Source: Acidimicrobiia bacterium (GTDB lineage: Bacteria > Actinomycetota > Acidimicrobiia > Spongiisociales > ZC4RG35). From it: a DNA stretch of 33,732 bases. Location: assembly GCA_012270885.1 (NCBI GenBank), contig JAAXHN010000028.1:1-33732 (forward strand), read 5' to 3'. Positions 1 through 33,732 of the stretch are shown here, in pieces; positions within the stretch are counted from its first letter, which is position 1, and every line of letters starts with the position of its first letter. Under the pieces are notes generated by a model. The model made no database searches and was not told the origin of the DNA. It saw only the letters and a program-made list of their open reading frames with translations. Position numbers and translations under genes: made by a program.

Positions 1-1
1 A

Positions 2-961
2 GACCAGTTGGCCGCCATCATGATCACTTATCCATCCACCCATGGAGTATTCGAAGAGAGTGTGGGACAGGTGTGTGAAATGATCCACGCCGCCGGGGGT
101 CAGGTGTATGTGGACGGCGCCAATCTCAACGCCCTGGTTGGACTGGCGCAGCCGGGCAGGTTCGGCGCCGACGTCTCACACCTCAACCTCCACAAGACCT
201 TTACTATCCCGCACGGGGGAGGGGGACCGGGAGTGGGGCCGGTGGCAGTCGGCGCGCACCTGGCTCCATATCTCCCCAACCACTCCCTGCAGAGCGCCGC
301 GGGTCCCTCCACCGGGATCGGTCCCATTTCGGCCGCTCCCTGGGGATCGGCCGGGATCCTGCCCATCCCGTGGATGTACATGAGGATGATGGGCCCCGAC
401 GGGCTGAAGCGGGCTACGGAGATCGCCATCCTGGCAGCCAACTACCTGACCACCCGTTTGTCGGCTCACTACCGGATTCTGTACGTGGGAGAACAAGGCA
501 GGGTGGCGCACGAGGTGATCGTCGACCTGAGAGAGTTCGGGGACTCGGCCGGAGTGAGCGCCGAGGACGTCGCCAAACGCCTGACCGACTACGGATTCCA
601 TGCCCCCACCCTCAGCTTCCCGGTGCCCGGCACCCTCATGATCGAGCCCACCGAATCCGAGCCACTGGCGGAACTTGACCGCTTCTGCGATGCGATGCAT
701 TCCATCCGCGAAGAGATCCGGCGGATAGAGAACGGGGAGTGGCCGCGGGACGACAACCCCCTCCACCATGCCCCCCACACGTCCCGAGTGGTGACCGCCG
801 ACACCTGGAACCGCGCCTATCCCCGCTCGGTGGCGGCATACCCCGGAGCAGGCCAAGGCCAGGACAAGTACTGGTCGCCGGTTGGTCGGGTGGATTCGGT
901 GGAGGGCGATCGCAATCTCCAGTGCTCCTGTCCTCCCCTCGAGTCCTACATGGATGACTGA
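2..961 (+). CDS. gcvPB: Glycine dehydrogenase (decarboxylating) subunit 2 / GcvP C-terminal half, 5' end outside window
   Basis: Frame is open to the window edge ([17 protein letters not shown]). Contains the PLP-lysine region [16 protein letters not shown] and the C-terminal [11 protein letters not shown] motif typical of GcvP. Confidence 0.93.
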
Positions 962-1031
962 GCGGCGGACGCTACACTATCCCTGAACGGGGGTTAGGGA
1001 GAGAACCAAAGGGAGGAGTGCTGTGCTCTCG

Positions 1032-1047
1032 TCGTACAAACGTACGA
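1032..1047. promoter_or_regulatory. Inverted repeat TCGTAC-AAAC-GTACGA upstream of the two-gene cassette; possible operator
   Basis: Perfect 6-bp arms with a 4-nt spacer, about 60 bp upstream of the first cassette gene, read directly from the sequence. Confidence 0.4.
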
Positions 1048-1109
1048 GTATGTCACGCTTTCGTCAATACAATGGAGCCTGAAGGTCTGTGTGAAGGGAC
1101 AAGGACGGG

Positions 1110-1715
1110 TTGATGCCTAACAACACTAAGGAATTGGAGAGCCTGGTAACCAAGGCTCAAGAGGCAACCCGCAACCTCGAAAGCGCGGAACTGCGCAAAG
1201 TTGCCTTCGAGCAGGTGCTCGATCACCTTCTGGCAAACTACGGGCATGAGGCAGTAGCCGACCCCAATCTTAAGGTCTCTCCCGGGAGACTGGGAACAGA
1301 ATCGGAACCGGCTGACGGCGTATTGGCCAGCGAGCAACAGCGCATAGACGCTTTGGCCCGCTACTTCAAGATCTCCCCTGACGAGGTGCAACACCTTTTC
1401 GACGCAACTGAAGAGCAGCCCAACCTAGTGGTCTCGACGAAACAACTCGCCAGCTCTAAGGCCCAAGCAGCCAGGGAGATAGCGCTACTCGTTACAGGAG
1501 CATTGACGGCGCTCGGTTTAGAGACCACGACGTCCCATGTCAGAGATGTCGCCGATGACTATGGCAAATACGACAATGCGAATTTCATGACAACTCTGAC
1601 AAATATGGTTGAGATTTCCGTCCTGGGTAAACGCAGATCACAGAATCGGATCATACGCATGAAGGTGGCCGGCGTCGAAGCGGCACAAGATCTTGCCACG
1701 AGAATCGTCAATTGA
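1110..1715 (+). CDS. Uncharacterised protein, likely winged-helix-like C-terminal domain, first gene of a TIGR02391-associated pair
   Basis: 201-aa ORF in a lower-GC stretch. The C-terminal half (IALLVTGALTALGLETTTSHVRDVADDYGKYDNANFMTTLTNMVEISVLGKRRSQNRIIRMKVAGVEAAQDLATRI) looks like a wHTH. Its stop overlaps the next gene's start. TTG at 1110 or ATG at 1113 could be the start. Confidence 0.7.
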   Translation: MMPNNTKELESLVTKAQEATRNLESAELRKVAFEQVLDHLLANYGHEAVADPNLKVSPGRLGTESEPADGVLASEQQRIDALARYFKISPDEVQHLFDATEEQPNLVVSTKQLASSKAQAAREIALLVTGALTALGLETTTSHVRDVADDYGKYDNANFMTTLTNMVEISVLGKRRSQNRIIRMKVAGVEAAQDLATRIVN

Positions 1716-2194
1716 AAGGCGTGAATGCCGGGAGGGGCGGGTACAACGGGCCTCCGGCGGACAAGGCTCCCCCGAGACCTACAACGCTCGTGTTATCTCT
1801 CGAGAATCTTCATGCGGAAGTCGGCATCGCCGACCGCCTCTTCAGGGACGGGCACTACGACGACGCAGTGCGAAAAGCATCACAACGGTTCGTCAATCGA
1901 GTACAGGAATTAGCCGATCGTCCAGACCTCGACGGGATCGGTCTGATGAACCACTCCTTTTCGGAGAGCTCCCCCATCCTCGAATTCAGTGCTCGCGAGA
2001 CCGTGATCGAACGTGATGAGCATAACGGCTACAGATTCCTTGCGGTTGGCCTCACCCAAGCACTGCGGAACGTCGTCACGCACCATGACAACTACGGCTT
2101 GGGCCTTTCAACGGCAATGGAGTGGTTGGCATTCATAAGCGCTATGCATCGCCGCCTCGATCAAGCTCAACAAATCACGCAAGCAGCTTCCTGA
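1712..2194 (+). CDS. TIGR02391 / Hypoth_Ymh family protein with HEPN-like RNxxxH motif
   Basis: LHAEVGIADRLFRDGHYDDAVRKASQRFVNRVQELA...LDGIGLMNHSF resembles the TIGR02391 signature. LTQALRNVVTHHD contains R-N-x-x-x-H (nt 2066-2083). Starts with TTG in a TTGA overlap with the upstream gene. Confidence 0.75.
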   Translation: MKGVNAGRGGYNGPPADKAPPRPTTLVLSLENLHAEVGIADRLFRDGHYDDAVRKASQRFVNRVQELADRPDLDGIGLMNHSFSESSPILEFSARETVIERDEHNGYRFLAVGLTQALRNVVTHHDNYGLGLSTAMEWLAFISAMHRRLDQAQQITQAAS

Positions 2195-2328
2195 TACCCT
2201 CCCGCAGGGCAGTAGGATTGAGTGATTCCTGAGAGGATCCCCGCATCGATCGTGTACCGCGCCGACTGGCCGCTCCTGTCATCCATCCCAGCGCATTCAT
2301 AGCCTCCACGGCCCGGGTTTTCGGCGAC

Positions 2329-2760
2329 GTGGTGGTGGAAGCCGAGGCGGTGGTGATGTTCGGCGTGGTGATCCGGGCGGAGACGGATCGGATAGTGATA
2401 GGGGAGGAGACCAACATCCAGGACAACTCGGTTGTCCACACCGATCGGGGCTTTCCGGCCATCTTGGGTCGCCGCATCAGCATCGGCCATTCAGCGATCA
2501 TCCACGGCGCGGTTATCGGCGATCACTGCCTGGTGGGAATGGGCGCGATTGCTCTCAACGGCGCGGTGATGGGAGAGGGCTCGTGGTTGGCGGCCGGCTC
2601 CGTGCTGCCGGAGAGGAAAGAGATACCTCCCTGGACGATCGCGGTGGGAACCCCCGCCCGCCCGCTCCGGGAACTCCGGCCCCAGGAAATCGAGCGGGCC
2701 GAGATGGGAGTGGAGGAGTACCTGACCCTGGGCACAACCTACCGGCGGCTGGAGGGTTAG
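2329..2760 (+). CDS. Gamma-carbonic anhydrase-like left-handed beta-helix (hexapeptide) protein; homology extends upstream to about 2278 with no canonical start
   Basis: Hexapeptide repeats and histidines in NSVVHTD and GHSAIIHG (gamma-CA type zinc ligands). Upstream in-frame sequence reads PVIHPSAFIASTARVFGD, typical of the family N-terminus. Confidence 0.85.
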   Translation: MVVEAEAVVMFGVVIRAETDRIVIGEETNIQDNSVVHTDRGFPAILGRRISIGHSAIIHGAVIGDHCLVGMGAIALNGAVMGEGSWLAAGSVLPERKEIPPWTIAVGTPARPLRELRPQEIERAEMGVEEYLTLGTTYRRLEG

Positions 2761-2822
2761 GAACCCCCTGGCCGCGGGTTCTGGACATCCTGTGGGGCCG
2801 ACGCCGCGGTTCTGTCGACCCG

Positions 2823-3524
2823 CTAGCCGACTGCCATTTCCAGCACCCCGAAATCGCCGCCGGCATGGTCGCGAAGTTGGTCGGGCCGACCCGCCAGGAT
2901 GGGAAAGGTCCCGAAATGCATCGGGATCACCGTCTCGACCCCCAGCAGCCGGGCTGCTTTGGCCGCCGAGCGGGGGTCCATAGTGAAGTGTCCGCCGATC
3001 GGAAGACATGCAATGGTCGGTTCCCACAAATCGCCGATCAGGCTCATGTCCCCGAACACGTCGGTATCTCCGGCGTGGTAGATGGTGGGTCCGTCTGGGA
3101 AGTTGAGTACCCAGCCTCCCGGTGAACCACCGGTGGGCATCCTTTCGTCCCCGTAGATGCCCGAAGAGTGAACGGCATGAACGAAAGTAGCCTCCACTCC
3201 ACCTGGCGCGGTGACCGTCCCTCCCTTGTTGAGACCGATCGTCTGCTCATCGCCCAAGCCCTGCCACATCAACCAGTTCTTGATCTCAAAGATGGAGAAG
3301 ACCGCAGCCCCGGCAGATCCCGCTATATCCACCACATCGCCGATGTGATCGGCGTGACCGTGGGTGATGAAGACCGCGTCAACTTCTTCCGGACTCATTT
3401 CCTCTGGAGGGCAGAGTGGATTGCCGTTGAGGAAAGGGTCGATCAAAAGGGTGGTTCCGTCATCCAGACGGAACCGGAACGCAGCGTGTCCGAGCCAGGT
3501 GATCTCCAAGCCTTCGTGTTGCAT
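2823..3524 (-). CDS. UPF0173 family metal-dependent hydrolase (MBL fold)
   Basis: [18 protein letters not shown]...[11 protein letters not shown]...[11 protein letters not shown]; HxHxDH metal motif. Confidence 0.9.
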
Positions 3525-3571
3525 GTTTCTCCTTCGGTCCGGTCACCTCAACATTAGTAGCGGATATCCCG

Positions 3572-3600
3572 TTGGCTAACGAACGGTCGTTTGTTACAAT
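3572..3600 (+). promoter_or_regulatory. Predicted paaA promoter: TTGGCT (3572-3577), N17, TACAAT (3595-3600), with a 20-bp imperfect palindrome in the spacer
   Basis: TAACGAACGG|TCGTTTGTTA at 3577-3596 pairs at 8 of 10 positions; the -10-like hexamer ends 7 nt before the GTG at 3608. Confidence 0.65.
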
Positions 3601-3607
3601 TAGCGTC

Positions 3608-4546
3608 GTGAGCGCCCAACATCCCGGAAGAGCCCGCTTCGAGGCCCTCCTGGCCGCCGAAGAGAAGGTGGAGCCTGCCGACTGGATGCCCGAGGGCTAT
3701 CGCAAGACCCTCATCCGCCAGATCGCCCAGCATGCCCACTCGGAGGTGATCGGGATGCAGCCCGAAGGCAACTGGATTAGCCGGGCTCCCACCCTCAAAC
3801 GTAAAGCCATCCTGATGGCCAAGGTCCAGGATGAGGCAGGTCACGGCCTGTATCTCTACTCGGCCGCCGAGACCCTCGGCATCACCCGCGACGAGATGGT
3901 GCGCCTCCTCCACGAGGGGAAGCAAAAGTATTCCTCGATCTTCAATTACCCCACGCTGAGCTGGGCCGACATCGGGTGCATAGGATGGCTGGTGGACGGG
4001 GCGGCCATCACCAACCAGGTGATGCTCACCCGCTGTTCCTTCGGACCCTACGCGCGAGGAATGGTCCGGATCTGCAAGGAAGAGTCCTTTCACCAGCGCC
4101 AAGGCTTTCAGATCATGGAGACCCTCTGCCGGGGGAGCGCCGAGCAGCGGGAAATGGCCCAGGACGGGCTGGGCAGATGGTGGTGGCCCTCCCTGATGAT
4201 GTTCGGACCCCACGACTCCGACTCCACCCACAGCGACCAGTCCATGGCTTGGAAGATCAAGCGTGTCTCCAACGACGACCTGCGGCAACAGTTCGTGGAC
4301 ATGACCGTGCCGCAGGCCGACTATCTGGGACTAACCGTTCCCGATCCGGAGCTTCGCTGGAATCCCGAGCGGGGACACTATGACTTCGGAGAGATCGACT
4401 GGGATGAGTTCTGGGCCGTCGTCCGCGGCAACGGTCCGATGAACCGGGAGAGGATCGCCCACAAACGGGCCGCATGGTACGACGGGGCCTGGGTGAGGAA
4501 AGCCGCTTCGGCCTATGCGGCCCGCCATACGGGACAGGTGGGGTGA
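3608..4546 (+). CDS. paaA: 1,2-phenylacetyl-CoA epoxidase subunit PaaA
   Basis: PaaA-type diiron protein: [28 protein letters not shown]...[11 protein letters not shown]. The ORF track start at 3572 falls in the predicted promoter; GTG 3608 is preferred. Confidence 0.93.
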
Positions 4547-4896
4547 TGACATACTCGGTTCCACGCCTGCCCGAAGAACCCGACCCCGACTTACGGTCGA
4601 AGGGTTCCCGCCGCGTCTCCGGATGGCTTCTGTGGGAGGTGTTCATCAGGCCGCGCCGCGGTTTGCACCACGTACATGCGGGCAGCCTTCACGCTCCCGA
4701 TGGGGAGATTGCTCTCCAGTCCGCCCGGGACGTTTACACCCGCCGCGGGGAGGGAGTGAGTCTATGGGTGGTGCCCTCGTCGGAGATCACCTCCTCGGAC
4801 GCCGCCGACGCCGCCTCCCTGTTTGACCCCACCTCGGAGAAGCCCTTCCGGGACGCCACCTTCTATCAGGTCCCCGATGAGGTCGAGTGGCTGTGA
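4546..4896 (+). CDS. paaB: Phenylacetyl-CoA epoxidase subunit PaaB
   Basis: GWLLWEVFIRPRRGLHHVHAGSLHAPDGEIALQSARDVYTRRGEGVSLWVVPSSEI; ATG overlaps the paaA stop by one base (TGATG). Confidence 0.93.
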   Translation: MTYSVPRLPEEPDPDLRSKGSRRVSGWLLWEVFIRPRRGLHHVHAGSLHAPDGEIALQSARDVYTRRGEGVSLWVVPSSEITSSDAADAASLFDPTSEKPFRDATFYQVPDEVEWL

Positions 4897-5690
4897 CCTC
4901 CCGGTCGGAAACCGCAACGAGCTGCCACCGGGAAGAGCACCGCCAGCTCCTGTTTCGCTACGTCCTTGCCCACGCCGACGACAACCTGATTCTCGCCCAG
5001 CGGCTCTCGGGATGGATCTCGCGCGCTCCCGACCTGGAAGAGGACATCGCCATGGCCAACATTGCCTTAGACCTTCTGGGTAGGGCGCGGATGCTGCTCG
5101 ACTACGCCGGGCAACTGGAGGGGCGGGACCGCTCGGAGGATGATCTGGCCATGTTCCGCTCGGAGAGGGAGTTCACAAATCTGCTGTTGGTGGAACAGCC
5201 CAACGGCGACTTCGCCCACACCATGGTTCGCCAATTCCTCTACGACGCATACCAGACGGCACTGTGGAAGAGTCTCTGCGGTTCGGCGGACGCGACCCTG
5301 GCCGGGATCGCCGGAAAGGCCATCAAGGAAGCCCGCTATCACCTCAGACACTCGGGCACCTGGCTGCTGCGCCTGGGAAGGGGAACCGAGGAGAGCCATC
5401 GGCGGACTCAACGGGCCCTGGAGGGGCTGTGGCGTTTCACCGCCGAGATGTTCGAGACCAGCGAGACCGACCGGAAGCTGGCCGGCGCCGGGTTGGGCGT
5501 GGAACCGGCCGGGTTGCAGCCGGGGTGGGAACGGGGGGTGGAGAAGGTATTCTGCGAAGCCGGACTGCAGATTCCCAACGATCGCTTCGCACGGTCGGGA
5601 GGACGTTCGGGATTCCACACCGAGCACCTCGGGTTAATGCTGGCCGAGATGCAGTGGATGCAACGCGCCTATCCGGGGATGCAGTGGTGA
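4887..5690 (+). CDS. paaC: Phenylacetyl-CoA epoxidase subunit PaaC
   Basis: HADDNLILAQRLSGWISRAPDLEEDIAMANIALDLLGRARMLLDYAG; overlaps the paaB end. Start may be GTG 4887 or 4893. Confidence 0.92.
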   Translation: MAVTSRSETATSCHREEHRQLLFRYVLAHADDNLILAQRLSGWISRAPDLEEDIAMANIALDLLGRARMLLDYAGQLEGRDRSEDDLAMFRSEREFTNLLLVEQPNGDFAHTMVRQFLYDAYQTALWKSLCGSADATLAGIAGKAIKEARYHLRHSGTWLLRLGRGTEESHRRTQRALEGLWRFTAEMFETSETDRKLAGAGLGVEPAGLQPGWERGVEKVFCEAGLQIPNDRFARSGGRSGFHTEHLGLMLAEMQWMQRAYPGMQW

Positions 5691-6160
5691 CCGGACCGCC
5701 AATTATCAAGGACCTGGTGGGGGCGGTGCCAGATCCCGAACTCCCGTGGGTGACAATTGCCGAACTCGGTGTGCTGCGGGGCGCCCGGATATCGGGGGAG
5801 CGGGCGGTGGTAGAGGTCACTCCCACCTGGTCGGGGTGTCCGGCTATTGACGCTATTACCGATTCCATCAGAGCGGTGTTGACAGAGGCGGGCTTCGGCC
5901 TGGAACAGATCGAGATACACACCACCTACAGCCCAGCCTGGACCACTGACGACATCACCCACGACGGACTGCGAAAGCTCGCCCAAGCCGGCATCGCTCC
6001 CCCCCGGAGACCTGCCGAGGATCCCCAGGGCGCCACCCGGTGTCCGCTGTGCGACTCCTCGGGGGTGCGGCCGGTAAGCGAGTTCGGCGCCACTCCCTGC
6101 AAGGCGCTCATGGTCTGTAACGCCTGCCTCGAACCGTTCGACCGCTTCAAGGAACTATGA
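5684..6160 (+). CDS. paaD: Phenylacetate degradation protein PaaD (MIP18/DUF59-like, Cys-rich C-terminus)
   Basis: DPELPWVTIAELGVLRGARI...PTWSGCPAIDAI...CPLCDSSGVRPVSEFGATPCKALMVCNACLEPFDRFKEL. Start GTG 5684/5687 overlaps the paaC stop; the ORF track extends it spuriously to 5264. Confidence 0.92.
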   Translation: MVTGPPIIKDLVGAVPDPELPWVTIAELGVLRGARISGERAVVEVTPTWSGCPAIDAITDSIRAVLTEAGFGLEQIEIHTTYSPAWTTDDITHDGLRKLAQAGIAPPRRPAEDPQGATRCPLCDSSGVRPVSEFGATPCKALMVCNACLEPFDRFKEL

Positions 6161-7242
6161 TGGCGGCCCCTCCGGTCTTCCATAGGCTCAGGGTGGCCGA
6201 GGTCAAACGCGAGACCACCGAGTCGGTGGCGGTGACCTTCGATGTCCCCTCCGGGTTGGCGAGCGACTTCCGGTATCTGCCCGGCCAGCATGTCACGGTG
6301 CGGGCGGAAGTCGACGGGGAGGATGTTCGGCGGAGCTACTCGATCTGCGCCGACGCCGTAGCCGGAGAGCTCCGCGTCGGGATCAAGCAACTCCAAGGAG
6401 GTAAATTCTCCACCTACGCCAACACCAGCCTGTCAGAAGGCGACTTCCTGGATGTGATGCCGCCGGTTGGAGAGTTCACCATCCAGCCGGATCCCGATTC
6501 CAGCCACCACTATGCAGCGGTTGCGGCGGGAAGCGGCATCACTCCGGTTTTGTCCCTGGTCGCCACCACCCTCCGGGCGGAACCGGGATGTTCCTGGACC
6601 CTGCTCCTGGGGAACCGCTCATCGGCCTCGATCATGTTCATGGAAGACCTGGCGGCTCTCAAAGACCGCTACGCCCACCGTTTTCACCTGATCCACGTGC
6701 TCAGCCAGGAGCAACAGTCCTCGCCACTCCTGAGCGGGCGGATCGATGGCTCCCGCCTGGAAGCGATCTTCGCGGTCCTGGTGAACCCCGACACGGTGGA
6801 CCGCTGGTTCCTATGCGGACCCTATGAAATGGTCATCTCGGCCCGAGATACCCTGGAGGATCGAGGAGTCCCGCCTGGTCACATTCTGGACGAACTGTTC
6901 TTCGCCGGGCCGCCCCCTGTCCCCGAGCGGGGCGCGGACGAGAACGCGCAACCCGATGAGGATAGGGTGACACTCACCTTCACCCTGGGCGGGCGGACCT
7001 CTACGGTCCGGATGTCCCCCCAAGCCCGACTTCTGGACACGGCCCTCACCGTCCGCCATGAGTTGCCCTGGTCATGCCGGGGGGGGATGTGCGCCTCCTG
7101 CAAAGCAAAGGTGATAGAGGGGGAGGTGGCCATGGAGCACAACTACGCACTGGTGGCCGAGGACTTGGAAGCAGGCTACGTGCTGACCTGCCAGGCCGTT
7201 CCGCTGACCGAGCGGGTCACCGTGGATTACGACCGACGATGA
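6157..7242 (+). CDS. paaE: Phenylacetyl-CoA epoxidase reductase PaaE
   Basis: Ferredoxin-reductase fold (RRSYSIC, GSGITPVLSL) plus C-terminal 2Fe-2S ferredoxin (CRGGMCASCKAKV...LTCQAVP); ATGA overlap with paaD. Confidence 0.93.
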   Translation: MMAAPPVFHRLRVAEVKRETTESVAVTFDVPSGLASDFRYLPGQHVTVRAEVDGEDVRRSYSICADAVAGELRVGIKQLQGGKFSTYANTSLSEGDFLDVMPPVGEFTIQPDPDSSHHYAAVAAGSGITPVLSLVATTLRAEPGCSWTLLLGNRSSASIMFMEDLAALKDRYAHRFHLIHVLSQEQQSSPLLSGRIDGSRLEAIFAVLVNPDTVDRWFLCGPYEMVISARDTLEDRGVPPGHILDELFFAGPPPVPERGADENAQPDEDRVTLTFTLGGRTSTVRMSPQARLLDTALTVRHELPWSCRGGMCASCKAKVIEGEVAMEHNYALVAEDLEAGYVLTCQAVPLTERVTVDYDRR

Positions 7243-7862
7243 GCGGTCAGGTCCGGCATAGCCGCGAGAGCGTGATCCAGGCCGCCGGTAAACTGTTCGC
7301 TCTCCGCGGATACCACAGCACCTCGATGAAGGACCTGGGAGACGAACTCGGGCTTCTCAAGTCCTCCATCTACTCCCATGTCTCATCGAAGGAGGACCTA
7401 CTGCTCGAGGTGGTGAGAAGAGGCGAGCGGCTCTTCAACGAGTCCGCCCAAAGAGCCCTGGACGCCTCGAGCGACGACACCGGAAGGCTTCGGGCCCTGA
7501 TCCGGGGACATCTCGAGGTCATCCTGGACCATCGCGATGAGGCCAGCACCTTTCTCAACGAAGCCCGTGCGCTGGAGGAACCCTATCGCGAGGCGGTGAT
7601 CGCAGCCCGCGATCGCTACGAGGCAATATTCCGCCAGGCAATTGGAGAGAGGGTCGCCGCAGGTGAGTTCGATAGGCGGGTGGACCCGGTGATGGCCGGC
7701 ATCTTCATTCTTTCCATACTCAACTCTGTGGGTCGCTGGTACCGACCCGATGGCGCGCTGGACCTCGAAGACCTCACAGAACAGATCTGGGATTTCGTGA
7801 GTTCGGGATTGCTCCAAACGGCCGGAGGCGCCGACCTGCAGGCCGCCGGTCCTCAGCGGTAG
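7239..7862 (+). CDS. TetR/AcrR family transcriptional regulator, likely PaaR-like
   Basis: N-terminal HTH SRESVIQAAGKLFALRGYHSTSMKDLGDELGLLKSSIYSHVSSKEDLLLEVV; ATGA overlap with paaE. Confidence 0.9.
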   Translation: MSGQVRHSRESVIQAAGKLFALRGYHSTSMKDLGDELGLLKSSIYSHVSSKEDLLLEVVRRGERLFNESAQRALDASSDDTGRLRALIRGHLEVILDHRDEASTFLNEARALEEPYREAVIAARDRYEAIFRQAIGERVAAGEFDRRVDPVMAGIFILSILNSVGRWYRPDGALDLEDLTEQIWDFVSSGLLQTAGGADLQAAGPQR

Positions 7863-8527
7863 GCCATCTCCCGCCGGAACTTCTTCCAGTCCGAGAGCTT
7901 CACCGACCATAGCGCATCGGTGATGATCTGCAACACACCCTGGGCCGTCAGCAGCCAAGCGGCCCATGAGGGAAAGTCCCCGGACAGAACCAGTCCCAGC
8001 AGCACGAAGGGAACCACTTTGGTGACGAGCGCCCCTGAGGCGTGCATCCAGGCCCTGGACCGGGGGCCGGCTCGCAGATAGGTGTTGTAGTCCACCTTCA
8101 CTCCTGGCTGTGGCCTGCCCAGCGATCCCACGAACCAATGCGTGAACCGGATGCCCGCCATCGTTCCCACCGCCAGATGCCCAAGGCCGTGGGTGGTCGT
8201 CACCAGCAGCCCGCCTCCTCCCCCCAACATCACCAACCCGTTCCAAGGATCGGGAAGGTCGAAGGACCAGGCGACCAAGACCACGCCTGCCAACGTGGCT
8301 AGGACCATCAGCGCAGTGCCTACCCCGACGCCCACCGAGAAGACGGCCCATCCCAGGAAAGCACGGCGGTCGACTTCGGCGATCCGGGGAGCATATCGAT
8401 CGATCAAATCGGGATTGCGCTTGACCGTGCTGACCGCCTTCCAAAATCCGGTGCCCGCCAATCCCTTACCCTCCGCCACGGCCTGCTCGGAGGCAGACAG
8501 GGCCTCTTCCAAATGCTCAGTTCTCAT
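7853..8527 (-). CDS. Membrane protein of unknown function with HGLGH motif
   Basis: 225-aa protein starting MRTEHLEEALSASEQ; several hydrophobic segments; TTTHGLGHLAVGTMAGIRFTHWF. Convergent 10-bp overlap with the TetR gene. Confidence 0.65.
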   Translation of the reverse strand: MRTEHLEEALSASEQAVAEGKGLAGTGFWKAVSTVKRNPDLIDRYAPRIAEVDRRAFLGWAVFSVGVGVGTALMVLATLAGVVLVAWSFDLPDPWNGLVMLGGGGGLLVTTTHGLGHLAVGTMAGIRFTHWFVGSLGRPQPGVKVDYNTYLRAGPRSRAWMHASGALVTKVVPFVLLGLVLSGDFPSWAAWLLTAQGVLQIITDALWSVKLSDWKKFRREMAYR

Positions 8528-8681
8528 GCCACTCCTCCTCTCGCCCATAGGGGGATACCGGTCCTCGGCTCTCTGATCGCCGTGCCATGGTCGGTCCGTG
8601 AATTGCCACCGTGTCTCGCTTCGGGAAATTGTACCCACTACATCTAACATCCCTCTTTGTATGTCCTGGGGGTCCGCGTAA

Positions 8682-9434
8682 TTGACCGCTGAACTGGACC
8701 TGCTCACCGGAGTGTTCCTGGTACTGGCCGGCTTCGCAACCGCCTTCATCAACGTCATGGCCGGCGGAGGATCGGCTGTGAGCTTGATAGTCCTCGAACC
8801 GCTGCTGGGGGCCAACGTCGCTAACGCCACCAACCGGGTGGCCATCGCCTTCGCCAACATCCTGGGAACCGCCAACTTCGCACGCAAGCAGTTAGTTCCC
8901 TGGAAGGTGTCTTTCAGCCTGATCATCCCCGCCATGATCGGCACCGCCGCAGGGGCTTGGGTCGCCACCCGGGTCTCCAACGAGCAGATGCGCACCGCCT
9001 TCGCGGTGGTGCTGATAGGAGTGGCGCTTTCGGTGCTGTTCAAGCCGTCGGCCTGGCTGAAAGAACGGATGGAGCCCCGGCTGGGTTGGTTGGGCAGGGC
9101 GGCGGCCTTCCTGGCCATAGGGTTCTATGGGGGTTTCATCCAGGTGGGGGTGGGGTTCCTGCTCATCACCGGACTGGTGCTGGGGTGCGGCCTGGACCTG
9201 GTGAAAGGCAGCGCTGCCAAGATGTTCCTGATCGCCTGCTACACGGTTCTGGCGGTCGGGATCTTCGCCCTGGCCGACCAGATCAACTGGGGGGTGGGTC
9301 TGGTGATGGCGATCGGCAACTCCACCGGTGCGTACTTCGGCACCCGTCTCGCCATAGAGAAGGGCGCCGGGCTGATCCGCTGGCTCCTGGCCATCGCCTC
9401 GATCGGGGTGGCGATCCGCATGCTGTTCTTCTAG
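8682..9434 (+). CDS. Sulfite exporter TauE/SafE (TSUP) family permease
   Basis: AGFATAFINVMAGGGSAVSLIVLEPLLGANVANATNRVAIAFANILG; GFYGGFIQVGVGFLLI repeat typical of TSUP. Confidence 0.88.
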   Translation: MTAELDLLTGVFLVLAGFATAFINVMAGGGSAVSLIVLEPLLGANVANATNRVAIAFANILGTANFARKQLVPWKVSFSLIIPAMIGTAAGAWVATRVSNEQMRTAFAVVLIGVALSVLFKPSAWLKERMEPRLGWLGRAAAFLAIGFYGGFIQVGVGFLLITGLVLGCGLDLVKGSAAKMFLIACYTVLAVGIFALADQINWGVGLVMAIGNSTGAYFGTRLAIEKGAGLIRWLLAIASIGVAIRMLFF

Positions 9435-9472
9435 GAGAGCGATCACCCGGAGCAAAGGTAATCTCTTTTGCA

Positions 9473-10510
9473 ATGATCACCCCTGTGCTCCTCTCCGGAG
9501 GGGTCGGCTCCCGTCTGTGGCCGATCTCCACCCCCGAGTACCCCAAACAACTCCTGCGGATCTCCGGCGACGAGTCCCTACTTCAAGCCGCGGCCCGACG
9601 CGTGATGGGTATGGAGGAGACCTCGCCTCCGGTGATGATCACCAGCCGCTCCCTGGGGCGCCGGATGATCGAGCACTTGGAGGAGATCGGCTGTGCACCG
9701 GCCGCGGTGCTGACCGAGCCGGTGGGCCGCAACACCGCCCCGGCCGCAATGGCGGCCGCCCTCTGGGCCGATCCCGACGATCTCCTGCTGGGACTTCCCA
9801 CCGACCAGTTGATCGCCGAGGTGGAAGCATTCCGAGCAGCCGTTCGGGAGGGAGTCCCTGCCGCGCAGCAGGGAGAGTTGGTCATATTCGGGATCCGGCC
9901 CACACACCCCCATCCGGGTCTGGGATATATGGAGGTGGGTCCGGGCCCCGGGATACAACCTGTCCGCAGGTTCGTCGAGAAGCCCGATGTGGAGACCGCC
10001 CGACATATGGTGGAGTTGGGCAGCTACCTGTGGAATGGCGGAATGTTCCTTGCCCGGGCAGGGGTGCTGGCGGAAACCATCTCCCGGCTGCTACCCGGGG
10101 TGGCGGAGCAAGTTGGCAAGGCCTTTTCAGGCGCCCGTCGTCCCGGCGATGGGACACTTGAACTGGGGAGTTGCTTTGCGCAGGCGCCTTCGGTGTCGGT
10201 GGCCAAGGGACTGTGGGAGCGCACTTCGCGGGTCTTGGCGGTGCGGATGGACGCCGGGTGGTCGGACATCGGGTCGTGGAAGGCCCTGGGAGAGGCTCTG
10301 GGGCGCGACGCCCTCGGGAATGTTGTGAGCGGCGCGGCGGTGGTGGAGGCCGCCAAAGGGGTGCAAGTCCACTCCCAAGGCGCCAAGACCGCCGTGGTGG
10401 GAGTCTCGGATGTGGTGGTGGCGGTGGCCAACGGAAGGGTGCTGGTCGCCAGCCGGGAGATGTGGGAGCAAGCCGGTGAGACGATTGAGCGGCTGGAAAG
10501 CCTTTTCTGA
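9473..10510 (+). CDS. manC: Mannose-1-phosphate guanylyltransferase
   Basis: MITPVLLSGGVGSRLWPISTPEYPKQLL; EPVGRNTAPA; FVEKPD; WNGGMFL; DAGWSDIGSW motifs. Confidence 0.9.
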   Translation: MITPVLLSGGVGSRLWPISTPEYPKQLLRISGDESLLQAAARRVMGMEETSPPVMITSRSLGRRMIEHLEEIGCAPAAVLTEPVGRNTAPAAMAAALWADPDDLLLGLPTDQLIAEVEAFRAAVREGVPAAQQGELVIFGIRPTHPHPGLGYMEVGPGPGIQPVRRFVEKPDVETARHMVELGSYLWNGGMFLARAGVLAETISRLLPGVAEQVGKAFSGARRPGDGTLELGSCFAQAPSVSVAKGLWERTSRVLAVRMDAGWSDIGSWKALGEALGRDALGNVVSGAAVVEAAKGVQVHSQGAKTAVVGVSDVVVAVANGRVLVASREMWEQAGETIERLESLF

Positions 10511-10835
10511 GCGCAAGGCGAGGCCTGGAAGAGTCCGGATCGCCCTCCTGTCGCTCCTGGTGGGAGTGGTGGCGGCCTGTTCCTCCCCACCCCCCGAGTC
10601 TGCTACCGGGCCGGAACTGTACAGCGAGTTGTGCTCGAGCTGCCACGGGGCGGGACTGGAAGGGAAAGCAGGCCCTCCCCTGGGCGTAGGCTCCCCGAGC
10701 GTTACTCTTCCCGACTCCTACATCGCTACCACCGTAACCCATGGGATCGGAACAATGCCCTCTTTCAATAACCTGAGCAGTGACCAGATAAACAAGCTGG
10801 TCGATTTCATCCGGGATGTTCAGGCCGGGCAATGA
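10485..10835 (+). CDS. Small lipoprotein c-type cytochrome
   Basis: Lipobox-like LLVGVVAAC followed by ELYSELCSSCHGAGLEGKAGPPL...GIGTMPSFNNLSSDQINKLVDFI (CxxCH and distal Met). Start TTG 10485 or GTG 10476, overlapping the manC end. Confidence 0.82.
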   Translation: MSGWKAFSERKARPGRVRIALLSLLVGVVAACSSPPPESATGPELYSELCSSCHGAGLEGKAGPPLGVGSPSVTLPDSYIATTVTHGIGTMPSFNNLSSDQINKLVDFIRDVQAGQ

Positions 10836-11824
10836 CTCCTCGCCCGGATCGAGTGTTCACCGACGGCCCCCTGGCGGGCCTGGAGGGGTGGGCGGTTCAG
10901 ATTCCGATGGCCCTGCGCTATCGGCGATTGCGAGAGCGCCGGGCGGTGCTCCTTCGCGGTCCGGCAGGATGGGGGGAGTTCTCCCCCTTCGACCAATACG
11001 ACGACCAGACCTCGACCCGCTGGCTGGCCGCCGCCCTCGAATCGGCTACCCAGCCTCTCCCGGCACCGATGCGCTACCGGATTCCGGCTAACGTCACAGT
11101 GCCTCCCGTCCCAGCTCCCCAGGCCAGGCGGCTGGTGGAGGACTCGGGATGCCAGACCGCCAAGGTGAAGGTGGCCGAAGCCGGCCATGACTTCGCAGAG
11201 GACATCTCCAGAGTGGCCGCGGTGCGCGAGGCTCTTGGGGAGAGCGGGTTCCTGCGATTGGACGTCAACGGGGCCTGGGGCGTGGACGAGGCCGAAGCCC
11301 GCCTGCGTCGCCTGGAGGAGTTCGACCTCCAATACGTCGAGCAACCCTGCGCCACCCTCTCCGAACTGGCGGAACTGCGTCGAAGAACCGAGATTCCGAT
11401 TGCGGCCGACGAATCGATCCGCTCCGCCGCTTCACCGGAGCAGATCGTCTCCTCCCAAGCCGCCGACATGCTGGTGATGAAAGTGCAGCCGATGGGAGGC
11501 GTCAACCGCCTGCTGGAGTGGGCCTCCCGGACCGGCCTTCCCGTGATTCCCTCTTCGGCGCTCGAGACCTCGGTGGGACTGGCCGCCGGTTTGGCCGCCG
11601 CGGCGGCCCTGCCCGAACTCCGGTATGCCTGCGGCCTGGCCACCGCTTCTCTCCTGGCTGGCGACGTGGTCCCCAAACCCCTCCTGCCCGAACGGGGAGA
11701 GATTGCCCTCCGCCGTCCGAAACCCGCACCGGAACTGTTGGCGAGATGGCGTCCCGAAGAAGAAGTAGCCTCTGGGATGATCACCCGCGCCGAAAGGGCC
11801 GCCGCTTTACTGCGCTGCTCATGA
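10832..11824 (+). CDS. menC: o-Succinylbenzoate synthase
   Basis: Enolase-superfamily motifs AKVKVAE, LRLDVNGAW, YVEQP, IAADESIR; directly upstream of menD. Confidence 0.88.
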   Translation: MTPRPDRVFTDGPLAGLEGWAVQIPMALRYRRLRERRAVLLRGPAGWGEFSPFDQYDDQTSTRWLAAALESATQPLPAPMRYRIPANVTVPPVPAPQARRLVEDSGCQTAKVKVAEAGHDFAEDISRVAAVREALGESGFLRLDVNGAWGVDEAEARLRRLEEFDLQYVEQPCATLSELAELRRRTEIPIAADESIRSAASPEQIVSSQAADMLVMKVQPMGGVNRLLEWASRTGLPVIPSSALETSVGLAAGLAAAAALPELRYACGLATASLLAGDVVPKPLLPERGEIALRRPKPAPELLARWRPEEEVASGMITRAERAAALLRCS

Positions 11825-13539
11825 AACCCCCCCACCCCAATCCTTCCGTGGCTCTGGCCGAAGTGGTGGTGGACGAACTGGTCAGAGGTGGGGTGACCCG
11901 TTTCGCCCTGGCGCCAGGATCCCGGTCCGCCGCTTTAGCGAGAGCGGCGGAGGGACATCCCGGGGCCGAGGTGGTGGTCCTCATCGATGAACGGTCGGCG
12001 GCCTACTTCGCGATGGGCGCCGCCCGGGTGAGCGGAGTCCCGGCCGCAGTGATCACCACCTCAGGCACCGCGGCGGCCAACCTCTTTCCGGGAGTGGTGG
12101 AAGCCGATGCCTCCGGTGTTCCCTTCATCCTGCTCACTGCCGACCGGCCTCCCGAGATGCGAAACACCGGCGCCAACCAGACCATCGACCAGTTGAAGCT
12201 GTTCGGGGATAAGGTCAGGTGGTTCTGGGAAGCGGGGCCCGCCGAGGACCATCCGGAGACGAACTCCTACTGGAGATCATCGGCCGCGAGGGGCGTGGCC
12301 GAGGCACAGGGATGGGGAGGCCGACCGGGACCAGTCCATCTCAACTTGAACTTTAAAGAACCGACCGTGCCCGCCTCCGACGACGGCCGCTCGCGAGCGC
12401 AACCCTTCGCGGCAGGAACCGCCGGACGCCCCGGAGGAAAGCCGTGGTTGCAAGCCAGAAGGCCTGCCGGTACAGACGTCTCGTTCCTGTCTGAAGTGGA
12501 GAAGGCCCGGAGGGGAGTCGTAGTGGTGGGAGAGGGCGCCGGAGGATCGGAGGTCTATGCCGCCCTTGCGGAACGACTGGGCTGGCCGCTGATCGCCGAA
12601 GGTCTTTCCGGAGCCCGCCGCCCACCCGCCATCTCCACCTTCCACCACCTGCTCGAAGGTTCGCCCCCCGCCCTCCGGCCCGATCTGGTGCTGTGCTTCG
12701 GAAAGACGGGGCTGAGCCGCAACCTCTCCAACCTTCTCTCCAATCCCTCCATACCCCAGATAGTTTGCGGCGCACCGGGAGGTTGGGCCGACCCGGAGCG
12801 GTCGGTCTCCAGCATGGTGGCGGCTTCACCCCCGGATGTGGCGCAAGCCATGGTGGACCGCCTGGAAAGGCGTAGGGGAGAGACCTGGCTGGAGAGGTGG
12901 CAGGAGGCCGACCGCGCCTGCCGACTCGTGATCGACCGCCTCCTGGACAGCCGGGACACCCCGTCGGAGCCCCGAACCGCCCGGGACCTGGCAGGACTGA
13001 CGGTCGACGCGCTCGTGGTGGGGTCATCCATGCCCATCCGGGAAGTCGACACGTTTGCGTCCCTCACCCCGGCCACGGTGATCGGGAACCGGGGCGCGTC
13101 CGGCATCGACGGCCTGGTCTCCACCGCCTTGGGGGTTGCCTGGGAGAGTCCTGGTCGGGTGGCCTGCCTGATCGGCGACCTCGCTCTCCTCCATGATGCC
13201 AATGGCTTCCTGGTCGACGAGCGTCCCTCATGCGTGTTCGTGGTTGCCAACAACGACGGGGGCGGGATCTTCAGTTTCCTGCCCCAATCCCGTTTTCCCC
13301 ACTTCGAGAAGCTGTTCGGCACTCCGCACGGGCGGGACTTCGAGAAGCTGGCGGCGTTCCACGAACTCGGCTACCGGAAGCTCGAACGAGCCTCGAACCT
13401 GGCTTCGGCGGTCGATAACGGAATGGAGGAGGGGGGCATCTGGCTGGTTGAGGTGCGTACCGATCGGGAGGAGACCCGCCGACTGCACCAGCGAGTCACC
13501 GATGAGGCCGCCCGCCGCCTGGCGCCGATCCTCGGCTAG
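11821..13539 (+). CDS. menD: 2-succinyl-5-enolpyruvyl-6-hydroxy-3-cyclohexene-1-carboxylate synthase
   Basis: FALAPGSRSAALARAAE, TTSGTAAANLFPGVVEA, NRGASGIDGLVSTALG, LIGDLALLHDANGF; ATGA overlap with menC. Confidence 0.94.
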   Translation: MKPPHPNPSVALAEVVVDELVRGGVTRFALAPGSRSAALARAAEGHPGAEVVVLIDERSAAYFAMGAARVSGVPAAVITTSGTAAANLFPGVVEADASGVPFILLTADRPPEMRNTGANQTIDQLKLFGDKVRWFWEAGPAEDHPETNSYWRSSAARGVAEAQGWGGRPGPVHLNLNFKEPTVPASDDGRSRAQPFAAGTAGRPGGKPWLQARRPAGTDVSFLSEVEKARRGVVVVGEGAGGSEVYAALAERLGWPLIAEGLSGARRPPAISTFHHLLEGSPPALRPDLVLCFGKTGLSRNLSNLLSNPSIPQIVCGAPGGWADPERSVSSMVAASPPDVAQAMVDRLERRRGETWLERWQEADRACRLVIDRLLDSRDTPSEPRTARDLAGLTVDALVVGSSMPIREVDTFASLTPATVIGNRGASGIDGLVSTALGVAWESPGRVACLIGDLALLHDANGFLVDERPSCVFVVANNDGGGIFSFLPQSRFPHFEKLFGTPHGRDFEKLAAFHELGYRKLERASNLASAVDNGMEEGGIWLVEVRTDREETRRLHQRVTDEAARRLAPILG

Positions 13540-14759
13540 GTGCGTAGGTCGAGGGCGCTGGTCATCGCCCGGAGTTTGAGCCGAGTCTCGGCCAACTCCT
13601 CCTCCGGCAGTGACCCGGCTACGATTCCAGCCCCCGCATAGAGACGCGCCCCTGTTTCATTGAGTTGCGCGCAGCGCAGGGCGATGGCCCACTCCCCACC
13701 GCCGACGGAGTCGAACCACCCCACCGGACCGGCATATCTTCCCCTATCGATCCTCTCCAACCCGGCGATGACTTCCATGGCGCCCCGGCGGGGCACGCCG
13801 CCCACAGCGGGGGTGGGATGAAGGCGGTGCACCACTTCGAAGCTCGACAGCCCCTCCACCAGGAGGCCGGTGAAACGAGTGGAGAGATGGCGCAGATTGA
13901 CCAGCTCCCGGAGGGTCGGCTCGGGACTTCGGTCCAGCCGGGCACACACCTCTCCGAGAACTCTCTCCACGGAACGGGCAGTCAACTCGTGCTCTCGGAG
14001 GTCCTTCTCCGATTCGAGGAGACGCCGAGCCAGCTGTTCGTCCCGGACGGGGTCGGGATGACGGGGAGCGGTACCGGCCAGGGCCACCGACTCGACCTTC
14101 CTGTCCGACTGTTTCAGCAGGAGCTCGGGACTGGCGCCCACCAAGCCGTCCACCAGGAAGGTATAGCACTCCGGAAAGGAGTGGTGCAGCCTCCGGAGAA
14201 GACGACGCACACCGAAGGGGGACTTGCTCCATACCGCGACATCCCGGGCCAGCACCACCTTTTGCAGACGGCCCGATTCGATCAGCCTCAGCGCCCGCGC
14301 CACCGACTCCATCCACTCCCAATCCGGATGGGAGGGACCCACATAACGGGGCCGATCTGGCGGCTCGGCGCCGGGTGCGGACTGTTTGATCGACAGCGGG
14401 GAATCCACATCTCCTACGGTGGTGACCCAGGAGCGGCCCGCCCTCCGACCCACCACCACCGCGGGGACCACCACCACCGAACCGGGCGCCTCCGGGTCGA
14501 AGGTGAAGGAGGCGAATCCCAAGGCGCCGCTCCCCACATCGGACACCTGGTCGTCGATCTCCCTTCCGGCCAGCCAGTCGCTCCATGCGTCCCGCACCCT
14601 CAGGAAGCGTCCTTCCCCCAGGCCCGGTTCGAAGCGCCACGCCTCACCGTATCCCTCAAGAGAGAAGTCCCCCATCATCCAGGCGAACGATGGAGTATGG
14701 AGCCGCCCGGTCGAGAGTTTGCTTGCTTCGAGGGGAACAGAACGAACCAGGAGACTCAC
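13536..14759 (-). CDS. menF: Isochorismate synthase
   Basis: Chorismate-binding domain: KVVLARDV, SPELLL, AGTAPRHPDPVRD, HLSTRFTG, HPTPAVGGVPR, YAGAGIVAGSLPEEELAET. Confidence 0.93.
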   Translation of the reverse strand: MSLLVRSVPLEASKLSTGRLHTPSFAWMMGDFSLEGYGEAWRFEPGLGEGRFLRVRDAWSDWLAGREIDDQVSDVGSGALGFASFTFDPEAPGSVVVVPAVVVGRRAGRSWVTTVGDVDSPLSIKQSAPGAEPPDRPRYVGPSHPDWEWMESVARALRLIESGRLQKVVLARDVAVWSKSPFGVRRLLRRLHHSFPECYTFLVDGLVGASPELLLKQSDRKVESVALAGTAPRHPDPVRDEQLARRLLESEKDLREHELTARSVERVLGEVCARLDRSPEPTLRELVNLRHLSTRFTGLLVEGLSSFEVVHRLHPTPAVGGVPRRGAMEVIAGLERIDRGRYAGPVGWFDSVGGGEWAIALRCAQLNETGARLYAGAGIVAGSLPEEELAETRLKLRAMTSALDLRT

Positions 14760-15262
14760 AGGACGATGGGCTTCTCCAGCGCCGCTCTGGCGGTCTGCAG
14801 GAGCACCCTCCTGAAGTGGCCCGCCACCAGCTCACCGGCCGCACTCATCATGGTCTGGTACGCCTCCACCAGCCGTTCGGAAGCCTCGTGGTCCGACCCG
14901 GCGGTGAACTCCACTGAATCCCGCACGAACCGTACGAAGACCTCCACCGTCCGCTCTGCTACGGGACGCATGGCCTCGTCCATCTCGGTGGCCAGCGCCA
15001 TCAACTCGTCAAGAGGCACTCCTCTTTCGAGGAGCATCCTGCCGGCCCGCAGAGCGGTGGCGTCCTCGGAGCTGTACAGCCTGGTGGGGGAGGAGCGCTC
15101 AGGGATGAGGATTCCCAGCCTTTCCAGCGCCTCCAAGACCGTGACGGGGAGTCCTGATGACGCCGAGAGCTCCTCCAGATCCAGCGTCCCCTTCGCTCCA
15201 CCCCAGCCTTTCTGCAGGGCCTCGTAGATTGCGCGATCCCAGGGGTCTAGTCGGCCGGGCAC
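14756..15262 (-). CDS. MerR-like helix-turn-helix regulator (putative)
   Basis: LDLEELSASSGLPVTVLEALERLGILIPERSSPTRLYSSEDATALRAGRMLLERGVPLDELMALA resembles a MerR-type wHTH; overlaps the menF start. Confidence 0.6.
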   Translation of the reverse strand: MPGRLDPWDRAIYEALQKGWGGAKGTLDLEELSASSGLPVTVLEALERLGILIPERSSPTRLYSSEDATALRAGRMLLERGVPLDELMALATEMDEAMRPVAERTVEVFVRFVRDSVEFTAGSDHEASERLVEAYQTMMSAAGELVAGHFRRVLLQTARAALEKPIVL

Positions 15263-15283
15263 GATCTCAGCACTACTCGAGCT

Positions 15284-15724
15284 TCAGGCAGCTTGCTCCA
15301 GATGTCTTCTGACCTGGTTCTTCAAGGTGGCCACGATCGCACCCATTCCCCGCAGGCGGAGCGGCGAGACCACTTCCTCCAGACCCACGCCGTAATAGAA
15401 GTCCTCGGGCAGATCGAGCACCGCCTGGGCGGACTCGCCGTCCAGTCCCACCGCCAGCAGCCCGGCGTATCCGCGGATGGTGGGAGATTGGGGAGGGGCG
15501 TCGAAGAAGATCCTCACGGTCTGGTCGTCTTCCAGGCGAGTGGCCAGGAAAAAGGGGGTTTGACACTCGACCACTCGCTCCAGCTGGTCCTTCATCTCAC
15601 CGTGGTACTCCGCCGGGAGAGGCGGAAGCGTGCGCGAGAAATCCAACAAGGCATGCCCGCGTATGGACCGGGGTGTGTTCTTCAATAGGGTGAGCGTCCG
15701 CTCCAAGCGGGGGGGAAGGGCCAT
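15284..15724 (-). CDS. sufE: SufE family cysteine desulfuration protein
   Basis: LDFSRTLPPLPAEYHGEMKDQLERVVECQTPFFLATRLEDDQTVRIFFDAPPQSPTIRGYAGLLAVGLDG. ATG 15724 preferred over the ORF track start at 15739. Confidence 0.9.
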   Translation of the reverse strand: MALPPRLERTLTLLKNTPRSIRGHALLDFSRTLPPLPAEYHGEMKDQLERVVECQTPFFLATRLEDDQTVRIFFDAPPQSPTIRGYAGLLAVGLDGESAQAVLDLPEDFYYGVGLEEVVSPLRLRGMGAIVATLKNQVRRHLEQAA

Positions 15725-15844
15725 GATTCGAGGAATCATAACACTGGCCCGGAACGGGAATACTCACTGTACCCGTAGGGTTAAAGCCTAAGTAGAAATA
15801 CGGCCCCGATCCTTTCCCTGCAACCCTCAACCCGGAGAAACAGC

Positions 15845-16720
15845 ATGTCTGACACCGCACCCAACCCTAAGTTTGCCGCATACGCCCACCCCGGCATGCT
15901 GGTTACCACCGAGTGGCTGGCCGACCATCTGGAGGATCCGAGCGTTATACCGGTGGAGTCGAACGAGGATCCCCTCCTCTACGACACCGGGCACATCCCG
16001 AGGGCGGTGAACCTCGATTGGCACCTCGATCTCAACCATCCATTGATCCGGGACTACCTGGGAAGCGACGGTTTTTCGTCGGTGATGGGAAGCAAGGGGA
16101 TCAGTCCCGACTCAACCCTGGTCTTCTACGGGGACAACTTCAACTGGTGGGCCACCTACGCCCTATGGGTGGTCTCGCTATTCGGTCACCGCGATGTGCG
16201 GATACTGGATGGCGGACGCATGAAATGGGAGGAAGAGGGCCGTCCCCTCACCACCGCACCGACCCAGCGGGTTGCGGTCAACTACCCGGCGGTCGACCGG
16301 GACGACTCGCAAATCCGCGCTTTCCTTCCCATGGTTCTCGACCACTCCAAGGCCGGAAACCCGTTGGTGGACGTCCGCTCTCCCGAGGAGTTCCGCGGGG
16401 AGCGCCTCCACATGCCCGGATACCCGAACGAGGGAGCCACCAGGGGCGGCCACATCCCGGCGGCCAACAACGTGCCCTGGAAGCGGGCCGCCAACGACGA
16501 CGGCACCTTCAAGGACGCGGATGAACTGAGATCCATCTACGAGAATGAGATCGGCCTGTCATCGGGCGACGATGTGATCACCTACTGCCGGATCGGGGAG
16601 AGGTCCAGCCACACCTGGTTCGTGCTCACCCATCTCCTGGGGTTCGATAACGTCCGCAACTACGACGGGTCCTGGACCGAGTACGGCAACACGGTGGGCG
16701 TGCCCATCGAGAAACCCTGA
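15845..16720 (+). CDS. Thiosulfate sulfurtransferase (two-domain rhodanese)
   Basis: Tandem rhodanese domains; catalytic loop [15 protein letters not shown]; divergent to sufE. Confidence 0.93.
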
Positions 16721-16798
16721 AGGGATCCAACACCTGGCAACGATCAACCGGGGGGAGGTCATCCTCCCGGTTGACTTCTACACCTAGACTGGGAGGCC

Positions 16799-17899
16799 GT
16801 GCCGCTGGAAGGTCGGTCCCCACACTCTGACAAGCCTCCTCCCTGGCTCAATCGTTGGCTGATCACCGCGTGCGCAATCCTGTTGGGAGTGGCGGCAGTG
16901 ATCTGGGTGATCATGCAACTGGCCACCCTGCTGCTGATGATCTTCATGGCGCTCTTCCTGGCGGTGGCGCTCGGTCCTGCGGTGGACTGGCTGGAGAAGA
17001 GGAGATGGAACCGCCGCTGGGCAACCGCGGTCGTCTTCCTGGCGGCTTTCCTCCTGGGTGCCCTGTTCCTGGCCACCCTGCTGCCGCTCTTCATCAACCA
17101 GACCGCCGCAATTGCAGTCAACCTACCCGACTATCTGTCCACCATAGAGAGTTGGCTGGGAAGGTTCATAGACATCGAGATCCTGGATGTGCAGATCCGC
17201 TCTGAACTGGAAGATCTGGGATCGCTCCTGCAGAAATACGGGGGACAGGTCGCCGGAGGAGTGCTGGCAGTGGGAAGCACCCTGGCCAATGTCGTATTCC
17301 AGGGAGTGACCATTCTGCTCTTTTCCTTCTACATGGTGGCCGAGGCGCCCAAGATGCTCCGCCTAGTGTTGTCGCTGTTCCCGGGCCAACGCCAGCGTCT
17401 GTTGCTGCGAATCTGGGAAGTGTCCATAGAAAAGACCGGAGGGTACGTCTATTCGCGATTGATCCTGATGGTGGTGTCGGCGGTGATCACAGCCACTGCG
17501 CTCGCTTTCCTGTCGGTGCCCTATCCGGTGGCGCTGGGAATCTGGGTGGGAGTGTTCTCCCAGTTCATGCCGGTTATCGGAACTTACATCGGGGGAGCGC
17601 TCCCGGTGTTTATCGCCCTCCTCGAAAACCCGATCACCGCGCTGTGGGTGCTGGGGTTCATCGTCGCCTACCAGCAGGTCGAGAACCTGGTGATAGCTCC
17701 CCGGGTCACCTCCCGCACCATGGCCATCCATCCCGCGGTTTCGGTGGGAGCGGTGATCGCCGGGGCATCCCTCCTGGGGGCGCTGGGCGCGGTGCTGGCC
17801 TTGCCGGTGGCAGCCATCGTGCAGTCCTTGATCTCCACTACTCGTCACCGTCACGAACTGGTGGTGGAACTGGAAGAGAACGACAGTCCCGAAAAGTAG
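16799..17899 (+). CDS. AI-2E family transporter
   Basis: About 8 TM segments; VFSQFMPVIGTYIGGALPVFIAL, VAYQQVENLVIAPRVTSRTMAIHPAVSVGAVIAG. Confidence 0.92.
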   Translation: MPLEGRSPHSDKPPPWLNRWLITACAILLGVAAVIWVIMQLATLLLMIFMALFLAVALGPAVDWLEKRRWNRRWATAVVFLAAFLLGALFLATLLPLFINQTAAIAVNLPDYLSTIESWLGRFIDIEILDVQIRSELEDLGSLLQKYGGQVAGGVLAVGSTLANVVFQGVTILLFSFYMVAEAPKMLRLVLSLFPGQRQRLLLRIWEVSIEKTGGYVYSRLILMVVSAVITATALAFLSVPYPVALGIWVGVFSQFMPVIGTYIGGALPVFIALLENPITALWVLGFIVAYQQVENLVIAPRVTSRTMAIHPAVSVGAVIAGASLLGALGAVLALPVAAIVQSLISTTRHRHELVVELEENDSPEK

Positions 17900-18008
17900 G
17901 CCTACCATCGGACACCCAGATCGATCTCACGCCTCCCGCGGTCCGGGGCCCCTGGCGGGAGTATCGGTCATCGAGCTGGCAGGACTGGGACCGGGCCCAT
18001 TCGCCGGC

Positions 18009-19073
18009 ATGGTTCTGGCCGATCTCGGCGCCCGCGTGACAGTTGTCGACCGGCCCGCCGGTGGCATCGACTACGCGGCGGGTCAAGCCATTCTCAATCG
18101 GGGCAAGCGCTCGATTGCGGTTGATCTCAAGACACCGGAAGGCACCCAAGTCGCTCTCGGTCTGGCCGAGGAGGCCGACATACTCATCGAAGGCTTCAGA
18201 CCCGGGGTGGCGGAGCGCCTCGGCGTGGGTCCCGACGCTTGCCTGGAGAGAAATCCGCAGCTGGTCTATGGGCGGATCACCGGCTGGGGGCAGGAAGGAC
18301 CCCTGTCGCATACAGCCGGGCACGACATCAATTACATCGCAATCGCAGGAGCCTTGCACTCCATCGGGCCACCGGAACGGCCCGTGGTCCCTCTCAACCT
18401 GATCGCCGACTACGGCGGGGGCGGGATGCTGCTGGTTTCAGGGGTGCTCGCCGCCTTGATCTCCGCCCATACCACCGGGAGGGGACAGGTGGTGGACGCC
18501 GCCATGGTGGACGGGACCGCCCTTCTCACCGCCATCATGCACGCTGGGATAGCGGGAGGTTGGTGGGCATCGCAGCGCCGGTCCAACTTCCTGGACGGGG
18601 CAGCTCCCTTTTACGACGTCTACGAAACCTCCGACGGTCAGCATGTGGCGGTGGGGTGCCTCGAGGAACAGTTTCTCGAGGAGATGTGCACCAGGCTGGG
18701 TGTGGACCGTCGTGGTCTACCTCACCGCTTCGATCCCAGAGGATGGCCGGAACTTCGGCGGCGTCTGGCGGAGACCTTTCGCAAGAAGACCCGCGACGAA
18801 TGGGCAGAGGAGTTCGCGGACGGGGACGCGTGCGTGTCGCCGGTGCTGAGACTGACCGAAGCCACCCGGCACCCTCACATGCAGGCACGGTCCACTTTCA
18901 TAGGGGTGGGAGGATGGACACAGCCCGCGCCGGCGCCCCGGTTCTCAGAAACCATTGTCGGACACCCACCTCCCGCCCCGACTCGCGGAGAACACACCAC
19001 CGAGATTCTGACTGACCTCGGGCTTTCGTCCGCGCAGATAGATAAACTTCGGGACACAGGCGTTGTTGTTTGA
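18009..19073 (+). CDS. CaiB/BaiF family CoA-transferase; conserved N-terminus extends upstream to about 17943
   Basis: Upstream in-frame PGPLAGVSVIELAGLGPGPFAG then MVLADLGARVTVVDRP; NRGKRSIAVDLKTPEG; GFRPGVAERLGVGPD; YGRITGWGQEGPL. Confidence 0.9.
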   Translation: MVLADLGARVTVVDRPAGGIDYAAGQAILNRGKRSIAVDLKTPEGTQVALGLAEEADILIEGFRPGVAERLGVGPDACLERNPQLVYGRITGWGQEGPLSHTAGHDINYIAIAGALHSIGPPERPVVPLNLIADYGGGGMLLVSGVLAALISAHTTGRGQVVDAAMVDGTALLTAIMHAGIAGGWWASQRRSNFLDGAAPFYDVYETSDGQHVAVGCLEEQFLEEMCTRLGVDRRGLPHRFDPRGWPELRRRLAETFRKKTRDEWAEEFADGDACVSPVLRLTEATRHPHMQARSTFIGVGGWTQPAPAPRFSETIVGHPPPAPTRGEHTTEILTDLGLSSAQIDKLRDTGVVV

Positions 19074-19094
19074 CTGATAAAGGATGAGCGAGAA

Positions 19095-20945
19095 ATGAAT
19101 GACCGAGACCTTCAATCCGAGCGCCGGCGAATTGAGGAGGCCGTAGAGGGCCTGACATTGGTGGACCTTCTCAACCGAGCGGCGGACAATCACCCCGAAC
19201 GCCCCGCGGCCCGGTGGCAAGGCGGGGACGGGGAGTGGGCAAGCCTGACCTGGGAGGAAATGCGGGGCATCTCCCACCAAGCCGCGGCCGGTTTGCAGAC
19301 TCTTGGGGTGGGAAAAGGCGACTTCGTGGGGATCATGGCCGGCGTCCGCCCCGAACATGCCATCGCCGACCTGGGGATCGTCCACACAGGAGCGGTTCCC
19401 ATCACCTTCTATGACACCCTCGCCTCTCCCCAGATCGCCTACATCGGCCACCAGGCAGGCGTGAAGGTTGCCATCCTCGAGAACAAGGAGGTACTGGAAC
19501 GCTGGGAGAATGTTCGCTCCCGGCTTCCCCGGCTGGAGCATGTCGTTCTCTTGGACACCTCAACGGACGATCTCCCAGACGGCGTCACCTCCTGGGAGAC
19601 GATCCTGGCCCGGGGCGCCGAACTGTTGGGCTCCGATCCTGAGGCCGTGACCCGCTCCGCGGCAGAGGTGACACCGTCCGATCTGGCCACCCTGATTTAC
19701 ACATCCGGGACCACCGGCCACCCCAAGGGGGTGATGATCACCCACCGCAATGTCGCCTGGACGGCCGAGTGCATATTCCGCACCCTGAGCATCCCGGAGC
19801 ACTTCCGGACGGTGGCCTATCTTCCTTTCGCGCACATCGCCACCCGGGCCGGCACCCACTACATACCCATCTCCACCGCAGGCGAGGTCTACTACTGCCC
19901 TGATATCACCGCGGTGGCCGACTATGCGCGGGCCTGCCGTCCCCAGGCTTTCCTCGGCGTGCCGCGGGTCTGGGAGAAATTCCAGGCTCGGTTGCTCGAG
20001 GCCCTGGAGGCCGATCCGAAGCGCCGCGACCTGGTGATGAAAGCGATCGCCAACGGCAAGAAGGTGGTGGAGGGCCGGGTGTCGGGAAAGAAGGCCTCCC
20101 TGGGCAGCCGGATCAAGCATGCCCTGTTCGACCGGATCATCTTCTCCAAGATCAGGGCACGCCTCGGCATGGATGAACTGGCATTGGCTGTGACCGCCGC
20201 CGCTCCGATCAGCCGGGACCTCCTGGTCTTCTTCCACGCCTTGGGTGTCCCCCTCTATGAGGTATACGGGATGAGCGAAAACACCGGTCCGTCCACATGC
20301 ACGACCCCGGACAACCCTGCCCTGGGCACGGTGGGCAAACCCTTCATGGGAGTGGAGGTGGAGACCGTCGACGACGGCGAGATCCGAGTGAGGGGAGGAG
20401 TGGTGACCGCCGGCTACTACCGCATGCCCGAGGAAACCTCCAGCACCTTCTCCGAGGACGGATGGCTGTACTCGGGGGACCTGGGGGAGTGGGACGACGA
20501 TGGAAACCTGAAGGTGGTGGGACGGAAGAAAGAGATCATCATCACCTCATCCGGTAAGAACGTGGCGCCCGCCACCCTGGAGACCGCCCTTTCCAGCCAC
20601 CCCCTGGTGGCAGGGGTGTGCATGGTGGGAGACAACCGGCCGTACTTGACCATGCTGGTCTCGCTCGATCCCCAGGAAACACCCGGCTGGGCCGAGCAGA
20701 AGGGGATTGTCGCTGACGACTGGGCAGGTCTCACCACCCACCCCGAGGTGATCACAGAGATAACCTCCACCGTGGAGAGCGCCAATCGCATGGTGGCCCG
20801 GGCCGAGCAGGTCAAGAATACCGCCATCGTTCCGGACGTATGGGACCCCGATTCCGGCGAGATCACCCCCACCATGAAAGTGAGGCGGCATGTGGTCCTC
20901 GATAAGTACTCCGGTCTGATCGAGGATCTCTATCAGGACGCCTAA
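19095..20945 (+). CDS. AMP-dependent long-chain fatty-acid-CoA ligase
   Basis: YTSGTTGHPKGVMITHRN, YGMSENTG, GWLYSGDLGEWDDDGNLKVVGRKKEIIITSSGKNVAP. Confidence 0.94.
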   Translation: MNDRDLQSERRRIEEAVEGLTLVDLLNRAADNHPERPAARWQGGDGEWASLTWEEMRGISHQAAAGLQTLGVGKGDFVGIMAGVRPEHAIADLGIVHTGAVPITFYDTLASPQIAYIGHQAGVKVAILENKEVLERWENVRSRLPRLEHVVLLDTSTDDLPDGVTSWETILARGAELLGSDPEAVTRSAAEVTPSDLATLIYTSGTTGHPKGVMITHRNVAWTAECIFRTLSIPEHFRTVAYLPFAHIATRAGTHYIPISTAGEVYYCPDITAVADYARACRPQAFLGVPRVWEKFQARLLEALEADPKRRDLVMKAIANGKKVVEGRVSGKKASLGSRIKHALFDRIIFSKIRARLGMDELALAVTAAAPISRDLLVFFHALGVPLYEVYGMSENTGPSTCTTPDNPALGTVGKPFMGVEVETVDDGEIRVRGGVVTAGYYRMPEETSSTFSEDGWLYSGDLGEWDDDGNLKVVGRKKEIIITSSGKNVAPATLETALSSHPLVAGVCMVGDNRPYLTMLVSLDPQETPGWAEQKGIVADDWAGLTTHPEVITEITSTVESANRMVARAEQVKNTAIVPDVWDPDSGEITPTMKVRRHVVLDKYSGLIEDLYQDA

Positions 20946-20971
20946 ACCCAACCGAGACAGGAGACCTGGCT

Positions 20972-21877
20972 TTGTCTGATATCACATTTGACCAAAAGGT
21001 GGCTATCGTCACTGGCGCGGGAGGCGGCCTGGGTCGGAGCTATGCGCTGGAACTGGCCCGCCGCGGGGCACGCGTGGTGGTGAACGACCTGGGAGGGGCT
21101 ATCGACGGCACGGGCGGCTCCAACCGCCCGGCGGACCTAGTGGTCCAGGAGATCGCGGACCGGGGCGGGGAGGCGGTGGCCAACTACGACTCGGTGGCCA
21201 CGCCCGAGAGCGGAGCTTCGATCGTCCAAACCGCCCTCGACGCCTTCGGAACGGTGGATGTGGTGATCAACAACGCCGGGATTCTCCGGGACCGCAGCTT
21301 CGGCAACCTCACCATCGGGGAACTGCAAGCCGTGGTGGATGTACATCTCCTCGGCGCTTTCTATGTCTCCCTCCCAGCTTTTCCGATCATGAAGAAGAAG
21401 GGATACGGTCGGTTGGTGTTCACTTCCTCCAATGCCGGGATCTTCGGCAACTTCGGACAGACCAACTACGGTGCGGCCAAGGCCGGGCTGGTGGGATTCT
21501 CCAACGTGCTGGCCATCGAGGGCGCCAAGTACAACATCAAGTCCAACGTGATCGCTCCGGTTGCCCGCACCCGTCTGACTGAGGAGCTTCTGGGACCTCT
21601 AACCGAGCTTGTCGATCCCGATCAGGTCACTCCCATGGTCGTGTATCTCTGCTCCGAGGCCAACCAGTTCAGCCATGAGATCTTCACCGCCGGAGGCGGC
21701 CGATACGGACGCATCTTCATCGGCACCAACCAGGGGTGGTTCTCGGGGATAAAGGTCGTGCCCTCCGTGGAGGAGATCCGCGACCATCTCGATGAGATCC
21801 GGGACATCTCGGACTACGAGATCCCGATGAGCTCCACCGAGGAGATCATGCTGATCGGCAAGGCCATGGGAGGCTGA
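20972..21877 (+). CDS. SDR-family 3-hydroxyacyl-CoA dehydrogenase (MFE-2 type)
   Basis: KVAIVTGAGGGLGRSYALELARRGARVVVNDLGG; INNAGILRDRSF; YGAAKAGLVGFSN. Confidence 0.92.
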   Translation: MSDITFDQKVAIVTGAGGGLGRSYALELARRGARVVVNDLGGAIDGTGGSNRPADLVVQEIADRGGEAVANYDSVATPESGASIVQTALDAFGTVDVVINNAGILRDRSFGNLTIGELQAVVDVHLLGAFYVSLPAFPIMKKKGYGRLVFTSSNAGIFGNFGQTNYGAAKAGLVGFSNVLAIEGAKYNIKSNVIAPVARTRLTEELLGPLTELVDPDQVTPMVVYLCSEANQFSHEIFTAGGGRYGRIFIGTNQGWFSGIKVVPSVEEIRDHLDEIRDISDYEIPMSSTEEIMLIGKAMGG

Positions 21878-21878
21878 A

Positions 21879-22733
21879 GTGCCCATCGATATCGAGGCCG
21901 CACTGGCGTCCGAACTTCCGGCCGGCAATTTTGTCTGGGATGAGGACCGGGTGATCCTCTACCAACTTGGATTGGGAGCGGGTTCGCCTCCCACCGACCC
22001 CCGGGAACTCTCCTACACCTACGAAGGCAGCCTGGCGGTGCTGCCCTCCTTCGGTACGATCGCGGCCTCGACCTCCATGACGGCGATCTCGTATGCCCGG
22101 GGGGTGGACATAAACTGGGCGCTGCTGCTGCACGGAGAGCAGGACCTGGAACTCGAGGGACCGATCCCGAGAACCGGAGAAGTGGTCAGCCAGCCCCGCA
22201 TCGCCAACATCTACGACAAGGGCCGGGCCGCCCTGATGATAGTGGAGGTGATCTCCACCGACCGCGGGACCGGAGAGTTGCTGTTCACCAACCGCGCCTC
22301 GCTCTTCATCCGCGGCGAAGGGGGATGGGGAGGAGACCCAGGACCCAAGGCTTCCAATCAGGCGCCCGCCCGGGAACCGGACCACATCGTCCGGTCATCC
22401 ACGCTCCCTCAACAGGCTTTGCTGTATCGCCTGTCGGGAGACAAGAACCCCCTGCATGCCGATCCAGCCTTTGCCGCCCTGGGGGGATTCGACCGCCCCA
22501 TCCTTCACGGTCTGTGCACCTACGGAATAGTCTGCAAGGCTGCGGTAGACACGGTGCTGGGAGGAGACCCGCGACGAGCCCGGCGCTATCAGGCCCGGTT
22601 TGCGGGAGTTTTGTTCCCCGGGGAGACGGTGGTGACCAGCATGTGGGTTGAAGAGGACAAGATTCTCCTCGAAGCGTCGGCGGAGGAGCGGGATGCTACC
22701 GTCCTCTCCAACGCCGCCCTGTGGGTGTCCTGA
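21879..22733 (+). CDS. MaoC-family (hydratase 2-type) enoyl-CoA hydratase
   Basis: QQALLYRLSGDKNPLHADPAFAALGGFDRPILHGLCTYGIVCKA. Confidence 0.92.
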   Translation: MPIDIEAALASELPAGNFVWDEDRVILYQLGLGAGSPPTDPRELSYTYEGSLAVLPSFGTIAASTSMTAISYARGVDINWALLLHGEQDLELEGPIPRTGEVVSQPRIANIYDKGRAALMIVEVISTDRGTGELLFTNRASLFIRGEGGWGGDPGPKASNQAPAREPDHIVRSSTLPQQALLYRLSGDKNPLHADPAFAALGGFDRPILHGLCTYGIVCKAAVDTVLGGDPRRARRYQARFAGVLFPGETVVTSMWVEEDKILLEASAEERDATVLSNAALWVS

Positions 22734-23939
22734 ATGGATGGGTTCGAGACGACAGAGGCCGCCATCCGAGACTCCATAGAAGATAGGGTTGACCGGCTGC
22801 TGTCGGGCCATCCACCCGCTGAGACCAGTCCGGAGCAGTTCTGGGGCGCACAGTTCGATCTGGGGCTGGCCTGGCCGTCCTTTCCGGAGGGAATGGGAGG
22901 GATGGGAGCCTCTCCCGGCCAAGCCGCCCTGGCAACCACGGCCCTGGCGAAGGCGGGAGCCCCTACGGACAACATCGGCCGCAACCTGATCGGCTACGGC
23001 ATGGGCGCTCCCACGGTCGCGGTCCACGGGACCCCCGAACAGCGAGACCGCTGGCTGCGCAAGCTGTTTACAGCAGAGGAGATCTGGTGCCAACTCTTCA
23101 GTGAACCGGGAGCGGGGTCGGACGCCGCCGGCATAGGAACCCGCGCCATCCGCGATGGCGAGGAATGGGTGGTGAACGGCCAGAAGGTGTGGACCACCTT
23201 CGGGCACACCGCCAAGTGGGGGATGCTCACCGCCCGCACGAACCCTGGAGTTCCCAAGCACCGGGGCATCACCTACTTCATAATCGACATGGACCAGCCC
23301 GGGGTGGAGGTGCGGCCGCTTCGCCAGATAACCGGCGAGGCCGAGTTCAATGAGGTGTATTTCAACGATGCCCGAGTCCCTGAGGCCGACCGGCTGGGAG
23401 GAGTGGGGGAGGGGTGGCGAGTCTCCATCACCACCCTCATGAACGAGCGGGTGATAATCGGAGAGAGCATCAGCCCCCGCGGAGAGGGCGCCATCGCCAC
23501 CGCGGTGGAGGTGTGGCGCAACTCGGGCAGCAACGACCAGGCCCGCCGTGATGAGCTCATCCGGCTGTGGGTGGATGCGGAAGCGATGCGACTCACCAGC
23601 ATGCGGGACCGGATGGCCCGGCTACGGGGAACGCCCGGACCAGAGGGATCCACCCTCAAGCTCCAGTGGGCCGAATTGCGCAAACAGACCTTCGCCTGGG
23701 CCGTGAACATGATGGGAGCCGAAGGGATGCTCTATCCCGAAGCATACGAATTCCGCTCCCCCGAGACCATGGCTGTCGACCACAGCCCCCAGTGGGAGTT
23801 TCTCCGCTCCCGCGCCAATTCCATAGAAGGGGGGACTTCGGAGATCCTGCGCAATGTGATAGGAGAGCGGGTCCTCGGTCTGCCCCGGGAGCCACGGGTG
23901 GATCTCGAGTCTGCCTGGAAGGACATCCCGCGCAGCTGA
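22734..23939 (+). CDS. Acyl-CoA dehydrogenase
   Basis: CQLFSEPGAGSDAAGIGTRAIRDGEEWVVNGQKVWTTFGHTAKWGMLTART; SIEGGTSEILRNVIGERVLGLPREPR. Confidence 0.94.
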   Translation: MDGFETTEAAIRDSIEDRVDRLLSGHPPAETSPEQFWGAQFDLGLAWPSFPEGMGGMGASPGQAALATTALAKAGAPTDNIGRNLIGYGMGAPTVAVHGTPEQRDRWLRKLFTAEEIWCQLFSEPGAGSDAAGIGTRAIRDGEEWVVNGQKVWTTFGHTAKWGMLTARTNPGVPKHRGITYFIIDMDQPGVEVRPLRQITGEAEFNEVYFNDARVPEADRLGGVGEGWRVSITTLMNERVIIGESISPRGEGAIATAVEVWRNSGSNDQARRDELIRLWVDAEAMRLTSMRDRMARLRGTPGPEGSTLKLQWAELRKQTFAWAVNMMGAEGMLYPEAYEFRSPETMAVDHSPQWEFLRSRANSIEGGTSEILRNVIGERVLGLPREPRVDLESAWKDIPRS

Positions 23940-23997
23940 TCCCTCCGCAGGACCCGGCAATCTGGCGGCCAACCGCTGGGCTATTCTCTCGGGTGCC

Positions 23998-24966
23998 ATG
24001 GCGCGGGTAGTAGTAACCAGGCCCATCAATCCTCGAGCGGCGGGACTGCTGCAGGGACACGAGGTCTGGACCTGGCCGGAGAACCGGACCATGCCCCGAG
24101 GACTGCTCCTGGAGCAAATCGCAGACGTCGACGGGGCACTGGTCATGCTCACCGACCGCGTGGATGACGAGTTCCTGGAGGCGGGGGTTCGGCTGACGGT
24201 CGTGTCCCAGATGGCGGTAGGCGTGGACAACATCGATCTGGACGCCTGCACCCGGCGGGGGATACCGGTGGGCCACACACCAGACGTCCTCACCGAGACC
24301 ACTGCCGACATGGCCTGGGCGCTCCTGGCAGCGGCCGCGCGGCGCATCCCCGAGGGAAGAGACTATGTCCTTGGGGGCCACTGGCGGGAGTGGGACCCGG
24401 ATCTCCTGCTGGGAAGCGACCTGTGGGGAACCACTCTGGGAGTCGTTGGAATGGGAAGGATCGGCGCGGCGGTAGCCCGAAGAGCGGCGGGCTTCTCGAT
24501 GCGAGTGGTGTACAACTCCCGGTCACCCAAGCTCGAGGCCGAGGAGGAGACGGGAGCCACCTACAGGGCTTTGGGAGACCTTCTCTCGGAGGCCGACCAT
24601 GTGGTTGTCACCGCCGCCTACACACCCGAGACCCACCATCTGATCGACCGTGCCGCCCTCGCCCGGATGAAACCCACCGCCACGCTTGTGAACATCGCCC
24701 GCGGGCCCCTGGTAGACCCCGACGCTCTTTCCCAAGCCCTTCGGTCCGCCGTGATCCGAGCAGCGGCCCTTGATGTGACCGACCCCGAGCCCATCCCGGC
24801 CGACCATGAACTGCTATCTCTTCCAAACTGCCTGGTAATACCCCATCTGGGATCCGCCAGCCGCGGCACCCGCCTGGCCATGGCCACCCGCGCGGTGGAA
24901 AACCTCTTGGCGGGCGTTGCCGGAAAACCCGTGCCGTGGTGCGCAAACCCGGATGTCTATTCCTGA
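23998..24966 (+). CDS. D-isomer-specific 2-hydroxyacid dehydrogenase (glyoxylate/hydroxypyruvate reductase-like)
   Basis: VSQMAVGVDNIDLDACTRRGIPVGHTPDVLTETTADMAWALLAAAARRI; GVVGMGRIGAAVARRAAGF; VNIARGPLVDPDAL. Confidence 0.92.
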   Translation: MARVVVTRPINPRAAGLLQGHEVWTWPENRTMPRGLLLEQIADVDGALVMLTDRVDDEFLEAGVRLTVVSQMAVGVDNIDLDACTRRGIPVGHTPDVLTETTADMAWALLAAAARRIPEGRDYVLGGHWREWDPDLLLGSDLWGTTLGVVGMGRIGAAVARRAAGFSMRVVYNSRSPKLEAEEETGATYRALGDLLSEADHVVVTAAYTPETHHLIDRAALARMKPTATLVNIARGPLVDPDALSQALRSAVIRAAALDVTDPEPIPADHELLSLPNCLVIPHLGSASRGTRLAMATRAVENLLAGVAGKPVPWCANPDVYS

Positions 24967-25050
24967 GGAGGACGGGAAGCGGGCGTGTTCCTATCCCGAC
25001 CCGAAGGCTAAATGGAAAGTTGAGATATAAATTGAGCCTTTAGTGGAGGG

Positions 25051-25743
25051 TTATACACCCGGGACTCCGCTAAGAACTGCCCCCGGTTGGATGGCGAGCA
25101 GCACTCCTTGGCGAACAGTGACCTCTGCAACGGCCTCGACGAACCGATTCGAGACGCCCCGGGTGCTGCCGGCGGCCAGAGTCGCGTTCTCCAATGGCCA
25201 ATGAAGGCCTGCCGAGGTAACCCCGATGGCGTGACCACCAAGGGGTACCAGGGAAACCAGGTCTCCCGGTCGTCCACGCATAGTTGCTTGATGGCGTACC
25301 ACGGTCGCCAGGTCTTCCCCGGCAAGCCAAAGGATTTCTGCTCCGGCCCAGCGATGGTCGCCCAACAACTCGGCGTTGGCCAGTAGGTGGTCCAGTCTCC
25401 CTCCGTGTCCGCCAACGACCACCACCGTGTTGGCGCGCCGGACCGCCGCCGCGATAGCCAGTTCCAGATCGGTGTAGTCCTTGTTCTCGGGGTATTCCTC
25501 CAGCTCGCCTTCGTGTCGATCAGAAGCGCCCAGGGAAACCGAGTCAAGGTCTCCAACCAGCAAATCGGCATCGTATCCCAAGCGGTGGGCGTGGTCGAGT
25601 CCCGAATCAGCAGCGATGACAAAAGACTCTCGAGGGATCCAGCGAACGGCCTCCACTGGGGGTGGGTCGCCACCTGCGAACACCGCCACCCATCGCTCGG
25701 GCGGCATCCCAGTCATCTCGGGAAGGCTAACACCCCCGGGCAT
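25051..25743 (-). CDS. thiN: Thiamine pyrophosphokinase family protein
   Basis: FAGGDPPPVEAVRWIPRESFVIAADSGLDHAHRLGYDADLLVGDLDSV; ENKDYTDLELAI; VVGGHGGRLDHLLANAELL. Confidence 0.88.
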   Translation of the reverse strand: MPGGVSLPEMTGMPPERWVAVFAGGDPPPVEAVRWIPRESFVIAADSGLDHAHRLGYDADLLVGDLDSVSLGASDRHEGELEEYPENKDYTDLELAIAAAVRRANTVVVVGGHGGRLDHLLANAELLGDHRWAGAEILWLAGEDLATVVRHQATMRGRPGDLVSLVPLGGHAIGVTSAGLHWPLENATLAAGSTRGVSNRFVEAVAEVTVRQGVLLAIQPGAVLSGVPGV

Positions 25744-26014
25744 TCCAGTGCAGGCGGGATGCGGACCGGGCAGTCGGGAACCGATCCACGCGGCGCCCGG
25801 GGAATTTCAACTACCCGGGGAGAAGAGGAGTAACGGTCAGTACAGCGTCTGCGTCTTACATGAAACCTAAGGCAGCGGGTTCATAGGACCAGGGTGCCTT
25901 CACACAGCTCCAGGGAGCCATGCCAATGACTCCCGCGGTCACCTTTCTCCATCCCTCTGAGCGTTTGCGACTTGCGCCTTGGACACGTTGGGTGCATATG
26001 TCCCATAATAGTCG

Positions 26015-26227
26015 TTATGTTAAGTGGCTCGTATTCGCCGCCCTGGCTGCCGCCTCGATCTCCGCCTGGGTGGCATCCGGCGCCCCTGCTTCCATCAGGG
26101 CGTCCCACTCCGGCGTGTCGAGGAAGATCACTCGCTCAAGGGCGTCCAGTTCGTCCCGGACCTCCGAGACCAAAGCCCGGTAGTCCGACGACAACCGGTG
26201 GTCTCCTCCAACAACGGCGTGGCTGTG
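26015..26227 (-). pseudogene. Remnant of an AMP-dependent acyl-CoA synthetase (internal fragment)
   Basis: Minus-strand in-frame stretch SSDYRALVSEVRDELDALERVIFLDTPEWDALMEAGAPDATQAEIEAAARAANTS resembles the segment preceding the AMP-binding motif in acyl-CoA synthetases. Bounded by stops; no start, no flanking domains. Confidence 0.55.
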
Positions 26228-26471
26228 TCACCCCCTCGCGTACGCTAAGGTCGGCATGTCGCTCCCCCGGTCGATCACCTCTGGGTGAACTATGTCACGC
26301 CTGGGGTGGCGGCAGTAGTCGCTCGGGATGGGCCACAGAGGTTGGGCGTCTGCGGCGGATTTAAAGATCGCTGAGGGCCGTCCCTTCCCAACCCCCCCTC
26401 AGCCACCGGGAAATCCCTCATCAATCCCAGCAGGGCAGACCGGGATAGGAATGGTTGTCTCCTAATCTCCC

Positions 26472-27740
26472 GTGTGGATGGTGAAGGAATCCGATCAACC
26501 GGGCGGTAAGGAGGAGTCTCCCCACACCAGGCATCCGGGGCGTCACCGCCGGGACACCGGATGGAGTGCCTGGGGGTCCCATCGCGGACTGCAGGCGGTG
26601 CTGGCCTTCGTGGTGGCGACTGCGATCGCAACCGCATTCGGGACGGCGGCCCTGTGGCCAACCTCGGAGGGAATCGAGTCCGCAACCGAGAGCGCGGCCG
26701 AGATCGGACTCGCCACCCAGCGGTATGGCGCCACCGTCCGGGAAGTCCGCGACGGTCCCTGCTCCTACTCGACCGACGACAACTCTCACTCCTGCCGTCA
26801 GGTGACGGTTGTGGTTGACGACGGTCCTGCGGTGGGCCAGGTTATAACACTCACCGAGTTCGACCTGGCGTTCGCCGCCACGGTGCCCGACCTGGTTGTG
26901 GACCAGAAGGTGATCCTCGGATACGAACCTGCCACCGACTTCTACTTCTACGCCGACGCGGACCGGCGAACCCCCCTCGCCTGGCTCAGCGCATTGTTCG
27001 CAGTTTTCGTGATCGCCCTGGGGCGCCGCCGGGGAGTGTTGGCCTTGCTGGGGATGGCCGGCACCGTGGCCGTGCTGGTAGCCTTCGTGGCGCCGTCGAT
27101 ACTCGACGGTAACGATCCACTGCTGGTGGCGGTGGTGGCCGCCTCGGCGATAGCCTTCGTCAGCCTGTATCTCATCCACGGGTTCAACTCGATCACAACC
27201 GTCGCCCTGGCCGGAACCCTCTCATCGCTCGGGCTCACGCTGGCGTTGTCGTGGGCTTTCTTCGAGTTCTCCCACTTCACAGGACTTGCCAGCGAGGAAG
27301 CTCTGACCCTCCCCTTCATCACCGGAGGCATCGACCTCGCCTCCCTGATCCTGGGTGGCGCCGTGCTCGGCGCGCTCGGCGCCCTGGACGACATCACGGT
27401 GACGCAGGCTGCCTTGGTGGCCGAACTCCACTATCGCAACCCGGGCCTGGGGACCCGCCAACTGGTTGCATCCGGAGTAAGGGTGGGCCGGGAACACATT
27501 GCCTCCACTGTGAACACGCTGCTGCTGGCTTACGCAGGAGCCAGCTTTCCCCTGCTGATGCTTCTGGCCGTGTCCGACCAATCGCTGGTGATGGTGGCCA
27601 ACTCCGAACTGATCGCCGTGGAGATCGTTCGCACCCTGTGCGGATCGATCGGCCTGGTGGCGGCCGTGCCGATCACCACCGTGCTGGCCGCCCTGGTCGC
27701 CGACCGTCCCGCAAGGCCGTCCCGACCGGGAGCTTGTTAG
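26472..27740 (+). CDS. YibE/F family membrane protein
   Basis: VTVVVDDGPAVGQVITL soluble domain followed by multiple TM segments; GAVLGALGALDDITVTQAALVAELHYRNPGLGTRQLVASGVRVGREHIASTVNTLLLAYAGASFPLLMLL. Confidence 0.9.
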   Translation: MWMVKESDQPGGKEESPHTRHPGRHRRDTGWSAWGSHRGLQAVLAFVVATAIATAFGTAALWPTSEGIESATESAAEIGLATQRYGATVREVRDGPCSYSTDDNSHSCRQVTVVVDDGPAVGQVITLTEFDLAFAATVPDLVVDQKVILGYEPATDFYFYADADRRTPLAWLSALFAVFVIALGRRRGVLALLGMAGTVAVLVAFVAPSILDGNDPLLVAVVAASAIAFVSLYLIHGFNSITTVALAGTLSSLGLTLALSWAFFEFSHFTGLASEEALTLPFITGGIDLASLILGGAVLGALGALDDITVTQAALVAELHYRNPGLGTRQLVASGVRVGREHIASTVNTLLLAYAGASFPLLMLLAVSDQSLVMVANSELIAVEIVRTLCGSIGLVAAVPITTVLAALVADRPARPSRPGAC

Positions 27741-27791
27741 CATCACAGCGTGTGACACTCTGCCGGCATTGGTTCCCAGTCAGGACCGCCC

Positions 27792-28805
27792 GTGGCTGAA
27801 CTCGTCGAATTCCCGCTGGACCCGGATGCGCCTCTGTCAACTCTGGTCTACACCTTCGGCGGCGCCGAGGCCGTAGCCGAACTAAAGCCGGGGCAGATAC
27901 TGACCACCGCCACACGGGACTGCTTCGCCGGACGGGTTCGCACCACTGCCGATCTGCCCTCCCAGGTGTGCGATCTCCGGTACATCAATCCCCAGACGGG
28001 ACCCTTTTACATCGCGGGGGCAGAACCGGGAGACACCCTAGCGGTCCACTTCGTCAGCATCGAGCCCAGCGAGTCCTGGGGGGTGAGCGCCACCTTCCCG
28101 TTCTTCGGAGCCCTGACAAGCAGCCGTGACACAGCCACGCTCCAGCCCCCGCTTGACGAACGGACCTGGGTGTACGACCTCGACAACCAGGCTCGGCTCG
28201 TCTATTACCAGGCGCTGGACGGCGACCTGCGGCTGCCCCTGCCCATGGACCCGATGCATGGAACGGTCGGGGTTGCGCCTGCCATGGGCGAAGTTCGAAA
28301 TTCCCTCGCCCCCGGGGCTTGGGGAGGCAATATGGACACCCCTGAGATGCGGGCCGGCGCCACCTGCTACCTGGGAGTCAACGAACCGGGCGCCCTGTTC
28401 AGCATCGGCGACGGCCACGCCCGGCAGGGAGAAGGCGAGGCATGCGGAGTTGCCGTGGAGTGTTCGATGACCACGGTTCTCGTAGTCGACGTGATCCGCG
28501 GCGACTACGCTCCCTGGCCGCGCCTCGAGACCGACGAGTACCTGATCACAACCGGCTCCACCAAACCCCTCGAGGACGCATTCCGTATAGCCCTCACCGA
28601 GATGGTGCGGTGGATAGCATCCCTTCTCGAGCTCTCCACCATGGACGCCTATCAACTCGTCTCGCAGGCCGCTTTGACGCCGATAGCCAACGTCTGCGAC
28701 ACCGTCTACACCGTCACCTGCAAGGTACCGAAGAGCCTTCTCCCCGAGACCGCCGCGTACGGGGGCATCCACCAGGCGCTCGAATCCAAGGCTGCGGCGG
28801 TCTGA
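27792..28805 (+). CDS. Acetamidase/formamidase family protein
   Basis: QVCDLRYINPQTGPFYIAGAEPGDTLAVHFVSIEP; YLGVNEPGALFSIGDGHARQGEGEACGVAVECSM. Confidence 0.9.
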   Translation: MAELVEFPLDPDAPLSTLVYTFGGAEAVAELKPGQILTTATRDCFAGRVRTTADLPSQVCDLRYINPQTGPFYIAGAEPGDTLAVHFVSIEPSESWGVSATFPFFGALTSSRDTATLQPPLDERTWVYDLDNQARLVYYQALDGDLRLPLPMDPMHGTVGVAPAMGEVRNSLAPGAWGGNMDTPEMRAGATCYLGVNEPGALFSIGDGHARQGEGEACGVAVECSMTTVLVVDVIRGDYAPWPRLETDEYLITTGSTKPLEDAFRIALTEMVRWIASLLELSTMDAYQLVSQAALTPIANVCDTVYTVTCKVPKSLLPETAAYGGIHQALESKAAAV

Positions 28806-28910
28806 CCACCTACGGCCCTAGGCCCGACTAACTGCAACCCGCCGCCGGAAACGCATCCCGATTCTCTCCCCGTCGACCATCCGAGTCCGGATTGGTCTAT
28901 TAAATAAAAT

Positions 28911-29636
28911 ATGGATAGTCTAAATAGGGCGCCAGGATCGCTACACCCCCCTTCTCAAGTTCCCGCCCAGGTGTCAGAGCGGGACTCCGCCGCCCGCATC
29001 GCCGGATCCCTCCTGGTGCTCACCGCCTTGATCACAGCAGTTTCGGCTGTGACCCGCGTCTCGGCAGACACCGACTTTCAACCGTCACTGCAGGATACGC
29101 TGGATGCAGTATCGCTTCAGTCGGGGCTTTACGGTTTGGGAGGAGCGGCGCGTTTGCTGTCCGGGGTCACCTTGGGGGCGGCCGCCTGGTGTCTGCTGAG
29201 GACATGGATCATCCGCCTTCGTCTGGGGTCCCCGCTGATCCCCGCCTTGTCTGTGGTCTCCGGTGTCTTCACGGCGGTTTCGGGGTTGTGCGCGGTCATC
29301 CTCGCGGTGGCCGCTCCCGAGACCAACCCCCTCATCGAGTTTTCGGCGCTGATCCGATGGCTCAGTGGAAAGATCGGCTTCGCAATCGCGGGACTGGCGC
29401 TGGCTGTCGCCTCGCGCTTCCAGTGGAGGGCAGGAGGAGCCCTCCGGTTCATAGCGCCGGCGTCAGGCATGCTCGGGCTGGCAATGCAGTTCATCTGGAT
29501 CGACTCCGCCACCGTGGCCCATCCCATCGTGGGCGCAGCCTTCTTCCTCTGGCTCCTGGCCTTCGGATCAATGCTCTTCACCGGCCGGACCGAAGAACCC
29601 CTCCGGAGGATGGTCGACTCCCACTCCCCAACCTAG
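28911..29636 (+). CDS. Membrane protein of unknown function
   Basis: Multiple hydrophobic TM-like segments; AT-rich sequence and no clear Shine-Dalgarno just upstream, so the start is uncertain. Confidence 0.6.
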   Translation: MDSLNRAPGSLHPPSQVPAQVSERDSAARIAGSLLVLTALITAVSAVTRVSADTDFQPSLQDTLDAVSLQSGLYGLGGAARLLSGVTLGAAAWCLLRTWIIRLRLGSPLIPALSVVSGVFTAVSGLCAVILAVAAPETNPLIEFSALIRWLSGKIGFAIAGLALAVASRFQWRAGGALRFIAPASGMLGLAMQFIWIDSATVAHPIVGAAFFLWLLAFGSMLFTGRTEEPLRRMVDSHSPT

Positions 29637-29697
29637 CCTTCCGGCAGATTGCCCTGCGGAGTGCTCTCTCCTCCGAAAATACGTCTAGTCCCAGCAC

Positions 29698-29745
29698 TTG
29701 ACAAACCTGAAGTTACTACATAAACTGGTTTGCAATACAAACTAG
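29698..29745 (+). promoter_or_regulatory. Promoter TTGACA (29698-29703), N17, TAAACT (29721-29726) with overlapping inverted repeat CTGGTTTG-CAATA-CAAACTAG (29725-29745)
   Basis: Consensus -35, 17-nt spacer, near-consensus -10; inverted-repeat arms match at 7 of 8 positions. Followed by an AGAGGAGG ribosome-binding site before ATG 29764. Confidence 0.75.
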
Positions 29746-29763
29746 CCAGAGGAGGTTCGTGCA

Positions 29764-30396
29764 ATGTCAGGCTCAGGCAATGAAGGGGCCGCCCTCACCC
29801 CTCAAGAGAGCTGGGGAGCGATCCACACAACTATTAACAAGACGAGAAGTTCCATGTATCTGGTCGGAACTTCGCCGATTCTGCTTATGTGGGGAGCCTT
29901 GACGGCGGTGTTGTACCTGATTGAATACTGGCTCCAAACCGGGGGATCCGCCCTGGCGGAGGAAACCCCATGGATAAGGGCTCCGGCTTTTGGCGTTCTG
30001 CTGATTGGAGGAATGGTCGGCAGCGGCTTGGTCGGCCGCCGGTACGGAAGCCGGAATGTCTCTCCGGAAGCCAGTCGGGCGGTAGGGATTCGGGTCTTCT
30101 TCTTCTGGGTGTCCGTGGTGCTGGCGGCCTGGCTCATCCCGGCGGCGGCGGGGATGTGGTCGCCCGAAGGCGGGGCCCAGATTCCCCACGTAGCCATCGG
30201 CATAGTGACCCTGGGGTACATTCTGTACGGCATAATGACCCACGCGGCGCTGGCGGCGGTCGGGGTCGGAATAGCTGCCGCCTACTATCTCCCCGACTTT
30301 CTGGCGGGCGACGCTGCTTTGCCTGTCTCGGCGGTGGCGACTTTCGCGGTTGTCGGTCTGGGCGCCATGTGGTTGCGCAAGATCGGGATCCGGTGA
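29764..30396 (+). CDS. Membrane protein of unknown function, first gene of the ABC exporter operon
   Basis: 210 aa with about 5-6 TM-like segments; strong AGAGGAGG RBS; stop overlaps the next gene. Confidence 0.75.
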   Translation: MSGSGNEGAALTPQESWGAIHTTINKTRSSMYLVGTSPILLMWGALTAVLYLIEYWLQTGGSALAEETPWIRAPAFGVLLIGGMVGSGLVGRRYGSRNVSPEASRAVGIRVFFFWVSVVLAAWLIPAAAGMWSPEGGAQIPHVAIGIVTLGYILYGIMTHAALAAVGVGIAAAYYLPDFLAGDAALPVSAVATFAVVGLGAMWLRKIGIR

Positions 30397-30755
30397 GCGA
30401 CAACTCCGCGGTTCTTGACGAGACCATCCACCAATCAGTCAGATTACGGATAATGACGCTGCTGGTATCCCAACCTGCTGCAGCCCGGGTCGCCTACCGG
30501 TTTATTCAGCGGACCCTTGATCTGACCGGTGGAAACCTCACCATACATCTGCGGAAGCTCAGAGGGGCCGGATATGTCGCCATCACCAAAGAGTTTCGTG
30601 ACGAGAAGCCATCAACCTGGATACAGGCAACAGTGATGGGCCGTCAGGCGTTTGCGGCCTATCTGGTCAACCTGGAAAGGGTTTTGAAGGGGGTGACCGT
30701 CCCGGAGGCTACGGCTACAATCCCGCAGGGTCGGCCATCGCGACCGTCATCATGA
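30393..30755 (+). CDS. Winged-helix transcriptional regulator (ArsR/MarR-like)
   Basis: SDNSAVLDETIHQSVRLRIMTLLVSQPAAARVAYRFIQRTLDLTGGNLTIHLRKLRGAGYVAITKEFRDEKPSTWIQATVMGRQAFAAYLVNLERVL. GTG 30393 overlaps the upstream stop; the ORF track extends it spuriously to 29970. Confidence 0.82.
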   Translation: MSDNSAVLDETIHQSVRLRIMTLLVSQPAAARVAYRFIQRTLDLTGGNLTIHLRKLRGAGYVAITKEFRDEKPSTWIQATVMGRQAFAAYLVNLERVLKGVTVPEATATIPQGRPSRPSS

Positions 30756-31726
30756 ATACTCCAGTTACCGCCCCGGCACCAAACCGCTCCCCCTTGGTAC
30801 TCCAGGTCGAGGGCCTGCGCAAGAGCTACGGAGAGATCCAGGCGGTCAAGGGGATCAGCTTCGAGATCGCCCCCGGTGAGAATTACGGACTGCTGGGACC
30901 GAACGGCGCCGGCAAGACCACCACCATCCAGATGATCGCCGGAGTACTGGCCGCCGACGGCGGTCGGGTGACGGTATGCGGCGAGGAGCTGACCACCGTC
31001 ACGACCTCCGTCAAGTCCCATATCGGCTGGGTTCCCCAGGAAGTCGCCCTGTACGACCGGCTGAGCGCCCGGGAAAACCTGGCCTTCTTCGGCCGCATGC
31101 AAGGACTCTCGGGGAAGGAACTGACGAAACGGGTAGAGGAAGTCCTCCATCTGACTGCTCTGAGCGACCGTGCGGGCGACAAGACCATCAAATTCTCGGG
31201 AGGGATGAGGAGGAGGCTCAACATCGGAATAGGCCTCCTCCACCAACCGGACCTGCTGATCCTGGACGAGCCAACCGTGGGTGTGGATGTCCAGTCGCGA
31301 GCCAGCATTCTCGACCAGGTGGAGGAGATGACCCGGCACGGAATGGCGGTGCTCTACACGACCCACTACATCGAGGAGGTGGAGAGACTCTGCCGGCGGG
31401 TGGGGATCATCGACCACGGGGAACTGATCGCCGAAGGAACCAAGACCGAGTTGGTGAAGATGGTGGGAGAGCGGGACCGGGTACTGGTCAACGCCGTCGG
31501 CAACCTGTCCGAAGGCGTCAACCGGGTCGGGCGCTTGGAGGGAGTGCACCAGGCCGGCGTCACCACTGAGGGGGTGGAGCTTCTGGTGGACGACGCCACT
31601 CCCCTGCTACCCCGTATCTTCGAGACCCTTACCCGATCGGAGGTCTCGGTTACCGGAGTGCATGTCGAAGAACCCGACCTGGAGGCTGTCTTCCTGCATC
31701 TCACCGGACGCGCCCTCCGAGACTGA
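30752..31726 (+). CDS. ABC transporter ATP-binding protein (ABC-2 exporter type)
   Basis: Walker A GPNGAGKTTT; signature FSGGMRRRL; Walker B LLILDEPTVGVD; ATGA overlap with the regulator. Confidence 0.95.
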   Translation: MNTPVTAPAPNRSPLVLQVEGLRKSYGEIQAVKGISFEIAPGENYGLLGPNGAGKTTTIQMIAGVLAADGGRVTVCGEELTTVTTSVKSHIGWVPQEVALYDRLSARENLAFFGRMQGLSGKELTKRVEEVLHLTALSDRAGDKTIKFSGGMRRRLNIGIGLLHQPDLLILDEPTVGVDVQSRASILDQVEEMTRHGMAVLYTTHYIEEVERLCRRVGIIDHGELIAEGTKTELVKMVGERDRVLVNAVGNLSEGVNRVGRLEGVHQAGVTTEGVELLVDDATPLLPRIFETLTRSEVSVTGVHVEEPDLEAVFLHLTGRALRD

Positions 31727-31729
31727 AAG

Positions 31730-32914
31730 ATGAGGGACATTGCCTGGATTGTCCTGAAGGACCTGCGCCAGCAGGTTCGGGACCGGACCATCTTCATATT
31801 CGGGCTCATCGCTCCGCTGGCCATCGCCGCCGCTCTGAGTCTCGCATTCGGGAGCTTCTTCCAGACCGACGAAGCGGTCGTCTTCGAATTCGGTATCTCC
31901 AACGCCGATGCGGGGGGTCCCATTTCGGAGGCCTTCTCGGTGGCCATGGCGGAGTTGGAGACAGAGGGCCTGGTCGGCATCACCTTCCACCGCGACCGCT
32001 TTTCCCTGGAAAGAGCGGTGGAAGAGAACGAGGTCGATGCGGGGTTCTTCATCCCCGATGGCTTCAGCCAGGCGATCGTCGAAGGTTCGGAGGCCGAGGT
32101 GATCGTGGTAGCCAATCCCGACGGGCCGGTGGTTGCCGGGGTTGCCACCTCCATCGCCAAGCAGTTCGCCCTGGAGGTCGCGTCGGCCAGCGCCGCCGGG
32201 GCGACGCTGGCCATCCTGGGAGGACTCACTCCCGAGCAGATGGTCCAAGCAGGGCTGGCCGCATCCCAAGCGAATCCTCCCGCGCGGATTGCTTCGCTTG
32301 AGGCGGAGATTCGCCAATTGGACGCCCCCACCTTTTACTCGGCGGGCGCCGCCATGTTCTTCATGGTGTTCGTAGTGGGAACCGGCCTTCTCAGCCTCTT
32401 GGAGGAACGAAGGCTCCACACCCTTGCCAGACTGCTGGCCAGCCCCATAAGTCCGGGGCGCATCCTGGCTGCAAAGTTCCTTCTCTCCTTCACGGTCGGA
32501 ACAGGAAGCGTGGGACTGTTCATGCTGTTCTCCCGATTCCTGCTGGGCGCCGACTGGGTCGATCTACCTGCCACAGCGCTGTTGGTGGTGGCTGCGGTCG
32601 GAGCATCCGCCGGGATCGTCTCCCTGGTGGCCGGCTGGGCCAGGACCGCCGAGCAGGCCCAAAATTTCCAATCGGTGGTAGCGGTTGCGATGGGCATCCT
32701 GGGAGGCACCTTCTTTCCGGTTGCAGGAGGCGATACTTTCCTCGGCACCCTCTCCCTTGCGACTCCCCATGCCTGGTTCATGAGAGGCCTGGGTGACCTG
32801 AGCGGCGGAGGAGGACTGGGGGTGGTCGCCCTTCCCCTGGTGGTATTGACCGGCATGGCGGTATTGACCCTGACCATCAGCGTGCTGGGCGCCCGAAGGA
32901 ATATGCGGCCATGA
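31730..32914 (+). CDS. ABC-2 type transporter permease
   Basis: N-terminal TM, large extracellular-like domain, C-terminal TM bundle (LEERRLHTLARLLASPISPGRILAAKFL). Confidence 0.9.
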   Translation: MRDIAWIVLKDLRQQVRDRTIFIFGLIAPLAIAAALSLAFGSFFQTDEAVVFEFGISNADAGGPISEAFSVAMAELETEGLVGITFHRDRFSLERAVEENEVDAGFFIPDGFSQAIVEGSEAEVIVVANPDGPVVAGVATSIAKQFALEVASASAAGATLAILGGLTPEQMVQAGLAASQANPPARIASLEAEIRQLDAPTFYSAGAAMFFMVFVVGTGLLSLLEERRLHTLARLLASPISPGRILAAKFLLSFTVGTGSVGLFMLFSRFLLGADWVDLPATALLVVAAVGASAGIVSLVAGWARTAEQAQNFQSVVAVAMGILGGTFFPVAGGDTFLGTLSLATPHAWFMRGLGDLSGGGGLGVVALPLVVLTGMAVLTLTISVLGARRNMRP

Positions 32915-33732
32915 AAACGCTCTCGATCGGCTGGGTGTACGTACTCAGAATCCTGCGGGAACCCGCTTCCCTGTTCTTTTTCTTCGTATTCCCGGTGGTG
33001 ATGGTGTTCATCATCGGGATCCAGTTCGGCGGGCAGGGTGGAAGGGTGCAGATGGGAGTATCGGGGGACGCGAGTCAGGCCATAACCGGCAAGATCACCG
33101 AGAACCTGGCCGACAACCAGGCCTTGGACCTGGTCTTCTACGAAGACGACGCGGAGATGTTGACCGCCGTGGAGAGGGGTTTCATCTCGGCGGGAGTGGT
33201 CTTCCCTCCACAGATGGCCGCAAGAATGGCTGTTGGGCAGCCAGTGCTGATCGGTTTTGTATCCGCTCCCACCGGGCTGGGGCCTCAACTGCAGGCCACC
33301 CTGCAGCAGGCGGTGACCGAAGAGTTGATTCCATACCGGGCGGCGCGATTCGCGGTCGACATCCTAGAGGTCGGGTTCCAGGAGAGCTTCCCACTTGCAA
33401 GCGAACTTGCGGATCAGGTGATCTTGACAACGGTCGCCGTGGAGTCGGTTGGGGAATCTCTGTTCCCCCCCGGCATGGGCCGGTTCGACGGGGGTGCCGC
33501 CTCCAATCTGGTTCTTTTCATGGTCCTCACGGCCCTGACTGGCGCCACCGCCATGGTGGCCGACCAGCAGATGGGTCTTGACACCCGCATAGTTTCGACT
33601 CCCACTTCCATTGCCCGGCTGATCTCGGGGTACGTGGCCGGTCAGTTCGGCATCACGTTCTTCCAGGGCCTCTACATCATGGTCCTGAGCCTGGCCATCT
33701 TCGGCGTGGACTGGTCGAACCTGGGAGGATCG
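32911..33732 (+). CDS. Second ABC-2 type transporter permease, truncated by window end
   Basis: ATG 32911 overlaps the upstream TGA (ATGA). Open to the window end: MKTLSIGWVYVLRILREPASLFFFFVFPVVMVFIIGIQFGG...MVADQQMGLDTRIVSTPTSIARLISGYVAGQF. Missing from the ORF track as it runs off the edge. Confidence 0.88.
   Translation, partial: MKTLSIGWVYVLRILREPASLFFFFVFPVVMVFIIGIQFGGQGGRVQMGVSGDASQAITGKITENLADNQALDLVFYEDDAEMLTAVERGFISAGVVFPPQMAARMAVGQPVLIGFVSAPTGLGPQLQATLQQAVTEELIPYRAARFAVDILEVGFQESFPLASELADQVILTTVAVESVGESLFPPGMGRFDGGAASNLVLFMVLTALTGATAMVADQQMGLDTRIVSTPTSIARLISGYVAGQFGITFFQGLYIMVLSLAIFGVDWSNLGGS

Follow-up and report, generated by a model that had tools for sequence, protein, structure and literature searches.

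A two-gene cassette pairing a solo Ymh/HEPN protein with an undescribed partner family in Acidimicrobiia

The stretch of DNA analyzed here, 33,732 nucleotides long and referred to as the window, carries a two-gene cassette in which a gene for a member of an undescribed family (protein A) directly precedes a gene for a solo protein of the Ymh family (protein B). The A family is the new element of this finding; the assignment of Ymh to the HEPN superfamily is already in the literature (PMC3710099) and is not new. With moderate confidence, we interpret the pair as a mobile, translationally coupled effector/regulator module of the abortive-infection type, in which B would be the RNase effector and A the partner that restrains it or acts as a sensor.

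Gene layout and genomic context

All window features described here lie on the forward strand. Gene A occupies positions 1113 to 1715 and encodes 200 amino acids, with a TGA stop at 1713 to 1715 and a start that is likelier the ATG at 1113 than the TTG at 1110. Gene B (1712 to 2194, 160 amino acids) starts with TTG at 1712, a GTG at 1721 being a possible alternative. The four bases TTGA at 1712 to 1715 thus hold both the start of B and the stop of A, an overlap that suggests translational coupling; in all 11 loci with complete junctions, the two genes overlap by 4 to 8 bases or abut directly. The original prediction had described two such open reading frames between housekeeping genes, and this description holds, with both frames found in place. 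On the left lies the C-terminal part of gcvP, encoding glycine dehydrogenase (8 to 961, stop at 961), and on the right a gamma-carbonic-anhydrase-like gene (2329 to 2760), both outside the cassette. The intervening upstream region (962 to 1112) is the presumed promoter. No inverted repeat of at least 7 bp, and hence no operator-like palindrome, was found upstream of A in the window or in most homologues, by a search that could miss an imperfect or direct-repeat operator.

Both A and B are genuine genes rather than chance open reading frames, because B matches known families, A has homologues, the junction is conserved, and dN/dS is low. In the two pairs for which dN/dS could be estimated without saturation, it was 0.15 to 0.21 for A and 0.10 to 0.20 for B, values indicative of purifying selection on both genes. 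The downstream carbonic-anhydrase-like gene has a peculiarity of its own between positions 2245 and 2330, where ATC stands in place of the ATG start of its relatives (gcatcgatcgtg versus catggaccgtg), so that the listed frame begins later, at the GTG at 2329. The change is either a genuine loss of the start or a sequence error.

The cassette is the window's lowest-GC stretch of 1.08 kb, at 55.5% against a mean of 63.7% (standard deviation, 2.3). Of five congeneric relatives searched, four have an empty site at which gcvP adjoins the carbonic-anhydrase-like gene across short intergenic sequence of up to approximately 285 bp, and in the fifth (G237, locus L012) this site holds the cassette. The flanks of the empty sites are 84 to 89% identical, and the gcvP flank is 92 to 94% identical to that of the congeneric genomes without the cassette. 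The lowest GC content combined with the empty site of these four relatives implies that the cassette is mobile or readily lost, and horizontal acquisition of the pair is the best explanation. No tRNA genes were found within the window, and no transposase gene was seen beside the cassette. The host is a marine-type bacterium, in which the cassette sits between ordinary metabolic genes. Elsewhere the pair adjoins different genes, mostly housekeeping genes rather than defense islands. Two loci lie near defense-type genes, one near DarTG (L017) and one near MzaB-like and SspD-like genes (L022).

Protein B and its relation to known systems

Protein B was predicted from the outset to be a TIGR02391/Ymh protein with an RNxxxH motif, and profile searches bear this out. 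B scores well above the curated cutoffs of both PF09509 (E value of 8.9e-22; 77.6 bits against 25) and TIGR02391 (3e-16; 59.6 bits against 39.45), with the PF09509 domain at positions 1826 to 2158 (residues 39 to 149), a region that is helical in the structural model. The motif of the HEPN Rx4-6H type, R119-N-V-V-T-H124, lies at positions 2066 to 2083. All 12 paired homologues have R119, N120, and H124, in keeping with the conservation that had been expected for R119 and H124. Of the wider Ymh matches, 22 of 25 retain RNxxxH, and two of the three without it aligned only over a part ending before the motif. One Ymh-family protein (L041, 1465 to 2160) lacks the R-N of the motif (ESPKRH) and is possibly inactive.

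The assignment of Ymh to the HEPN superfamily dates from 2013; the family has a predicted active site that is conserved, and was described both as solo forms and as fusions to pMORC, AbiJ-NTD1, and AbiTii, in restriction-modification or Abi contexts and in restriction-modification operons (PMC3710099). An AlphaFold2 model of B (pLDDT of 75.5, pTM of 0.67; one of five models was good) is all-helical, with helices across the core. In a Foldseek search of the PDB, HEPN entries were among its highest-probability matches (1wwp was the most probable at 0.75, followed by 2q00 and 2hsb at 0.57 each, and also 1wol), all with E values of at least 0.5; the HEPN toxin 7ae8 was also among the weak matches. 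A profile search against solved structures gave no significant match to B. The helical model and the identity of its leading matches are compatible with the expected HEPN fold, but because the fold matches are weak, the HEPN identity of B rests more on family, motif, and published assignment. By profile score and motif B is a Ymh family member, and it is most likely a HEPN RNase.

The sole experimentally tested Ymh relative that we found belongs to PD-lambda-3, an Escherichia coli antiphage system recovered by functional selection (PMC9519451) and described as abortive infection (PMC13190303), for which PD-(D/E)XK is listed (PMC10952713). On plasmid NZ_ON934556.1, PADLOC places PD-Lambda-3_A directly upstream of the Ymh protein PD-Lambda-3_B. 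The two systems share an arrangement in which a small upstream gene is followed by a Ymh-HEPN gene whose product has a C-terminal HEPN domain with RNxxxH, and the HEPN parts of B and PD-Lambda-3_B are homologous (hhalign E value of 3e-14). However, B matches the PADLOC profile of PD-Lambda-3_B (6.9e-14) only over profile positions 141 to 268 of 270 and lacks the additional N-terminal region of approximately 140 residues, and the upstream protein of PD-lambda-3, at 159 amino acids, is not detectably related to A, which has neither a PADLOC match nor BLASTP similarity to PD-Lambda-3_A. We therefore rejected membership of the cassette in PD-lambda-3, which is barely credible despite the shared gene order and the profile match. 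B also differs from most Ymh proteins of the class, which are approximately 230 to 360 amino acids long with an added N-terminal part, in being a solo HEPN domain whose partner is encoded by a separate gene.

Protein A, its pairing with B, and its remote relatives

Protein A matched no Pfam or NCBIfam family and nothing significant in PADLOC, and neither a profile search against solved structures nor a search of a viral fold library gave a significant match. Its homologues in other genomes are 47 to 61% identical. An AlphaFold2 model of A (pLDDT of 78; mostly above 90 for residues 74 to 200) divides the protein encoded at 1113 to 1715 into an N-terminal pair of helices (residues 5 to 41), a flexible, disordered, and variable linker (approximately 43 to 72), and a confident C-terminal domain (74 to 200). 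Residues 116 to 199 (positions 1458 to 1709) are winged-helix-like by Foldseek, in which PDB matches to the C-terminal part were mostly winged helix-turn-helix (wHTH) proteins (2qvo at 0.97, 2pg4 at 0.94, and many of the MarR and PadR types), with E values of at least 0.34. A had been proposed to be wHTH-like; the predicted structure agrees and is the only basis for this proposal, its matches being weak. The C-terminal half of A thus resembles winged-helix proteins at the level of the model. In an alignment of 11 homologues of 47 to 60% identity, the predicted wing holds a cluster of conserved residues (G172, S176, N178, R179, and R182). The protein is acidic overall (pI of 5.3).

Eight of the 396 class genomes searched, the window's own included, contain homologues of A, and in seven of these eight A is followed directly by B. 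An independent search for B in 386 class genomes recovered seven close B genes (at least 55% identity), all directly after A in those same seven genomes, so that none of the close B genes stood without A; the next-best match was only 35% identical and lay within a longer protein. These counts answer to the conserved association with the upstream gene that had been anticipated. Further loci came from GTDB genomes, bringing the set to 13 distinct genomes with a close A, 12 of which also have B, including two Chloroflexota (L020 and L022). A was not found in plasmids or phages, and B was not found in phages. The divergence of A is correlated with that of B (r = 0.83; Mantel P = 1e-4), a pattern that shared descent alone could yield. 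Judged from gene order and sequence across these genomes, A and B are shown to be co-inherited.

One locus (L018, in the same genome as L008) has an intact A and no B, with only a short unrelated frame after an overlapping ATGA start. Such an orphan A, a single case, would be expected if B were the dangerous member of the pair and A the safe one. Upstream of it (L008, 45 to 1413, also in L018), a small protein is encoded in tandem copies; its start is membrane-like, and it has long coiled-coil-like repeats (EENGRRI/AENGRGI).

More remote relatives of A precede other proteins. In a genome of the same phylum (L010), an A of approximately 30% identity is followed by a 286-amino-acid protein (642 to 1499) with a wHTH-like start that matches no named family. 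By eye, the domain after the wHTH-like start resembles TIR-like or nucleotide-binding effectors, a likeness that no family match to this partner backs. In two loci from a Chloroflexota sample (L070 and L071), the protein encoded downstream of A bears an I-R-N-(N/K)-R-x3-H motif and a wHTH-like C-terminal end. L071 has a second A-like gene between the two (hhalign E value of 5e-8); in L070 a stop interrupts the gene in the middle. The L071 operon (L073, 4297 to 6300) thus reads A, second A-like gene, and then the I-R-N-K-R-x3-H protein with its wHTH-like end; none of its proteins matched a Pfam or PADLOC family. Homology of the partner in L070 and L071 to Ymh was considered and rejected, none being detectable, and the partner looks HEPN-like by motif alone. 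An origin of A by splitting from the N terminus of fused Ymh proteins was likewise rejected, as the wHTH-like N terminus in L053 has no similarity to A. A also has no similarity to the wHTH of the L010 partner.

These remote loci suggest that A has more than one kind of effector as its partner. More tentatively, and with somewhat less than even confidence, A may represent an unnamed family of sensors or regulators, built of an N-terminal helix pair, a linker, a small domain, and a winged helix, that serves interchangeable effectors in an uncatalogued modular defense or toxin system. The effectors would be Ymh-HEPN in Acidimicrobiia and two Chloroflexota, the R-N...H protein in L070 and L071, and the wHTH protein in L010.

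Proposed mechanism, alternatives, and significance

In the mechanism we propose, A would be made first from the common mRNA and would use its N-terminal helices or linker to bind B and keep it inactive, while the winged-helix half of A would bind nucleic acid belonging either to the cassette's own promoter or to an invader. A stress such as infection could then upset A and release B, which as an endoRNase with the usual HEPN chemistry would arrest or kill the cell, so that the infected cell stops growing. The RNase activity and toxicity of B, its neutralization by A, and the role in phage defense are all inferred. In favor of such a module we count the Ymh/HEPN family, the invariant R119, N120, and H124, the PD-Lambda-3_B match and the abortive infection of PD-lambda-3, the lack of a close B without A, the orphan A, the coupling, the correlated divergence, the low GC, the empty sites, the two loci near defense-type genes, and the two remote A loci with R-N...H proteins. 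Against it stand the housekeeping surroundings of most cassettes, the lack of an upstream palindrome, the acidity of A, and the E values above 0.3 for the fold matches of both models. The asymmetry between A and B also rests on one orphan A, and shared descent may be all that lies behind the correlated divergence.

The nearest rival uses the same parts. A classical type II toxin-antitoxin pair, with A as an autoregulating antitoxin and B as an RNase toxin, would be kept by addiction or selfish mobility rather than for phage defense. It would account for the antitoxin-first order and stop/start overlap, the scattered presence in 8 of 396 genomes, the occurrence of an orphan A and no orphan close B, and insertion among housekeeping genes; a conserved and coupled two-gene pair, as in type II systems, is what was found (seven of seven B, seven of eight A, with overlaps). 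Like HEPN-MNT toxin-antitoxin pairs, the cassette couples a HEPN protein to a partner gene, but A matches no nucleotidyltransferase family, and the structural model of A is closer to wHTH than to MNT. We hold the classical type II explanation to be rather unlikely, as the palindromic operator was not found and as defense fits better both with the mostly fused N-terminal domains of Ymh relatives (PMC3710099) and with the pairing of Ymh with a nuclease-like protein in PD-lambda-3.

A regulatory switch is more improbable still. Here A would regulate by binding DNA or RNA, and B would be an accessory HEPN protein that lacks RNase action. Such a switch would accommodate both the loss of catalysis in some HEPN families and the conserved residues in the wing-like stretch of A (S176, N178, R179, and R182). 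However, the catalytic-type residues are invariant in paired B proteins and nearly so in the wider Ymh family, and a core regulator would hardly be so patchily distributed, present at a site in some genomes and missing from it in others. The original prediction had itself named outcomes that would count against it, namely a predicted structure without a HEPN fold, loss of R119 or H124 among homologues, and no conserved association with the upstream gene. None of the three occurred, and its interpretation as an RNase effector with an upstream partner is partly supported.

HEPN RNases are common effectors, and the question that each of them raises is what keeps it silent. This problem takes its simplest form in a solo Ymh protein whose compact partner has a gene of its own, the whole comprising two short genes. 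If A also governs other effectors, the A family would be a marker for unlisted defense modules in Acidimicrobiia and Chloroflexota.
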